Shown piece after piece: positions 1-64,000 of a stretch of 64,000 nt of DNA. The notes beneath the pieces are model-generated. The model had not been told where the DNA came from. It did not search any database and worked only from the letters and a program-made list of their open reading frames with translations. Source of the stretch: an uncultured Schlesneria sp. (GTDB lineage: Bacteria; Planctomycetota; Planctomycetia; Planctomycetales; Planctomycetaceae); NCBI GenBank assembly GCA_903871875.1, contig CAIQIR010000010.1, forward strand, positions 1 through 64,000. The letters are read 5' to 3'. A program made the position numbers and the translations under genes. How positions within the stretch are numbered: position 1 is the first letter of the stretch; each line of letters starts with the position of its first letter.

Positions 1-1164
1 ATCCGTCAAGCTCCTGAGTTCGGTCAGATGTTTCAAGCCCCGATCCGTGATCATGTTTTCGCTGAGATCGAGGATTTCAAGTTTCTTGAAATTCCTCAAC
101 TCCTTCAGACCTTTGTGGGTAATCATCCTGCACGAAAGTCGAAGCGAGATCAGATTCTTGAGTCCACTCAAGTTTTTAAGTGCGTCATCACTGATGAACT
201 CTCTGACAAGGTTAAAAGCATTTGGGCTGCAACTGAGATCAAGCGTCGTCAGGTTCTGAAGTTCGGCTAATTCATTAAGCCCTGTATCTGTGATCAGGGT
301 ATTGCGGAGGTTAAGGTCCGTCAAATTCTGGAGCCCGGCGAGATTCTTCAGACCGGAATCGGTGATCTCGGTAAAGCTGAGGTTGAGCTTCGTTAAGTTC
401 TTGAGTTCCCTCAGTTCCTCCAAACCCGTGTCTTTAATTTGCGTTTGTTCGAGATTTAGGTTCCTGAGGTTTTTGAGGTTTCTCAACTCCTTCAGTCCGC
501 CATCAGTGATCTTGGCATGAAGGAGGTCGAGCGTCGTCAAGTTGTTGAGTTCGCTCAATTCTAAAAGGCCGACATCAGTGATCCGCGAAACGCTCTCGCC
601 GTCATCCGCTCGTGACCAGCCGTTACCAATTCGAAGCGTCTTCAACGTCCGGAGTTTTCTCAATCCCTTCAGTCCGTCATCCGTGATGTCGGTATCCGTA
701 AGGTCGAGCGACGTAAGGTTGTTGAGACTACTCAAGCCCTTCAATTCGGCATCCGTGATTTTGGTAAACACAAGGTTCAGTGACGTCAGAATGTTAAGTT
801 CATTCAGTTCCTTTACGCCGACATCCGTGATCTTGATGTCATAGAGAACGAGTTGCTTCAGGTTCTTGAATTCGTTCAACTCCTTCAGGCTCGCATTTGT
901 GATCTGTGAAGCATCGAGAAATGTGAGTGTGGCAAGGTTCTTAAGCGATTTCAGAAGATGGAAGTACTTTTCATTGAACTTTGTGCTTTCCCGAAAAGCG
1001 ACGCCAATGACCGGGCGATCCGGCAGTTTGTCGTCTCGTTCGACCTTACCGCCAAGCAGTTCGATTTTCTCAATCGCTTTGGATTCATCGGATGCTTCCT
1101 GAGCCACCACAATGCCAGCGGAGAGTGCCGCTACGGTGATCAGAATCAGTAGTCGAACACGCAT
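1..1164 (-). CDS. Secreted leucine-rich-repeat protein, C-terminus off the left edge
   Basis: Reading leftwards from an ATG at 1164, the frame stays open for 388 codons to the edge of the window, so the C-terminus is missing. Residues 1-22 look like a signal peptide (MRVRLLILITVAALSAG followed by IVVAQ), so export is likely. After about residue 75 the protein is a regular array of roughly 24-residue leucine-rich repeats of the type L..L..L.L..T.ITD.GL..L, which is common in planctomycete secreted proteins and usually mediates protein-protein contacts. One repeat is enlarged near 595-625 by a loop containing NGWSRADDGES. No catalytic domain is visible in the part present. Divergent from the HEAT-repeat gene to the right. 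The repeat assignment is seen directly; the binding partner is unknown. Confidence 0.85.
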   Translation of the reverse strand, partial: MRVRLLILITVAALSAGIVVAQEASDESKAIEKIELLGGKVERDDKLPDRPVIGVAFRESTKFNEKYFHLLKSLKNLATLTFLDASQITNASLKELNEFKNLKQLVLYDIKITDVGVKELNELNILTSLNLVFTKITDAELKGLSSLNNLTSLDLTDTDITDDGLKGLRKLRTLKTLRIGNGWSRADDGESVSRITDVGLLELSELNNLTTLDLLHAKITDGGLKELRNLKNLRNLNLEQTQIKDTGLEELRELKNLTKLNLSFTEITDSGLKNLAGLQNLTDLNLRNTLITDTGLNELAELQNLTTLDLSCSPNAFNLVREFISDDALKNLSGLKNLISLRLSCRMITHKGLKELRNFKKLEILDLSENMITDRGLKHLTELRSLTD

Positions 1165-1600
1165 CACTTTGGTCTCGAAATCGACGTTAAGAGAAGTAGG
1201 GCATTAGGAACAACCCCGCTGGTCGACTTAAGCATACTCGTGACAATGTCGCTTTGTCGCTGGCGTGTGCGATTTGGAGTACACCTTTGAGCTTCACCCC
1301 CGCGGCAACCTCACTCGAACAATTACTTTAATCGAGTAAACGGGGATGTGAATCTCGTGCACGTCCGCAATGACGGTGCGAGTGGCTGGTAACATCGCCA
1401 GGGGCCGATCTGTCAGAGACGATGTCAAATCACGTCCGGCAGTCAATTGACGCCGCAGGGGCCCATGCCAATCGGAGTTGCTGAGGATGTCGTCGCTTTT
1501 GTTTGTGGGCGTTCCCTGAAAGAGGTACGCTGATGATCGATCTTTTCCCACTTCGAAAACTCGGCCGACGGAGAAGGGAACTCGCCGTAGGAGGACAAAA
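1165..1600. other. Intergenic region between divergent LRR and HEAT genes
   Basis: No convincing coding frame. It must carry the promoters for both flanking genes. The only clear signal is the ribosome binding site GTAGGAGGACAAAA directly before the ATG at 1601. I see no strong terminator or repeat. Confidence 0.5.
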
Positions 1601-2443
1601 ATGACGAGTGCTTATGAAGCACCCGATCGACAGTTTGCCGAAATGGTGCATCGCGTTGATGCTGAGTCCGAACGACAAACGAAGCGGTTGGAGCATGCTT
1701 CCGCGGAGGAATTGAAATCGGTTGTCCGGGATCGGAGCGAATCGAATATTGCTCGCGGCACCGCTTTGCTGGTGCTGATGTGTCCTCGTGACCCGGAATG
1801 GGATGATCTGCTGCTCGAACTGTTCGATGACCCAGACCAGGATCTCTGGCGAATGGCCATCACGAGTGCCCGTCTCAGCGACCCTCGAATCCGTACCAAG
1901 CTGTTGAGCTTGTTGGATGATCCCGATGATCAGAATTGGTCAGAGGCCGCCATTTGGCTCGCTCGCTCCAAAGAAGAAAGCCTGCTGACGCGATTCGTTG
2001 ATTGGCTCGAACGAGGGGACGAGGGACATCGCAATGTCGCCGTCGAATGTCTGAATGTTCTCAAAACTCCCGCCGCCCAAGCCGCATTACAAGGCTATTG
2101 GGAAAGTGGACAAGGGAACGACGATGTCCGACTGGAAGTGGCCGGGGCGTTGCTGGGCATGGGTGATCATCGTGGACGGAATCTGCTGGAAACGGTGGCG
2201 CAGCGGGCAGAAGGAGTCTCGTCGGTCGTCGCGGCCACGCTGATTTATTTGGCCGAACCAGGCGATGGCCTGTCACACATGCGGAAGATCCTTGACGACG
2301 GAGACCTCAAAGCCAGACAAATGTTGGTCGGGCAAATCAGGAATTTCACTCATCTGCCACATGCCTTTACCGCGGATGGACTGTCCGAGGCTCGCGTTTG
2401 GGTACAGACGCAATTAGAGAATCCAGACGCGATGAGAAATTGA
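1601..2443 (+). CDS. HEAT-repeat domain protein
   Basis: A 280-residue protein without a signal peptide or membrane segment, so cytoplasmic. Residues about 35-250 read as consecutive paired helices of HEAT/PBS-lyase-like type (for example DDLLLELFDDPDQDLWRMA, then RTKLLSLLDDPDDQNWSEA), a scaffold fold used for protein binding. No catalytic motif is recognisable. The start is well supported by AGGAGG seven bases before the ATG. It stands alone: the gene to the left is divergent and the one to the right convergent. Function beyond a probable adaptor role cannot be stated. Confidence 0.75.
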   Translation: MTSAYEAPDRQFAEMVHRVDAESERQTKRLEHASAEELKSVVRDRSESNIARGTALLVLMCPRDPEWDDLLLELFDDPDQDLWRMAITSARLSDPRIRTKLLSLLDDPDDQNWSEAAIWLARSKEESLLTRFVDWLERGDEGHRNVAVECLNVLKTPAAQAALQGYWESGQGNDDVRLEVAGALLGMGDHRGRNLLETVAQRAEGVSSVVAATLIYLAEPGDGLSHMRKILDDGDLKARQMLVGQIRNFTHLPHAFTADGLSEARVWVQTQLENPDAMRN

Positions 2444-2520
2444 AGTGGATCTCGATGTTCGGCCCGCCTGGTCCCGCGGCGTGCGAACGTTGCGAGCCGC
2501 TTGTTCCGAACGTCAATCAG

Positions 2521-3225
2521 TCAAGGAGCTTTATTCCCGTTTGCCGGCTCAGGAGGTTTTGAGACGCCGTATTGCTTTTCCAACTGTGCCAGAGATTCCG
2601 CCAGTGTTCCCAGTCCCATCGCTTTGCGTCTTTCGTCCACATGTTCTTCGTCGTCGATGGGGTACAACGTCACCTTCCCGTTCTCTAGGAACGCTTGAGT
2701 GCCGTATTTCTGCTTTTGGCTCGTGCCGGACAGGATGCGATCCGTCAGGTAAGCCAGATCTTTGGGCGACACGTCCCCTTGCGGCAGTTCCTCCATTTTC
2801 TTGAGGCATGCTCGCTGAAAATCGCGGTCTTGATCGGCGTGTTGGACCAGCAGCCACGCGTTTTTGGCACCATCGGTGCCGACGAGCGATTTACCTGGCC
2901 AGCCGTGCTTTTGAATCACGTCTTTCAGCCAGATGCGATTTTTCTTGTCCTCTCCTTCCATCCGATTGGTCAGCGACGTGAATTGTTCCGCGATCAACGG
3001 ATCAAGCTCGGCCAAGTCCACGCCAAAGGCCTTGTGGCTGGTACCAAACTCGACCCACTCCTTCCTCGCCGCTTGATCCGCATCAACTCGCGCCCGCAAT
3101 TGTTGGGCAAGTTCCGGCTCCTTGATTTTGGCAATTTCGCCATTGTTCGCAGAGACTCCGTTGAGATCCAGGCTGCAGAAGATCCCGAACGCGAACACGG
3201 CCACACAAAATCGATTGGACCTCAT
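2521..3225 (-). CDS. DUF6624 family secreted protein
   Basis: 234 residues. The N-terminus MRSNRFCVAVFAFGIFCSL looks like a signal peptide. The central region contains the blocks typical of DUF6624 proteins: NRIWLKDVIQKHGWPGKS, then DGAKNAWLLVQHADQD and FQRACLKKMEELP, and a late stretch around YGTQAF. The family is widespread in bacteria but its biochemical role is not known. A GGAA-type ribosome binding site precedes the ATG at 3225. It lies downstream of the treS-type gene on the same strand but separated by nearly 380 bases, so it is probably transcribed separately. Confidence 0.75.
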   Translation of the reverse strand: MRSNRFCVAVFAFGIFCSLDLNGVSANNGEIAKIKEPELAQQLRARVDADQAARKEWVEFGTSHKAFGVDLAELDPLIAEQFTSLTNRMEGEDKKNRIWLKDVIQKHGWPGKSLVGTDGAKNAWLLVQHADQDRDFQRACLKKMEELPQGDVSPKDLAYLTDRILSGTSQKQKYGTQAFLENGKVTLYPIDDEEHVDERRKAMGLGTLAESLAQLEKQYGVSKPPEPANGNKAP

Positions 3226-3604
3226 CGGGTATTTCCTTCGTGGTTCGCGATTCGTGTGTTCGAATTATTCGTTGGAATCCAGCACGACGCTGACCGCAGT
3301 CTGCTCCATTCTCCCGATGAACGGAGGCGTCATCAAGGAAGACGGTTTTCAACCGGCTCGCTTGCAGCGGGGACAGAGCATGACTGTTAAGGCAAGGATG
3401 TCAGGAATTGATTGCCGTTTTTGTTTCCGACACCCGCGATGGATACGGACGGTTCAACGTCCCGTGGCATCGAGCGGAAGCAAAGACGTGTCAGGCTGCT
3501 GACGACAGCCCCTGATTGACGCTGGCACCGTATCACATCCCGATGCGCGCATCGACGATGCGAACGCGGTCGCTCTCATCCGAGACGTTCTGGTTCGTCC
3601 TTAC
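3226..3604. other. Intergenic region downstream of treS
   Basis: No supported gene. Open frames here lack start signals and recognisable protein features. Presumably holds the promoter for the DUF6624 gene and the end of the trehalose operon transcript; no clear hairpin with a T-tract was found. Confidence 0.4.
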
Positions 3605-6600
3605 TTACGGCTTCACGACCGGATCTGAAGGGTTCATCTGGATGATCGCCGCGAGTGGGATCAATGCCCATTCGGGGCGTTGATTCAGGTCGTACTGAGC
3701 GTTACTGAGCGCGGCCTCGAGCAGAGACAAGTCCAGCAACTGCTGACGTGCGGCAGGCGATTTGGGTAAGAGGTTGGAGTGTTCCAGGGCGGCGGAATAG
3801 ACCAGAAAGAATTCCTGATAAAGCCGGGCCAGCCATGCTTCGGCATCTGACTTCAGTCGTTCGCGATCCTCGGGCCGGACGAAGACTGTCCGGGTGCCGA
3901 CTTTTTGCCCCAGCTCGAGCCGCATTGAGCCCACGGCATAGTCCAACGACGAAAGCAACGACGCGACGTCATACAGCGGCGAACGTTTCACACGCCGTTC
4001 CCCGATCGACTGGTCATTTCGACCTTCGAAGTTGGTCAAGATAAACTGGTGACCTGAAACAAGTATTTGTCCCAACCGATACTTGCCATGGCACCGGATG
4101 CGACTGCGTTCGGCCAGTTCGGGATCCAACGCCGGCAAAATTCTCTTCAGGATCGGCTTGTACAGAGCCTTGACTTGGCTTGCCAAGTCGCGAACGGCGT
4201 CGGGCCAAGCGGGATCGGGATCGGCAAGTCGCGCGTGTAGTCGACCGGCAGCATTTCTAAGAGTTTGATAGAAGGAACGCGGTTGCACGGGAACGGCGGC
4301 CAGCGACGACATTTTTGGTGCGGCGGCCAACAGCAAATGCAGTTCGGCGGTATAGGCAGCCAGCGACCGTGTTGTTTCGAGGAACGGACTGACGAGAAGT
4401 TCCCACTGTTCCTGATTGTCCGGAGCAGACCGATCCGCCGTGTCGGATGTCGTCGTATCTGATTCTGGTGACGCCGGAATGGATTGAGCCGCCATCGCCT
4501 CGAAAAATCGACTCGACTGGTCCAACATCATTTGCCATGCGTCGCCATGGTTTGGCACAAAATCGTGGATCGCACCCAGCGTGATCGAATCCAGCCCGTG
4601 GGCCCGATATTCGATCGTTCCCAGAATGCGCGCGAACCCTTCAAACTCGTTCTCTGCGAGGTATTTGCCGATTTCCACGTCCGGATTGACCCCTTCATCC
4701 GGGCGTCGAAAGACTCTTAAGACGAGGCGAGAATTCAGAGCCACCGTAGAAAGGGTTTTCGCTGTGGAAAATAATGTCGGTGCCGGACTGTCTTCGAGCG
4801 CCTCGGAAGATGTCGCAAAATCTTTCCAGGGAAGATAGACCAATTCCGCCGTGCTGGATCGAGCCGTCGGCTTTCCTTCCGCCAGCGCCAGAAGCGCCAG
4901 CGTATATTCGGGCAGGCCGATCGGATCGCACAAAAGCGCATTCATCGGCGGACCGGTTCGAGCCATCGCGATCGATTGAGGAAGGTTCTCAGTACTTGCA
5001 AACCGTTCTTCGGGAATGAGTGCCAACGGCTGAAACAACGTTTCAGAAGTTTCGTTGGAATACTCAAGGCGGCAGATCAAGAATCGGCCGTCCAACTGGC
5101 TGATCGGAAGCGGCCTGTGCTGGAGCAGTCGGCACCCTGCCGTTTGAGTGGGTGAATCGATCGAATGCCGTGCCGCCAAAATCGCCGACAGACGGTCCCA
5201 GGTTGGCCCGCGGAACAGATCAGACCAACCCCTGATGGCCAGCGTAGGCAATTCGGACGACGGCGCTGCTGAATTGGCCTGGGGCTCCAAGGCCAACCAG
5301 TAAAAATCATGTGGCCCGATCGTCAAGCCATACGGTTCCGATGGTCGAATCGCGGGAAACCGCGTTCGCCCAAACAATTCTTCAGGCGTCGAGCCCTCAT
5401 AGGCACTCAGATCCAAGCGGACGTTTTGGACGAAACGAGAAAGGTTCAGCACGATGAGCAGGCATTCCGTCTCCGTTTGTCTCACATAGGCCAACACCTT
5501 GGAATTGTCTGGTTCCAGCACCCGAAGTTCACCGCGGCCGAATGCGGGATGCTGTTTTCGCATGGCGATCAACCGCTTCGTTTTCCACAGCAGCGACGAC
5601 GAATTATTTTGCTGCGCTTCGACGTTGAGCGCTTCGTAGTGGTACTCCGATTCGGCAATCACAGGCAGATACAGTTTTTGAGAATTCGCTTTGCTGAAGC
5701 CGGCATTGCGATCGGCCGACCACTGCATCGGTGTCCGGACGCCGTTGCGATCGCCAAGATAGATATTGTCACCCATCCCAATTTCGTCGCCGTAGTAGAT
5801 GACAGGTGTACCAGGCAATGAAAAGAGGATCGCGTTCATCAGTTCGATTCGCTGACGATCATTTCGTAACAGCGGCGCCAGTCGATGACGGATTCCCAGA
5901 AACAATCGTGCCTGCCGGTCCCGCGCATAGGCCGTGTACATTGCGTCCCGTTCCTCGTCCGTGACCATGGCCAGCGTCAATTCATCATGATTACGAAGGA
6001 ACAGACACCACTGACAGTCGGCGGGAATGGCGGGCGTTTGCGCCAGGATATCGACGATGGGAAATCGATCCTCCTGATGCAGTGCCATGAACAAACGCGG
6101 CATCAAGGGAAAGTGAAATGCCATCTGGCATTCATCACCTGTTCCAAAATAGGCGACCATGTCGTCTGGCCAGGCGTTGGCTTCCGCCAGCAGCATGCGG
6201 CCGGGAAATTTCTGATCGATATGTCTGCGCAGATCTTTAAGAAAAGCATGCGTCTCGGGCAAGTGTTCGCAAGTCGTCCCCTCGCGTTCGATCAGGTAGG
6301 GCACTGCGTCAAGTCGCATGCCATCGACGCCCATTTCGAACCAGAAATCGACGACGGGCATCAATGCTTGCCGAACCGCCGGATTATCGAAATTCAAATC
6401 TGGCTGGTGGCTATAAAACCGGTGCCAATAGTATTGCTTGGCAATGGGATCCCAAGCCCAATTACTATTTTCGAAGTCCGGAAACATCAGCGGAACGTCG
6501 GAATACTTTTCGGGATCATCGCTCCAGACGTAAAAGTTGCGTTCGGTGCTTCCTGGTGGGGCTCGCCGAGCCCGTTGAAACCAGGGGTGCTGGTCCGACG

Positions 6601-6913
6601 TATGGTTGATGACCAGTTCGGTGATGACTCGAATACCAACCGAGTGAGCTTTATCGAGGAATTCACGAAAGTCATCCATGGTTCCATAGTTGGGATGGAC
6701 ACTCGTGTAATCGGCAATGTCGTAGCCGTCGTCTTTCAGCGGCGAACAGGTAAATGGCAACAACCAGACAGCCGTGATTCCCAGATCGGACAAGTAATCG
6801 AGCTTTTGCGTCAACCCGATAAAGTCACCAATGCCGTCCTGATTTCCATCGTAAAAGGCGCGCACGTGCAGTTCGTAAATGATCGCATCTTTAAACCACA
6901 GCGGATCGTCCAT
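3605..6913 (-). CDS. treS: Trehalose synthase fused to a degenerate maltokinase-like domain
   Basis: 1102 residues from the ATG at 6913, which overlaps the stop of the upstream gene as TGATG, arguing for translational coupling. Residues 1 to about 545 are a GH13 trehalose synthase, interconverting maltose and trehalose. The expected catalytic residues are present: Asp202 in GVDGMRLDAVPYL, Glu244 in LLAEANAW and Asp310 in FLRNHDEL. Residues from about 560 to the end match the maltokinase (Mak/Pep2) domain often fused to TreS, which phosphorylates maltose with ATP for the GlgE pathway. In this protein the kinase motif that normally reads HGDYHLGQ reads HGKYRLGQ (Lys944, Arg946), and the normal DFEG reads NFEG (Asn961). 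Those Asp residues are the catalytic base and metal ligand in the family, so kinase activity is doubtful. A longer in-frame start at 7051 would only add sequence overlapping the upstream gene. Confidence 0.92.
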   Translation of the reverse strand: MDDPLWFKDAIIYELHVRAFYDGNQDGIGDFIGLTQKLDYLSDLGITAVWLLPFTCSPLKDDGYDIADYTSVHPNYGTMDDFREFLDKAHSVGIRVITELVINHTSDQHPWFQRARRAPPGSTERNFYVWSDDPEKYSDVPLMFPDFENSNWAWDPIAKQYYWHRFYSHQPDLNFDNPAVRQALMPVVDFWFEMGVDGMRLDAVPYLIEREGTTCEHLPETHAFLKDLRRHIDQKFPGRMLLAEANAWPDDMVAYFGTGDECQMAFHFPLMPRLFMALHQEDRFPIVDILAQTPAIPADCQWCLFLRNHDELTLAMVTDEERDAMYTAYARDRQARLFLGIRHRLAPLLRNDRQRIELMNAILFSLPGTPVIYYGDEIGMGDNIYLGDRNGVRTPMQWSADRNAGFSKANSQKLYLPVIAESEYHYEALNVEAQQNNSSSLLWKTKRLIAMRKQHPAFGRGELRVLEPDNSKVLAYVRQTETECLLIVLNLSRFVQNVRLDLSAYEGSTPEELFGRTRFPAIRPSEPYGLTIGPHDFYWLALEPQANSAAPSSELPTLAIRGWSDLFRGPTWDRLSAILAARHSIDSPTQTAGCRLLQHRPLPISQLDGRFLICRLEYSNETSETLFQPLALIPEERFASTENLPQSIAMARTGPPMNALLCDPIGLPEYTLALLALAEGKPTARSSTAELVYLPWKDFATSSEALEDSPAPTLFSTAKTLSTVALNSRLVLRVFRRPDEGVNPDVEIGKYLAENEFEGFARILGTIEYRAHGLDSITLGAIHDFVPNHGDAWQMMLDQSSRFFEAMAAQSIPASPESDTTTSDTADRSAPDNQEQWELLVSPFLETTRSLAAYTAELHLLLAAAPKMSSLAAVPVQPRSFYQTLRNAAGRLHARLADPDPAWPDAVRDLASQVKALYKPILKRILPALDPELAERSRIRCHGKYRLGQILVSGHQFILTNFEGRNDQSIGERRVKRSPLYDVASLLSSLDYAVGSMRLELGQKVGTRTVFVRPEDRERLKSDAEAWLARLYQEFFLVYSAALEHSNLLPKSPAARQQLLDLSLLEAALSNAQYDLNQRPEWALIPLAAIIQMNPSDPVVKP

Positions 6914-9000
6914 CAGTTTTGCTCTTTCGAAACGGCGGAAAGCAGTGCAGACACTCGCAAGACTTCTGCCACACTCCAGGCCTGAGCCGCACATCCGCGA
7001 GGGGTATAGGGGGCTTCCGCATCGAAAATTTCCGAGATCGTACCGACACAAGCTTCGTTAAGGTGCGACTGGAAACCGACGATCGACTGACGACAGGTAT
7101 CGGACTGATCAGGGTAGACCCGTAACCACGCATCGACAAACGGGCCGATCAACCAGGCCCAGACCGTTCCCTGATGGTAGGCGGCATCGCGTGATCGAAG
7201 ATCGCCGTAGTACTGGGGCTTATAGTCGGGGTGTCCTGGTGCCAGCGAACGCAGTCCAAATGGCGTCAATAAGCGACGCTGCACCGTGTCGAGAACGGAT
7301 TTCCATCTCGCGGGAGCCAGGATCGGATGGGGCAGGGAAATCGCAAACACCTGGTTGGGGCGGCACGACGGATCATCGCCTTTTTCGCCATCGACGACGT
7401 CAAACAGGCCTTGCTCGGCCTCGCACCAGAATCGCTCGTTGAACGAGGTTTTCGCGAGATCCGCTGCCGCGTGGTATTCGCTTCCGTCCTCGCCCATTTC
7501 CCGCGTCCAACTTTCCATCAATCTCAGGGCGTTGTACCACAGCGCATTGATCTCGACCGCCTTTCCCCGGCGTGGGGTAACCACCCAGTCGCCCACCTTG
7601 GCGTCCATCCAGGTCAGTTGATATCCCTCTGCCCCCTGGCAGAGCAGTCCATCGCGTGGATCAACATGAATGCCGAAACGGGTGCCGCGTTGATGATGAG
7701 CGATAATGTCGGACAGGATTGGCAACCAGTTTCGCAACAGACTTCGATCTTTCGTGACCGTCATGTAACGGCTGAGGGCGTGGAAGTACCACAATGTCGC
7801 ATCGGCCGTATGATAGACCCCTTCGGTGGAACGATCAGGAAAGAAATTGGGAATCAGCCCGTCGCGGACATGACCGATAAACGTTCTCAAGATCGAGCGA
7901 GCTTCGGCATGTCGGCCCGTGACCAGGGTCAGTCCCTCGAGGCTGATCATGGAGTCACGGCCCCAATCCGTAAACCAGTGATAGCCGGCGATAATGGTCC
8001 GCGCTTCATCGCCCGATGCTTCCGCGCGAGCAAAGTCCTCGATCCGGCTCGCCGGCGAAATGATGAATTGATCTGCCGCCAGAACCAATTCTGCGGGAAG
8101 GCCCACTTGCGCCGAGGGTTCGGCGTTGTCAATTAGACGTTGACGACGTTCGATTTCGCTGGCATGTGCTTCGGCAGGCGACATGGCCTGAATTCGTTCC
8201 CAGACTTCCGTCGATGCGGTCAATGTGACATCGTTTCCCGCTGATAACACGGCTCGAAAGTACCCCGGACTCCACATTCGCCCGACATTTTCGTAACCCC
8301 GCGAAGCTTCTACGCGATAGACGACATCACGTAAGTGCATTTCTTGACTGGTGAACTCGGTCAGTGATCCCATGAGCATCAATCGCAACGGCGGGAACTG
8401 ATGATTGCCATCGACTAATTCGTAACGGCACGAGTCCCCTGTGAGGACGTAGTGATCGGGATTGGGCGAGGAAACAGGTTCGTCGTGTCCTCGAAAATGC
8501 ACGGACGGACGAAGCGTCACTTCGATCGGACCGTCGCCTTCCACTAATCGATAATTGACATGAACCGTGTTATGTTGATGAACCAGGAAAATCCGCTTTT
8601 CCACAAGATGGCCATCGACCCGGTACCGCCAGATCGGTAAGCCACACTCCACGATGAATTCTTCGAGTGATTCGAGTTCATTCAGTTCGATCGTTCGATG
8701 GGACTGCTCCATGAGGCTCGCCAGAAAATTCAACGAGCCTTGGCATTTGAACTGTTCATGCAGATGACTGAGCATCACCACCCGACCCAGCGGGGCAGGC
8801 TGCGCCGCGATGAGCAGTCCGTGATATCGTCGAGTGGCAGCGCCGGCAATCGTTCCCGAGGCGTATCCTCCTAACCCGTTGGTGACTAACCATTCTTTTT
8901 CGATTAATACGTTGGCGTCGTCATTTGGGGTCCGTCGCCGAAGAGCACTGCCCGACAACTCGGTCCTTGTCTGGCGTGGAGTCTCAGCTCGTTTTTCCAT
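6913..9000 (-). CDS. Amylo-alpha-1,6-glucosidase / glycogen debranching enzyme (archaeal/bacterial GDE type)
   Basis: 695 residues. The N-terminal half carries the GDE_N signature around EWLVTNGLGGYASGT and RRYHGLLIAA; the C-terminal half is an (alpha/alpha)6 glucosidase domain with AGYHWFTDWGRDSMI, IPNFFPDRSTEGVYHTAD, YQLTWMDAKVGDW and YHQGTVWAWLIGPF, typical of family GH133. It hydrolyses alpha-1,6 branch points of glycogen-like glucans and would feed linear maltodextrins to the neighbouring trehalose enzymes. I chose the ATG at 9000, preceded by GACGAGGCAAC; the frame extends upstream to a TTG at 9075. Middle gene of a treZ, debranching, treS run on the minus strand. Confidence 0.9.
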   Translation of the reverse strand: MEKRAETPRQTRTELSGSALRRRTPNDDANVLIEKEWLVTNGLGGYASGTIAGAATRRYHGLLIAAQPAPLGRVVMLSHLHEQFKCQGSLNFLASLMEQSHRTIELNELESLEEFIVECGLPIWRYRVDGHLVEKRIFLVHQHNTVHVNYRLVEGDGPIEVTLRPSVHFRGHDEPVSSPNPDHYVLTGDSCRYELVDGNHQFPPLRLMLMGSLTEFTSQEMHLRDVVYRVEASRGYENVGRMWSPGYFRAVLSAGNDVTLTASTEVWERIQAMSPAEAHASEIERRQRLIDNAEPSAQVGLPAELVLAADQFIISPASRIEDFARAEASGDEARTIIAGYHWFTDWGRDSMISLEGLTLVTGRHAEARSILRTFIGHVRDGLIPNFFPDRSTEGVYHTADATLWYFHALSRYMTVTKDRSLLRNWLPILSDIIAHHQRGTRFGIHVDPRDGLLCQGAEGYQLTWMDAKVGDWVVTPRRGKAVEINALWYNALRLMESWTREMGEDGSEYHAAADLAKTSFNERFWCEAEQGLFDVVDGEKGDDPSCRPNQVFAISLPHPILAPARWKSVLDTVQRRLLTPFGLRSLAPGHPDYKPQYYGDLRSRDAAYHQGTVWAWLIGPFVDAWLRVYPDQSDTCRQSIVGFQSHLNEACVGTISEIFDAEAPYTPRGCAAQAWSVAEVLRVSALLSAVSKEQN

Positions 9001-9124
9001 GTTGCCTCGTCCTCGATTCCATCGATTGTCGAAATGTTGAGCCAGTGATTTGCGGGAACCGACAAGCGTGATCAATCTTTTTCAGAGGAATCAGCGCCAC
9101 CGCGTTCCCCTCATCACTGGCACA

Positions 9125-10984
9125 TCATTTTTCTCCTTGAAGTACGATCGCGCTGTCTGCCGTCAAATGCCAACCATCTGCTTCCCCTTCTGGATGACGG
9201 ACACCGTTGCCGCCGTATCGGTGGTCTTCCGTCGATAACAGCATCTTCCACCGATGGTCCTGCGGAGGGGCGAGTAATGGCTCCGGGACGATCGAAAGTT
9301 CCAGATCGGGACCCAGATTAACGATCAGCAGCCGGTCTTCGTCGTGAGCGAAAAAATAGCGTAGCAGAAAGGCATTGGGGCCGATGACGGCGCCGTCGAC
9401 ATCGCGATTTGATACGGGCTGAAACCCTGGCTTGGATCGCCTCAGTAACAGTAAATCCTTGGTGAGTTGATAGGCGGCGGCGTGTGTCTGCCGTTCGTCA
9501 AAATTCAGTTTACAACGTTCGAAAGTCTGTGGATCGTCAGGCACCGCAAATTGCGAGATGATTTCTGGATCGTTCAGACTGGGAAACTGTGTCAGAAACT
9601 TGGTCCGTCCAGCTTTCACCATCGCGGCCAGTTCGGGCGGGTGATCGGCGAAGTACAAGAACGGGCTGGAAGCCGAAAATTCCTGTCCTTGAAACAACAG
9701 GGGAGTTCCGGGCAGTAAGAGCGTCAGTGCCGTCATGGCTCGATAGCGCGCCGGACTGGATTGCTGATGAGCCCTCAGTCCCTGCCCGGAATTGGCGATC
9801 TGGTCATGGTTCTGAATGAAGTTGATGAAGGCCTGCTGCGGCAGATCGAGGCCCGGTTTACCGCGCCGATGATCCTGCCACGAATACCACTGCCCCTGAT
9901 AGAGGTAGCCATATTTGGCGGCGGAAATAAATTCCTGTGGCTGGCCCAGGTAGTCGGCGAAGTAAGCCTCACGACATCCGTTCAGAGCGACCATTGCGGA
10001 ATGGTGATAATCATCATTCCACAGCGCATCCAAGCCATTCCCGCCACTCGAAATCGCACGACACAGCTGCGGATGCTGCGGTTCGTTTTCGGCAATGAGA
10101 ATGACGGTTCGATTTGGCGCGGCGGCACGAGCCGTTTCGGTAATTTGCGTCAGAATGTGGTGCTTGGCGGGCGCGCTATCATAGATATTCTGGGTGGCGT
10201 CCAATCGCAGACCATCCAGATGAAAGTCCTGAATCCAATACGCCACGTTCGAGAGAAAAAATTCGCGGACCGATTCCGAACGCTCGCCATCAAAATTGAT
10301 GGCCGCACCCCAATCGGTTTGATAGCGATCGGTGAAATAGTGGCTCGCAAATTGCGCCAGATAGTTTCCATCGGGGCCTAAGTGGTTGTAGACGACATCC
10401 AAAATGACCGCGATCCCGTGGGAATGAGCGCAATCCACAAACTGGCAGAGATCGTCGGGGGTGCCGTACAACCGAGTCGGAGCAAACAGATTCACTCCGT
10501 CATAGCCCCATCCAAACGTTCCGGCGAAGTCGGCAATCGGCATCATCTCGACGCAGGTGATGCCGATTGCGGCGAGTTCCTTCAGTTCTTTGGCTGCTGA
10601 CGCCCAGGTGCCCTCGGTGGTGAAACTGCCGACGTGCAATTCGTAGATCACCAGTTTTGAGAGTTCCAGACCGTGCCAGTCCCCGTCGGTCCAGGCGTAC
10701 GCTTTGGGATCCATCACTTGCGACGGTCCATGAGGGCCTTCCGGCTGATATCGGGATGCGGGATCCGGCACCAGGACGTCCTGATCCAGGCGAAACTGGT
10801 AGCGCGTTCCAACGGTGATGGAGCTGATCAAACCCGAAAAGTATCCCTGCCCTTCATTTGTCAGCTTGTGATTTTGTTCCCCACTCAAAACGACACTGAC
10901 TTCGCGGCAATTTGGTGCCCAGACACGGAAGTGTACGCCGTTGTTTTGTCGTTCCGCGCCAATCGGGTATGTCCGCTGAACCAT
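9125..10984 (-). CDS. treZ: Malto-oligosyltrehalose trehalohydrolase
   Basis: 619 residues. An N-terminal beta-sandwich (CBM48-like, VHFRVWAPNCREVSVVL) is followed by a GH13 barrel with the region signatures LVIYELHVGSFT, VILDVVYNHLGPDG, LDGLRLDATQNI (nucleophile Asp), VILIAENEPQ (acid/base Glu) and FIQNHDQIANS (transition-state Asp). The enzyme releases trehalose from maltooligosyltrehalose, the product of TreY. All catalytic residues look intact. The ATG at 10984, with GGAG in front, matches the usual N-terminus better than an in-frame TTG at 11062. First gene of the minus-strand glucan operon, divergent from the GlgX-TreY chimera, which is the only TreY-like gene here and is probably inactive. 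Confidence 0.93.
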   Translation of the reverse strand: MVQRTYPIGAERQNNGVHFRVWAPNCREVSVVLSGEQNHKLTNEGQGYFSGLISSITVGTRYQFRLDQDVLVPDPASRYQPEGPHGPSQVMDPKAYAWTDGDWHGLELSKLVIYELHVGSFTTEGTWASAAKELKELAAIGITCVEMMPIADFAGTFGWGYDGVNLFAPTRLYGTPDDLCQFVDCAHSHGIAVILDVVYNHLGPDGNYLAQFASHYFTDRYQTDWGAAINFDGERSESVREFFLSNVAYWIQDFHLDGLRLDATQNIYDSAPAKHHILTQITETARAAAPNRTVILIAENEPQHPQLCRAISSGGNGLDALWNDDYHHSAMVALNGCREAYFADYLGQPQEFISAAKYGYLYQGQWYSWQDHRRGKPGLDLPQQAFINFIQNHDQIANSGQGLRAHQQSSPARYRAMTALTLLLPGTPLLFQGQEFSASSPFLYFADHPPELAAMVKAGRTKFLTQFPSLNDPEIISQFAVPDDPQTFERCKLNFDERQTHAAAYQLTKDLLLLRRSKPGFQPVSNRDVDGAVIGPNAFLLRYFFAHDEDRLLIVNLGPDLELSIVPEPLLAPPQDHRWKMLLSTEDHRYGGNGVRHPEGEADGWHLTADSAIVLQGEK

Positions 10985-11359
10985 TTGCCACTCCAAGAGT
11001 TCACTTCGCCCGAGTTGTCGGATCAGCAATTCGCATTCCTCGGGTCGGCGGCTGAAAAACAATTTGTGGGAAGACCGTCATTGCAGGCGTTCTTCCCAAT
11101 CCAGCCCTGATTTACGGTTTTTCGGTGTGGATTCGGTCGCTGCGATTCGGAAACCGAAACCACGCTGCCTGTTTGGCGCTCAGCTATTGGTCGGGTGGTA
11201 GCCAATTTGCCAAAGTGAATGCCGAACGGAGCCGGTTCCGTCCGTGCCGCGCGGTTATTTGGTCACAAAGAGGCTTATGGAACGGTATTTGCCTTTGACG
11301 CTCTTCTTAAGAAATGAACTCTGACGATCCAAACTCTGACGATCCAACAAGGAATGACG
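10985..11359. promoter_or_regulatory. Divergent promoter region between treZ and the chimera
   Basis: No gene. It must drive treZ leftwards and the glgX-treY chimera rightwards. Near the right end there is a perfect 10-base palindrome TTCTTAAGAA (11304-11313) directly followed by two tandem copies of a 15-base unit, then AAGGA six bases before the ATG at 11360. This could be an operator region; no known factor is inferred. Confidence 0.4.
11317..11346 (+). repeat. Tandem repeat, two perfect copies of 15 bases
   Basis: AACTCTGACGATCCA occurs at 11317-11331 and again at 11332-11346 without a gap, immediately upstream of the ribosome binding site of the chimera gene. It could be a small slippage duplication or a paired binding site. 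Confidence 0.8.
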
Positions 11360-13678
11360 ATGCGTATCTGGCCCGGTCTTCCCTATCCGCTTGGTGCCAC
11401 GTGGGATGGAAGTGGCGTTAACTTTGCGATTTTTTGCGAGAATGGAACCGGCGTGGAATTGTGCCTGTTTGATTCACCAGACGCCGAGCACGAGAGTCAG
11501 AAGATCGCATTTACTGAGACCACCGACCAAGTCTGGCATGCCTATTTTCCCGATCTTTTGCCCGGACAAGTCTATGGCTACCGCATTGACGGTCCGTACG
11601 ATCCACAGAACGGACATCGCTTCAACCGCCATAAGATTGTTCTGGATCCCTACGCAAAGCTACTCGCACGGAACGTCAAATGGGATGACAGCCTGTTTGG
11701 ATATCAGCTAGGCCAGGATGACTTGAGTTTCAATGAGGTGGACAGCGCCCCGTTCGCTCCCTTGGCGACGGTCGTTGACGGAGCATTCACCTGGGGTGAC
11801 GATCGTCCTCCCCAAACCCCCTGGCATAAGACCCTCATTTATGAAGCCCACGTCAAAGGGATGACGATGAAGCATCCCGATGTGCCGGAAGGACTGAGGG
11901 GCCCCCCCTTATATGTCGTCGTGGAAAAAATATTGGGACCGCGCGAATCACCGCCGGCCGACTGGGCCTGTCATGGAACGACGGGTTACGAATTCATCAA
12001 CGAGGTCAACGGGCTATTCGTCGACCCGAATTTGGCGGATCAACTGACCTCGGTCTATCAACGATTTACACGACAAACGGATGACTTTGATCAGATTGCG
12101 TACCGGAACAAATTGCAGATTCTGCAAACGACGATGGCCAGTGAACTGCACGTCCTGGCTCACCAATTGGACCGACTGGCTCAAATGGAGTGGTGGTCAC
12201 GCGATTTTACGCTGAATGGACTCCGGCAAGCTCTCGAAGAAATGATCGCCTGTTTTCCCGTCTATCGAACCTATGTGTCGCACGAAGCAAACCAAACTGA
12301 TCGAATCACGGTGCTTCGCGCTGCACGCCGTGCCCGTGCGAGTAGCCCGTTGCTGGGCCGAGAGATCTTCGAATTCATCTGCGACTCGCTGCTACTGCGC
12401 GAACCCAGCTACTCTTCCGTTTTACCGGAATACCATGATTGCCAGCGTCAGTTTGCTCAAAAGTTCCAACAGCTGACATCGCCGGTGATGGCCAAAGGCG
12501 TCGAAGACACGACGTTCTACCAATTCAACCGTCTGGTCTCGCTGAACGAGGTGGGTGGAAACCCGGCCAGAATGGGCAGCACTCCCCAGGAGTTGCATGA
12601 TTTCCTGCTGGCGAGAGCCGCATCTGGTTCCGGTGGCCTGTCGCCGCTTTCGACTCACGATACCAAGCGAAACGAAGATGTCCGCGCGAGAATCAATGTC
12701 CTGTCAGAAATACCAGAAGAGTGGGAACGGCGACTTCACCGCTGGCGCGGTCTGAACAGATCGTTCAAAGTCGAGGTCGAAGAAGGAACACTGGCACCGG
12801 ATGACAACGAGGAATATCTGATTTACCAGACATTGGTGGGCGTCTGGCCGACTTCGTCATCGATTGACGCCGATTTTGTGTCTCGCATTCGCGACTATGT
12901 GAAAAAGAGCCTCCATGAAGCGAAGGTTCATTCCAGCTGGATTCATCCCGAAACGAAATACGACGACGCCGCTTCGGCGTTTGTCGAGTCGATTCTGAAT
13001 GCCGAACGGTCTGCCGAATTTTTGGCCGACATGAACGAGTTTCTCAAAATCGTGCACCGGCCCGGACAACTCAATTCACTCGCGCAAACGTTGATTCGCT
13101 GCACGGCTCCCGGAGTTCCCGATACTTACCAAGGTTGCGAAACATGGGACGATAGTCTGGTGGATCCCGATAATCGCCGACCGGTCGACTATCCCGCGCG
13201 AGAGCGAATCTTAAGCCGATTGGATCAACTCGAATCCCCTCCCGGTAGGGAGCGTGCCGATGTTTTGCGCCGGGAAATGAAGCCGGAATTCGCCAAGCTG
13301 TTTGTCACGGCCACGGCCCTTCGGCTGCGTCGCCGACTGTTGACGCTCTTCCAAAAAGGCCAATACGTGCCGCTGGACGTGCGGGGGACTGACGCAGATC
13401 ATCTGTTTGCTTTTGCCATGACCGACAACCGCGATGCGGTCATCGTCGCGGTTCCCTATCGATCTGCCGGTTTACAATGGGATCCAGAAGGCATCGGTCC
13501 GCAGCTCGATTTCGATGCGGAACTCGGGCTGCCGGCAGCCTGGACCGAGACCGCTTGGAGAAACGAATTCACTGGGACAGAACTGGTGGGTAAACGCCTC
13601 AACGTAAAATCCATGCTCGCCGATTTCCCTGTCGCCCTGTTCCAGGCGACCGACGGACTACCCACTCTTGATGCTTGA
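11360..13678 (+). CDS. Chimera: GlgX/TreX N-terminal part fused in frame to TreY C-terminal part
   Basis: 772 residues from the ATG at 11360 (AAGGA six bases upstream; another ATG lies at 11354). Residues 1 to about 181 are clearly the start of a GlgX/TreX debranching enzyme: RIWPGLPYPLGATWDGSG, the CBM48 domain, RFNRHKIVLDPYAK and the first barrel strand LIYEAHVKGMTMKHPDVP. At LRG|PP (DNA 11897-11908, inside a GGGGCCCCCCC run) it switches to TreY: YVVVEKILGPRE, HGTTGYEFINEVNG, MAKGVEDTTFY, STHDTKRNEDVRARI, PGVPDTYQGCE, to a normal TreY end. Retained TreY sequence includes the probable acid/base Glu189 and the STHD Asp434, but the TreY segment with regions I and II, including the nucleophile Asp, is absent, as is the GlgX catalytic barrel. 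The likely origin is a deletion joining adjacent glgX and treY genes. The frame is intact, with no stops. Either activity is unlikely; an assembly join must also be considered. Confidence 0.88.
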   Translation: MRIWPGLPYPLGATWDGSGVNFAIFCENGTGVELCLFDSPDAEHESQKIAFTETTDQVWHAYFPDLLPGQVYGYRIDGPYDPQNGHRFNRHKIVLDPYAKLLARNVKWDDSLFGYQLGQDDLSFNEVDSAPFAPLATVVDGAFTWGDDRPPQTPWHKTLIYEAHVKGMTMKHPDVPEGLRGPPLYVVVEKILGPRESPPADWACHGTTGYEFINEVNGLFVDPNLADQLTSVYQRFTRQTDDFDQIAYRNKLQILQTTMASELHVLAHQLDRLAQMEWWSRDFTLNGLRQALEEMIACFPVYRTYVSHEANQTDRITVLRAARRARASSPLLGREIFEFICDSLLLREPSYSSVLPEYHDCQRQFAQKFQQLTSPVMAKGVEDTTFYQFNRLVSLNEVGGNPARMGSTPQELHDFLLARAASGSGGLSPLSTHDTKRNEDVRARINVLSEIPEEWERRLHRWRGLNRSFKVEVEEGTLAPDDNEEYLIYQTLVGVWPTSSSIDADFVSRIRDYVKKSLHEAKVHSSWIHPETKYDDAASAFVESILNAERSAEFLADMNEFLKIVHRPGQLNSLAQTLIRCTAPGVPDTYQGCETWDDSLVDPDNRRPVDYPARERILSRLDQLESPPGRERADVLRREMKPEFAKLFVTATALRLRRRLLTLFQKGQYVPLDVRGTDADHLFAFAMTDNRDAVIVAVPYRSAGLQWDPEGIGPQLDFDAELGLPAAWTETAWRNEFTGTELVGKRLNVKSMLADFPVALFQATDGLPTLDA

Positions 13679-14205
13679 ACGGATCGTTGGCATCGCCAAT
13701 GGCCGAGCGCCCTTCAATTGCTGCGCGGTTACCGACGTCAGGCCGATCGCTTACCGGGCCAATGCTTTCTGACAGTGCTGCAGGTGAAGGAAGTTGTCTT
13801 GGCCCCGGCGCGCACGAAGTGTTTCGACTGTGAACCTTGTGCAACGAGAGGATGGTCAATCACTTGCTGCTGCGGCCATTGCCGTCCGCTTTGACTGCCG
13901 CTGGACACGGATCAATAATTAGCCATGAAATGTCTTAGTTTTTCTGAATCGGTCTACGGACTCTGGTCGAAGGTATGGTATTCTGCGAAGGTAAACCGGT
14001 TTTCCGTGACGGGGATCGGCGTGCGACAGGTGTCCCCGCCGGCTTTGCCGTCGGTTGTTTTTGAGAGTTACGTGGCATTCCTGGTGGTACAACAGCTTAA
14101 ATTTGTCTCAGACAATTCCGTTGATGATTGCGGATCCGTCAATTTCCGTGGCGCAGTCAGCTGGCTCTTGTTGCGTTGAAGGTGTTCGTAGTCGGGAAGT
14201 CGAAC
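13679..14205. other. Intergenic region after the chimera
   Basis: No recognisable gene. A small inverted repeat TTGGC-ATC-GCCAA follows the chimera stop by about ten bases but lacks a T-tract. Reading frames entering the next gene begin here but have no ribosome binding site until 14206. Confidence 0.4.
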
Positions 14206-15180
14206 ATGCTGCTTTCCCAGAGAAATCCGTCGGTCAGCTGGGAGCCTGTTGCGGTTGATCCGTCTGGTCGGGGTGTCGCGTGGGTCTGGTTTCGTCCGGC
14301 CGCCGTTCCGACCGGGGTGATGTTCGTGATCCCCGCAGCCCTGTTTGCGGATGCGAACGTCGTGGCGGGACTTTCCTTGCGACGATTGGTCGCCTGTGCG
14401 GGCCTTGATCCGGCGCACATCGTCTGCTGGACGATCAATGGGATGAATTTCGACGCTGCCGGCGGAACGTCGGTGCTGCTGGACCAGGTTCTGCCGTCGC
14501 CTCCGCTCGGGGCAAATCTGGACGTCTCGGTCTGGATGGCGGTCATGTCGCAGCCAGCCTGGCCGGTCGCTCCTCCCGGTGCGGTGCCCTATGCGACCCC
14601 CGCGGCGGGATATCCGGCTTATGGTGCGCCCCCCATTTCGGCTGAAGATCAATTGCTGCTGGAAGCGATCGAATCGAACTGGAAAGACGTGATCGCACTG
14701 GAAGTGCGGGTCGCGTCACTGCGAAAGGATATTGGTTCGGTCACCAGTCGGCTCAGTACGCTCAACCGTGATTTGAGTTCCCACGAGCGTCTCGTTTGCA
14801 CGACGAAAGAAACGGGCGAATGGGCCGATTGCCGACGAGCCTTGCGCGATGCGATAACCTTGATGGCGCGGTCGGTGAAAGAAATCGATCTGGGAACGAC
14901 TAGTGGAGCGGGACGACGGCATCAATTCGAGGAAATCCACCGCAACCATGTTGTCTTACGAAAACCCTTTCCAGGCATCAAACAGGCTGTCAACGAGTTC
15001 GAAACTTATCGCAAGATTCTGCATAGCGTGATCGGAGCGGCCCAAGCGAGTCTTTCTCGTGGTGGCCGTGACGCCGAAATGCGCGCCAGCTCGTTTCTGC
15101 AACGGATCCACGCGAAGGCGATGTCCAAACGGAAGGTCGGAAAATTCTTGTTTTCCAAGTCCTTCCCGCCTCCCGAATAA
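14206..15180 (+). CDS. Unrecognised protein with Pro/Ala linker and predicted coiled coil
   Basis: 324 residues from an ATG preceded by GGGAAG. I do not recognise a named family. Residues 1 to about 110 form a compact domain rich in Val and aromatic residues (SWEPVAVDPSGRGVAWVWF). Residues about 115-145 are a low-complexity Pro/Ala/Tyr/Gly linker (PVAPPGAVPYATPAAGYPAYG). The rest, from about 150, is strongly helical and charged with heptad-like spacing (ALEVRVASLRKDIGSVTSRL), so a coiled coil is likely, ending in a basic tail. No signal peptide or transmembrane segment is evident. A good ribosome binding site and an uninterrupted frame argue that it is real. Similar architectures occur in planctomycetes as uncharacterised proteins, but that is recollection, not shown by the sequence. 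Confidence 0.7.
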   Translation: MLLSQRNPSVSWEPVAVDPSGRGVAWVWFRPAAVPTGVMFVIPAALFADANVVAGLSLRRLVACAGLDPAHIVCWTINGMNFDAAGGTSVLLDQVLPSPPLGANLDVSVWMAVMSQPAWPVAPPGAVPYATPAAGYPAYGAPPISAEDQLLLEAIESNWKDVIALEVRVASLRKDIGSVTSRLSTLNRDLSSHERLVCTTKETGEWADCRRALRDAITLMARSVKEIDLGTTSGAGRRHQFEEIHRNHVVLRKPFPGIKQAVNEFETYRKILHSVIGAAQASLSRGGRDAEMRASSFLQRIHAKAMSKRKVGKFLFSKSFPPPE

Positions 15181-15891
15181 CCCGCTCGCGACGACTGGCT
15201 CGCACCGGTCAGTTTCACAGGATCGTCGTGGAGAATCGTCAGGACGGGGCTTGTGGTGGATCGCCGTTTTCAACCCTTTTCCAACGGGGTTGATCTGATG
15301 GGCAGGGCTCTTTTCTTGCCACAGGGTCGATGAACGACCAATGCTACGGCAATTGCCGGGTGTTTCTGTGGGGAAAGCCGGATTTCGGCCGTGGACCCGT
15401 CCGGCAGGATTGTGGCGAGCGTCGGCGTGATCGAGTTGGGCGACAGGGAAAGGAAATCCCCTGGCTTCGTCACGGACGTTTTCAAAAAAACTCCACGAAA
15501 TGGTGAAAGGTCCGTGCCGCGGGTTGCGTATCACCATCAGTGAAAACGCAGGGCTGTTGAAAACAGATTGGAGGTTCCCATGTCGATGGAATTGATGGAA
15601 AGGCCGCCGCCATCAACGGGCCGCCTGCGCGGAACGGGGCCGCGACTCGCCGCCTCGTTCCGCAAGCCCCGAAACTGTGTCGACGTACTGGCGAACTGCT
15701 TGGTCCATATTCGGTGGACCCCGTCACTGGGACCGATGGAGATCCTGCGCTGGTTAACTTAGGTAACTTCCGACAACCGAACTCCATCAATGACAATCGA
15801 TTGCAGTCGCTGACTGGCCGCTGGGACTTGGTCCTCCAATGATTCGGATGACACGGCGTGCGCCGGTGAATTCACCTGGTCCAACTGATCG
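15181..15891. other. Gene-poor region with an intergenic hairpin
   Basis: No supported gene. The region holds an inverted repeat GCGGAACG (15629-15636) / CGTTCCGC (15656-15663) with a 19-base loop. Several short antisense frames exist but have neither start signals nor protein-like composition. Confidence 0.4.
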
Positions 15892-16167
15892 CTAAGTTTC
15901 CTGAGTGGAATAAAACCGGTCCGCGAAGGTCGTGCCGACATCCGCCGTCGACCGCATCTGGCCAGGATCAGGGCGGATTATTGAGAGTAAGTAACCAAAA
16001 AAGGGCCTGCGGATCAGCATTCCACGAATTGGCATGAACGCTGCATCGACCAACGGTTGCCGAACGGCCATTCCAAAGATCACCAAGACGATCAATGTCG
16101 TGACGGAGATCACCACGATGGGAACCAGACAACTCGGAACTTCGGACATACAGGTTCGGTCGTCCAT
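15892..16167 (-). CDS. Candidate small membrane protein (91 residues)
   Basis: The frame from an ATG at 16167 encodes a hydrophobic stretch near residues 12-34 (SCLVPIVVISVTTLIVLVIF) that would span a membrane, followed by a basic segment and a second mildly hydrophobic patch (FFGYLLSII). Such composition is unlikely by chance in the shadow of another gene, and no other gene occupies this stretch. Against it: no good ribosome binding site before the ATG and no family match that I recognise. A shorter start at MAVRQPLVDAAFM is possible but would lose the membrane segment. Confidence 0.35.
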   Translation of the reverse strand: MDDRTCMSEVPSCLVPIVVISVTTLIVLVIFGMAVRQPLVDAAFMPIRGMLIRRPFFGYLLSIIRPDPGQMRSTADVGTTFADRFYSTQET

Positions 16168-16353
16168 GCCGCACAGGGCAACAATCGGTCACGCGATCGG
16201 TCGACGCGTGGGGTCTTCATGCGCAGCGGTCGGGACGCTGTGGTGGTCAAGCTGAAAAACAGGTGCCGCGATGGATGCCGCAGATGGAGGGGGCCATCGA
16301 GCGACATCTTCGTCGATCAAAGTGGAATCTTGACAGAATCAAGGGGTGTTCTC

Positions 16354-18681
16354 ATGTTCTCACTCTCTGACAGTCGTGTGGGTCGTAGGGCCTTCCGACC
16401 CACTGCTGGGATTGCGGGGCTGGCGATCTTCGCTGGCCAGGTTGTCAGTCAGGCCCAAGAGGCCACGTCGAACGCTCGCAAACCCCAGGGTGCCTCCATT
16501 GACCCAAGCGTCGTCGCTCTGGCGCCAACCGCGACGCCGTCGTCGGCGGAACAACACACCGATCGCAAACCACCGCCGTTGACGGGAACGGTCGTCGACA
16601 AGTTCGTTCCGATTGACACTGGGCATCTCATGGGTACGCCTGATGCGAAATCGACCCTCGGTATTGAAAGAGCGTTTCCCCAGCTGCAGTTCAAACGACC
16701 CGTGGAATTGACCCACGCCGGCGATGGTTCGAACCGATTATTCGTTGTCGAACAGGACGGCCTGATCCGCGTCTTCTCGAATCAGGCGGACGTCCGCGAA
16801 ACGAAAATCTTTCTCGACCTGCGGGGCGTTGTCCGACGCGAACACAACGAAGAAGGACTTCTGGGGCTCGCGTTTCATCCCAACTATCGCACGAACGGCG
16901 AGTTCTTCGTGTTTTATTCCGTCACTCCGCGTGGCTCAGTCTTGTCCCGATTTCGGGCGTCTCCGTCTGACCCCGATCGTGCCGACCGTAGCTCGGAAGA
17001 GAAACTGATTCAGTTCACCAAACCGTATGGAAATCACAACGGCGGGTGTGTGAGATTCGGACCGGACGGCGACCTCTATTTCAGTGTGGGCGACGGGGGC
17101 CTGAGGGAGGATCCGCACGCCAATGCACAGAATCTTTCCGCGATGTTGGGCAAAATCCATCGGATCGATGTGGATCACAAGGATCCCGGCAAAAACTACG
17201 CGGTTCCCCGTGACAACCCCTTCGCCGATCGCGGCGGCAATGTCCGCGGCGAGATCTGGGCTTATGGCCTGCGCAATGTTTGGAGATTTTCCTTCGACCG
17301 ACCAACCGGCAGGCTGTGGGCCGCCGATGTCGGCCAGGATCGTCACGAAGAATTGGATCTGATCGTTCGAGGCGGCAACTATGGCTGGAACTTCCGCGAG
17401 GGCAAACACGCGCTCGACCCCAATGCCGAGCGAAGCGCTATTGGAGAATTCATCGATCCGATACTCGATTACCCGCGCGTGGAAGGAAAATCGGTCACAG
17501 GGGGCTTGGTCTACCGGGGAACGCGACTGCCCGAACTGGCCGAGGCGTATCTCTACGCCGACTTCATCTCGGGCAACGTGTGGGCCCTGCGGTGGGACGG
17601 TCAAAAGGTCACGGAAAACCGCAAGATCGCACGCACGAGTTTGCTGATCAGCTCCTTCGGAGAAGACGAGGCGGGCGAGGCCTATTTCACCGCATTCGAC
17701 GGCTCGATCTACCGATTCAGGGCGCCGGCCGAGAGTGGCGGCGGAAACCCGGCCTTTCCCCGAACGTTGACCGAGACCGGGCTCTTTTCTTCGGTGAAAG
17801 ATCATACGCCTGCTGCCGGATTGATCCCTTACACGGTCAACGTGCCGCTGTGGTCTGACGGGGCGGCGAAGGACCGATTCATCGTCCTTCCGGCCAAGGG
17901 CCAGGTGGTCTTTAAAGAGCAGGACCAGTGGGCGTTTCCTGTCGGCACGGTCTTCGTCAAGACGTTCCTGTTGAACACTGATCAGGAAAAGCCCGACGAA
18001 ATGCGACGGCTGGAAACGCGACTGTTGATCCATAACGCACGCGGGTGGGAGGGATATACGTACCTTTGGGATGAAGAACAAACCGAGGGCAATCTGCTGG
18101 ATGACTGGCCGTTTACGAGAGACTTCGAAGTGAAGACGACGACAGGCTCTGTCAAGCAGCGGTGGTATTTCCCCAGCCGTTCGGACTGTCAGGCGTGCCA
18201 CACCCAAAATGCCGGCTTTGTGATGGGATTGAACACTCGACAACTCAACCGCGTCCACGACTACGGCAAAGTCCGCGATAACCAAATTCAAGTCTTCGAA
18301 CGTCTGGGACTTTTCAGCGAACCGCTTCCCAAGCCCGCCTGGGACCAGGAGTCATTCCCAGACTGGCAGTCGAAGTCGGCGCCGGCCGCGACGCTGGCTC
18401 GCGCTTACATCGACTCTAACTGCGCGATGTGTCACAGCCCCGGCGGTCGCGGGCATGCGGGAGGGGCGGGCATGGACATGCGCTTCCACCAGACGCTTGC
18501 GGAGGCATTTTCAGGGAATGTCGCCTGGCTGATGCCCGGCGACCCGGCGCGTTCCATCCTGCTGAAACGGATGACGATGCGCCACGACAATGCTCAGATG
18601 CCCCCGCTCGCGACGAATCGCGTCGACGAAGAGGCGGTGAACGTCATTCGCCAATGGATCGAGCAGATCCCGGCACGATAG
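16354..18681 (+). CDS. PQQ-dependent sugar dehydrogenase fused to a two-heme c-type cytochrome module
   Basis: 775 residues, exported: the N-terminus has arginine residues and a hydrophobic run AGIAGLAIFAGQVVS. Residues about 100-455 form a glucose/sorbosone dehydrogenase beta-propeller (RLFVVEQDGLIRVF, EEGLLGLAFHPNY, PYGNHNGGCVRFGPDGDLY, EIWAYGLRNVWRFSFD). The C-terminal part, with NVPLWSDGAAKDRF, resembles the SO2930-type cytochrome family and has two heme-binding motifs, C612-QA-CH616 and C690-AM-CH694. It probably oxidises a sugar or aldose-like substrate in the periplasm and passes electrons to c-type cytochromes. Start at 16354 chosen for the AAGGGGTG upstream and the signal peptide; the frame is open further left without a plausible N-terminus. 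The next gene follows 29 bases later. Confidence 0.88.
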   Translation: MFSLSDSRVGRRAFRPTAGIAGLAIFAGQVVSQAQEATSNARKPQGASIDPSVVALAPTATPSSAEQHTDRKPPPLTGTVVDKFVPIDTGHLMGTPDAKSTLGIERAFPQLQFKRPVELTHAGDGSNRLFVVEQDGLIRVFSNQADVRETKIFLDLRGVVRREHNEEGLLGLAFHPNYRTNGEFFVFYSVTPRGSVLSRFRASPSDPDRADRSSEEKLIQFTKPYGNHNGGCVRFGPDGDLYFSVGDGGLREDPHANAQNLSAMLGKIHRIDVDHKDPGKNYAVPRDNPFADRGGNVRGEIWAYGLRNVWRFSFDRPTGRLWAADVGQDRHEELDLIVRGGNYGWNFREGKHALDPNAERSAIGEFIDPILDYPRVEGKSVTGGLVYRGTRLPELAEAYLYADFISGNVWALRWDGQKVTENRKIARTSLLISSFGEDEAGEAYFTAFDGSIYRFRAPAESGGGNPAFPRTLTETGLFSSVKDHTPAAGLIPYTVNVPLWSDGAAKDRFIVLPAKGQVVFKEQDQWAFPVGTVFVKTFLLNTDQEKPDEMRRLETRLLIHNARGWEGYTYLWDEEQTEGNLLDDWPFTRDFEVKTTTGSVKQRWYFPSRSDCQACHTQNAGFVMGLNTRQLNRVHDYGKVRDNQIQVFERLGLFSEPLPKPAWDQESFPDWQSKSAPAATLARAYIDSNCAMCHSPGGRGHAGGAGMDMRFHQTLAEAFSGNVAWLMPGDPARSILLKRMTMRHDNAQMPPLATNRVDEEAVNVIRQWIEQIPAR

Positions 18682-18710
18682 AGAATTACAATTCACGCAG
18701 GAGAATTCCG

Positions 18711-19271
18711 ATGATCAAACTCACTGAGATGCAGGTAGCCGTGCTGGCCACCGACGGCGTTGAGGAATCCGAACTGGTGGAACCGGTGAAGGCACTTCGG
18801 GATGCAGGGGCCAAGGTGACGATCGTTTCGCTGTCGCCGGGCCCCATCCAGGGAATGCGTCAAGACCTCAATAAGACCGACAAAATCACGGTTGATCGCA
18901 CGATTTGGGATACGAGTGCCCAGGAGTTTGACGCTCTTCATCTCCCTGGTGGTACCGTGAATGCCGACACGATGCGCATGGTGCCGGAGGTTCAAGCCTT
19001 TTTGCGAGCGATGGATGCCGACGGCAAACCGATCGCCGCCATTTGCCATGCACCGTGGGAATTGGTATCGGCCGGACTAGTCCGCGACAGGACTCTGACC
19101 AGCTACCACACGATTCAGGATGACATCCGTAATGCGGGGGGCCATTGGGTGGACCGGGAAATGGTTCAGGACCGCAACTGGGTGACAAGCCGGCAACCTC
19201 GTGACTTGCCGGCCTTTATCCAGGCCATGCTGGCCCTGTTTTCCAACGCCACCCTGGCGGCCCACCACTGA
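18711..19271 (+). CDS. PfpI/DJ-1 family protein (type 1 glutamine amidotransferase fold)
   Basis: 186 residues. The family signature is present: VAVLATDGVEESEL with Glu18, ALHLPGGTVNAD, and the nucleophile elbow AAICHAPWELVSAG with Cys112-His113. Members act as stress-associated deglycases, chaperones or peptidases on small molecules and proteins; exact activity varies and cannot be fixed from sequence. CAGGAGAATTCCG before the ATG supports the start. It sits 29 bases after the dehydrogenase/cytochrome gene on the same strand, so the two could be co-transcribed, which would fit a role in coping with reactive carbonyl products of sugar oxidation (inference). Confidence 0.9.
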   Translation: MIKLTEMQVAVLATDGVEESELVEPVKALRDAGAKVTIVSLSPGPIQGMRQDLNKTDKITVDRTIWDTSAQEFDALHLPGGTVNADTMRMVPEVQAFLRAMDADGKPIAAICHAPWELVSAGLVRDRTLTSYHTIQDDIRNAGGHWVDREMVQDRNWVTSRQPRDLPAFIQAMLALFSNATLAAHH

Positions 19272-19716
19272 ACCAAATTCCCGCGCAAGGAATTGTGGTC
19301 ATTCCACGAAGGACGCTGCGTTGAAACCATCGGGCCGTAAGCTCCTTCTGAGAACGAAAGGCGATTTCACGACGACGGATGACCGAGAGAGTGGAAACAA
19401 TGATCGCCGTCAGCGGCGTTTGAAGAAAATGTCTGCGATCCTTTCGTCCCGATCGATTGACGGAACAGGGAAGTTGCCATTGGTCATTCGCCGTCTACAA
19501 ATCCTTTGAACTGCGGCTGTTGACGATGTTATTCTTGCCGGCAACCGTCGGACGGAGGAATTCCCTGCACGAGAACTGGTCTGGGCATCGAATTCGGTTC
19601 GACTTGGTCGTCACGGATCTCTGCTGGTCTTTGCAACTGATGATGGGCGTGGCCCTGATTCGGGTCTGTTCGATGAACCTCGATGCTGAATGAGGCCTTC
19701 TCATTGAGGATGAAGC
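19272..19716. other. Intergenic region upstream of fdhD with a hairpin at the ribosome binding site
   Basis: No supported gene. Directly before the fdhD ribosome binding site is an inverted repeat AATGAG-GCCTT-CTCATT (19689-19705), which ends 11 bases before the ATG. It could influence translation initiation or be incidental. Confidence 0.4.
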
Positions 19717-20553
19717 ATGTCATTTCAAAATCCAGGTGTCACGACGGTTTCGATCACCAGCGTGGAAAATGAAGAGGTTTCGTCGGAAGTCGATGAGCTT
19801 TCGATCGAAGAACCGCTGGAGATTGAAGTCAGTTGTTTGATCGACGGACGACTCCATCGAAGATCCATCGCCGTCACCATGCGCACGCCAGGCAACGATG
19901 TGGAATTGGCCGCGGGCTTTTTGTTTACGGAGGGGATTATTCAGAGCGAGCAAGATCTCGCCAGCATTGAACCCACCGTCACTAACGTCGTTCATGCCAC
20001 GCTGATTCCGACAGTGCGGATTGATGCCTCGAAATTCGACCGTCAATCGTTCGTGTCTTCGAGCTGTGGTGTTTGTGGCAAGCGATCAATTGCGGCGGTC
20101 TTTGCCACGAAACGCTACCCGATTCCATGCGGTGTCCCGCAAATCACCGCAGCGATCGTGCATGGTCTGCCTCGTACGCAACGTGAAGCACAAGACAATT
20201 TTCGTCGTACGGGCGGCATTCACGCGACCGCGTTATTCGACGAAACGGGGAATCTGCTTTCGCTATACGAAGACGTCGGCCGGCACAACGCATTGGATAA
20301 GTTGATCGGGGCAGAACTGCTCGCCGGTCGTTTGCCGCTGACTAACCGGCTGGTGCTGGTCAGTGGCCGGGCAAGTTTTGAATTGATTCAGAAGGCTTCG
20401 ATCGCCGGAATTCCCATTCTGGCTGCGGTCGGCGCACCGTCGAGTCTCGCCGTGAGTCTCGCTCGTGAGACGTCGATGACGCTATTCGGGTTTGTTCGAG
20501 ACCACCGCTTCAATGTCTATGCCGATGCGGGTCGGTTTCAAGAAGGCAGGTGA
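19717..20553 (+). CDS. fdhD: Formate dehydrogenase accessory sulfurtransferase FdhD
   Basis: 278 residues. FdhD carries sulfur from the cysteine desulfurase to the molybdenum cofactor, a step required for formate dehydrogenase activity. Signatures present: MRTPGNDVELAAGFLFTEGII, the CxxC motif in SSSCGVCGKRS, RTGGIHATALFD, YEDVGRHNALDKLIG and LVLVSGRASFELIQK. Length is normal for the family. The start has a TGAGGATGAAGC sequence in front. It lies 195 bases before fdhA on the same strand, in line with joint function. Confidence 0.95.
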   Translation: MSFQNPGVTTVSITSVENEEVSSEVDELSIEEPLEIEVSCLIDGRLHRRSIAVTMRTPGNDVELAAGFLFTEGIIQSEQDLASIEPTVTNVVHATLIPTVRIDASKFDRQSFVSSSCGVCGKRSIAAVFATKRYPIPCGVPQITAAIVHGLPRTQREAQDNFRRTGGIHATALFDETGNLLSLYEDVGRHNALDKLIGAELLAGRLPLTNRLVLVSGRASFELIQKASIAGIPILAAVGAPSSLAVSLARETSMTLFGFVRDHRFNVYADAGRFQEGR

Positions 20554-20748
20554 ATCGCCGTGCATGTTGCTGAAAATAACTCCTTCGCATTCCCGGTGCT
20601 CGCTGTCGTTCCCGCGATCGCGACGGACGTGACATCGGTCGTGAGCCTTTCGACGTCGATTCCTTTGTGCTCGCGATCGAGCGGGCTGAGGCGGTTTTGG
20701 GTGAGATCAGTCGGACCGAACACTCCATTCGAAAAAGGGTAATCAACG

Positions 20749-23706
20749 ATGACCACCATGACGCTTGACGGTGCGGTCCAGGAAGTGACGCTGGGCGAGC
20801 GGCTGATTGATGTCATTCAGCGATCGGGAATCGAGATTCCCGCCGTGTGCTACCACTCGCAGCTGGGACCGCTTGAGACCTGTGATACCTGCATGGTGGA
20901 CATCGACGGACAACTTGTCCGGGCCTGTGCCGCAGTTGTCGCGGCCGGCATGAAAGTCCAGACGAAAACCAAAGCGGCCTCTGCAGCGCAGCGCGAAGCG
21001 TTCGACCGCATCCTTGCCAACCACATGCTGTATTGCACCGTCTGTGACAACAACAACGGCAACTGCGTCATCCATAACACGACGAAGATGTTGGAGGTGG
21101 AGCATCAGACAATTCCATTCCAGCCCAAGCCCTACGAAGTGGACGACAGCAATCCGTTCTACCGGTATGACCCCAACCAGTGCCTGCTGTGCGGCCGTTG
21201 TGTCGAAGCCTGTCAGAATGTCGAAGTCAACGAGACCCTCTCGATCAATTGGGATGATGAGCATCCCCGAGTGTTGTGGGACGGCGGCGCAAAGATCGGC
21301 GAATCGAGTTGCGTTTCCTGCGGCCACTGTGTGACGGTCTGCCCGTGTAACGCCTTGATGGAGAAGTCGATGATCGGTCACGCGGGCTTTCTATCGGGAC
21401 TTCCGAAGAAGGCACTGGACGGCATGATCGACGTGGTGAAGGCGGTTGAACCGGAAGCAGGTTACGGATCGATTCTGAAAGTGTCGGAGGCGGAATCGGC
21501 CATGCGCAAGTCTCGGATCCGTAAAACCAAAACGGTCTGTACGTATTGTGGTGTGGGCTGCAGTTTCGACGTCTGGACCAAAGACCGACATCTGCTGAAA
21601 GTGGCTCCCGAGAAAGGGCCGACGAATGGGATTTCCACTTGCGTCAAAGGGAAGTTCGGATGGGACTTCGTGAATAGCAAGGATCGTCTGACGTCGCCGC
21701 TGATTCGCGAAGGAGATCGGTTCCGTACGGCGAGTTGGGATGAAGCTCTGCAGCTGATTGCTCGTCGCCTGACCGAGATCAAGGACCAACATGGCCCTGA
21801 CGCGATCTCGTTTATCTCCTCGTCGAAGTGTACGAACGAGGAAAGCTATCTGATGCAGAAGCTGGCGCGTGCGGTTGTGGGCACAAACAACGTCGACAAT
21901 TGCTCGCGCTATTGTCAGGCACCCGCAACGGTCGGACTGTTTCGCACCGTTGGCTATGGTGGAGATGCGGGTTCTATTTCCGATATTGCCCAAGCCGGCC
22001 TGGTGTTGATCATCGGCAGCAACACGGCGGAAAGTCATCCCGTGATCGCGACGCGAGTCAAAAGTGCTCACAAGCTGCGTGGGCAGAAGCTGATTGTGGC
22101 GGACATTCGCGAGCATGAAATGGCCGAACGAGCAGACTTATTCATCCGACCGAATCCAGGTACTGATCTGGTGTGGCTATCGGCGGTTAGCCGGTATCTG
22201 TTTGAACAGGGGCTGGTCAAACGCGAGTTTCTCGATCGCTGGGTCAACGGGTTGGATGATTATCGAAATAGTCTGGAGCCGTTCACGCTGGAAGCCGCCG
22301 AGAAGATCTGTGGACTGTCGATCGACACGATGAAGAACGTCGTGCAGATGATCGCTGCCGCTGACGGTGTCTGCATTCTCTGGGCGATGGGGGTGACCCA
22401 GCAAAAGATGGCCTCCGACACGTCCACAGCAATCTCGAACCTGCTGTTAGTGACTGGCAACTACATGCGACCGGGGGCGGGTGCGTACCCCTTGCGGGGT
22501 CACAACAACGTCCAGGGGGCCAGCGATCACGGCGCCATGCCGAACAATTTCCCCGGTTATCAGTCGGTCGATGATCCTGAAATCCGCGGGCGATTCGAAG
22601 CGGCGTGGGGAGTCAAACTGCCGACGAACAAAGGATTGGACAACCACGAGATGGTGGATGCGATCCAAGAGGGAAAGCTCAAAGCCATGTATCTGTTTGG
22701 CGAAGAGATGAGCCTGGTCGATTCCAACTCGAACTATGTCCAGGATGCTTTTACGAAACTGAAATTCTTCGTCGTCCAGGATATTTTCTTCAGCAACACA
22801 TGCCAATTCGCGGATGTCGTTCTGCCGGCTGCCCCCAGTCTGGAAAAGGAAGGCACGTTTACCAGCACGGAAAGGCGCATTCAACGACTGTACCAGGTGT
22901 TTGAACCGATCGCAGGCTGCCGTCCCGACTGGCAAATTATCCGCGACGTGGCGAACCAGTTGGGGGCGAACTGGAGCTACAAACATCCCGCTGAAATTAT
23001 GCAAGAAATTGCGTCGGTAACCCCCTTGTTTGCGGGTGTCACTTATGAGCGACTTGAGGGTTACAAGTCGTTGCAATGGCCGGTTGCCACGGACGGCGCG
23101 GATCAACCACTGTTATATACGAAACAATTTGCGTTTCCCGATGGGAAGGCACGGCTGTTTCCCGTGACTTGGACTGAACCGGCCGCAGTGCCCGACGAGG
23201 AGTTCGATCTGCATTTGAACAATGGCAACCTGCTCGAACATTTCCATGAGGGGAATATGACCTATCGCGTCGATGGGATCCGGCACAAGACTCCCGATAC
23301 GTTTGTGGAGATTTCTCCCGAGCTGGCGAAAGACCGCGGACTTCAAAGTGGGGCGCATGTGGAATTGGTTTCGCCGTACGGAAAACTGTTCGTGCGAGTT
23401 GTGGTCACCGACCGCGTTCGTGGCAAGCAAATTTTTATGCCCATGAATTCAACCGAATCTCCGGTGAACCGTCTGATTGGCAGCCAAACCGACCCAGTGA
23501 CGCATACGCCCGCTTTTAAGAAAGCGTCCGTGAGGATGCGGATCGTATCGGCCACGGGCGAGAATCCGCTGCCACGTGTGAATCACCGCTTTGGTCATCC
23601 CACTCCGAAGCCGGGGGTGGAGGTCGAACGAAAATGGAAACGTGCGGACTACTCGCTTCCTGGGAACGATCTGGTGCAATTGGAAATCGGACAAACTAAG
23701 GAATAA
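20749..23706 (+). CDS. fdhA: Formate dehydrogenase catalytic (molybdopterin) subunit with N-terminal Fe-S domains
   Basis: 985 residues, no twin-arginine signal, so cytoplasmic. Order of domains: a ferredoxin-like [2Fe-2S] domain (Cys34, Cys45, Cys48, Cys60), a NuoG-like His/Cys cluster region, two [4Fe-4S] motifs (CLLCGRCVEAC and CVSCGHCVTVC), the Fe4S4 entry of the molybdopterin domain (CTYCGVGC), and the molybdopterin and molybdopterin-dinucleotide-binding domains to the end. The metal ligand is Cys389 in NCSRYCQAPATVGL, so this is a Cys form, not selenocysteine. It oxidises formate to CO2, or the reverse. No separate diaphorase subunits lie in the window; DUF1641 follows after five bases. 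AAAGGG upstream supports the start. Confidence 0.94.
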   Translation: MTTMTLDGAVQEVTLGERLIDVIQRSGIEIPAVCYHSQLGPLETCDTCMVDIDGQLVRACAAVVAAGMKVQTKTKAASAAQREAFDRILANHMLYCTVCDNNNGNCVIHNTTKMLEVEHQTIPFQPKPYEVDDSNPFYRYDPNQCLLCGRCVEACQNVEVNETLSINWDDEHPRVLWDGGAKIGESSCVSCGHCVTVCPCNALMEKSMIGHAGFLSGLPKKALDGMIDVVKAVEPEAGYGSILKVSEAESAMRKSRIRKTKTVCTYCGVGCSFDVWTKDRHLLKVAPEKGPTNGISTCVKGKFGWDFVNSKDRLTSPLIREGDRFRTASWDEALQLIARRLTEIKDQHGPDAISFISSSKCTNEESYLMQKLARAVVGTNNVDNCSRYCQAPATVGLFRTVGYGGDAGSISDIAQAGLVLIIGSNTAESHPVIATRVKSAHKLRGQKLIVADIREHEMAERADLFIRPNPGTDLVWLSAVSRYLFEQGLVKREFLDRWVNGLDDYRNSLEPFTLEAAEKICGLSIDTMKNVVQMIAAADGVCILWAMGVTQQKMASDTSTAISNLLLVTGNYMRPGAGAYPLRGHNNVQGASDHGAMPNNFPGYQSVDDPEIRGRFEAAWGVKLPTNKGLDNHEMVDAIQEGKLKAMYLFGEEMSLVDSNSNYVQDAFTKLKFFVVQDIFFSNTCQFADVVLPAAPSLEKEGTFTSTERRIQRLYQVFEPIAGCRPDWQIIRDVANQLGANWSYKHPAEIMQEIASVTPLFAGVTYERLEGYKSLQWPVATDGADQPLLYTKQFAFPDGKARLFPVTWTEPAAVPDEEFDLHLNNGNLLEHFHEGNMTYRVDGIRHKTPDTFVEISPELAKDRGLQSGAHVELVSPYGKLFVRVVVTDRVRGKQIFMPMNSTESPVNRLIGSQTDPVTHTPAFKKASVRMRIVSATGENPLPRVNHRFGHPTPKPGVEVERKWKRADYSLPGNDLVQLEIGQTKE

Positions 23707-23711
23707 TCACC

Positions 23712-24188
23712 ATGGCTCAACCGATTCGATTGGAATTGCCACCGCGCGATCCGCGAGTCATTTTGCAGTCTCGACTGCAGAACGCTCCGGTGGAACATGC
23801 CGAGGCCATTTTGTCCGCGTATGAAGTGCTGCAAGGTCTGCATGATCGCGGTGCGCTCGAACTTTTGCGGGGCGCGTTGGGATCAAGTGACGAAGTGCTT
23901 GAGATCGCCGTCGATGCGGCAAATTCGCCGCAGTCGATTCGTGGGATTCGGAATTTGATTCTGCTGGTCAATATGTTTGGCGAGATCGAACCTGACGTTC
24001 TCAAAGCTTTGACGCTCACCATTCCGCAAGCGTTGAAGTCGATCGGCGAGCAACAGGAACCGCTGGGGTTGTGGCGGCTGGCAACGGAGTTTCTCAGAAA
24101 TCAAGACACGCGACGCGGCCTGTCCGCTTTGACCACCGTCCTCGAAACTCTTGGTCGCAATCTTGCCAACAAGGCACCCACGGAATGA
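23712..24188 (+). CDS. DUF1641 family protein linked to formate dehydrogenase
   Basis: 158 residues, helical, no membrane segment. The core SPQSIRGIRNLILLVNMFGEIEPDVLK is the kind of sequence found in DUF1641 proteins, which often accompany formate dehydrogenase genes. A role as a small structural or regulatory partner of FdhA is inferred from this association only. Its ribosome binding site AAGGAA overlaps the fdhA stop region, so the two are almost certainly one transcript. Confidence 0.85.
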   Translation: MAQPIRLELPPRDPRVILQSRLQNAPVEHAEAILSAYEVLQGLHDRGALELLRGALGSSDEVLEIAVDAANSPQSIRGIRNLILLVNMFGEIEPDVLKALTLTIPQALKSIGEQQEPLGLWRLATEFLRNQDTRRGLSALTTVLETLGRNLANKAPTE

Positions 24189-24317
24189 GCGGCTGAGAAT
24201 GCGTTGTTTTCGTGGATCTCAATTTGACACGCAGATCAATGGTGTCTTAACAGATGGCTGAAACGACAGATCCCTTTTTGACTCGAAACGACTCCCCATT
24301 TACCGATCGGAAGAACC

Positions 24318-25676
24318 ATGATGCAAATCAACGATTTCAGACAGACGACGCTTGTCGCGATGTTCACAATCTGCAGTTGCGGCATCGGGTTGGCCCAAGA
24401 CGCTGTATTCGACGCACTTGTCAAAGACTCGCAAAAGGCCAAGCCGGGGATTGCTGATCGCCAACAGAAAATGCTGGTTGAACGCTACGATTTAGCGGAT
24501 CGCGCGGCCAAAGGGGTGACCATGCCGCGCGGTAAGCCTGTGCAAGAAGCGGTGCGCGTGCGGCTTCCCGAGGGAACGACATGGGAGAAGCTGGCGGCGA
24601 TGTCGCCTGCCGAAATCAAAAGCAAGAAGCTGTGGCCCGCCGGTTTCTATCCGCTGCCGCATCCACATCACGAAGTGGGCGGCATGGTGTTTCCCAAGCT
24701 TCAGATCGATGAAGTGAAAAAGCAGAACTCGCGCGACCTGACACGATTTGATCTGGACTATGATCTGCCACAGCATCTCTTACCGGAATTTCCGGCGCCG
24801 ATTTATCTGACGACGCGAACTGATCTGGGCGATGTGTCGAAAGGGCAGCTCGTCACGTTGGCGAACTACTACGAATTGTTCAAGGACGCGCTGAATCCGA
24901 AACAGTTGGAGGGGCTGCGGCTGCTGGTGACGCCATTTCCTCAACAACAGTTCAATTCCACCGATGACCGCCGTTCGTTGCAGCCGCATTCGGGTGTGAG
25001 TTGCTTTGATTGCCATTCGAACGGTCACTCGAACGGGGCGACTCACACGGTGGCAGACGTTCGTCCGAATGAACACCGTCGTCGCATCGATACCCCGACA
25101 CTGCGAGGTCTTTACGTACAGCGATTATTCGGCTCGCAGCGGGCGCTGAAGTCGGTCGAAGACTTCACGGAGTTTGAACAGCGAGGGGCTTATTTTGATG
25201 CCGACATCGCGTTGGCGGCAAAGAAGGGCGTCAATCCACTGGAGCGTGGCAGCCAGGTTCACTTCATGGCCGAGTTTCAAGAATTACTCGATTTCCCGCC
25301 CGCACCCAAGCTAAACCTGTTTGGCAAGCTCGATTCCGCGAATGCGACCCCGAGTGAATTGCGGGGGCAAGAGCTCTTCTTCGGCAAGGCTCAATGTTCA
25401 ATTTGCCACCCGGCCCCGTATTACACAGACAACCTGACCCACAACCTAAAAGTGGAACGATTCTTCGACGAAAAGATGATCAATGGCCGGCTGGCTTCGG
25501 CGGACGGTCCGATCAAGACGTTTCCGCTACGAGGGATCAAAGAGTCGCCCCCCTATTTTCACGACGATCGCCTGCTCACCCTGGAAGATACCGTCGAATT
25601 CTTCAATCTGATTCTCGCGATTAAGCTGACGGGGGACGAGAAGGCCGACCTGGTCGCCTTTTTACGATGCTTGTGA
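24318..25676 (+). CDS. Diheme cytochrome c peroxidase/MauG-like protein
   Basis: 452 residues with a signal peptide (TTLVAMFTICSCGIGLAQ). Two heme c motifs are seen: C229-FD-CH233 and C360-SI-CH364. The surrounding sequence (DTPTLRGLYVQRLFGSQR, ELRGQELFFGKAQCSICHP, FPLRGIKESPPYFHDDRLLTLEDTVEFFN) fits the periplasmic diheme peroxidase / MauG superfamily, which reduces hydrogen peroxide or oxidises protein partners. The region between residues about 60 and 220 is longer than in short peroxidases. It starts 129 bases after the formate dehydrogenase cluster on the same strand. Start at ATGATG; the second ATG is equally possible. Confidence 0.82.
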   Translation: MMQINDFRQTTLVAMFTICSCGIGLAQDAVFDALVKDSQKAKPGIADRQQKMLVERYDLADRAAKGVTMPRGKPVQEAVRVRLPEGTTWEKLAAMSPAEIKSKKLWPAGFYPLPHPHHEVGGMVFPKLQIDEVKKQNSRDLTRFDLDYDLPQHLLPEFPAPIYLTTRTDLGDVSKGQLVTLANYYELFKDALNPKQLEGLRLLVTPFPQQQFNSTDDRRSLQPHSGVSCFDCHSNGHSNGATHTVADVRPNEHRRRIDTPTLRGLYVQRLFGSQRALKSVEDFTEFEQRGAYFDADIALAAKKGVNPLERGSQVHFMAEFQELLDFPPAPKLNLFGKLDSANATPSELRGQELFFGKAQCSICHPAPYYTDNLTHNLKVERFFDEKMINGRLASADGPIKTFPLRGIKESPPYFHDDRLLTLEDTVEFFNLILAIKLTGDEKADLVAFLRCL

Positions 25677-26015
25677 TCAGTCTGAAATTCAGTGGCCCGA
25701 TCCCTTGTCGATTGACGCGTATCGAACGGTTGTGACGGCGTGAGATCTTTGAAAATCTGGCGAAAAAATCGGCCACCGGTTGGTGATCGAGTTACGGTTT
25801 ACCACGTGGTCAATAAGTTGCCGCTATCTAGCGGCGGGTGCTTGATTGTCGAAACGAGTCCCTCCAGGGGAAAGGAACATTCCGCCGACTCCTGATTCGA
25901 GCCGTTGGAAAAATGCCGTGCTTCGTTGGCAGTTCGGCACCGATGTTGCAAGATGCTTGTGTTGAAACAATGAAAGAGCATTCAATGGTTGGCGGAAGAA
26001 ACTCGGTTCGCCGCA
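25677..26015. promoter_or_regulatory. Upstream region of the membrane Ser/Thr kinase, with two palindromes
   Basis: No gene supported. Two neighbouring dyads (25801-25810 and 25820-25835, listed separately) make this a candidate regulatory region for the kinase gene. Confidence 0.4.
25801..25835. promoter_or_regulatory. Pair of adjacent palindromes
   Basis: ACCACGTGGT (25801-25810) is a perfect 10-base palindrome. Nine bases later GCCGCTATCTAGCGGC (25820-25835) has perfect 7-base arms around TC. Together they could form an operator, or the second could be an RNA hairpin. No T-tract follows, so a terminator is unlikely. Confidence 0.5.
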
Positions 26016-27716
26016 ATGGAACCGGGCACGGAACTCATGAGCGATCCCAAGACTTTGAAACCCTCTGATATCACTGACTTGGAAGCGACCCTGATCGTGC
26101 CCGCTCCGGTGCCCGTGGAGGAGCAATCTCGAGCTCAGTCGCGCAGCAGCAACACGACGCGAGCCAACGTCGCGATGATCGACGCGCCCCAGCCCCGTTT
26201 GGCCGAGGTGACGGCAAGCCTGTTAAGGCGACGACTACGGGCCGCATCGCTCGTCCTATTGATTGCGGTGGGGTTGCTGTTCGTGCGCGGATTGTTTGTA
26301 CCGATTCCATTCCGCTGGCCGCTGGCGGTGTTGTTGTTCGTACTATTGGGTAGCTACCTCTTCTTGAAGAGTGGTGTCAGTTTATCGCTACAGCAATTGC
26401 GCAGAGTCGAGTTAACATTGTTTGGTCTGATCGGCGTGCAGCTGGTCTGGATGCAAACCGTTTTGATTTCGGACGCGTCCATTGCCGGAGACCCGTTGCA
26501 GGTGGCCGTCCCCATGCAAATGGGCATTCTTTCCTGGTTCGCCATTATCCTGTTGTATGGAATGTTCATTCCCAACACCTGGCAGCGAGCAGCGCTCATG
26601 ATCGTTCCGCCGGCGCTGGCGCCATTGGCGGTGATTGGTGTGCTGTGTTTGCGGAATCCAGTCATTGCGGCCGCTGCGAGTGCCGCGCAAATTAAAGAGG
26701 CGGCAATCCTGTTTCTCGTCGGCTCGGCAGCCTCAATCTACGGCACGCACACCATTAATTCACTGCGGACAGAAGCCTTTAAAGCCAAACAATTCGGCCA
26801 ATACCGGCTGAAACAACTGCTTGGCAAAGGCGGTATGGGCGAAGTCTATCTGGCCGAGCATCAGCTTCTGAAGCGACCGTGCGCGATCAAACTCATCCGG
26901 CCAGGGCAAGGAGCGGATCCCACTGCCATCGCTCGGTTCGAACGAGAAGTTCGCGCGACGGCCAAGCTCAGCCATTGGAACACCGTCAATGTCTACGATT
27001 ATGGTCGAACTGACGATGGCACATTTTATTATGTGATGGAATATCTCCACGGGTTGAGCCTGGCCGATTTGATCAAGACTTACGGTCCCATGCCCCCCGA
27101 ACGCGTCGTCTATTTGTTGCTCCAAATTTGCCGCGCGTTGACGGAAGCTCATCATTCGGGACTGATTCATCGTGATATCAAGCCCGCAAATATATTCGCT
27201 TCCAAGCAAGGCGGCGTGTACGACGTCGCCAAACTTCTCGATTTTGGCTTGGTGAAATATGTGGCGCATCCTTCAGACGAAGAGTCGATGCAACTGACTC
27301 AGGTGGGTAGTTACAGCGGTTCGCCGATGTACATGTCACCGGAACAGGCTACATCCGAAACGGATCCTGACGCGAGAAGCGATATTTATTCGTTGGGGGC
27401 GGTGGCCTATTTTCTGCTGACAGGTCAACCCCCTTTCCAAGGGACGAATCCGATCCGCCTGATGATCGCTCATGCGCGTGACGAGGTTGTTCCCGCTTCG
27501 CAACTGGTGGCCAATGTTCCTCAAGATCTTGAGGACGTGATTCTTCGGTGTCTGGCAAAGAAACCCATCGAGCGTTTCAAAGATGTCTGTGATCTTCAGC
27601 AAGCGTTGGCCAGATGCCGCTGTGCCGATCTCTGGACGGAGCAACGCGCCGCCGATTGGTGGAGTACCATTCAACTGACAAACGGCGTGGCCAATGTTGC
27701 AGGACCGTCCGCGTAG
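26016..27716 (+). CDS. Membrane-anchored serine/threonine protein kinase
   Basis: 566 residues. A hydrophilic N-terminus is followed by about six hydrophobic segments between residues 65 and 245 (for example AASLVLLIAVGLLFV, WPLAVLLFVLLGSYLFL, GILSWFAIILLYGMF). A complete Hanks-type kinase follows: glycine loop LLGKGGMGEVYLAEH near 267, CAIKLIR, catalytic loop HRDIKPANIF (His385, Asp387) and DFGLVK (Asp409), then SPMYMSPEQA and DARSDIYSLG. All catalytic residues are intact. The order, membrane part first and kinase last, is the reverse of the common PknB layout. Substrate unknown. The ATG at 26016 is one of several possible starts (TTG 25989, ATG 26037); the start is uncertain. Confidence 0.9.
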   Translation: MEPGTELMSDPKTLKPSDITDLEATLIVPAPVPVEEQSRAQSRSSNTTRANVAMIDAPQPRLAEVTASLLRRRLRAASLVLLIAVGLLFVRGLFVPIPFRWPLAVLLFVLLGSYLFLKSGVSLSLQQLRRVELTLFGLIGVQLVWMQTVLISDASIAGDPLQVAVPMQMGILSWFAIILLYGMFIPNTWQRAALMIVPPALAPLAVIGVLCLRNPVIAAAASAAQIKEAAILFLVGSAASIYGTHTINSLRTEAFKAKQFGQYRLKQLLGKGGMGEVYLAEHQLLKRPCAIKLIRPGQGADPTAIARFEREVRATAKLSHWNTVNVYDYGRTDDGTFYYVMEYLHGLSLADLIKTYGPMPPERVVYLLLQICRALTEAHHSGLIHRDIKPANIFASKQGGVYDVAKLLDFGLVKYVAHPSDEESMQLTQVGSYSGSPMYMSPEQATSETDPDARSDIYSLGAVAYFLLTGQPPFQGTNPIRLMIAHARDEVVPASQLVANVPQDLEDVILRCLAKKPIERFKDVCDLQQALARCRCADLWTEQRAADWWSTIQLTNGVANVAGPSA

Positions 27717-27750
27717 CTGTGCCGGGCTTGCCTGTGACGGAGCTGGTCAC

Positions 27751-29229
27751 CTACCGGTGTCTCTTGAAATCGATAAACCCGTGCTCGACGTCGGTGTGAA
27801 TCAACTGCACTCGAATCCGGTGTCCGACATCCACGCCTTCATGCCCAGTCACCAGTCTTCCTTCAATGGGCGGATGCAGAATGCGAACCCATGTTCCTTT
27901 GGTCGCTGCACCGGTGACGATCGCATCGAAGACCTCTCCCACTTTTGATTGCAGCAGCAAAGCGGCCGCGGATTTGCGAACGAGCCGTTCAACCTTCTTG
28001 GCGGAATCTTCTCCTTCAGTGCAATGAGCTGCGAGCGACGTCAATTCATCGTCGCCATAAGGCAATGGGGCTTTTTGCAGGACCGCTTTCAGCAACCGCT
28101 GCGTGATCACGTCGGGATATCGGCGGTTCGGAGCGGTCGAGTGCGCATAGTCTCCTACCGCGAGACCGAAGTGACCCGCAACTCGGTCGCCCGCCAGTTG
28201 AGCGACATATTCTCCAGGTCCCAGCAGTTTGATAACGCTCAGCGAAAGGTCCGGAAAGCGAAGTGGATCGGTGGCTTGCGCTGCCACCAGAAAATCTTCC
28301 AACGCGGTTGAGCTGGGCTCGTGCGGCAAACGTGAGCCCCATTCGGCCGCCAGCTCAACGATTCGATCCCAACGTTTGGGCTTACGAACCACGCGCCGTA
28401 GCGAAGGGCTGTTGTGAGCTGCAAGGAAGCGAGCGACGACGCCATTGGCGGCAATCATGAAATCGGCAATCAGATCTTTGGCCCTGTTTCGATTGTCTGT
28501 TTCCAGATCCTCAAGGATTTCTCCGACAAATACCGGGCGGGTTTGAATGGTCTCTAAATCGAGTGCGCCATAGGCATGGCGGACGGCTTTGAGTTTTTGA
28601 GCCACGTCGTCCTGCAGGCGAAGGTTCTCTTCCAGACCGACGACGGTCCCGATTCCCGGTGGCATCGTCCCCTGACCATCGAGCCAACTCGCGACGCTGT
28701 TGTATGCCAGCTTCGCTCGATTGCGCACCGTCGCTTGATAGAGATCAGAGCCTTTCAACTGACCGTCGGCATCAAAAGCCATTTCCACAACGATGGCCAG
28801 TCGGTCTGATTCCGGGTTGAGCGAGGTCAAGTCGGTGGAAAGCTTCTCGGGTAACATGGAAAACGTTTGGGCCACGGTATAGACCGAGGTGGTGTTTTGC
28901 ATCGCATGATCGTCGATCGCGGACTGCTTTTTGACGATGGCGTCAACATTGGCAATGGCAACCAGGATTTGAACAAGTCCGCCAGGCAGTACCTTGGCTA
29001 CGGTCAGTTGGTCGAGATCGCGGGAATCATCATTGTCGATGGAGCACCAATTGAGGTTTCTGAGGTCGCGGGTGGAACCCTCCGTTTGAGTTGCCGGACC
29101 GCGGATTGCGTCGAGTTCTTCAATGACCTGCGTGGGGAAATCCGGAACAAGTCCCTTTTCCAGCATTATTCGATGGGCAATTCGCCGCAGAGTGACACGG
29201 TGTTGTCTGTCGACGGAATTTTCTGGCAT
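27751..29229 (-). CDS. RNB-domain (RNase II/R family) ribonuclease, short form
   Basis: 492 residues, cytoplasmic. The RNB catalytic core covers about residues 60-390, with the metal site SIDNDDSRDLDQL, VEMAFDADGQL, and the late motif AHSTAPNRRYPDVITQRLL. A C-terminal OB/S1-like domain (GTWVRILHPPIEGRLV) follows. Compared with RNase R it lacks the N-terminal cold-shock domains. The fourth acidic residue of the usual D-x5-D-x-D-D signature is Gln here, a variation that should be noted when predicting activity. 3'-to-5' RNA degradation is the expected role. An in-frame TTG lies 18 bases upstream of the chosen ATG. Convergent with the kinase gene. Confidence 0.87.
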   Translation of the reverse strand: MPENSVDRQHRVTLRRIAHRIMLEKGLVPDFPTQVIEELDAIRGPATQTEGSTRDLRNLNWCSIDNDDSRDLDQLTVAKVLPGGLVQILVAIANVDAIVKKQSAIDDHAMQNTTSVYTVAQTFSMLPEKLSTDLTSLNPESDRLAIVVEMAFDADGQLKGSDLYQATVRNRAKLAYNSVASWLDGQGTMPPGIGTVVGLEENLRLQDDVAQKLKAVRHAYGALDLETIQTRPVFVGEILEDLETDNRNRAKDLIADFMIAANGVVARFLAAHNSPSLRRVVRKPKRWDRIVELAAEWGSRLPHEPSSTALEDFLVAAQATDPLRFPDLSLSVIKLLGPGEYVAQLAGDRVAGHFGLAVGDYAHSTAPNRRYPDVITQRLLKAVLQKAPLPYGDDELTSLAAHCTEGEDSAKKVERLVRKSAAALLLQSKVGEVFDAIVTGAATKGTWVRILHPPIEGRLVTGHEGVDVGHRIRVQLIHTDVEHGFIDFKRHR

Positions 29230-29445
29230 CAGGGTTTCCTGGAGCAACTGTTTGAGTTTTGGCGGCGTTGTCGATGCCGATCTTGTTTGGAAACAAGCTC
29301 AAGTACCGCATGACATTCCTACGCCTTCCTAACAACGTCCTACTCAGGCACAGTATAGAGCAATGATCGGCATCGGGCACTGACGAGCAGCTCATCGTCG
29401 ATCGCGGTCAGCCGCGTCGATTGTGTGGTCTCTTGCAGACGCTTG

Positions 29446-31272
29446 TTATTCGTCGCGTAAAAACGGGATCCGAACACGAATTGTGGTTCCCCGTCCAGGA
29501 GTTGACTCGATCTCGAGGTCGCCGCCAACCAGCCGAGCCCGTTCCTGCATGCTGATTAGCCCAATGCTGTCGCCTTTCAATGCACGAAGCTGGCTACCGC
29601 CGACTTCAAAACCGATTCCGTCGTCGTGGATCGACAGAACGATGTCGTTGTTTTTCGCCTGCAATTGAACCGAGACGTAGGCGGGCATTCCATGGCGAAC
29701 GGCGTTGGTCACGGCTTCCTGGGCGATACGAAAGCAGACCAGTTCCACGTCCGAGGGGATTTGGACTCCTCCAAGATCGATATCCAAGTGGTCCTGAAAT
29801 TCCGCGAGTTGGGCCTGATGCTTTAAGAGCCAGTGCAGCGCCGCGACAAGGCCAAGTTCATCGAGTTGCGGAGGTCGCAATCCTCGGGAGAGATTTCGGA
29901 CATCGAGGATCGCCTGGTCCACCATCACGACGTTTTCTTCCAAAGCGGATTGGACGGCGACATCTGCCGACCGCTGCGTACGGCGCAAATTCATTTTGAT
30001 CGCGGTCAAGACTTGGCCGATTTGATCGTGCAATTCGCGAGCAAGATGGCGACGCTCGGTCTCTTGGGTCGTGATGAGTTGCCGAGAGAGCGATTCCAGG
30101 CGTTGACGGCTGGTCTGCAATTCTTCTTCAATTTGTTTGCGTTCGGTGATGTCGATGAACATCGATAAGATGCAGTCTTGTCCATCAAATGTCAGTCGTT
30201 CAATTGACCTCAGAGCGTGGCCGATCGTGCCGTCTTTACGACGAAACGCAAACTCGTCGCTTCTGATTGATCCCTGTTGCTTGATCTTATGAATCAGCTT
30301 TTCTCGATCATCCAGCGTTGGCCAATAGCCGAGATCGACCGCATTCCGACCGATCACGTCTTCTCGGCGGCACCTTCCGATTTCACAGCAAACGTCATTC
30401 AGCTCGAGGAGTTTCCCTTCCTCGATTGTCGTAATACATATTCCGACAGGGCTGGAATTGAAGACCGTCGCCAGACGCTGCTCAGTTGCCTTCAACCGCT
30501 CTTCTGCCTGTTTGCGTTCGCTGATGTCACGGACGAACGCAAAATTGATTTCCTGGCCGCCGATGTGAACATAGTTCGCGTTGACTTCGATAGGAAACAC
30601 GCGGCCATCCTTGGTGCGGTGTCGGGATTCGAGTGTGATGGTGCCAGACCGTTTCAGCTCTTCGAAGTGTTGTTCCCACAAGCCCGGGCGGTAATGTGGT
30701 TCCACATCCAGATCAAACACCGTCAGGCCCAGCATTTCCTCTTGGGAATATCCGCGATCGAAACAGGCCGCGATATTCGCATAAAGGATCCGTCCCTCAC
30801 GGTTAACCCAGAAAATACTGTCGCCCGCGTGGTCGACGCTCAATCGCATCATTTGCAGTGATTGCTCAACGCGTTTGCGTTCAGTCATATCGCGAAAAAT
30901 GCCTTGAATGACTTTTTGGGAGCCAATTGTCGTGACCGACGGAGCAATCGATACCGGGACTCGCTGACCGTCTTTTCGAAGGACCTCCGCTTCAATCGGG
31001 GTTCGCACATCTGACGTCGTATGCTGACGGAATAATTCTCGGTATCGTTGGGTTTCGTCAGGAGGGTGCAGGAAACTTTGGGGCTGTCCGACGATCTCGT
31101 CGCGTTCGCGTCCGAGCAGTGTTTGAGCGGCAAGATTGCAGTCGATCAGCAGTCCGGTCTCGGCATCCGCCAAGAAAATGGCGTCGTTGGCTCCCTCAAA
31201 TAGAAGCTGAAAGCGAGCTTCGCTCTCGTTTAACGCGACGTTGGCTTGTTGGTGTTCTTTGTGATCCTGCAT
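29446..31272 (-). CDS. Multi-PAS sensor histidine kinase (NarL/DegS-type HisKA_3)
   Basis: 608 residues, no transmembrane segment, so a soluble sensor. Three PAS domains with PAC ends (DMTERK, DISERK, DITERK) lie at roughly 15-135, 143-260 and 268-385. The dimerisation/phosphoacceptor helix is RRHLARELHDQIGQVL around residue 405, followed by an ATPase domain with EAVTNAVRHG, DDGIGF, GLISMQERARLVGG and STPGRGTTIRV. This class normally phosphorylates a LuxR/NarL-type response regulator, but none lies next to it. The ATG at 31272 follows AGGAAG; an in-frame ATG at 31368 would add 32 residues. Divergent from the PAS chemoreceptor, suggesting but not proving a shared signal. Confidence 0.9.
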   Translation of the reverse strand: MQDHKEHQQANVALNESEARFQLLFEGANDAIFLADAETGLLIDCNLAAQTLLGRERDEIVGQPQSFLHPPDETQRYRELFRQHTTSDVRTPIEAEVLRKDGQRVPVSIAPSVTTIGSQKVIQGIFRDMTERKRVEQSLQMMRLSVDHAGDSIFWVNREGRILYANIAACFDRGYSQEEMLGLTVFDLDVEPHYRPGLWEQHFEELKRSGTITLESRHRTKDGRVFPIEVNANYVHIGGQEINFAFVRDISERKQAEERLKATEQRLATVFNSSPVGICITTIEEGKLLELNDVCCEIGRCRREDVIGRNAVDLGYWPTLDDREKLIHKIKQQGSIRSDEFAFRRKDGTIGHALRSIERLTFDGQDCILSMFIDITERKQIEEELQTSRQRLESLSRQLITTQETERRHLARELHDQIGQVLTAIKMNLRRTQRSADVAVQSALEENVVMVDQAILDVRNLSRGLRPPQLDELGLVAALHWLLKHQAQLAEFQDHLDIDLGGVQIPSDVELVCFRIAQEAVTNAVRHGMPAYVSVQLQAKNNDIVLSIHDDGIGFEVGGSQLRALKGDSIGLISMQERARLVGGDLEIESTPGRGTTIRVRIPFLRDE

Positions 31273-31799
31273 CGGTGCCGACTTCCTGAGGAGGTTTCCG
31301 AAAATTGGCATTTCAGGTGTCGGGACCACGACTGTCCGACGACCGCCGTGCATGCCAGCTTTTTCCACGCTTCGGCTCGTATGTCTTGAACTTCAAAATC
31401 GCGGCGATCTGATCCCGGACTCATCCGTGCAGAGAATAGCGTCTGCAAGTCTTAGGGGCTCACTGGATTCCGCCGAAAACTAAGCAATCCACGTCGCGGA
31501 TGTGGTTTACCACGGTCTTCGGGGGGGGCTAGCGTGAGGAATGCACTGCCAGAGTCAATCTGCGAATTCGCTCTCAGGGAATTCCTGAGGCTCCGATCGA
31601 CGGACCAGGAAAATCCTAAGGAAATTGGTGCGTTATGACACGAGCCAAACCGTCGATACTGAACACAACGGCAGTTCGGTCACCCAAGATTGAACCGTGG
31701 AGTAGAAGCGAGTTTCTTCGAGTCGATCTTCCACCCTCTGTTGCGATGTGTTCTGTCAATCTCTCGCGCATGGTTGCGCCACATTGAAAGTCTTCCACT
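31273..31799. promoter_or_regulatory. Divergent region between the PAS kinase and the chemoreceptor
   Basis: No gene supported. Contains the inverted repeat TCAGG-GAATT-CCTGA (31574-31588) and a G8 run near 31520. Presumably holds promoters for both flanking genes; no known binding motif was identified. Confidence 0.4.
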
Positions 31800-33878
31800 A
31801 TGTCAATCCTATCGCTTCGTCGTTCAACGGCTCTGTCGAACGATCAACAAGGAGCTTCATCCAAGTCCGATATGAAAGCGGATGGCGTTCGTGAGCAGCA
31901 GTTCGATGACTACGCCGGACAAGTGGCGGCGATCAACAAATCGCAAGCGGTGATCGAGTTCAATCTGGACGGTACGATCATCACGGCCAATGACAACTTC
32001 CTGAAGACGCTCGGTTATTCGCTCGACGAAATCAAAGGTAAGCACCATAGCATTTTTGTCGAGCCATCGTACCAGCGAAGTGAGGAGTACCGGCAATTCT
32101 GGAGTAGCCTGAACGAAGGCAAATACCAGGCGGCCGAATACAAGCGAATCGGCAAGGGGCACAAAGAGGTTTGGATTCAAGCCAGCTACAATCCCATCTT
32201 CGATCGCGCAGGCAAGCTGTACAAAGTCGTGAAGTTCGCCACCGATGTCACGGCCATCGTCAACCAACGGATTGTCAACCTGCGGTATGAGGGCATGACC
32301 GACAATTCCCCCATCAATACGATGTTTGCCGACAAAGACTTCGTGATTCGATACATGAATCAGGCCTCGATCGAAACTTTAAAGAAGCTGCAAGCTTACC
32401 TTCCCATACGAGTGGAAGATTTCATTGGCCAGAATATCGACATCTTCCACAAGAACCCCAGCTATCAACGCAAGATCCTGGTCGATCCCAAGAATCTACC
32501 GCGTCAGGCAATCATTGATGTGGGCCCGGAAAAATTAGATCTGCTCGTCAGCCCCATTTACAGCCAAGACAGTATTAATGGAGTGGAACGTCAATATCTG
32601 GGGGCGATGGTTACCTGGTCGATCGTCACGGAAAAACTTCGAGTCCAGACGGTCATGACTCGTTCGAACGCGATGATGGATCAGATGCCCGCAGCGATGT
32701 TCGCCGATAAGGACCTCAACATTCAGTTCATGAATGAGGCCGCGGCATTGACGCTCAAAAAACTTCAACAATTCTTACCGGTTGCGGTCGAGAAGATGGT
32801 CGGGCAGAACATCGATGTCTTCCACAAGAATCCCGCCTATCAGCGTGGGATTCTGAGCGATCCGAAGAATCTGCCGCGCGTGACAAATATCACGGTGGGA
32901 ACCGAAACGCTCGCCCTGAAGATCAGTCCTGTGCATGACGGAGACAAACATCTGGGCTCGATGGTGACGTGGGAAATTGTCACTGAAAAACTGGCACAGG
33001 AAAAACGCGAGAAGGAGATGTCCGCGAATATGAAGTCGGTTCTCGATCGCGTCGCTCAGAGCTCGTCGACGATGGCGGCGGCGGCCGAGGAGTTGTCTGC
33101 GGTCAGCGTTCAGATGACTGGCAACGCCGAAGAAACGTCGATTCAAGCCGGTGTCGTTTCTGCGGCTTCCGAACAAGTCAGCAAGAACACGCAGACAGTG
33201 GCCACGGGAATCGAGGAGATGAGCGCCAGCATCAAAGAGATCGCTAAGAATGCGACCGATGCAGCGAAAGTCGCTACGTCCGCCGTCAAAGTGGCGGAGA
33301 CGACGAATATCACGATTGGCAAGTTGGGTGAGTCGAGTGCGGAAATCGGGAAAGTCATTAAGGTTATCACTTCCATTGCACAGCAGACAAATCTGCTGGC
33401 TTTGAACGCCACGATCGAAGCGGCTCGGGCGGGCGAAGCGGGCAAGGGGTTTGCCGTTGTCGCCAATGAAGTCAAAGAACTGGCCAAGGAAACCGCTAAG
33501 GCAACGGAAGACATCAGCCAGAAGATTGAAGCGATTCAGAGAGACACGCAAGGCGCCGTCTCGGCGATTGCCGAAATTAGTCTCGTCATCAATCAAATCA
33601 ATGATATTTCAAATACCATTGCCAGTGCTGTGGAAGAGCAAACGGCAACGACGAACGAGATCAGCCGCAACGTTGCGGAATCGTCAAGGGGGACCAGTGA
33701 GATTTCCCAGAATATCACTTCGGTCGCTCAAGCCGCCAAGAGTACGACGGCGGGGGCCAATAACAGTAAACAAGCTGCCGAAGAGCTTTCTCGTATGGCT
33801 GCCGATTTGCAGTTGCTTGTCAGCGAATTTCAATCGGCAGATCTATCTGGCAAGTCTGGACGAAAGGTCTCAAACTAA
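31800..33878 (+). CDS. Soluble methyl-accepting chemotaxis protein with three PAS domains
   Basis: 692 residues without any membrane segment, so a cytoplasmic chemoreceptor. Residues about 45-155 are an Aer-like PAS domain ([20 protein letters not shown]). Two further PAS-like modules near 170-280 and 295-400 are close copies of each other: [12 protein letters not shown] / [12 protein letters not shown], then [15 protein letters not shown] / [15 protein letters not shown]. Residues from about 420 form the coiled-coil signalling domain with the hairpin tip around [19 protein letters not shown], which contacts CheA and CheW. Ligand or cofactor unknown. No che genes are in the window. The ATG lacks an obvious ribosome binding site. 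A strong terminator follows the stop. Confidence 0.93.
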
Positions 33879-33922
33879 TACCCAGAAGTGTAGTGTCATC
33901 TGTCAGGAAGTCATTGGATGAC

Positions 33923-33990
33923 AGCCCGATTCCATGACGTACCTTGCGACGTGGGGTCGATCGTTGGGGGCGTGGAATCGGGCTCTTTTT
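33923..33990 (+). terminator. Rho-independent terminator after the chemoreceptor
   Basis: Perfect 12-base arms AGCCCGATTCCA (33923-33934) and TGGAATCGGGCT (33973-33984), followed by C and five T. The loop is unusually long (38 bases) and contains a smaller ACGT-based inverted repeat. It lies 44 bases after the chemoreceptor stop and just before the DUF454 gene, separating the two transcripts. Confidence 0.75.
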
Positions 33991-34020
33991 GATCCTGCGA
34001 TAGCGTCAGGAGTGATCGTA

Positions 34021-34635
34021 ATGGCCGAAGTCAAACGTCAGCACGAACCGGGAAATAATCTCAAGACAGATTCCATTCGTGACGCAATCGATGTGTCGCG
34101 TCGATCGGCAGAGTCAATCGGACGTGTGGCAGAGCTGAAACGTGCGCTGTACTTCAGTCTGGGGTTGGTCTGTGTCGGACTTGCGGCATTGGGAGCGTTG
34201 TTACCGCTGCTCCCCACGACTCCCTTTCTGATCCTCGCAAGTAGCTTCTTCGTGAAATCAAGTCCGGCGTGGGAGGCGTGGCTATTACGCACACCGGTTT
34301 GGGGATCGATGCTTCGTGATTGGAACACTCATCACGCCGTGCGACCGCGCACGAAACGACTGGCTTTTCTGGTTATCGTGTTGTCGATCGTTGTCAGCAT
34401 GATCGCAAGCCAATTCTCGTGGCCGCTGACGATGTTGTTGTTCGGTCTGGCAGCGATTGGTCTGATCGTCGTTTGGCGACTTCCCGTCATTTGTATCGAA
34501 GCACCAATGCCACGCGATCTCGCCGCGATCAAAGATCATTCGCTTGCTCGATTCGCCCGACAGCTGTCCTCCGCGAATTCACTCGGACGAAAGGGCGGCC
34601 GGTCATCCAAAACTCTTCCCGCTGGCCTGCGATAA
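34021..34635 (+). CDS. DUF454 (YbaN-like) inner membrane protein
   Basis: 204 residues. The family core is clear: a first membrane helix (YFSLGLVCVGLAALGALL) ending in the DUF454 signature PLLPTTPFLILASSFFVKSSP, then a hydrophilic loop with HHAVRPRTK and two more hydrophobic segments. N- and C-terminal extensions of about 40 residues are hydrophilic. The function of the family is not established. The ATG at 34021, with CAGGAGTG upstream, is preferred; the frame also opens at 33934 but that start lies inside the terminator hairpin. Confidence 0.85.
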   Translation: MAEVKRQHEPGNNLKTDSIRDAIDVSRRSAESIGRVAELKRALYFSLGLVCVGLAALGALLPLLPTTPFLILASSFFVKSSPAWEAWLLRTPVWGSMLRDWNTHHAVRPRTKRLAFLVIVLSIVVSMIASQFSWPLTMLLFGLAAIGLIVVWRLPVICIEAPMPRDLAAIKDHSLARFARQLSSANSLGRKGGRSSKTLPAGLR

Positions 34636-35073
34636 ACCTGGAAGATGCCGATAACAGAAATGTCGACTCGGCTTGTCGTTTCCAAATGCCGGTGTTTGAC
34701 ACCATCGGACTTCGTCGCCTTTTTTCGAATTCCCACTGATCGATGATCGGGATCTGCACTTTGCTCTCTTCTCCCCTCGGGGGCGTCGTCAGACAGATCG
34801 GCATGAACAGAAGTCATCCTCCCGTCCGGTCTGCCTAGAGGCTGCTGCAAGATCACCGGAGTCGGTTCGTGCCGTTCTTCCGACGGCTATTTTTATTCTT
34901 TTGGTGTCACCCACCGATTCGTCTCGCTGAGTCGTCCGCCGCTCGCGATTGCAAGTTGCTACGTGAGAGTCGCAGCGCGTCCGGCCCGGTGACGGAAGCG
35001 TCTTGCGCTGGTCCACTCAACCCGCGGTATCACGAAGCAATTCTTGCCCTCCCCGAAAAATGAAAGGAGTACT
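34636..35073. other. Intergenic region upstream of the LOG-family gene
   Basis: No gene supported over this stretch. Frames in it lack ribosome binding sites and plausible composition. The right end carries GAAAGGAGT, a ribosome binding site serving the tiny frame at 35074. Confidence 0.4.
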
Positions 35074-35127
35074 ATGCTCACTCGGAATGCATTCAGGATG
35101 GATTGGACACTCGGGAATGGTTGTTGA
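35074..35127 (+). CDS. Candidate 17-residue leader peptide
   Basis: ATG at 35074 follows a near-ideal AAAGGAGT ribosome binding site by three bases and encodes MLTRNAFRMDWTLGNGC before a TGA. It ends 49 bases before the start of the LOG-family gene, which has its own AAGGAACG site. Such a frame could be a leader peptide or a remnant; there is no repeated amino acid run that would suggest a classical attenuator. The call depends only on the quality of the ribosome binding site. Confidence 0.3.
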   Translation: MLTRNAFRMDWTLGNGC

Positions 35128-35176
35128 CGGAGATGCGACGTTGGCAACCGCGGAATAGGGACAATAAGGAACGCAA

Positions 35177-35983
35177 ATGGGACAGGAAGCCGAATCCAAT
35201 AACCAATCGATTGAACCTGTACCGGTTGAACCGGCCAAGTCCCGAACCGATTGGGGTAAAGGGGCACCGAAATCGGAAGTTGAGAGATTTCTTCGCGGGC
35301 CGCAGCCCCGCGGTTTTGAGTTGGACCGGGCCACGCGGATTTTTTGGGAACTTCTCAAAGGGTTTCGCGCTTTGCACTTTGTCGGCCCCTGTGTCACGGT
35401 CTTTGGTTCGGCCCGATTCACTGAGGATCAGCCGTATTACCAGCTGGCCCGAAAAGTTGGTTCGTGCATTGCCGCGGCCGGATTCACAGTGATGACTGGC
35501 GGTGGGCCGGGCATTATGGAAGCGGCGAATCGAGGAGCGAAAGACGCCGACGGTTATTCTGTGGGATGCAATATCGAACTGGAACACGAACAACGACCTA
35601 ACCCGTATCTGGATCGCTGGATTACGTTCCGTCATTTCTCGATACGTAAGATGATGCTGGTCAAATACTCCTATGCATTCATCGCGTTGCCTGGCGGCTT
35701 TGGCACGCTTGACGAGATCTTTGAGCTAGCCACTCTGATTCAGACGCATAAAGCCTTGGACATGCCTCTGGTTCTGATGGGCAAGGAATACTGGCAGCCA
35801 CTGCTCGATTTCCTGCGCGATCGTCTGTTGGCCGCGAAAACAATCGACTCGGTTGATATCGACCGTATTCTGGTCATTGATTGTCCGAACGAGGCGGTGG
35901 ACACCATCACTAAAATCGTCATGAGTCGCTTTGGGTTGACCTACGGCCCCCGCTTCAAGCCACGATGGTGGCTGGGAGAGTAG
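35177..35983 (+). CDS. LOG-family (TIGR00730) nucleotide phosphoribohydrolase-like protein
   Basis: 268 residues, Rossmann fold. The diagnostic motifs are both present: TVFGSARF and MTGGGPGIMEAANRGAKDA, then PGGFGTLDEIFELATLIQ, the signature of LOG/lysine-decarboxylase-like proteins. The family cleaves nucleoside 5'-monophosphates such as AMP or cytokinin ribotides to base and ribose 5-phosphate. An N-terminal extension of about 50 residues precedes the core. Plain AAGGAACGCAA before the ATG supports the start. A perfect palindrome CGACAATTGTCG lies at 36001-36012 just after the stop, without a T-tract. Confidence 0.9.
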   Translation: MGQEAESNNQSIEPVPVEPAKSRTDWGKGAPKSEVERFLRGPQPRGFELDRATRIFWELLKGFRALHFVGPCVTVFGSARFTEDQPYYQLARKVGSCIAAAGFTVMTGGGPGIMEAANRGAKDADGYSVGCNIELEHEQRPNPYLDRWITFRHFSIRKMMLVKYSYAFIALPGGFGTLDEIFELATLIQTHKALDMPLVLMGKEYWQPLLDFLRDRLLAAKTIDSVDIDRILVIDCPNEAVDTITKIVMSRFGLTYGPRFKPRWWLGE

Positions 35984-36295
35984 TGACGCAACGGATGGTT
36001 CGACAATTGTCGTGACTTCGCCGTGAGGAATGATTCTTGAGGCGGACGAAGATACGACCCGGTGCGGCTGAAGATGTCGGTCGAGCCAGCCGCCACGAGC
36101 AAACGCGGCGGGACGACAATCATTCACGTCGCGCCGACATATTCAGGTCGTTAAGCCAAAGCCTTTATCACCTCAGACAGGGCCACCCACAAGTTCCAGA
36201 TCGGCGATCATGGCCTCGGATCGGCATTGGAGTTGACTGCATTGCAGAATCGGGCAACATCCATCAAGTCTGTCGTCGGCGTCGAACTCGGTGTG
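35984..36295. other. Intergenic region between convergent LOG and SYLF genes
   Basis: No supported gene. Includes the CGACAATTGTCG palindrome at 36001-36012. The terminator for the minus-strand gene abuts the right edge of this stretch. Confidence 0.45.
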
Positions 36296-36348
36296 AAAAA
36301 GTGGTGGGCCCCAAGTCGAGTCGATCACTCGACGGCTTGTGGCCCACC
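36296..36348 (-). terminator. Rho-independent terminator of the SYLF gene
   Basis: On the minus strand a long interrupted stem is formed by GGTGGGCC and GGCCCACC (36341-36348 and 36303-36310 on the plus strand), with CAAG/CTTG and TCGAG/CTCGA pairing inside and a short loop TGATCGA. A run of five T (plus-strand AAAAA at 36296-36300) follows. It lies 27 bases after the stop of the SYLF gene. Confidence 0.85.
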
Positions 36349-36374
36349 CCAAAGATTAGTCAGCACAGGTCGTG

Positions 36375-37397
36375 CTAGTTGCGGTGCAACGTTACCGGGG
36401 GTGACGGCAACTGAAGTGTCGATCGGGTGTCCGCGATCGCCTGTGCATATTCCCGCAAGCGTTCGTAAGTGATTTGAAACTCTTCGCTTTTGGCCAAACG
36501 TCGATATTCGACCGAGCTATTGACGTGAGCGAAATGTTCTAAGGCGAGCCCCATTGACTCTGATGACGGGTAAGTGCCCGGCAGACGGAGCTCTTTTGGC
36601 AGGGCCAAGTAGGATTGCCATTCAGGGCTCAGAATCATTTGCAGTTGTTCTGAACTTCGATTCAGTGATCGTCGCAAGCCTTCAATTAGTCTCGGCGAAA
36701 TCACCGGAAGGGGAATTTCAGTCGAGGCGAGCGTTGATGCACGTCGAGGCGTCAATTCCGCCATGAAGTGACGCAGTTCACCGGCTGACGCTGGCACTCG
36801 TCGTGGCAAGGCACCCGTTGGTGAACCATAATAGAGAATGTGTGCTTCATGATCGATTTCCAGTGCCGTACCGTCGAGTGAAACACCGACAAACAGCCCT
36901 CGGCTTCGTGAATACGACAAGATTTCCGACCGCAATGTCGAATCAGTGCCTGCAGCGGCTTCCCGACCGACCGGACCGGCCGTCACCGAAGCATCGACCC
37001 CAACGGTGAATTTGCCTCTCATAAGACCTTCCACGCCCTTACGAGTCGTGAAGACCAGTACCACGTCGGTCCCTTGAATGCCGGCTTGCCAGCCGACACT
37101 GCCACCCGTCAGGGTGATGAATTGCGGCAAACTCCACTCGCCATCGAGATCTCGGACCATGACCACACCGTGGCCACGACGGGCGCCGGCGACAAATCCG
37201 ATTTTGATCACATTCGGAACGATGACGATGCCTTGGGCCTCGTCCAACAGTCGATGCGGAATTTGTTTGGCCGGGATGGCCATCAATTCGCTCAAAACCT
37301 GTTCCGACTCCATGATCGTCTCGGTCGTACCGTTGGCCAATAGCGCCGACGACATCGCCAAACAAATCGTGATTGCCGGAATCAAATACCTACACAT
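36375..37397 (-). CDS. SYLF (Ysc84) domain lipid-binding protein, exported
   Basis: 340 residues. Signal peptide at the N-terminus (YLIPAITICLAMSSALLA). Residues about 35-215 match the SYLF domain: IPHRLLDEAQGIVIVPNV, GFVAGARRGHGVVMVR, SVGWQAGIQGTDVVLVF, GKFTVGVDASVTAGPVGR and SYSRSRGLFVGVSLDG. SYLF domains bind lipids, including phosphoinositides in eukaryotes; the bacterial role is not settled. The C-terminal 120 residues are not a known domain. ATG at 37397 is preferred because GGAG precedes it and the signal peptide starts there; the frame opens at 37421. Ends at a strong terminator. Confidence 0.88.
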   Translation of the reverse strand: MCRYLIPAITICLAMSSALLANGTTETIMESEQVLSELMAIPAKQIPHRLLDEAQGIVIVPNVIKIGFVAGARRGHGVVMVRDLDGEWSLPQFITLTGGSVGWQAGIQGTDVVLVFTTRKGVEGLMRGKFTVGVDASVTAGPVGREAAAGTDSTLRSEILSYSRSRGLFVGVSLDGTALEIDHEAHILYYGSPTGALPRRVPASAGELRHFMAELTPRRASTLASTEIPLPVISPRLIEGLRRSLNRSSEQLQMILSPEWQSYLALPKELRLPGTYPSSESMGLALEHFAHVNSSVEYRRLAKSEEFQITYERLREYAQAIADTRSTLQLPSPPVTLHRN

Positions 37398-37635
37398 AAT
37401 CGAACTCCATTTCTTGATCATAAAAACGATTTGGTTACTTCAACCACACATCCAATCTCCGGCGACCGGCCGAAGCCGAGGGATGAGCACCTGCCGAATT
37501 TGGTCCTGTGCTCAATCTCAAGTTTCCTTTGTCCTGCTTGCTCAAGCGGTGTTCCGCACCAGGGGCATCATTTTCCACAATCTCTCGTTCGACAAACTGG
37601 CTTCGAACATTATTTTCGGGAACGACCGCGTCAAT

Positions 37636-38664
37636 TCAGAGGTTCCACCCAGACTCTTCACGTATTCTCAGCATCGTTTCCAAAACCGTATTCCAGATCT
37701 GTGGATTTTCGAGTGTTCCATTGGGCCACAAGCTGCCATCCCAGCAGATATGGTGGATATTGCGATCGGTGGCTTCCTTGAGCCAAAATCCGGCGGCCTT
37801 TACGAGATCGAGCTTGCCCTTGGGATCGTCCACCAGGCAATGTCGTGCCGTTCGATCGTAAGAACCTGTTCCGGACTCGGTGCCATCGGTTTGTGACACC
37901 TGCAGATCGATTGTCCAGGGGCGAAGAGCGTCCGTCATCGTGGTGTAGGCGTCGTCGAATTCGGTTGTTGAATATCCCTCATTCAACGGAGATCCTTCCG
38001 GATCGTGGGCTCCGATCAAATAAAGATAGCTGTGAGCCAGATCGGCTTGGAATCCAACTGCTCCCGGCATATCGACCTGTTCGAGAAGATCGAGCATGGT
38101 CCTCCATGTCTGCATACCAGCGCGACTGACGTCACCTTCGACAGCGAGACGTTCCCCATGGGCGGCAGCGACGATGCCCGCTTCGCGAAATGTGGACACG
38201 ATCCGTTCCGTGTGAACTGTCGGGTCTTCGAAGTAGTGAGCGGTACTGTCGGCTGAATCAATCTTGATGATGCCGTACTTTCGAACGCCATGCCGGTTAA
38301 AGGCCGCTGCGATTCGACACGCTTTTTCCACCGCGAGGACAAACTTCGCTCGTTGCTGTGGGCCGCCCATCGAGCTGCCGCCAGTCATCCCTGGCGAGAC
38401 GGGACACACCAGCGAGCCAACGGCCAAACCTTCATCAGCGATCTTATCGGCAATACGCTTGACGTCCGCATCGCTCATATCGAGGTTCCCATGCGGATGG
38501 GACAGGATCAGGTCCACGCCATCGAATCGTCTTCCATCGACGTACGCCCGCTTCGTCATTCCCAGCATGTGATCAAGCGAAACGTACGGCTCCGTTCCCG
38601 TGGCTCCTTTTCCGAGGACGCCAGGCCACATCGCGTTGTGCAGCCTGGGAAATTTATTACTCAT
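37636..38664 (-). CDS. TIM-barrel sugar phosphate isomerase/epimerase-like protein
   Basis: 342 residues. Fold of the AP endonuclease 2-type TIM barrel: FDGVDLILSHPHGNLD, LAVGSLVCPVSPG, YGIIKIDSAD, GIVAAAHGERL, VGFQADLAHSYLYLIG, with several Glu, Asp and His residues positioned as in metal-dependent sugar isomerases and epimerases of this superfamily. Substrate is unknown; planctomycetes carry many such paralogues. GGAGTGACC before the ATG at 38664 supports this start over 38718. Stands alone between the SYLF and aldolase genes on the same strand. Confidence 0.82.
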   Translation of the reverse strand: MSNKFPRLHNAMWPGVLGKGATGTEPYVSLDHMLGMTKRAYVDGRRFDGVDLILSHPHGNLDMSDADVKRIADKIADEGLAVGSLVCPVSPGMTGGSSMGGPQQRAKFVLAVEKACRIAAAFNRHGVRKYGIIKIDSADSTAHYFEDPTVHTERIVSTFREAGIVAAAHGERLAVEGDVSRAGMQTWRTMLDLLEQVDMPGAVGFQADLAHSYLYLIGAHDPEGSPLNEGYSTTEFDDAYTTMTDALRPWTIDLQVSQTDGTESGTGSYDRTARHCLVDDPKGKLDLVKAAGFWLKEATDRNIHHICWDGSLWPNGTLENPQIWNTVLETMLRIREESGWNL

Positions 38665-39153
38665 AATGGTCACTCCGTAACGACGGTGGACGTCGACAGC
38701 CGCGGTTCTATCACCCACTTGCCGTGGTGGCAGGGCCGGCTCAAGCTCTTCATTGATTCAAGTGTGCATCACAGGTAGTGTGAATGCGTTTGCGTTGCTG
38801 AGAAATGGATAATGCAGGTTCCATTCCACGATTCGCCCAAGCATTGGAGATATTGCAAAAACGCCAATTTCACTCAATTCTTCCGGCAGAAAAGAGCTCA
38901 TCAGCAGCGTGCCGATATCGAGAAATGAGGTCGATTGAGAAGTATCCCTTCGCATCATCGCGGCAGGGCTATCAGAATGAGACTAACTGTCAGATCAGAG
39001 GAAGGATCCGTTGGACTCGTTTGGCCGAGAATTCGCCAACTGGCATGATTTCGCCACGTGTCGGCGTCGAATTTCCCGTTTTAGTGGAGTTATTCTGCGG
39101 CGGACCGACCCGAGATCGCGGGACTTCGTCGTATCGGCGAGACCAATTCCTCT
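38665..39153. other. Intergenic region between aldolase and isomerase genes
   Basis: No supported coding sequence on either strand; short frames here have no ribosome binding site or recognisable protein signature. Should contain the isomerase promoter. Nothing else noted. Confidence 0.4.
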
Positions 39154-40170
39154 TTAGCGTTCCATGTCCGGCAAATAGGCTCCCCGCATGGCCAAGCTGT
39201 TCAGTCGAGCCCGCTTGAGTAGCGCTTGCTGAGTCGCCGCACCGTTGTCCGATTTTCCCTGCCAGGCTCGCAGTGCTGGTTGCTGCAATGCACGACCGAA
39301 TGAGATGCTGAGATTCCAGGGGCAGCGATCACGATGGAGATTGATGGCATTCAGGTTGGCCGTCGATTCTTCAGGTTCCTGGCCTCCGGAAAGGAAATTG
39401 ATACTTGGCACGGCAGCGGGAACGGCTCTGGTGAGAACCGTGTGGGTTGCCGTCGCAATGACATCGGGGCGAGCCTTCGGCTGCTCGGTGCCTGGTAGCA
39501 CCATGTTCGTTTTCAACAGCATTAGTTCCAGGGCTACGTGATGACGAAGGAGGGCCGCGAACACGGAGTGAAGTACAGCCTCGGTGACTTCAGCACAGCG
39601 TTCAATGTTGTGGCGCCCGTCCATCAGGACTTCAGGCTCCACAATTGGTACAAGACCCTCTTCCTGGCAGATCGCGGCATAACGGGCCAGAGCATCCGCA
39701 TTGGCTTCGAGGCCGAAAGAACTGGGGTTCTGGTCCGTGATCGTATACACCTCACGCCATTTGGCGAAACGGGCGCCTTGATCGCGGTACGTTTGCAGTC
39801 GCTGGGCCAAGCCGTCCAGTCCTTCAGTGATCTGATCGCCAGGGCACAATGCGAGAGGAATCTTTCCCTTGTCGACTTTGACGCCGGGGACAATTCGCTG
39901 TTCCCAGGCAATTGCGGGAAGAGGAATTCCAGCCGGTGTCCTTTGTGACAGCGTCTCTTCGAAGAAGATGGCGCCGCCAATGTATTCACCGAGTCCTGGC
40001 GTGGTGAGCAGTAGCGAACGATAAGCGCGCCGGTTTTCTTCGGTCGATTCCACTCCGATGGCTTTAAATCGCTTGGCGATCGTCGGCGCACTTTCATCGA
40101 TGGCGAGGATTCCTCGGCCATCATGAATCAAGTCTTTGATCGTCGTTTGCAACTGGTCTAAGTTGCGCAT
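39154..40170 (-). CDS. Class I fructose-bisphosphate aldolase
   Basis: 338 residues, the animal-type (Schiff-base) class I aldolase. It cleaves fructose 1,6-bisphosphate to glyceraldehyde 3-phosphate and dihydroxyacetone phosphate in glycolysis and gluconeogenesis. Motifs: GRGILAIDESAPTIAKRF, GARFAKWREVY, PIVEPEVLMDG, the Schiff-base lysine Lys220 in LLKTNMVLPG, and INFLSGGQEPEES. Length is slightly below the animal enzymes, with a short C-terminus ending LPDMER. GAGGAG six bases before the ATG at 40170 fixes the start. Confidence 0.95.
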   Translation of the reverse strand: MRNLDQLQTTIKDLIHDGRGILAIDESAPTIAKRFKAIGVESTEENRRAYRSLLLTTPGLGEYIGGAIFFEETLSQRTPAGIPLPAIAWEQRIVPGVKVDKGKIPLALCPGDQITEGLDGLAQRLQTYRDQGARFAKWREVYTITDQNPSSFGLEANADALARYAAICQEEGLVPIVEPEVLMDGRHNIERCAEVTEAVLHSVFAALLRHHVALELMLLKTNMVLPGTEQPKARPDVIATATHTVLTRAVPAAVPSINFLSGGQEPEESTANLNAINLHRDRCPWNLSISFGRALQQPALRAWQGKSDNGAATQQALLKRARLNSLAMRGAYLPDMER

Positions 40171-40869
40171 TGTCAACTCCTCGCTGGTGACTCGATGACA
40201 GAAGTTTCATGGCACGGTCAGAACCCACAAGAATCGACGATTGACAGTCGCGACGAAGCCTCACGCCGTGCATGTTGGGAAATGGGTCGATCAGCTACGG
40301 CCTTCAAGCATGGCGTGTGCCAATGCCTGTTGTGCGGGAATGAAGTGAATAACGAGCTAAAAGTGTTCGATGGAAGACACGGAGAGGATAGTTGAAGTGG
40401 TCACGTTTTCTCCAGCTGGAAGAATGCTGGCCAGTTCGGGTGTGATGCGGAGGCCTGATTGAAGCCTTGGAATGGTTTGGCGGCGTTCGTCGTGCGGTGA
40501 AGTCAAATTCGCATGCTTCAACGAGGGATTTCTGCTGATTTAAATTTCTGCCGTGCGCAATCGGTACGAGATCTTTTGAACGCCAAAATCAAGGCGACAA
40601 CCAACGGGTGAACTTCAGCTAAATAGAATTGATTGAGACGTGCGCCTGGGTGAATTAGGTTGGTCACTCGGTTGGTAAATTGCGGTCTAAATAAAGATGT
40701 CTGGGACCGATCGTCGCGTCTGGTACGACATGTGCGATTCAATCGGCGGACGGCGATTCAAGGCACGACATGAGATTGGCAAATCAAGTTGGTCGGCGGA
40801 ATCGCTGACTTAGACGAAGAATTCGTCGAATTGCCTTTGAGATACTCCCGCATATAAAAAAGGAAGAGC
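40171..40869. other. Long intergenic region upstream of the macro-domain gene
   Basis: About 700 bases without a supportable gene and locally richer in A and T from about 40500. Contains an inverted repeat GACGAA-GAA-TTCGTC (40813-40827) about 40 bases before the macro-domain start, which could be an operator. AAAAAAGGAAGAGC at the right end is the ribosome binding site for that gene. Confidence 0.45.
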
Positions 40870-41358
40870 ATGATTCATGAGGTTTCAGGTGACATTCTGT
40901 TGACGAAGGCTCATGCGATTGCGCATGGGATTGCCCCGAATGATCACTTCGACCAGGGGCTTGCCTTGGCGTTGAGGGAAAAGTGGCCGATGATGGCCAA
41001 GGACTTTCGACACTACGCCAGCCAAAGCCATCCGAAGCCTGGTGAGGTTTGGGCTTGGGGAGGGTTCAATGTTCGCATGTTTTGTCTGATGACCCAGGAC
41101 GGCGAGCACGATCATGGGTCAAAGCCTGGCAAAGCTACTGTCGCCAACGTGAATCATTGCCTGCGACGACTTCAGCACGAATTGGAAAAGAACGAGATCC
41201 AGAGCCTCGCATTACCTCGCTTGGCGACAGGTGTCGGTGGCCTGAAATGGGAGGATGTTCTGCCGTTGATCAAAAGCCACTTGGGAAGTCTGAAGATCCC
41301 TGTCTTCGTCTATTCGCACTATCAACACGGAGTGCAAGCGGTTGAGCCCGGATTATGA
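40870..41358 (+). CDS. Macro-domain protein (TARG1/DarG-like)
   Basis: 162 residues consisting of a single macro domain, which binds ADP-ribose or removes it from targets. The N-terminal GDILLTKAHAIAHGIAPND and the late LPRLATGVGGLKWEDVLPLI resemble the TARG1/DarG branch, whose members hydrolyse ADP-ribosyl links. In TARG1 the equivalent of GVGGL has an Asp used in catalysis; here it is Gly, as I recall for DarG-type antitoxins. No DarT-like ADP-ribosyltransferase is next to it, so a toxin-antitoxin role is not supported. Excellent ribosome binding site AAAGGAAGAGC. It may be co-transcribed with the large acyltransferase gene 79 bases downstream. Confidence 0.8.
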   Translation: MIHEVSGDILLTKAHAIAHGIAPNDHFDQGLALALREKWPMMAKDFRHYASQSHPKPGEVWAWGGFNVRMFCLMTQDGEHDHGSKPGKATVANVNHCLRRLQHELEKNEIQSLALPRLATGVGGLKWEDVLPLIKSHLGSLKIPVFVYSHYQHGVQAVEPGL

Positions 41359-41437
41359 TCTCTGGCTCCCTCATACGGACCGACTATGATGATGGCGCCG
41401 CCAAAATCGTTGGCGGCTGTACAGATTCAACGAGTCC

Positions 41438-44101
41438 ATGGCATCAAGGTCTGTTCCTATGGGAGACGCAGTTCGATATCTCGTCTTGGTGATCATGCGT
41501 CTGGTAATCCCTCTTCGTTACCGGGTACGGGTCCAAGGGTGGGATCAGATTCAAGGCCTGAAGGGGCCGATACTGCTGCTCCCCAATCATCCGGGCCTGA
41601 TTGATCCCGTCATCATTCTGGCGACGTTTTATCCAAACCTTCGTCCGAGAACCGTGCTCTACGAAGGCAATTTCCCGGGTCTGATTGGTACGTTTCTTAT
41701 CAAGTTGATGCGAGCGGTTCCGGTTCCGGATCTTCATCGACCCAGCCAACAGGCGCAGTTGCGGGCCGAACAGGCGATCGCCGAGATGATCGCAGGACTT
41801 CGTCGCGGAGAAAACTTTGTCCTGTGGCCATCTGGGAAGGCTCAACGCGATGGTGTTGAGCGATTAGGCGCGGCGAGAGCACTGACGGACATCCTGCAAG
41901 CCGTTCCCGAAGCGAATGTCGTCCTGGTGAAAACAAAAGGCGTCTGGGGCAGTCAGTTCAGTTTTGCTCGCAAAGCGAAGTTGCCCCATTTGGGGCGAAG
42001 TTTCCTGAACGGTGCGATGCTACTGGTCAGCAATCTTTTTGTGTTGATGCCGCGTCGGAAAATTGACATCACGGTGGACCGAATCAACCGCCAAGACCTG
42101 CCACAACTGAATCGCGAGGAAGTCAACCGCTGGTTTGAGGCCAAGTACAACAGTGAGGGACCGGAGAGCCCGACGTACGTTCCTTATCACTTTCTGTTCG
42201 GCCCACGGACCTACGAGTTCCCGTCGCTGCCGGCGCAGACGAATGATGAAATCGATGCGGATCAGATCCCGGCAGAAACACGGCAAATAGTTGCTGAACT
42301 GCTTCGCGAACGGTTAGGTCGTGGATTGAAGCCCGAGGAGCTTCATCCGGGAACAAAACTGGAATCGCTTGGGTTGGACAGTCTGCAACGCATGGAAATC
42401 GCCCTGGCGATCGAGCAGCGATTCACTGTTTCTACAGACATCGCTCCCGAGACAGTTGGTCAATTGATGGCACTGGCTGAGGGTTTGACGCAGAAAGAAG
42501 TCCGGAAGCCACCGGCGGAATGGTTTCGGACGCCCACCCGCGTCGAACCACTTCGCATCCTGGGTGAGACAATCCCGGAAGCCTTCGTCGCCCGAGCGCT
42601 TTGGAATCCACGCGACGTTGCCGCGGCCGACGACTTTTCCGGGGTCGTCACCTACGAACGACTTCTGATCGCGTCACTGTTGATGGCAAAACGCTTCCGT
42701 CCAGTGCCGGGCACAAATATGGGGCTGATGCTGCCCGCATCCGTTGCCAGCGATACGATGTTGTTGGGGCTTTATTTGAGTGACAAGCTGCCAGTTCTGC
42801 TGAATTGGACGACTGGCCCGGCCAATCTTCGCCACTCCGTGGAATTGACGGGTCTGACACACGTGATTACGTCGCGGCAATTGCTCGATCGCATCGGCTT
42901 CACCATTGAAGGTGTGCAATTTATTTACGTCGAGGATTTGCGTAAGAGCGTTGGCTGGCTTGAGCAAATCTACTGGTTTGCGACGGTGCGTTGCCGGCCT
43001 GGCAGGATCCGCAGATGTGTCCCAAGCGTGCGGCCTGATGCGCAAGCGGTGATCCTGTTTACCTCGGGTTCTGAGAAGGCTCCCAAGGCGGTGCCGTTGA
43101 CGCATCAAAACGTTGTGTCCAACGTCAGGATTATTCCCGCGGTGCTGGATCTGACGAACCGAGATGCGTTGCTGGGCTTCTTGCCCATGTTCCATAGTTT
43201 TGGATTCACTGTCACAGGGTTGTTCCCGCTGCTCTCTGGAGTACGCGTCATTTACCATGGCGATCCGACGGATGCGGCGGGGCTCATCAGAAAAATCGCA
43301 ACCTATTTGCCGACGGTTCTTGTGGGGATGCCGTCAATCATTAATCATCTTTTCACCCGGGCGCGGCCAGGTGAGTTGAACTCGTTGGCGCTGATTGCCG
43401 TGGGGGCCGAGGCCTGTCCGATGGAACTGTACGAAAAGGTGCGTGCGGCGGTGCCAAAAGCTCTGTTACTGGAAGGTTACGGAGTCACCGAATGCTCGCC
43501 GATGATTGCAGGGAATCGGCCAAACGCCATTCGTCCCGGTACGGTGGGACAGCCATTGCCGGGTGTGGAAGTCTGTGTTACGGATCTTGAAAGTGGCGCG
43601 GTATTGCCAGTCGGGAAGATGGGGATGCTACTGGTTGCCGGTCCCGGAGTATTTCCCGGCTATTTGGGTGAAGAGACGTCACCTTTCGTCGATCACGATG
43701 GAAAACGCTGGTATGTCACGGGAGATTTAGTGTCGATCGACACCGATGGCTTCATTCATTTTTGCGGTCGATTGAAGCGATTCGTCAAGGCCGGTGGTGA
43801 GATGATCTCGCTGCCAGCACTCGAAGAGCCATTCGCAGTCCGATATCCGCCGGACAAGACTGGTCCCCACGTGGCGGTCGAGGGAATCGAAAGCGAGCGT
43901 GGTCGCAACATCGTCCTCTTCACGACTGAGACTCTCTCGTTAGAGGATGCGAATGCCCTATTGGCTAACGGCGGCTTTCGTGGAGTCATGCGACTGGACG
44001 GGGTACGTCAACTGGACAAGATTCCGTTACTGGGGAACGGAAAAACCGATTATCGACGACTGCGAACGATGATCAGCGAAAGGGCTCCGGACAGGGCCTA
44101 G
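41438..44101 (+). CDS. Acyltransferase - acyl carrier - acyl-AMP ligase fusion (Aas-like)
   Basis: 887 residues in three parts. Residues about 35-235: PlsC-type 1-acylglycerophosphate acyltransferase with the HX4D motif NHPGLIDP and LWPSGKAQRD. Residues about 275-350: an acyl carrier protein-like domain with the phosphopantetheine serine Ser315 in LGLDSLQRMEIAL. Residues about 400-885: an adenylating acyl ligase with FTSGSEKAPKAVPLTH, LLEGYGVTECSP, YVTGDLVSIDTDGF, GRLKRFVKAGGE and the catalytic-lysine end IPLLGNGKTDY. The order matches Escherichia coli Aas, which reacylates lysophospholipids, except for the built-in carrier domain. The fusion could load a fatty acid onto its own carrier and transfer it to a lysolipid (inference). 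The start ATG has only a weak ribosome binding site. Confidence 0.88.
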   Translation: MASRSVPMGDAVRYLVLVIMRLVIPLRYRVRVQGWDQIQGLKGPILLLPNHPGLIDPVIILATFYPNLRPRTVLYEGNFPGLIGTFLIKLMRAVPVPDLHRPSQQAQLRAEQAIAEMIAGLRRGENFVLWPSGKAQRDGVERLGAARALTDILQAVPEANVVLVKTKGVWGSQFSFARKAKLPHLGRSFLNGAMLLVSNLFVLMPRRKIDITVDRINRQDLPQLNREEVNRWFEAKYNSEGPESPTYVPYHFLFGPRTYEFPSLPAQTNDEIDADQIPAETRQIVAELLRERLGRGLKPEELHPGTKLESLGLDSLQRMEIALAIEQRFTVSTDIAPETVGQLMALAEGLTQKEVRKPPAEWFRTPTRVEPLRILGETIPEAFVARALWNPRDVAAADDFSGVVTYERLLIASLLMAKRFRPVPGTNMGLMLPASVASDTMLLGLYLSDKLPVLLNWTTGPANLRHSVELTGLTHVITSRQLLDRIGFTIEGVQFIYVEDLRKSVGWLEQIYWFATVRCRPGRIRRCVPSVRPDAQAVILFTSGSEKAPKAVPLTHQNVVSNVRIIPAVLDLTNRDALLGFLPMFHSFGFTVTGLFPLLSGVRVIYHGDPTDAAGLIRKIATYLPTVLVGMPSIINHLFTRARPGELNSLALIAVGAEACPMELYEKVRAAVPKALLLEGYGVTECSPMIAGNRPNAIRPGTVGQPLPGVEVCVTDLESGAVLPVGKMGMLLVAGPGVFPGYLGEETSPFVDHDGKRWYVTGDLVSIDTDGFIHFCGRLKRFVKAGGEMISLPALEEPFAVRYPPDKTGPHVAVEGIESERGRNIVLFTTETLSLEDANALLANGGFRGVMRLDGVRQLDKIPLLGNGKTDYRRLRTMISERAPDRA

Positions 44102-44348
44102 CCTTTCCTCTCAAACCGATCCCCGCTGCCACCGCAAATGCAAATCTGTCGCCAACGGTTGGATCAGGCACACCACGTGTGAAACGCGAGGCGACTCAGG
44201 GTAGGCGGCCGAATTCCCCGTTTTCTGGTATGCCGTGGCGATTCGGGAAACCATCCACACATTCGCGTGTCTGCTCCCTGCGGCACGAATTGTGCGGTAG
44301 TGTTTTGTCGATCGTTCCGCAGTCCCGTGGGTACTCCAGAGGAAGCAG

Positions 44349-44810
44349 ATGATGAAAAGTCAGAAATTAATTGGGATCATCTTGACGTGTGCTCTGAGTG
44401 GGCTGGCCATCGGGTGGCTTTGCCACACCGCAGCGCAGGCCGACGATGCAAAGAAGCAGACGGTTCCTAAAAAATTGACGGCGACCTCACTTTTCATGCG
44501 GGTAAAACTGGGACAGGCGCAAGGCATGTTGGAGGGTTTGACGGTTGAGGACTTCGACCAAATCGAAAAAGAGGCCGCGGCCATGTTTCTGCTGACGAAG
44601 GCGGAGAAATGGGGGGGCAGCAAGGATCCAAAGTTCGTGCAACTGAGCGACGAATTTGGCCGGCTGTCGCTGAAAGTCGCGAAGTATGCCAAAGAGAAGA
44701 ATCTGGACGGCGCGGCGTTGTCGTATATGCAACTCACTTTGACCTGCATCGAATGTCATCGTTCCGTTCGCGACATGACAATTAAATATGACCCGCTGTG
44801 GCAAGAATAA
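44349..44810 (+). CDS. Small exported cytochrome c-like protein
   Basis: 153 residues. Signal peptide IGIILTCALSGLAIGWLC followed by an AQA-type cleavage site. One heme-binding motif near the C-terminus, Cys133-IE-Cys136-His137 in LTCIECHRSVRD, preceded by helices. The position of the motif at the end of a four-helix protein is like cytochrome c'. Likely a periplasmic electron-transfer or gas-binding heme protein; partner unknown. AGAGGAAGCAG upstream of ATGATG supports the start. An isolated gene between the acyl ligase and an unrecognised protein. Confidence 0.8.
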   Translation: MMKSQKLIGIILTCALSGLAIGWLCHTAAQADDAKKQTVPKKLTATSLFMRVKLGQAQGMLEGLTVEDFDQIEKEAAAMFLLTKAEKWGGSKDPKFVQLSDEFGRLSLKVAKYAKEKNLDGAALSYMQLTLTCIECHRSVRDMTIKYDPLWQE

Positions 44811-45187
44811 GGCGAACGGCGTCGAGAATGTCCGAGGTTGCTGAAGTCTGCGATCAACCAACGGCGGAAACTCATCAGTTGGAAAAATATCAATCACTCG
44901 GATGGCAAGGCACTGATCGGCCAGGATGCCAGAGACCCAGATGTCACGAAGCTGAAAAAAGCGGCCGAATCGAAATGGGCGGTTTCATGTGACGCACTGG
45001 AATCGTGTGAATTGCTGATCAACTTGCCAGTGAAGATCCAGGATCGTCGGGCTGATATTCACGGAATTCCCAGACAGCGTGGCGATATTCCTTCGCTTCG
45101 TGTGTCAGGGGAATGAAACCTGCAAAGAGATCGAATGAATGTCGTCTGTTGGCGAACCGAATCAAACCGAATGATAAGGAGAAAACA
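44811..45187. other. Intergenic region after the small cytochrome
   Basis: A 92-codon frame beginning with a TTG at 44838 crosses this stretch, but there is no family resemblance and only weak start signals, so I do not call it. No terminator was recognised. Confidence 0.4.
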
Positions 45188-45637
45188 ATGAGCAGTAAGG
45201 TCAATTCCCTGGCGAACTTAGCTGATGATAAAGCACGATACGAACTGTGTGCGCGGCTTGCCGAGGCGATGAATGCAGGTGCTTTTCGTTTCCAAATTCG
45301 ATTTTTGCGGAGCGACGATGCGTTTGGTGACGTGTGGATCTACGTCTATCAATCGCACGAGTGGAAGAAGCTGCACGACTATTCATTCCCCACTGAACTG
45401 ATCCCGAGTCTGTGGAATCAAATCGAGATGATCTCGACCCGAAAGTATTCGGATGGTTGGGCCTGTCTTCGTTCTGAGCATCCTGATCGAGTCGATTTCA
45501 AGCTGATGTTCCGTCGCAAGGCGCTCGAAGGTCATCTGACGAGTCATCTGGAGTCGTTTCTCGAAGGATGCCTATTTCATGGTCACCATGATTCAGGTCA
45601 AGACTCACGACGTCGCATTCGTTTTCAGAGCAGATGA
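45188..45637 (+). CDS. Unrecognised 149-residue cytoplasmic protein
   Basis: ATG at 45188 follows TAAGGAGAAAACA, a very good ribosome binding site; the frame is open to 45113 but that start is weaker. The protein has no signal peptide or membrane segment. Its centre alternates beta-like and aromatic segments (FRFQIRFLRSDDAFGDVWIYV, SHEWKKLHDYSFP), suggesting a compact alpha/beta domain. I do not recognise the family. It ends 65 bases before the universal stress protein gene and may belong to the stress island that begins there. Confidence 0.6.
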   Translation: MSSKVNSLANLADDKARYELCARLAEAMNAGAFRFQIRFLRSDDAFGDVWIYVYQSHEWKKLHDYSFPTELIPSLWNQIEMISTRKYSDGWACLRSEHPDRVDFKLMFRRKALEGHLTSHLESFLEGCLFHGHHDSGQDSRRRIRFQSR

Positions 45638-45702
45638 AAATAACCTGATCAATTGTCGCGGAAGTTCTTGCTTCGCCTTGTCGATCTGAAATGGTGACGA
45701 TC

Positions 45703-46182
45703 ATGAAAAAGATTACGCATATCCTCTGTCCCACCGATTTTTCGGAAACCGCGGACAAAGCTGTTGCCTACGCCGAACAACTGGCCATCGAAGCTGACGC
45801 TCAGTTGACCTTGGTGCATGCCATTGAGACACCTGAAGCTTGGGCTCTCGCAGCGCAAGAGCACTCCCGCACCTTAAAGTTGCATTCCCAACTTGAGGCG
45901 CAGCTGGCCGCTTCTTCACACGGTCAGCAGATTGATCGATTTCAACATCCCGGGGAAGCGGGCGAAGTCATTTGTTGGATCGCTCAGGATCGCAATTGCG
46001 ATCTGATCGTGATGGGAACACATGGTCGAACGGGATTGAAGCACCTGCTTTTTGGCAGCGTGGCGGAATATGTCCTGTGCCATGCCAGGTGTCCCGTGGT
46101 CACGATCAGGGATCGCAGCCCTGACGAGCGGCCACTCGAGCGACCGGTTCTGATGCCAGTGCCAGCTCCGCGGTACATGTAG
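45703..46182 (+). CDS. Universal stress protein (UspA family), ATP-binding type
   Basis: 159 residues. Classic N-terminus MKKITHILCPTDFSE and the ATP-binding loop GTHGRTGLKHLLFGSVAEYV, which keeps the G-2x-G-9x-G-S pattern, so nucleotide binding is expected. A Pro/Arg-rich tail of about 20 residues follows the fold. UspA proteins accumulate under starvation, oxygen limitation and other stress. The frame also opens at an ATG 12 bases upstream; I prefer the second ATG because it matches family N-termini. Convergent with the P-type ATPase gene. Confidence 0.92.
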   Translation: MKKITHILCPTDFSETADKAVAYAEQLAIEADAQLTLVHAIETPEAWALAAQEHSRTLKLHSQLEAQLAASSHGQQIDRFQHPGEAGEVICWIAQDRNCDLIVMGTHGRTGLKHLLFGSVAEYVLCHARCPVVTIRDRSPDERPLERPVLMPVPAPRYM

Positions 46183-46451
46183 TTGGAATTGTCGATCCAC
46201 TCTTCGAACGGCAGTTCTGACGCACCTCGACTGAATCGCGTTGGGGAATATCGTCGGCATGCATTGGCCATTGTGGTGGAGTTGATTCCGCTATTTGTCC
46301 CGACTCGGAAGACACTCTGATATGACGTCTTTGGGAAGTGTTACGAGCATTTTGTCACACAGAATCTGTCTCTGCCGACAAAAAGTGATTTTTGAGTCTG
46401 CGTCACCAGAAATAGCCGCACTTGGGAAGAGTCATGTGCATGATTTGTGCA

Positions 46452-48566
46452 TCATAGAGACCCTCGCTGATCAAAGTCAGTAAGATGTCGTGGAGCGCGC
46501 GTCGCCCGCAATGCGTTCAATACGGCGATCAGATCAATGACCTCTTGGAGAATCGCGCCACTGACGGGTGGCAGCAAGCCAAACGCTGCCAGAATCATTC
46601 CGCATAAGCTAAGGACCATTCCACCGACGGCGCTTTGCAGAACAATTTGCCTGAGTTGTCTGCCGATATGTAAAAGCTCATCCACTTTGCTGAGCGAGCT
46701 ATCGAGGATGACCGCGTGAGCCGCTTCCGATGCAATGTCGGTATTGCTGCCAAGTGCGATCCCGACCGTTGCCGATGTCAGCGCGGGCGCATCATTGATC
46801 CCGTCACCGACGAACACCGTTGCCGAAAGCTGGGTCTCGTGCCGAACGATTGCAAGTTTTTGTTCGGGAGACTGATTGAAATGCACTTCCTGAATACCGA
46901 TTAACTGAGCGAGGTATTTCACCTCGGATTCACGATCGCCCGAAACGATCATAATTCTTTCAAAATGATGTCGTGGCACAAGATGCTGAACGAACTGTGC
47001 CCCATCCTTGCGGGGTTGATCGCGAAATCGAAAGACGACCGGAATGACGTCATCGACGACGGCAATGCACTCCATGCCTGCGATCTCCGGGGGAAGGCTT
47101 TTTAGTAACGTTCTATTCCCGTCGGATGCACATTGGGCGGCTAATTTGCCCCGACTGGTCACTCGAATCGTGCGTCCCGCCACAACGCCCACCAATCCTT
47201 GGCCCGGCAATTCATGAACTTCGCTGACGTTCTGGGACGCCAACTGATGTTCACGAGCCAGAGTGGTGATCGCCGAGGCGAGCGGATGTTTCGAGTAAGA
47301 TTCCAAGCTGCCGACCAGCGAAAGTGCTTCCTCGGCTGATAGACCGCAACCCGGAATGATTTCGGCGACGGTGGGGCGACCATAGGTTAGCGTGCCAGTT
47401 TTATCGAAGATCGCGGTGCGACAGGTCTGGATCCGTTCTAACACCGAGGGGTCGCGAATAATAATTCCACGTCGCGCGGCCAGCGAGATCGAGCCGATAA
47501 TCGCGATCGGAATTGCAATCAGCAATGGGCAAGGAGTGGCCACCACCAATACGGCAAGAAACCTGGTGACATCGCCACTGAGCCACCAAGATAAAATGGC
47601 GAGTCCGATCGCGAGCGGCGTATAGGCGGCGCCAAGTGTATCGCCCAGTCTGCGCATGCGAGGTCGATGTTGGTCGGCTGCTTGCATCACCTGCATGATT
47701 TGGGCATAGCGGGAATCAACCGCGAGCTGGTCCGCACGAATTGTCAGTGCCGCTTCGCCGTTCATCGCTCCTGAAAGGACGAGGGAACCGGTTGATTTCG
47801 GCATGAGATACGGTTCGCCGGTCAGGAACGACTCGTCCATTGAGCCAGTTCCCGAAATCACAGTTCCATCGACAGGACAGATCTCATGCGGAAAAAGGAC
47901 CAGCGTATCACCGATTCGCACCTGATCGACGGGCAGTTCACGAATTGCCTCGCCAGATTTACAGTGTGCCCGAGTCGGCATCCGCCGTGCCAATGCTCGC
48001 AAGACCGAAGAGGCGTTTTGGACGGCAAATGCTTCAAGCGCTTCGCCGCCCGATAACATCAACACGACCAGCGTGCCGGCCAGGTACTCACCCAAAACAA
48101 TGGATGTGATGATCGATAGTCCCGCGAGCAAATCTGAACCAAATTGACGATGCACCAGCTTCCACAAGAGTTCCAGTACGAGTGGCAGCCCTCCGACTGC
48201 CAGGGCCATGATGAGTGGCCAATCCATCGTGGGAATCCGTTCAGTGGTCGCCTGATTGGACCAATGGAATCTCAGCCCAAGATGCATTGCGATTGCCAAT
48301 GCCGCAATTAATGCGATCCATTTATCAAAGCGGCGCACCCCAGGAAATTCGACATTAAACGACTTCAAGTGTTTCGACTTTCCGCTGGAACAAATGGATG
48401 GACGGTCGGCTCTGTGATCTTCGCATTTTCCCTCGTGGCTGGCTTTGATACGACCTTGGCTTTTCCGATCGAATCTTGAAGCGGAACGACGATCCGGAGC
48501 ATCAAGATGAAAAGGGGTATGGCACCAAGCTACCGAAGATCTGCTCACGTGGACGAATTGTGACAT
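46452..48566 (-). CDS. P1B-type heavy-metal-translocating ATPase with TPC motif
   Basis: 704 residues, an integral membrane pump. Key motifs: actuator GSMDESFLTGEP, membrane metal site Thr344-Pro345-Cys346-Pro-Leu (TPCPLLIAIP), phosphorylation site Asp388 in FDKTGTLTYG, SKHPLASAI and GDGINDAPAL. The metal-site motif is TPC rather than the CPC of copper pumps, so the transported ion cannot be called; other variants handle cobalt, zinc, nickel or remain uncharacterised. No HMA metal-binding domain: the N-terminal 75 residues are hydrophilic and basic. A nickel or iron link to the nearby hydrogenase is conceivable but only a guess. No clear ribosome binding site before the ATG at 48566, so the start may lie further in. 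Confidence 0.88.
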   Translation of the reverse strand: MSQFVHVSRSSVAWCHTPFHLDAPDRRSASRFDRKSQGRIKASHEGKCEDHRADRPSICSSGKSKHLKSFNVEFPGVRRFDKWIALIAALAIAMHLGLRFHWSNQATTERIPTMDWPLIMALAVGGLPLVLELLWKLVHRQFGSDLLAGLSIITSIVLGEYLAGTLVVLMLSGGEALEAFAVQNASSVLRALARRMPTRAHCKSGEAIRELPVDQVRIGDTLVLFPHEICPVDGTVISGTGSMDESFLTGEPYLMPKSTGSLVLSGAMNGEAALTIRADQLAVDSRYAQIMQVMQAADQHRPRMRRLGDTLGAAYTPLAIGLAILSWWLSGDVTRFLAVLVVATPCPLLIAIPIAIIGSISLAARRGIIIRDPSVLERIQTCRTAIFDKTGTLTYGRPTVAEIIPGCGLSAEEALSLVGSLESYSKHPLASAITTLAREHQLASQNVSEVHELPGQGLVGVVAGRTIRVTSRGKLAAQCASDGNRTLLKSLPPEIAGMECIAVVDDVIPVVFRFRDQPRKDGAQFVQHLVPRHHFERIMIVSGDRESEVKYLAQLIGIQEVHFNQSPEQKLAIVRHETQLSATVFVGDGINDAPALTSATVGIALGSNTDIASEAAHAVILDSSLSKVDELLHIGRQLRQIVLQSAVGGMVLSLCGMILAAFGLLPPVSGAILQEVIDLIAVLNALRATRAPRHLTDFDQRGSL

Positions 48567-49197
48567 TCTTAGTCCGTATCGCGTCAGCGTGCGAACGGAT
48601 TCGGACGGATCTTATTCGATGACGGGGCAATACTTATTCCACTTGACGGACACGATCTGAAATTGCCGGTACAAGTGTGAGCTGCTTCGGAAAACTGGCG
48701 GCAACTCGCTGCTTGGTGAGTCTTTTCGATTCGCTGATGGTTGGACGATTCGCCAATACCGAGCCACTCTGTGCCGTGACCCATCAGTGTCTTAGCGTCA
48801 GGTAACCACTGGCCGCAAATTTCTAGCCATCTGGCGAAAACCTGCCAGCGAATTTCATCGTGAACGGGACTGGCGGTTACCCAATCTCTCCTAACCCGCC
48901 AGCACGGGATTCAGGACGACTTGAAAGTCAGTCGCTGTTTTCCACGATGGGGAATGATTTTTTAGAACATTTTACAAGTCTTCGCCGGTTTTGTGGTCTC
49001 CGGCTCGATTCGCCTGACGACCGAAAATCGATGCGTAGCCGCACTCTCGTGAAAATTGAAAATTTTGGCACAGACAATGCATTCGGCTAATCCGGCCGGA
49101 AACAAAAAAAATCTTAGACCTGACGAAAGCTTCGTTTATGATCACAACTGTCACCACCTGTCGGGCGACACACGACCCCAGAAGGAGTCGAGAGAAA
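48567..49197. promoter_or_regulatory. Divergent region between the ATPase and BON genes with nested hairpins
   Basis: No gene. From 48801 to 48902 there is a cluster of inverted repeats: CTGGC/GCCAG (48831-48835 and 48844-48848), CTGGCGG-TTA / TAA-C-CCGCCAG (48870-48879 and 48892-48902, one bulge), and an outer GGTAACC/GGTTACC pair (48801-48807 and 48875-48881). Could be operators or RNA structure at the head of the stress genes. Confidence 0.5.
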
Positions 49198-49767
49198 ATG
49201 ACAACATTGATTGCCAGTTTCGTTCCCTCACGAGAAGCAGTCGAAGTGGTCAGTAACGACGAGGAGGGCGTCGAGGTTCTCGCGTTGAGACGAGGCTATC
49301 CCATTTGCCGATCCACTGTCGAAACGGCGAATCGCCAGATCGACAAATCTGAAGTGTCAGGCGGTGAATACCAAAGGATTCCATCGGTAACGCAGCTGGA
49401 TGGGTTATGCGATTCGGACGCTCGACCATCGTTGAGATCTCCAGAGCCTGGGCGAACGTGCCCTGTCTCTGTTTACGAGGCTTCTGCCAGCGAAAATTTC
49501 ACATTGATGCTCAAGCGGGCTGGCTATCCGCTTCTGAATGTTGTCTGCCGGTGTGACGATCGGACGCTTCTTCTCCAAGGATCTGTGACTCGATTCTATC
49601 TCGTTCAGATTGCGATCGAGGCTGCACGCATCATTGCCAAGGGGCGAAAAATCGAAGTTCAAATCGAGGTTGCACCCTCAATGACTTCGAATTCGCGTCC
49701 CCATGACAATCTGTTGACACCTGTTTCGATGGCTCGCTCCTGTGTGGCGCGCCCACCCCTCCGTTAG
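49198..49767 (+). CDS. BON-domain protein
   Basis: 189 residues, no signal peptide. The recognisable part is a BON-type domain at about residues 98-160 (GYPLLNVVCRCDDRTLLLQGSVTRF is within it; then AIEAARIIAKGRKIEV). BON domains bind membranes or phospholipids and are common in osmotic and stress proteins. The N-terminal 95 residues are unlike a known domain. Start at the ATG following AAGGAGTCGAGAGAAA; the frame is open upstream to 49138. Lies 48 bases before Hsp20 on the same strand, likely co-transcribed. Confidence 0.65.
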   Translation: MTTLIASFVPSREAVEVVSNDEEGVEVLALRRGYPICRSTVETANRQIDKSEVSGGEYQRIPSVTQLDGLCDSDARPSLRSPEPGRTCPVSVYEASASENFTLMLKRAGYPLLNVVCRCDDRTLLLQGSVTRFYLVQIAIEAARIIAKGRKIEVQIEVAPSMTSNSRPHDNLLTPVSMARSCVARPPLR

Positions 49768-49815
49768 ATGTTTGCTGAATCCGCAGACATCTCGATTTAT
49801 CGAAAGGAAATTACT

Positions 49816-50301
49816 ATGTCGACCACTCTTGCCCGTCGAGCAACCCGTAACCGTGCGAATGTGCCGTCGATTTTCTCGGCGGATCCAATTGGAGCATTGC
49901 GAGAAGAATTCGATCAGTTGCTGACGAACTGGTTTAGCGCCGGTGAGAACTCCGCGGCGTTGCCCACGTTCGCTCCATTACTCGATATGAACGAGACTGA
50001 CACGGCGTACGAAGTGAAGGTCGATCTGCCGGGGATCAAAGCGAGCGATGTTCACGTCCAGGTTTCTGACAATGTGTTGACGATCAGCGGCGAACGGAAG
50101 GGTGAAAAGTCAGACGGTAAGAAGAATAGCGGTACGCCCCATTACATCGAACGCTTTCACGGGTCATTCTCGCGGTCGATCGTTCTTCCCACAGCTGTCA
50201 AGCAGGAAAAAATCGACGCGCAGTTCCGAGACGGTGTGCTGACCGTCTCGTTGCCCAAGGCCGAAGAGGCCAAGCCATGTCAAATCACGATTAAGACGTA
50301 A
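49816..50301 (+). CDS. Small heat shock protein, Hsp20 / alpha-crystallin family
   Basis: 161 residues. ATP-independent holdase chaperone. The alpha-crystallin domain spans about 50-150: TAYEVKVDLPGIKASDVHV, NVLTISGERKGE, and the closing FRDGVLTVSLPKAEE, equivalent to the conserved A-x-x-x-G-V-L. The N-terminal arm contains DPIGALREEFDQLLTNWF, as in Hsp20 proteins of the IbpA/class A type. AAAGGAAAT before the ATG at 49816 fixes the start. Part of the stress island. Confidence 0.95.
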   Translation: MSTTLARRATRNRANVPSIFSADPIGALREEFDQLLTNWFSAGENSAALPTFAPLLDMNETDTAYEVKVDLPGIKASDVHVQVSDNVLTISGERKGEKSDGKKNSGTPHYIERFHGSFSRSIVLPTAVKQEKIDAQFRDGVLTVSLPKAEEAKPCQITIKT

Positions 50302-50323
50302 ACCTGATCGGATATCCTGTTTT

Positions 50324-50356
50324 ATGGGCGACGCCGCTCCGAATACGTCGCCCCAT
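50324..50356 (+). other. Hairpin downstream of hsp20
   Basis: ATGGGCGAC (50324-50332) pairs with GTCGCCC(C)AT (50347-50356), one bulge, 14-base loop. No T-tract follows, so it may be an mRNA-stabilising or rho-dependent end rather than a simple terminator. Confidence 0.4.
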
Positions 50357-50489
50357 GTGCATCACGTCAAGGGGGCGAGGCTTGTGTGGACAAATCGAGA
50401 AGACGGTCTAACGCAAGCCTTGCTCTGTCTGATAGGCCCGCAAAAACGCACGAATACAGTCTGGACTGAATTTCTGCCAAGGACTCATT

Positions 50490-50987
50490 ATGCACACGAT
50501 TCTGGTTCCCACCGATTTCACAGCGGATTGCGACTTGGCGTTCCAGATCGCATGCAACATCGCTCGCGATCAGGATTGCGAGATAATTGTTCTTCACATC
50601 GTTCGTCCTGATAACTGTTCCAAGCAGGATCTTGATGGTGATGAAATTGATCATGACTCGACACTGTATCAGAGTTGTTGGGACCGGTTTGCTCGATTGC
50701 AGGTGCTGGCGAGTGACATCCCGCTGAGCTTCCAAGTCAAAGTGGGCCCATTGGTCGAAACGATGATCGACGTCGCGGATGCGGAACATTGCGATGCGAT
50801 TGTGCTGGCCGCTCACCCTCACTGTTATCTTCATCGCCAGATCTATGGCAGCGTCTCACAGAGTTTGGCACGTCGGTGCCGATGCCCCGTTGTGTGTCTG
50901 AGCCCACCTGGTTTCCAACAAGAGCCCGCGTCTCTGGCGTCAGGAATGGGCCAAGAAGTACTTGCTAAGACGGTCGTCAGTCATTGA
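50490..50987 (+). CDS. Universal stress protein (UspA family), degenerate nucleotide site
   Basis: 165 residues. N-terminus MHTILVPTDFTADCDLAFQIA and the pattern VLAAHPHCYLHRQIYGSVSQSLARR identify the family. The glycines of the first half of the ATP loop are replaced (AAHPHCYLHRQIYGS), so unlike the other Usp here it may not bind ATP. It is unusually rich in Cys and His. AAGGACTCATT precedes the ATG. A second stress-island Usp; may respond to oxygen or energy limitation (inference from family and context). Confidence 0.87.
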   Translation: MHTILVPTDFTADCDLAFQIACNIARDQDCEIIVLHIVRPDNCSKQDLDGDEIDHDSTLYQSCWDRFARLQVLASDIPLSFQVKVGPLVETMIDVADAEHCDAIVLAAHPHCYLHRQIYGSVSQSLARRCRCPVVCLSPPGFQQEPASLASGMGQEVLAKTVVSH

Positions 50988-51186
50988 GAACGACGACGTG
51001 ATGCAGGTTGCGCAGGAATTTAATTGCTCCTGGGGTATAGCGGATTTGGTTTGATCGATATTTTTCTGCAATTGCGGCGCACGGATTGCGAGATTTGTGT
51101 CGCCGGTGCATGGCGTGTCAACCGCTCGTGGCGGCGAGATTCGGTGACACCGACAACAACCGGGCGACCTCGTCGAGAAGATTCAA

Positions 51187-52179
51187 ATGCATGCGATGGT
51201 ACTTGATCGGCCAGGAAAGCCGCTGATGCGGAAGGACGTTCTGGACCCACGGCCAGGGCCACGGCAGGTGCTAATCGGCATTGATGCGTGCGCTGTCTGT
51301 CGCACAGATCTGCACGTGTGTGACGGCGAGTTGACGGAGCCCAAACTGCCATTGATTCCCGGGCATGAAATCGTCGGGATCGTGACTGAGGTTGGCAGCG
51401 ACGTCAGGATTTTGTCGGTTGGGGACCGCGTCGGAGTGGCATGGCTGGGTTCCACTTGCGGCAAATGCGATTATTGTTTGCGGAACGAAGAGAATCTTTG
51501 CGACGCCGCTCGGTTTACGGGATACCAAATTGACGGGGGCTATGCTGAGCAGACTGTTGCCGACGAGCGTTTCTGTTTCCGCATTCCAGAGGCGTTCAAT
51601 TCGATCGCTGCCGCACCATTGATGTGTGCCGGACTGATTGGCTTTCGATCGCTGAGGATGACGAACGATGCCACGCGACTTGGTATTTTCGGCTTTGGAG
51701 CCGCGGCACATCTCGTGACACAGGTCGCTCGATATCAGGGGCGTCGAATTTTCGCATTCACGCGACCTGCCGATACCGTCGCGCAAGAATTTGCTCGGTC
51801 GCTTGGTGCCGAGTGGGCCGGTGATTCGACTTCGCGTGCCCCGGAGGAATTGGATGCGGCGATGATCTTCGCACCGCTAGGCGAACTGGTACCGCTGGCG
51901 TTAGCGAGCGTCCGCAAGGGAGGTGTGGTCGTTTGCGGCGGCATTCATATGAGCGACATCCCCCGCTTCCCTTATTCGTTACTATGGGGTGAGCGTGTTA
52001 TCCGGTCTGTTGCCAATCTCACGCGCCGCGATGGAGAAGAATTTCTGGCCTTGGCACCGAAGATCCCTGTGCAGACAACCACCGAGATATTCCCTTTGCA
52101 CGAAGCCAATACCGCGCTCCACTTGTTGAGAACCGGACAGCTCACCGGAGCGGCGGTTCTGGTTCCGGGACGGGGATAA
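51187..52179 (+). CDS. Zinc-dependent alcohol dehydrogenase family protein
   Basis: 330 residues, medium-chain dehydrogenase/reductase. Catalytic zinc site: CAVCRTDLHVCDGEL and GHEIVGIV. Structural zinc site: the four cysteines of CGKCDYCLRNEENLC. Rossmann domain: LGIFGFGAAAHLVTQVA. The short C-terminal half and the motif order match the adhP-like alcohol dehydrogenases that appear with Usp and Hsp20 genes in low-oxygen islands. Expected to interconvert alcohols and aldehydes with NAD(P)H during fermentation. 21 bases separate it from the next gene, so co-transcription is likely. Confidence 0.92.
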   Translation: MHAMVLDRPGKPLMRKDVLDPRPGPRQVLIGIDACAVCRTDLHVCDGELTEPKLPLIPGHEIVGIVTEVGSDVRILSVGDRVGVAWLGSTCGKCDYCLRNEENLCDAARFTGYQIDGGYAEQTVADERFCFRIPEAFNSIAAAPLMCAGLIGFRSLRMTNDATRLGIFGFGAAAHLVTQVARYQGRRIFAFTRPADTVAQEFARSLGAEWAGDSTSRAPEELDAAMIFAPLGELVPLALASVRKGGVVVCGGIHMSDIPRFPYSLLWGERVIRSVANLTRRDGEEFLALAPKIPVQTTTEIFPLHEANTALHLLRTGQLTGAAVLVPGRG

Positions 52180-52200
52180 CCACCGTCGAGTCAACAATCA

Positions 52201-53802
52201 ATGAATCAACTGAAACCTTCTCCGTTGCACCCTGCCTGGTTGAATGCGATCTACGATCCTGCGATGTATCCCCATATCGTGTCGCAGATCGAACTCCTGG
52301 AGACACATATATCGTGGGTGATTTTAACTGGTGAATGGGCCTACAAACTCAAGAAGCCGGTCAACTTTGGTTTCGTGGATTTCACCACGCTCGAACTTCG
52401 ACACGTGGCCTGTCAGGAGGAACTCAGACTCAATCGCCGGACCGCACCTCTGTTGTATGACGGGGTCGTCCCACTGACGACCGATGACGATGGTCCCTGC
52501 TTTGGTGGATCCGGAACGGCTGTGGAATATGCGGTTCGCATGCGGCAATTTGCACAAAGGGACCTGCTGGAAAACTGCTTGGCGCGAAATGAATTGACGA
52601 TCGAAATGGTCGATCTGCTGGCTCGTCAGGTTGCTGATTTACATCGACGGGCGGCCGTCGCGGGACGCGAAACCTCATACGGCGAACCGGATCTCATTCG
52701 CGAAATGGTCCAGGCCTGTTTCGATCATCTGTCAGATAACCCATTGTCCGACGCTCAGAGAAAATCGCTAGCGCGTTTGAAAGAGTGGATGACGGGCGAG
52801 GGAGATCGATTATCTGCGAGATTTGTGCAACGCAAACAACAACACTGGGTTCGCGAGTGCCACGGTGATCTGCACTTGGGCAATCTGGTTCTCTTTCGGG
52901 GAAAGCCTACGCTATTCGACTGTCTGGAGTTTAATCCGCAGTTGCGATGGATCGATGTCTTTAGTGACATTGCTTTTCTGGTCATGGACTTGCACGATCG
53001 AGATCAGACCGAGTTGGCCTGGCGCGTGCTTAATCAATGGCTCGAACAGACGGGTGACTACGAGGGGCTGTACGTCTTACGTTATTACCTGGCTTATCGG
53101 GCCTTAGTCCGAGCAAAAGTGGCCGCCCTTCGCTTGCAGCAATCAGAATTGACAACTGGAGAAGAACAGCACCAGCACGAACTGTTGGAAAGTTACCTGG
53201 GATTGGCATCAAGACTCGCGCGACCCACCCAGCCTGCAATCGTGCTGATGAATGGTGTTTCGGGCAGCGGCAAGTCGTTCGTTGCAAGACATTTGGCATC
53301 CCGTCTGGAAGCCGTTCAGATCCGTTCCGATGTCGAGCGGAAACGACTGTCGGGAATCGGACCCTCATCGGCTCAATCGACTCTCTCGCCGGCGGTGATG
53401 TATACGGACTCGGTGAATGCGCAGACGTATTTGCGATTGGAAACGCTGGTTCGAAGCATTGTCGGCGCCGGCTATCCCGTCATCGTCGACGCGACATTCT
53501 TGAAATCGGCCGATCGAAAGCGATTCATTGCTCTCGCCGGCGAACTGAAGGTGCCGCTCGCAATCGTCGCTTGTACGGCGTCGGCTGAAGTTTTGCGAGA
53601 ACGCATTGACCAAAGAAGTCGGCTCGGACAAGACCCTTCAGATGCTGATTCCAAGGTGCTTCGGCATCAACTTGTCACTGCCGAGCCGTTGGATTCGTCC
53701 GAGCTGTTGTCGTCCGTCGCGGTGGACAGTTCACGCGATGACATTTCCGACGCGGCGGATCAGGTTCGAAAACGAATCCGAGGCTCATTGGCAACCGCTT
53801 GA
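52201..53802 (+). CDS. Bifunctional aminoglycoside-phosphotransferase-like / AAA ATPase protein
   Basis: 533 residues in two parts. Residues 1 to about 335 resemble the aminoglycoside phosphotransferase fold: ILTGEWAYKLKKPVNFGF, then the Brenner-type motif ECHGDLHLGNLV and LFDCLEFN. Residues about 345-530 form a zeta-toxin/gluconate-kinase-like P-loop domain with Walker A LMNGVSGSGKSFVARHL and VIVDATFLK. Such APH-AAA proteins are regular companions of universal stress proteins, but their substrate is unknown; antibiotic resistance is not implied. Convergent with the CBS gene. Confidence 0.85.
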   Translation: MNQLKPSPLHPAWLNAIYDPAMYPHIVSQIELLETHISWVILTGEWAYKLKKPVNFGFVDFTTLELRHVACQEELRLNRRTAPLLYDGVVPLTTDDDGPCFGGSGTAVEYAVRMRQFAQRDLLENCLARNELTIEMVDLLARQVADLHRRAAVAGRETSYGEPDLIREMVQACFDHLSDNPLSDAQRKSLARLKEWMTGEGDRLSARFVQRKQQHWVRECHGDLHLGNLVLFRGKPTLFDCLEFNPQLRWIDVFSDIAFLVMDLHDRDQTELAWRVLNQWLEQTGDYEGLYVLRYYLAYRALVRAKVAALRLQQSELTTGEEQHQHELLESYLGLASRLARPTQPAIVLMNGVSGSGKSFVARHLASRLEAVQIRSDVERKRLSGIGPSSAQSTLSPAVMYTDSVNAQTYLRLETLVRSIVGAGYPVIVDATFLKSADRKRFIALAGELKVPLAIVACTASAEVLRERIDQRSRLGQDPSDADSKVLRHQLVTAEPLDSSELLSSVAVDSSRDDISDAADQVRKRIRGSLATA

Positions 53803-53862
53803 GTTTTGACCCAAGTCGCGATGCCAACGTATTCAGCGCCGGTCATCCATCTGCTATCGACG

Positions 53863-54303
53863 TCATCGGGTCTCGGCGAGGCTCTGAGGTGATTCTTCGC
53901 GAATCAATTCCCCGATCAACTGAAATTCCTGGGAGATCCGTGTCAGAATATCATCAAGACTCAATAGCCCGACAAGGTGCCCCAGGCAGTCGACCACGGC
54001 AATTCGCCGGCAGCGATTGGTCCGCATGACCCCGATCGTGTCATGAATATCCGTGTCGACGTGTACTGTTGCCGGTCGCGGTGTCATGACCTCGCGAACC
54101 GTCATTCGCGTGGGATCGCCACCGGCGGCGATGACTCGCATGGAAAGATCGCGATCGGTGACCATACCAATGGGATCCCGATTTGCATTGATTACTACGA
54201 GAGTTCCGACTTTTCTCGCATGCATTCTCCGAGCAATCGTGAACACGGACTCTTCGGGACATGCGGTATCGACTTCTCGAGAACAGATTTTGCCAACAGT
54301 CAT
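53863..54303 (-). CDS. CBS-domain pair protein
   Basis: 146 residues made of two CBS domains: PEESVFTIARRMHARKVGTL with GMVTDRDLSMR, and VMTPRPATVHVDTDIHD with LVGLLSLDDIL. CBS pairs sense adenosine nucleotides and modulate partners. AAAGGG precedes the ATG. Third gene of a minus-strand run DUF2267, flavodoxin, CBS with gaps of at most about a dozen bases. Confidence 0.92.
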   Translation of the reverse strand: MTVGKICSREVDTACPEESVFTIARRMHARKVGTLVVINANRDPIGMVTDRDLSMRVIAAGGDPTRMTVREVMTPRPATVHVDTDIHDTIGVMRTNRCRRIAVVDCLGHLVGLLSLDDILTRISQEFQLIGELIREESPQSLAETR

Positions 54304-54314
54304 TGTTGTGCCCT

Positions 54315-54827
54315 TTACAGTGAGGATAAGAGCGTATTGGCGGTATCAGCGTCGGATAGCTTCGTCAGCAATTGAAGGGCAAAAGCTTGCGCATTCGCCA
54401 GATCGCGATCGTCGGGGTGCCGACGATTCAGCCCACCGAGCAACCTCAACGGTCCGACCGTGTCGAACCCGCTGCAATGAAACCCATCGACAACGTCGAA
54501 ACCCTTCTTACGCAGTTTTGGCTCTATGGATCGTTGCCATAACCACCAGAGAGATGGCAACCCCGCTGTGGAGAAGACGAACGCGTTTTGGTGCCGGCGC
54601 AGATCGCTGGGTATGTCGTCAATCCATTTTCGCAAGGCAGCATGAAACTGACCGAAATAGATTCCCGAGCCGAAGCCGATCAGATCGTAATCTGAAATCG
54701 TCTGGGGTGAGATTTCCGCTGGCGAGCGAATATCCGCATGCAGAATGCCCGCTATGGCGCTGGCGACCCGCGCCGTATTCTGATGGTGGATTGACATGCA
54801 CACGATGAGTGTTCGCGGGGCAGTCAT
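54315..54827 (-). CDS. Flavodoxin-domain protein
   Basis: 170 residues. FMN-binding fold: TLIVCMSIHHQNTARVASAIA at the phosphate loop, YDLIGFGSGIYFGQFHAAL, and FVFSTAGLP. The phosphate loop is divergent from classical flavodoxins, as in the HemG/flavodoxin-like subfamily. Role as a redox carrier or regulator is inferred. The ATG at 54827 overlaps the stop of the upstream gene (ATGA) and has GGAGGATCGC in front, so translation is coupled. Confidence 0.82.
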   Translation of the reverse strand: MTAPRTLIVCMSIHHQNTARVASAIAGILHADIRSPAEISPQTISDYDLIGFGSGIYFGQFHAALRKWIDDIPSDLRRHQNAFVFSTAGLPSLWWLWQRSIEPKLRKKGFDVVDGFHCSGFDTVGPLRLLGGLNRRHPDDRDLANAQAFALQLLTKLSDADTANTLLSSL

Positions 54828-55255
54828 GCGATCCTCCAGTGACGGCGAATGTCTTCCGGTAGGCAACGTTTGACGTCTTCAATTTCACCGGGCGAAACAT
54901 GTTTGGCGAGCACGTTTAACACGGTCTGCGTGATCTTGGCTGGTGAAGCGACGAGAGGGTCCTGGAACGCCTCACTGACGCTCGCGGTGAAGTCATCCCA
55001 GTGCCGTATCACGTGCGGAACATGGTTTGGCTTCCAGCCTTCGTAATACAGCCCTCGAATTAGTTGTGGCAATTGTGCGGCCAATTGAACCGATTCATTC
55101 AACGGAAGATGGTCACGCAGGGTATGCAGTACAGCACGCAGTGCTCGATACGCCTGTTTGCGGTCATCCCATTCCAACTCTTTCATGATGTCAGCGATCC
55201 AGACATTGACTTTCTGAAGTGTGCTGTCAAAAGTTCGCAATCCCGTCGCTGTCAT
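54824..55255 (-). CDS. DUF2267 family protein
   Basis: 143 residues, all helical, soluble. Two similar halves typical of DUF2267: VNVWIADIMKELEWDDRKQAYRAL, VLHTLRDHLPLNESVQLAAQLP, then ITQTVLNVLAKHVSPGEIEDVKRCLPEDIR. The family is common in stress islands and has no assigned activity. ATG at 55255 with AAAGG upstream; the frame is open far upstream to 55498 but that part has no family match. First gene of the minus-strand triplet. Confidence 0.88.
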   Translation of the reverse strand: MTATGLRTFDSTLQKVNVWIADIMKELEWDDRKQAYRALRAVLHTLRDHLPLNESVQLAAQLPQLIRGLYYEGWKPNHVPHVIRHWDDFTASVSEAFQDPLVASPAKITQTVLNVLAKHVSPGEIEDVKRCLPEDIRRHWRIA

Positions 55256-55816
55256 GGTGAACCTTTCCACTCTTGGGTTTCCCCGGGGACCAGCCAACTT
55301 TTTCACTTTCGTCGCAAAGGCGGAAGCAAATGTCGGAAACGTATTTCCCAAGGCTTCAGAACGATTGCCTTCTATCGAATTGATCGGATATGTCCGTACG
55401 CAACTGCTGCGCCGAACCCAGCCCAGGTTTGAAATATGGTGCCCTAACAAATCGTGAGACAGGACAAATGCGGGAAACTCTGATGCGGGACTCGTCAATT
55501 TGAGCCATGTTCAGCCCAAAATATCGTGGCGTTCGGTAACTTGTGTATAACTGACGGCATCGCTTTAGGGCTTACCACACGGCCGGCGTATTTCGGCCAG
55601 GTGGAAAGTTCTTGATCGCTAAAACAGACATTTCGCCGCAGCCGAGCAGCCAAGTGATGCCGGGAGTCCAATCAGACATTCTCGTGGATTTGCAAATGCG
55701 ATGTGTGGGGCGGCTTCGCGTCTTCGAATGTGTGTTCTGTGGACTGGTCTGTAAATTGCGGATTGAAAAATGCTGATAGGCATGGGGCGTGAAGTGGGAC
55801 TGGTTTGGGAGAAATA
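55256..55816. promoter_or_regulatory. Divergent region between the DUF2267 triplet and the hydrogenase operon
   Basis: About 560 bases with no supported gene. It must carry the promoters for the DUF2267-flavodoxin-CBS run and for the cyclic-nucleotide-binding/hydrogenase operon. I looked for FNR-like TTGAT-N4-ATCAA sites and did not find a convincing one. Confidence 0.45.
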
Positions 55817-56326
55817 ATGTCACTACTGGAAACCGTTAGTTATTGCGACTTTCTGCGTGCAATTCCCGGCGAATTTGTTTCGAAACTGGAGCGACTCGCT
55901 CAGGCCCGTAGCTATCCCGCAGGTGACGTGCTGTTTGTCGAAGGGATCGCGCACCCCGAATTCCATTTGATTGTCGAAGGGCATGTCCGATTAGACATGC
56001 ATGTTCCCCAGCGAGGCCGAGTCCCGATTTTGTCGGCGGGACCCGGGGATGTGCTGGCTTGGTCATCGTTGGTGGGGGATTCGGTGATGACCTCGACGGG
56101 CGTGGCTCTTGAAGATGTCAGGACGATCGCTTTTCGCAGTGACAAACTCTTGGGTCTGTGTGAGACGGAGCATGAGATTGGCTTTCATGTGATGCGGCAA
56201 TTGGCGTCGGCATTGTCGCGACGACTTCTGGCGACTCGATTGCAATTGCTCGATCTCTTTGGCGAGCATGCTGAAGTTCATCAGCTTCAACCTGAACTCG
56301 GTCCCTGCAGCGATTTGGAAGAATAA
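55817..56326 (+). CDS. Cyclic-nucleotide-binding domain protein, Crp/Fnr-like but without DNA-binding domain
   Basis: 169 residues. The effector domain is clear: FLRAIPGEFVSKLERLAQ, YPAGDVLFVEGIAHPEFHLI, GHVRLDMHVPQRG and GPGDVLAWSSLVG. After the dimerisation helix (HVMRQLASALSRRLLATRLQLL) only about 30 residues remain, with no helix-turn-helix. It may act as a ligand sensor or subunit rather than a transcription factor. GGGAG precedes the ATG. It lies 174 bases before the first hydrogenase gene, an arrangement known for NAD(P)-linked group 3 hydrogenase operons. Confidence 0.88.
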   Translation: MSLLETVSYCDFLRAIPGEFVSKLERLAQARSYPAGDVLFVEGIAHPEFHLIVEGHVRLDMHVPQRGRVPILSAGPGDVLAWSSLVGDSVMTSTGVALEDVRTIAFRSDKLLGLCETEHEIGFHVMRQLASALSRRLLATRLQLLDLFGEHAEVHQLQPELGPCSDLEE

Positions 56327-56500
56327 AGACATCTGAAGCGGGGTGTGTTGCCACTGAACGTTGAATGTCATCGCTCTTGGTGTCGTTGTTGCGATTGTGT
56401 TGTGGATGTCTCAGTCAGGTTGTGGCGGTGAATCGCGGCATTCAATGGGTGTCGTCGCAGTCCAAGATGATGTTCGATGTTCTTCCGGGATCTCAGACTC

Positions 56501-57613
56501 ATGGCGCAAACTTCAGCGGTTCTGTTCTTTTCCAAGCCGCGACTGCAATCGCTGCTCGACGAACTCCGCACGCGCGGGTACTGCGTTGTGGGCCCGACCA
56601 TCGATCAAGAAGCGATCATTTATGACGAGATTCTATCCGTTGACGAATTGCCCCGTGGCTGGACCGACGAACAGGCGCCAGGTCAGTATCGCCTTCGACG
56701 GCGTGACGATGATGCTTGGTTTGGGTATGTTGTCGGACCGCATTCCTGGAAGAAATATCTCTTTCCTCCGAAAACTACTCTACTAAGTGCTGAGAAGACG
56801 GCGAACGGTTGGGAATTTATCCCGCGTGCGGACGATTCAACAAGCTTTGCTTTGTTGGGAGTGCGTGCTTGTGAACTGGCCGCGATTCGGATTCAAGATC
56901 GTGTCTTTCTTGATGGCCCCTATCAAGACCCCCTCTATCGGGAACGTCGTCAGCGGCTGTTCATCGTCGCAGTTAATTGTACCCAGGCGGCGAGTACCTG
57001 TTTCTGTACCTCGATGAAGACCGGGCCGCGGTGTGAACAGGGTTTCGATTTGGCACTGACGGAAATTGACAGTGGATTTTTGTGTGACGTCGGTTCGGAT
57101 GTGGGCCAGGACGTCATCGCCGTCTGCTCGGCGGTCGAAGCCACATCCGAACAACAGCAATCGGCGGCCAGCGCTCGCCAGCAAGCCGTCGATCAGATTG
57201 AACGACGGATGGACACCAGTGATTTGCCGGGACTTTTGCTCGGCAATTTGGACCATCCGCGTTGGAAAGAGGTGGGTGATCGATGTCTTTCCTGCACAAA
57301 CTGCACGATGGTGTGCCCTACGTGTTTTTGTTCCTCCGTCACGGAAATTCGAGATCTGAACATGGACCGCGTTGATCGCGAGCGTTCGTGGGACTCCTGT
57401 TTCAATCCGGACTTCAGCTATCTCGGAGGAAGTCTCGTTCGGAATGATACGGCCTCGCGCTATCGGCAGTGGCTGACACACAAACTCGATTCCTGGCAAA
57501 ATCAGTTCGGAACCTCGGGGTGCGTGGGATGCGGTCGTTGCATCACCTGGTGTCCGGTGGGAATTGATCTCACCGAAGAGGTGGCCGCGATTCGGGAGAC
57601 ATCGACGCCATGA
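56501..57613 (+). CDS. hydB: [NiFe] hydrogenase beta subunit (two [4Fe-4S] clusters)
   Basis: 370 residues. Electron-transfer subunit of the cytoplasmic NAD(P)-linked (sulf)hydrogenase, related to anaerobic sulfite reductase subunit A. The middle region has FALLGVRACELAAIRIQDRVF and CTQAASTCFCTSM. Two ferredoxin motifs close the protein: CLSCTNCTMVCPTCFC and CVGCGRCITWCPVGIDL. ATG at 56501 preferred; an earlier in-frame start at 56477 would add eight residues. Its stop overlaps the next start as ATGA. First enzyme gene of the hydrogenase operon. Confidence 0.92.
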   Translation: MAQTSAVLFFSKPRLQSLLDELRTRGYCVVGPTIDQEAIIYDEILSVDELPRGWTDEQAPGQYRLRRRDDDAWFGYVVGPHSWKKYLFPPKTTLLSAEKTANGWEFIPRADDSTSFALLGVRACELAAIRIQDRVFLDGPYQDPLYRERRQRLFIVAVNCTQAASTCFCTSMKTGPRCEQGFDLALTEIDSGFLCDVGSDVGQDVIAVCSAVEATSEQQQSAASARQQAVDQIERRMDTSDLPGLLLGNLDHPRWKEVGDRCLSCTNCTMVCPTCFCSSVTEIRDLNMDRVDRERSWDSCFNPDFSYLGGSLVRNDTASRYRQWLTHKLDSWQNQFGTSGCVGCGRCITWCPVGIDLTEEVAAIRETSTP

Positions 57614-58467
57614 CGGTTCATTCGACAGCATTGCGGGCGAATCCCTGGTTGACGCGAACGGCACGGATTGAAGACGTGATCGGCGAGATCAGCGGTGTTT
57701 GTACGTACCGACTGACGGTCAGCGACAAGAATGGCGGCGCTTCCTACGGATTCGCTCCCGGTCAGTTCAACATGCTGTATTTGCCCGGCGTCGGCGAATC
57801 GGCAATCTCGATGAGCGGCGATCCTGCTCGAACCGATAGCTGGATTCATACGGTTCGAGTCGCCGGAAATGTGACTAAAACACTGGCCGGTCTCGGGCGC
57901 GGTGACACGCTGGGACTCAGAGGTCCATTTGGAACCGGTTGGCCTCACGAGGAATTGATCGGCAACGACATCGTAATTGTGGCAGGGGGGCTTGGAATGG
58001 CGCCACTTCGCCCCCTGATTTATCAGTTGATGAGTCAGCGCGACAAGTTCAACCGCATTTGGTTAATCTGCGGAGCACGTTCGTTCGATGGCTTGCTCTA
58101 TGTGCGTGAATACAACACATGGCGGAAGGGCGGAATCGATGTCCAGTTAACGGTCGATCGAGCCACCGACGGTTGGGCCGGTCACGTCGGCGTTGTCACT
58201 TTGCTGATCGATCGGCTGCAACTGCCTCGTCCCGAACAAACGTATCTGGTTGCCTGCGGTCCCGAAGTGATGATGAAATACGCGGCGGCAAGCGGAATCA
58301 GGTTGGGAATCGCTGAAAAGCGAATCTGGGTGTCGCTGGAACGGAACATGCGGTGTGCCGCGGGGCTTTGTGGACATTGTCAATTGGGACCGGAATTTAT
58401 CTGCAAAGACGGTCCAGTGCTGCGATACGATCGAATTCGCAAGTACCTTTTCGTGGAGCAATTGTGA
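57610..58467 (+). CDS. hydG: [NiFe] hydrogenase gamma subunit (FAD/NAD(P)-binding)
   Basis: 285 residues. Ferredoxin-NADP reductase-like subunit that links the hydrogenase to NAD(P)H. FAD domain: YGFAPGQFNMLYLPGVGESAI and LGLRGPFGTGWP. Nucleotide domain: DIVIVAGGLGMAPLRPLIY and LVACGPEVMM. A [2Fe-2S] site ends the protein: the cysteines in NMRCAAGLCGHCQLG plus that in FICKDG. Start and stop overlap the neighbouring genes by four and one base, so translation is coupled. Not to be confused with the radical-SAM maturase called HydG in [FeFe] systems. Confidence 0.93.
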   Translation: MTVHSTALRANPWLTRTARIEDVIGEISGVCTYRLTVSDKNGGASYGFAPGQFNMLYLPGVGESAISMSGDPARTDSWIHTVRVAGNVTKTLAGLGRGDTLGLRGPFGTGWPHEELIGNDIVIVAGGLGMAPLRPLIYQLMSQRDKFNRIWLICGARSFDGLLYVREYNTWRKGGIDVQLTVDRATDGWAGHVGVVTLLIDRLQLPRPEQTYLVACGPEVMMKYAAASGIRLGIAEKRIWVSLERNMRCAAGLCGHCQLGPEFICKDGPVLRYDRIRKYLFVEQL

Positions 58468-59270
58468 TGTCTCGCAAACCACGACTGGCGGTCTTTAAAT
58501 TTGCATCGTGCGACGGCTGTCAATTGTCGTTGCTCGATGCCGAAGATGAACTGTTGGCTATTTGTGATCGAGTCGACATTGCGCACTTCGCTGAGGCCAG
58601 CAGCGATCTGCAACCCGGCCCCTATGACGTAGCACTGATTGAAGGGTCCATCACCACCGCCGAGGATGCTGCGCGCATCCGTCGAGTGCGACTCGATTCG
58701 AAATTCCTGATCACAATTGGCGCCTGTGCGACTGCGGGCGGAATTCAGGCATTGCGGAATTGGGCCAATGTCGATGACTGGGTTGACTCGATCTATCCCA
58801 GCCCCGAATTCATCAGCACACTCTCGACGTCGACTCCGATCGCCCAGCACGTTCACGTCGATTTTGCGCTGCACGGCTGTCCGATCAACTATCACCAGTT
58901 AGTCGATGTACTCGTTGCGTTGGCTGAGGGACGCCAGCCTCGCATCCCCAGTCACAGCGTCTGCCTCGATTGCAAGCATCGTGGAACTGTTTGTCATGTT
59001 GTGGCCCGCGGTGTTCCGTGTTTGGGGCCCGTTACTCAATCGGGGTGTGGCGCACTCTGCCCGGCCTACGACCGAGGTTGTTACGGTTGCTTCGGTCCGA
59101 GCGTCCCCGCTAATACGAGCTCACTGCTGAATAAATTTCGCATGCTGGGCCAGTCCCCGGACCAATTGGTTCCATTACTACGGAACTTCAACGCGGCGGC
59201 TCCAGAATTTCAACGGGCAGCTGATCAGTTGACTATTCTGAGATCGAATGATGAGGGGACACCTTCGTGA
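58467..59270 (+). CDS. hydD: [NiFe] hydrogenase small (delta) subunit
   Basis: 267 residues, no twin-arginine signal, so cytoplasmic. Proximal [4Fe-4S] ligands in KFASCDGCQLSLLDAEDEL, then GACATAGGIQALRN and LHGCPINYHQLVDVL. A second set of cysteines follows between about residues 165 and 215 (SVCLDCKHRGTVCHV, GVPCLGPVTQSGCGALCPAYDRGCYGCFGP), as in group 3 small subunits. Passes electrons from the Ni-Fe centre to the beta/gamma module. TGATG overlap with the gene before, GTGA overlap with the large subunit after. Confidence 0.94.
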   Translation: MSRKPRLAVFKFASCDGCQLSLLDAEDELLAICDRVDIAHFAEASSDLQPGPYDVALIEGSITTAEDAARIRRVRLDSKFLITIGACATAGGIQALRNWANVDDWVDSIYPSPEFISTLSTSTPIAQHVHVDFALHGCPINYHQLVDVLVALAEGRQPRIPSHSVCLDCKHRGTVCHVVARGVPCLGPVTQSGCGALCPAYDRGCYGCFGPSVPANTSSLLNKFRMLGQSPDQLVPLLRNFNAAAPEFQRAADQLTILRSNDEGTPS

Positions 59271-60571
59271 GTTCTTCCGAGATCATTCAGGTTCCGATTC
59301 TGACACGCGTCGAAGGTGAAGGAGGGGTCACGATTCGTCTGGGCGAAGGGGGCATTGAGAGCGTGACGCTTAACATCTTTGAGCCACCGCGGCTGTTTGA
59401 AGCACTGCTTCGAGGGCGTCCCCTGGAAGAGACCCCTGATATCACGGCCCGCATTTGTGGCATCTGTCCCGTTGCTTACCAAATGAGTTCCGTACATGCT
59501 CTCGAAGCCGCGTTGGGAGTTCAGATCACACCGACCATTCGGCGACTACGACGCTTGTTGTACTGTGGCGAATGGATCGAGAGCCATGCATTGCATCTGC
59601 ACTTATTGCACGCTCCCGATTTTTTCGGTGCGTCCAGCGGCATTGAGCTTGCGCAGCGCTTTCCGGCCGAGGTCAAACGCGGATTACAGCTGAAGAAGTT
59701 CGGAAATCGACTGCTGGAAGTCCTGGGCGGTCGAGCCATTCACCCCGTCAACGTCAAAGTCGGCGGATTTCATCGGTTGCCCAACCGGCATGACATGGCG
59801 GCGTTGATCCCGCATTTCGAAGCGGGGGTCCTTGCAGCCGTGGAAGCGACCCGCTGGGTCGCCGCTTTTCCGTTTCCTGATTTCGAATACGCCTACGATT
59901 TTGTGTCGCTCAGTCATCCAGATGAGTACCCAATGAACGAGGGTGACATCGTCTCCAGTACCGGACTGCGTATTCCAGTCACCGAATACAATCAACATTT
60001 CGTCGAAGAGCAAGTCGCTCATTCGACCGCGTTGCATGCCGTTCGTCGCCACCGGGGGACACCCTACCTACTTGGGCCGTTGGCCCGAGTGAATCTGAAT
60101 CGCGACCGTCTGATGCCGCTGGCACGGCGACTGGCGGATGAAGTAGGCCTTTCTGCGAATTGTTGCAACCCGTTCAAAAGTATTATCGCTCGAGGTCTTG
60201 AACTGGTCCATGCGTATGAAGAGTCGCTGGCGATTCTTCGCGACTACGACGCTTCTGGCCCAGCATCTATCCGATACCGGGCGAGAGACGGAGCTGGTTG
60301 TGCAGCAACCGAAGCACCGCGTGGTCTGCTGTTTCACGAATATCGCGTCGACTCTCAGGGCCAGATTGTTTCGGGACGGATTGTTCCCCCGACTTCGCAG
60401 AATCAGAAGCAGATCGAACGGGATTTGCTCGATTATCTAACTCGCCGCCTGCAAGCGGCAGCATCCCGAAGCGAAATGGCTGTCGACTGTGAAAGATTAG
60501 TGCGGTCCTACGATCCTTGCATCAGTTGCTCGACGCATTTTCTGAAAGTCCGTTGGGAGGAGCGATCGTGA
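59267..60571 (+). CDS. hydA: [NiFe] hydrogenase large (alpha) subunit
   Basis: 434 residues from a GTG start that overlaps the small-subunit stop (GTGA). It carries the Ni-Fe(CN)2CO site for reversible H2 oxidation. L1 motif: ARICGICPVAYQ with Cys64 and Cys67. L2 motif: DPCISCSTH with Cys418 and Cys421. The sequence after His424 is a ten-residue tail, FLKVRWEERS, which the maturation protease encoded next would remove after nickel insertion. Other conserved parts: TRVEGEGG, WIESHALHLHLLHAPDFFG, GGRAIHPVNVKVGGFHRLP. The group 3b-like gene order beta, gamma, small, large supports a bidirectional NAD(P)-linked enzyme. Confidence 0.95.
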   Translation: MSSSEIIQVPILTRVEGEGGVTIRLGEGGIESVTLNIFEPPRLFEALLRGRPLEETPDITARICGICPVAYQMSSVHALEAALGVQITPTIRRLRRLLYCGEWIESHALHLHLLHAPDFFGASSGIELAQRFPAEVKRGLQLKKFGNRLLEVLGGRAIHPVNVKVGGFHRLPNRHDMAALIPHFEAGVLAAVEATRWVAAFPFPDFEYAYDFVSLSHPDEYPMNEGDIVSSTGLRIPVTEYNQHFVEEQVAHSTALHAVRRHRGTPYLLGPLARVNLNRDRLMPLARRLADEVGLSANCCNPFKSIIARGLELVHAYEESLAILRDYDASGPASIRYRARDGAGCAATEAPRGLLFHEYRVDSQGQIVSGRIVPPTSQNQKQIERDLLDYLTRRLQAAASRSEMAVDCERLVRSYDPCISCSTHFLKVRWEERS

Positions 60572-61014
60572 CACTACCGTTCATTGTGGGTTTGGGCAGT
60601 CATCAGGGTGATGATCAAGCCGGTTGGCTGGTCCTGGAACGACTACAAGAGCGACACTATCCCCGCGCGAGACTGATTCGTCTGCAACATCCGGCAGATT
60701 TACTCGATGTGGCCGATATCGAGCAGTCATTAATCATTTGCGACGCTTGCAACGGAAATGGTGAACCCGGCTCGATCCATCGGTTTCTATGGCCATCTGA
60801 TCAGCTTTGTTGTCGCAGGGCTTCGGGATCTCACGATCTGACACTTTGCTCGGTCATGGAGCTTGGACGACAACTGGGTGTCATTCCCGAAGTGGCGGAA
60901 CTTTGGGCTTTGGAAGGTGAGAACTGGACTGCTGGAACGGAACCCTCGGAAGCGGTGCGGTCCGCCGCGAATGGTCTGGCCGATCGAATCTGGGAGAACC
61001 ATTGCCATGCATGA
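60568..61014 (+). CDS. Hydrogenase maturation protease
   Basis: 148 residues from a GTG overlapping the large-subunit stop (GTGA), with GGGAGGAGCGATC upstream. HyaD/HycI-type endopeptidase that trims the C-terminal tail of the large subunit. The nickel-sensing residues expected in the family can be placed in GLGSHQGDDQAGW (acidic), LIICDACNGNG (Asp) and SGSHDLTLCSVMELG (His). Its last codons overlap hypA. Position directly after the large subunit fits its substrate. Confidence 0.88.
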   Translation: MTLPFIVGLGSHQGDDQAGWLVLERLQERHYPRARLIRLQHPADLLDVADIEQSLIICDACNGNGEPGSIHRFLWPSDQLCCRRASGSHDLTLCSVMELGRQLGVIPEVAELWALEGENWTAGTEPSEAVRSAANGLADRIWENHCHA

Positions 61015-61375
61015 GCAATCACTGGTGAAGACATTAATCGATCAAGTCCAGGAAGAAAGCCGTATCCGAGGTCTGGGGCGAGTTCATGAGGTTCACCTTC
61101 GAGTGGGCGAGTTCTCGGGGATCGAACCGCGCCTTTTGGAGTCAGCGTTCGCAGAGATGGCACCTGCTTATTGGGACACGCTGGTTCAGTTATCCGTGGA
61201 AGTGATGCCGCTGACGGCAACTTGCGAAACCTGCCACGAAGTTTTTCACGTGGAAGGCTTTCATTTTGTTTGCCCACGATGCGGCGGTAACGTCCAGGTG
61301 ATCGCAGGCGAAGAAATGCAACTGGTCAGCTTACGTGCGGAGCGACAGGCAGGCTGCGAGGAAGTTTCCCAATGA
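61007..61375 (+). CDS. hypA: Hydrogenase nickel insertion protein HypA
   Basis: 122 residues. Nickel metallochaperone; the Met-His start MHEQSLVKTLI provides the nickel site and the zinc site is formed by TCETCHEVF and VCPRCGG. Works with HypB to deliver nickel to the large subunit. The ATG overlaps the protease stop by eight bases and its own stop overlaps hypB (ATGA). Confidence 0.95.
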   Translation: MHEQSLVKTLIDQVQEESRIRGLGRVHEVHLRVGEFSGIEPRLLESAFAEMAPAYWDTLVQLSVEVMPLTATCETCHEVFHVEGFHFVCPRCGGNVQVIAGEEMQLVSLRAERQAGCEEVSQ

Positions 61376-62052
61376 GTATTGAAACCATTCCGATTCAGAA
61401 GGACATCCAAGGCAAGCGTCAGGCGGACGCAGAGTTATGGCGTCGTTCTCTGATGGCACGAGGTATTTTGTGCGTGAACATCATCTCGTCGCCTGGGGCG
61501 GGAAAGACTTCGTTGCTGCAGGCAATGGCGAAACATTGGTCCGGCCGCAATCGAATGGCGGTCCTGGTGGGCGACATCGCCACTGATCGCGATGCCCAGC
61601 GACTCGCTCCCTGGATGCCTGTGAAGCAACTGACAACCGGGGGCGCATGCCATTTAGAACTGTCACTCGTTCAATCAGGGTGGGAACAACTGGATTCTGC
61701 CGGTGTCGAGTTTTTGATTATCGAGAACGTCGGCAACCTCATCTGTCCCGCATCGCACGATTTGGGTGAGCATCTACGCCTTGTCGTGCTGAGCGTGACG
61801 GAAGGAGATGATAAACCAGGTAAGTATCCCAAGGCGTTTCGCACGAGTCACGCTTGTGTCATCAACAAGGTTGACCTGCTGCCGTACGTTCCGTTTTCGG
61901 TCAGTGCTGTGACACTGGATGCGCATCGCATTCAACCTGGTTTGCCGGTCATTCCCGTTTCAGCACTATCGGGTGAGGGAATTTCCCAATGGTGCGATTT
62001 CTTGACAGAAAAACGCCAACAGCTGCTCCTGACCGCTGAACCCATCGAATGA
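61372..62052 (+). CDS. hypB: Hydrogenase nickel incorporation GTPase HypB
   Basis: 226 residues. SIMIBI-class GTPase: P-loop NIISSPGAGKTSLL, VLVGDIATDRDAQRL, TTGGACHLEL, IIENVGNLICPA and NKVDLLPY. The N-terminus lacks the histidine-rich stretch found in some HypB proteins, so nickel storage is unlikely. Followed by a 146-base gap, the only sizeable break within the hyp genes. Confidence 0.95.
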   Translation: MSIETIPIQKDIQGKRQADAELWRRSLMARGILCVNIISSPGAGKTSLLQAMAKHWSGRNRMAVLVGDIATDRDAQRLAPWMPVKQLTTGGACHLELSLVQSGWEQLDSAGVEFLIIENVGNLICPASHDLGEHLRLVVLSVTEGDDKPGKYPKAFRTSHACVINKVDLLPYVPFSVSAVTLDAHRIQPGLPVIPVSALSGEGISQWCDFLTEKRQQLLLTAEPIE

Positions 62053-62137
62053 GCAAGTCTCGCTTGATCGTGTTGTGCGAATGACGTCGGCAATTGCGTT
62101 CAAGGTTCCGGTCATGCAGTTTCAACGTGGCTTGATA

Positions 62138-62152
62138 GACTAGGTGCTAGTC
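62138..62152. promoter_or_regulatory. Inverted repeat in the hypB-hypC gap
   Basis: GACTAG-GTG-CTAGTC is a perfect dyad in the only real gap of the hyp gene run, 46 bases before hypC. It overlaps a possible -35/-10 pair (TTGATA at 62133, ATTAGC 17 bases later). It may mark an internal promoter or operator for hypCDE. Confidence 0.4.
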
Positions 62153-62198
62153 AAATTAGCATTGGCAGTAGGCTCTATCGAAAGAGGAATCGTTCATC

Positions 62199-62453
62199 AT
62201 GTGTCTTGGAGTTCCCGGTCGAATCGCCTGCTGGATTGACCGCGATCCATTAATGGCCGTCGCCGAAATCGATTTCGGTGGTATTAAAAAACGCTGTCAA
62301 ATGGCATGCGTCCCGGATGCGCAAGTGGGAGAGTACGTGCTCGTTCATGCAGGGATTGCGTTGACAACGATTGACGATGAGGCGGCCGAACGTCTGTTGG
62401 CAACACTCACTGTGTTTGATGAGCTCAATACCGACGAATCGAGTGCACCATGA
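62199..62453 (+). CDS. hypC: HypC/HybG/HupF family hydrogenase maturation chaperone
   Basis: 84 residues. The invariant MCLGVPGRI start supplies the cysteine used to hold the iron-cyanide intermediate with HypD and to escort it to the large subunit. GAAAGAGG is seen upstream. The stop overlaps hypD as ATGA. Confidence 0.95.
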   Translation: MCLGVPGRIACWIDRDPLMAVAEIDFGGIKKRCQMACVPDAQVGEYVLVHAGIALTTIDDEAAERLLATLTVFDELNTDESSAP

Positions 62454-63553
62454 AGTTCGTCGACGAGTATCGTCACTCTACGCTGCTGAAAAACCAGCTG
62501 GCCGAATTGCGGAGAGGCATCACGCAGCGGTGGGTCATTATGGATGTCTGCGGCGGTCAGACACACAGCTTGCTACGGCACGGATTGGAAGAGGCGTTGG
62601 ATGACGTGTTGGAACTTGCTCATGGACCCGGATGTCCGGTGTGCGTGACACCCGCCGAAGTCATCGACGATGCGGTGAAGCTTGCGAAACGTCCAGACGT
62701 CGTCCTGGCAAGTTTCGGCGATATGCTGCGTGTGCCTGGACACACGGGAAGTCTGTTGCAGGCCAGGGCGGCAGGTGCCGAAGTTCGAACGGTTTATTCC
62801 CCCGTCGATGCTTTGCAGCTGGCCGCAAAAGAGCCCCACAAGCAAATCGTGTTTTTTGGAGTCGGGTTTGAAACGACTGCACCTGCGACGGCGCTCGCCG
62901 TGTTGCAGGCTCGACAACTCAAACTTCGAAATTTCAGCCTGCTGGTGCATCATGTCCGTGTCGAACCGGCGATGCGAGCCGTCATCCAATTGCCAGACAA
63001 TCGCGTACAGGGTTTTCTCGCTGCCGGACACGTCTGCACCGTCACGGGATTTGCGCACTATAGAAAATTCGTGGACGAATTCCAGGTGCCAGTGGTTGTT
63101 ACCGGTTTTGAACCGTCAGATTTACTGGCGGGACTGACCGAATGTGTTCGCTTACTCGAATTGCGGAAACCACAGCTTCGCAATCAGTACGAACGGGCCG
63201 CTCGTCCTGAGGGTAATGTCCACGCTCAACACTTGATTGATGAGGTCTATGCTGTTGCGACGATTCCCTGGCGAGGATTTGGCGAGATTCCCGACGGGGG
63301 ATTGGTCCTGCGATCCCAATTGAGCGATTTCGATGCGCGACGCCGATTTGGGATCATTGCTTCACCCTCTTCGAGCGATGGAGAATGCCGCAGCGTCGAC
63401 GTCATGGCAGGTCGAATCAAACCGCCAGATTGTCCGCTCTTTGGCAATCGCTGTACCCCCGATATGCCCGTCGGTGCTCCCATGGTGTCGTCAGAAGGCG
63501 CTTGTGCGGCCTACTTCAGCTATGCACGTCCTTTCGAGAGAAACCATGAATGA
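62450..63553 (+). CDS. hypD: Hydrogenase maturation protein HypD
   Basis: 367 residues. Fe-S protein that assembles the Fe(CN)2CO unit with HypC. Signatures: MDVCGGQTHSLLRHGLEEAL, LAHGPGCPVCVTP, VFFGVGFETTAPATA, GFLAAGHVCTVTG, and the cysteine-rich end DCPLFGNRCTPDMPVGAPMV. Overlaps both neighbours by a few bases. Confidence 0.95.
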   Translation: MKFVDEYRHSTLLKNQLAELRRGITQRWVIMDVCGGQTHSLLRHGLEEALDDVLELAHGPGCPVCVTPAEVIDDAVKLAKRPDVVLASFGDMLRVPGHTGSLLQARAAGAEVRTVYSPVDALQLAAKEPHKQIVFFGVGFETTAPATALAVLQARQLKLRNFSLLVHHVRVEPAMRAVIQLPDNRVQGFLAAGHVCTVTGFAHYRKFVDEFQVPVVVTGFEPSDLLAGLTECVRLLELRKPQLRNQYERAARPEGNVHAQHLIDEVYAVATIPWRGFGEIPDGGLVLRSQLSDFDARRRFGIIASPSSSDGECRSVDVMAGRIKPPDCPLFGNRCTPDMPVGAPMVSSEGACAAYFSYARPFERNHE

Positions 63554-64000
63554 CCTCGAACGTGAGACACAGTCGTCTCATTGTCCCCTACCAGTTGGCG
63601 ATCACGGTGATCAGATCACGCTGGCCTATGGAGAAGGCGGGAAGCTCTCGCGACGGTTGCTTCACGAAAGACTGTTGCCTCGATTTGGTAATGAGCAATT
63701 GCGGCTACTTGGGGATGCGGCGCTATTACCGACAACCAGTGGACAGATTGCCTTCTCGACGGACGCCTACACCGTCAGTCCGCTCTTCTTTCGCGGCGGT
63801 GACATCGGGAAGTTAGCGGTTTTCGGGACGGTCAATGATCTGGCGGTATCGGGGGCGAGGCCGCGCTGGCTAAGCCTATCGTTGGTCATTGAGGAAGGGT
63901 TGGCATGGTCAGTTCTGGATCGAGTGCTCGACAGCATCCAGATTGCTGCGATCACGGCCGATGTCGCGATCGTGACGGGCGATACAAAAGTCGTTCCACG
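63546..64000 (+). CDS. hypE: Hydrogenase maturation protein HypE, C-terminal part off the right edge
   Basis: 151 codons are visible. HypE, a PurM/ThiL-like protein, dehydrates the HypF-carbamoylated C-terminal cysteine to thiocyanate, the cyanide source for the active site. Motifs seen: LAYGEGGKLSRRLLHERLL, FSTDAYTVSPLFFRGGDIGK, GTVNDLAVSGARPRW and IVTGDTKVV. The ATG at 63546 lies within the hypD end; the alternative ATG at 63550 is in another frame that gives no family match. The remaining half is beyond the window. Confidence 0.93.
   Translation, partial: MNDLERETQSSHCPLPVGDHGDQITLAYGEGGKLSRRLLHERLLPRFGNEQLRLLGDAALLPTTSGQIAFSTDAYTVSPLFFRGGDIGKLAVFGTVNDLAVSGARPRWLSLSLVIEEGLAWSVLDRVLDSIQIAAITADVAIVTGDTKVVP

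Follow-up and report, generated by a model that had tools for sequence, protein, structure and literature searches.

Gene content of the locus

The window, as we call the whole 64-kb stretch of DNA analysed here, encodes a 774-aa chimera in a single open frame, next to three genes of trehalose and glycogen metabolism (Table 1). Its second ATG, at 11360 (MRIWPGLPYPLGATWDG), corresponds to the residue at which GlgX begins in G007, a genome of the same genus, and was taken as the conserved start of the chimera; the earlier note on this DNA had started the protein at the same position. A promoter and terminator scan added nothing.

Table 1. Features of the chimera locus and other frames mentioned in the text, with coordinates in the window.
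Feature	Coordinates	Strand	Evidence
TreS-maltokinase fusion gene; same block in G007	3605-6979	-	TIGR02456 above cut-off, TIGR02457 below its cut-off
GDE-type debranching gene (GDE_N/GDE_C); same block in G007	6913-9000	-	Pfam and NCBIfam matches
treZ, full length, divergent from the chimera	9125-10984 (ORF 9125-11062, matched start 10984)	-	TIGR02402 above cut-off
Perfect 15-base tandem duplication (AACTCTGACGATCCA, twice), just upstream of the chimera start	11317-11346
Chimeric ORF	11354-13678	+	Single open frame
GlgX/TreX-derived part: CBM48 and first barrel residues (LIYEAHVKGMTMKHPDVPEGLRG)	11360-11902	+	TIGR02100 positions 2-179 of 688; CBM_48
Join GGGGCCCCCCC; breakpoint placed no finer than the C run	11898-11908	+	Sequence; comparison with G007
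TreY-derived part: starts shortly ahead of the region III Glu and includes the C-terminus	11903-13678	+	TIGR02401 positions 285-836 of 838
ORF of 452 codons	24318-25676		No Pfam match at 1e-5
NiFe-hydrogenase large-subunit-like protein	59267-60571		Pfam NiFeSe_Hases, two stretches

Residues 8-183 of the chimera aligned with positions 2-179 of the GlgX model TIGR02100 (NCBIfam; whole-protein E 2.2e-66) and residues 185-763 with the TreY model TIGR02401 (E 5e-167), confirming the switch from GlgX to TreY that had been described near residue 181. The match does not extend over the full-length TreY model (285-836 of 838 only), yet its 557.6 bits exceed the curated cut-off of 498.65. None of the 11 NCBIfam families listed spans the whole chimera. 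The N-terminal CBM48 module is present (Pfam CBM_48, residues 12-101, 5.4e-16). The GlgX-derived part showed 84% identity to G007 GlgX over 177 aa, and the TreY-derived part 59% identity to residues 419-997 of G007 TreY, the counterpart of G007 TreY 1-418 being absent. Among the neighbouring products, identity to those of G007 was 70.5% for TreZ (617 columns) and 65.7% for the TreS-maltokinase fusion.

The codons at the join read CTG AGG GGC / CCC CCC TTA TAT, translated as LRG / PPLY. In the GlgX relatives printed, LRG is followed by SY or TY, and the TreY relatives printed have PGLY, QPAY, PPLY, CPLY, EPLY or PWLY at the same point, indicating that each side resembles its parent right up to the join. 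The run at the join had been noted before, although at 11899-11908, whereas GGGGCCCCCCC starts at 11898. It occurs once in the window, where 0.02 copies are expected; seven-C runs as such are not unusual there, with four matches against 7.1 expected. Slippage in this C7 tract could shift the frame and thus act as a phase-variable switch. The run does lie within the frame, and the other two frames carry 17 and 16 stops downstream, but the window shows no excess of C7 runs and there is no known active product to be switched, and we consider such a switch scarcely credible.

Catalytic regions lost and kept

GH13 enzymes carry the nucleophile after strand 4, the acid/base after strand 5 and the stabiliser after strand 7, according to PMC11046441. 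No paper giving the catalytic residues of TreY by number was found among those listed, and the roles that we assign to its regions rest on this general GH13 passage. Solved TreY structures are 1IV8, 3HJE, 5ZCR and 6LCU.

We looked in the chimera for nine motif strings, namely those of G007 GlgX and TreY and that of the join, and found only TreY region III (VVEKIL, at 189), TreY region IV (STHDTKR, at 433) and the join (LRGPP, at 181). The four GlgX regions DVVYNH, GFRFD, IAEPW and VTCHDG, located at 270, 342, 380 and 450 in G007, are all missing. The four catalytic regions of G007 TreY lie at 110, 355, 424 and 668, and the string of nucleophile region II, GLRVDH, is also missing from the chimera, which retains the TreY acid/base Glu (beta-5) and stabiliser Asp (beta-7). 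The putative counterpart of the TreY nucleophile Asp, D334 of the intact TreY L122, is invariant in 22 of 22 aligned sequences. Taken with the GH13 strand order, the loss of region II indicates that the chimera is devoid of the strands that lead up to the nucleophile in TreY.

The chimera is therefore comparable to the GlgX/TreX glycogen debranching enzyme (GH13; TIGR02100) over residues 1-181, with the CBM48 module and the beginning of the barrel, but it stops at position 179 of 688 and lacks all four catalytic regions. Likewise, it is comparable to the maltooligosyltrehalose synthase TreY (GH13; TIGR02401) from the region III Glu onwards, as far as the C-terminus, and differs in lacking the earlier part, including region I and nucleophile region II. 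Hence the earlier note was correct that the TreY part begins just before the region III Glu and is devoid of the region II nucleophile; its title, according to which both catalytic segments are lost, holds for GlgX and for TreY regions I and II, but not for TreY regions III and IV.

An intact glgX-treY pair at the same place in relatives

A comparison with close relatives, proposed in the earlier note, revealed separate genes at the same place. G007 contains the same block with an intact glgX (732 aa) followed by an intact treY (1008 aa), the two overlapping by 4 bp such that the treY ATG overlaps the glgX stop. Relative to G007, the net loss between matching points is 2,906 bp, which supports the proposed deletion between adjacent glgX and treY genes. 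The treY of G007 is offset by two bases from the frame of glgX (10588 - 8393 = 2195, remainder 2 on division by three); 2,906 leaves the same remainder, and the fused frame is consequently open.

Two other genomes, G240 and G274, also contain glgX and then treY, beside TreZ and GDE. In the clusters of the three genomes, the TreS-maltokinase, GDE and TreZ genes lie on one strand facing glgX-treY. The chimera locus resembles them at the start of glgX and at the end of treY, differing from the G007 cluster in the lack of the 2,906 bp across the glgX-treY boundary. By eye, the shared cluster appears to stop immediately downstream of treY (window 13700-16000 against L033 13600-20000); G007 continues with two acyltransferase-like genes (also by eye), and the window with a different-looking ORF at 14128-15180.

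We then compared the phylogenies of the parts. In IQ-TREE analyses, the window was sister to G007 with a support of 100 for the TreY part (10 sequences), TreZ (9) and GDE (5), and it was placed beside G007 with a support of 85 for the GlgX part (8 sequences). This shared sister indicates that a single inherited cluster was cut, and on this ground we rejected that two foreign genes were brought together. In deletion-derived chimeric pseudogenes, a single internal deletion connects the 5' portion of one gene with the 3' portion of its neighbour. The chimera differs from these in that its frame is still open and decay is not visible yet.

Occurrence of the fusion in other genomes

The fusion was searched for with three queries in overlapping sets of genomes. 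The whole chimera identified it only in its own genome among 59 genomes (own included). With a 400-aa query across the join, for which up to four candidates were scored per genome, there was no other fusion among the matches listed for 397 genomes of the class (own included). A 67-aa query across the join was covered from 1 to 67 only in the own genome (E up to 1e-12) among 170 genomes of the family (own included). Some TreY matches aligned over the join, for example in G010 (119-700 of 774) and G403 (47-399 of 400). The four that extended furthest over it (G010, G022, G323 and G403) have an ordinary TreY N-part upstream, and for the matches with lesser overhangs the long open frame was the sole criterion. 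The titles and opening lines of abstracts of the papers listed on the subject announce no glgX-treY chimera.

We also examined 116 loci with a TreY C-part, and tblastn found a TreY N-part directly upstream in 113. The remaining three were the window itself, L123, whose match begins 32 bases from the contig end, and L155, in which the N-part is readable by eye. The 116 loci consist of 36 plus 80 others, the latter being 80 of the 545 loci confirmed in a contig scan, a set that may leave out the own genome or near ones; some of the 116 repeat one gene, such as L096 and L093, with 230 of 230 sampled 60-mers of L096 present in L093. The earlier note had considered that the N-terminal 180 residues might be normal for some TreY subfamily, the frame then being an ordinary TreY with a GlgX-like N-terminus. 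All 114 other judgeable loci (113 by tblastn and L155 by eye) have a TreY N-part, as do G010, G022, G323 and G403, which refutes such a subfamily within the genomes searched and leaves it a negligible probability.

A frame of 760 codons in G313 was rejected as a second short TreY, given that its treY is split over two frames. At this locus (L090, 7033-10004), in a two-contig genome, the split treY lies beside a glgX match and reflects a frameshift or a sequencing error.

Predicted fold

A structure prediction, another of the checks proposed, was run with AlphaFold2 on an alignment of 58 rows (the window plus 32 of 74 TreY C-parts and 25 of 30 GlgX N-parts), and yielded a model with a mean pLDDT of 73.0 and a pTM of 0.63. 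The CBM48 module and much of the rear TreY part were confident, whereas residues 146-259 fell below pLDDT 50, leaving the join disordered. The model does not contain a complete (beta/alpha)8 barrel, with no strand of at least 3 residues between 79 and 670. The model of the intact TreY L122, from a shallower alignment of 22 rows, reached a mean pLDDT of 88.7 and a pTM of 0.88, with strands assigned to the barrel at 3-8, 32-36, 80-85, 330-334, 382-386, 623-625 and 781-784. Since the chimera alignment is made of fragments, part of the low model confidence may stem from the alignment. Foldseek searches with the chimera model returned MTSases at the top (TM-score by query up to 0.41), followed by GlgX/TreX (0.15-0.19).

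Constraint on the two halves

We counted changes at sites conserved in all other sequences of each set, which for the TreY part were the other nine. In the TreY part, the window had changed at 3 of 148 such sites, compared with 13 of 158 in G007 and 5 of 150 in G240. The corresponding values for the GlgX part were 0 of 82, 2 of 84 and 3 of 85, and for TreZ 9 of 222, 3 of 216 and 7 of 220. The statement that the frame is open, here over 774 codons, and that both halves look well conserved agrees with these counts.

Eight outgroups per gene were offered for relative-rate tests, of which 8 passed the filter for the TreY part, 7 for TreZ, 6 for the GlgX part, 3 for GDE and 2 for TreS-maltokinase. 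In the TreY part, the window showed fewer changes than G007 with seven of the eight outgroups, and 45 versus 44 with the eighth. None of the tests with six outgroups was significant for the GlgX part. For TreZ, one of seven tests reached p = 0.03, the window having changed more, and this slight excess might hint at an early relaxation of the window TreZ. The terminal branches of the TreY part (IQ-TREE) were 0.314 for the window, 0.608 for G007, 0.459 for G240 and 0.351 for G274, in a tree whose more densely sampled members have shorter terminal branches; those of the GlgX part were 0.141 for the window and 0.096 for G007. The ratio of third to first and second codon-position changes, computed from the window and G007 alone, was 2.34 in the TreY part versus 2.61-2.70 in TreZ, GDE and TreS-maltokinase. 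This slightly lower ratio, the TreZ excess and the longer GlgX branch run against our reading of the locus as a recent deletion. In the site counts, rate tests and branch lengths, the TreY part showed no acceleration, and the relaxed constraint expected of a pseudogene was not apparent.

Fourfold sites differed between the window and G007 by 0.63-0.71 over five genes, which is near saturation. As a rough estimate, if the window branch carries some 0.7 neutral changes per site or more, 148 unconstrained codons would gain about 200 or more amino-acid changes; three were seen, with a 95% upper bound of 7.75. On this approximate basis, constraint on the TreY part would have been absent over a few per cent of the window branch at most. 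So few changes imply that the deletion is very young, or that it is absent from the cell, or that the protein is still constrained. The earlier note had allowed for a recent event, a retained new function or an assembly join, and the rates are in better agreement with the first and the last than with a new function retained for long.

The second of these possibilities is a CBM48-TreY-C protein kept by selection, which would bind glycogen or maltooligosaccharides or regulate TreZ or TreS. The frame is open over all its codons, the region III Glu and the region IV Asp are present, and the TreY part is less changed than the intact sister gene (3 of 148 against 13 of 158). However, the conserved sites are old TreY sites, including active-site residues that a protein lacking the nucleophile would not require, and so fit inherited conservation. 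Besides, the fusion was in no other genome searched (among the matches listed, for the 397 genomes of the class), and the join region and the barrel are unfolded in the model. We hence regard a retained protein as very unlikely, and its more specific form, a newly formed single-copy hybrid with a non-catalytic binding or regulatory role in the trehalose-glycogen cluster, caught near birth, as a highly improbable conjecture. Selection for a new function may be at work but need not be invoked to account for the locus.

Search of the own genome and the quality of the join

The own genome, G000, is a draft assembly of 178 contigs, which we searched for intact copies, as had been advised, with the whole G007 GlgX and TreY. 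The search identified two further full-length glgX genes (60 and 61% identity to the whole G007 GlgX), and otherwise only the chimera locus and weak matches to other GH13 genes; neither an ortholog of the missing GlgX C-part nor the TreY N-part was found in the draft. There was no match to OtsA in the own genome. TreZ scored above the cut-off in 5 of 15 genomes of the genus, and the same five contain a TreY match, which in the remaining four of them lies in frames of 1016-1131 codons. At the thresholds used, the other ten genomes contain neither TreZ nor TreY. This occurrence of both in exactly the same five genomes suggests that the route is gained or lost as a unit.

These data bear on whether the join is an assembly artefact, in which case glgX and treY would both be whole in the cell, and 2.9 kb would have been dropped by the assembler or during gap closing, with the flanks joined across the G/C run. 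The draft state of the assembly, the undecayed TreY part, the location of the join in an 11-base G4C7 run of low expectation and the co-occurrence of TreZ and TreY are all consistent with this, and so is the lack of an OtsA match, in that a cell that keeps TreZ might keep TreY as well (of the other trehalose routes, the search covered OtsA). Conversely, a search of the other contigs did not recover the lost halves, the reading frame continues across the join, and the longest exact word shared between 11501-11909 and the two other glgX loci has 13 bases. Such a word is too short for the usual k-mer join with other glgX genes, and a repeat-driven misjoin with these copies was rejected on this ground. 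A weak check of ten other long proteins of the window showed no obviously cut Pfam family, although one was unmatched and one matched a model in pieces only. Overall, we consider an artefact a tangible possibility, albeit a rather unlikely one.

Interpretation and consequences

We believe that the chimera is probably the product of a recent deletion of about 2.9 kb that disabled both genes and cut the TreY-TreZ route. The deletion would have occurred in the overlapping glgX-treY pair (2,906 bp relative to the G007 layout), so that glgX lost its final three quarters and treY its initial two fifths, with the frame left open by chance. The lack of decay and the in-frame join, which has a chance of one in three, count against this explanation, as they fit an artefact or a retained protein as well; the somewhat longer GlgX branch of the window also counts against it. 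A deletion would have to be so recent that decay is not visible in either half, and we infer that the cell itself, and not the assembly alone, carries it. In general terms, the chimera seems to result from a gene loss that happened very recently or from a fault in the assembly, and not to be a new kind of protein.

The predicted product would combine a glycogen-type CBM48 domain with the second half of TreY. Since it lacks the GH13 nucleophile and a full barrel, we expect it to be inactive both in glycogen debranching and in the synthesis of maltooligosyltrehalose, and thus the 774-aa hybrid very probably does the job of neither enzyme. The two further glgX genes and the GDE gene probably still provide for glycogen debranching, whereas the TreY-TreZ trehalose route would be cut and TreZ left without its usual substrate.

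Because the hybrid scores above the NCBI cut-off for TreY, an automatic pipeline could annotate it as a functional maltooligosyltrehalose synthase. If the join arose during assembly, it cautions that a misjoin may escape notice when it keeps the frame. In neither case does the locus add a new mechanism; if the deletion is real, it would be a clean and very young case of a pathway cut by one event, with TreZ still full length.
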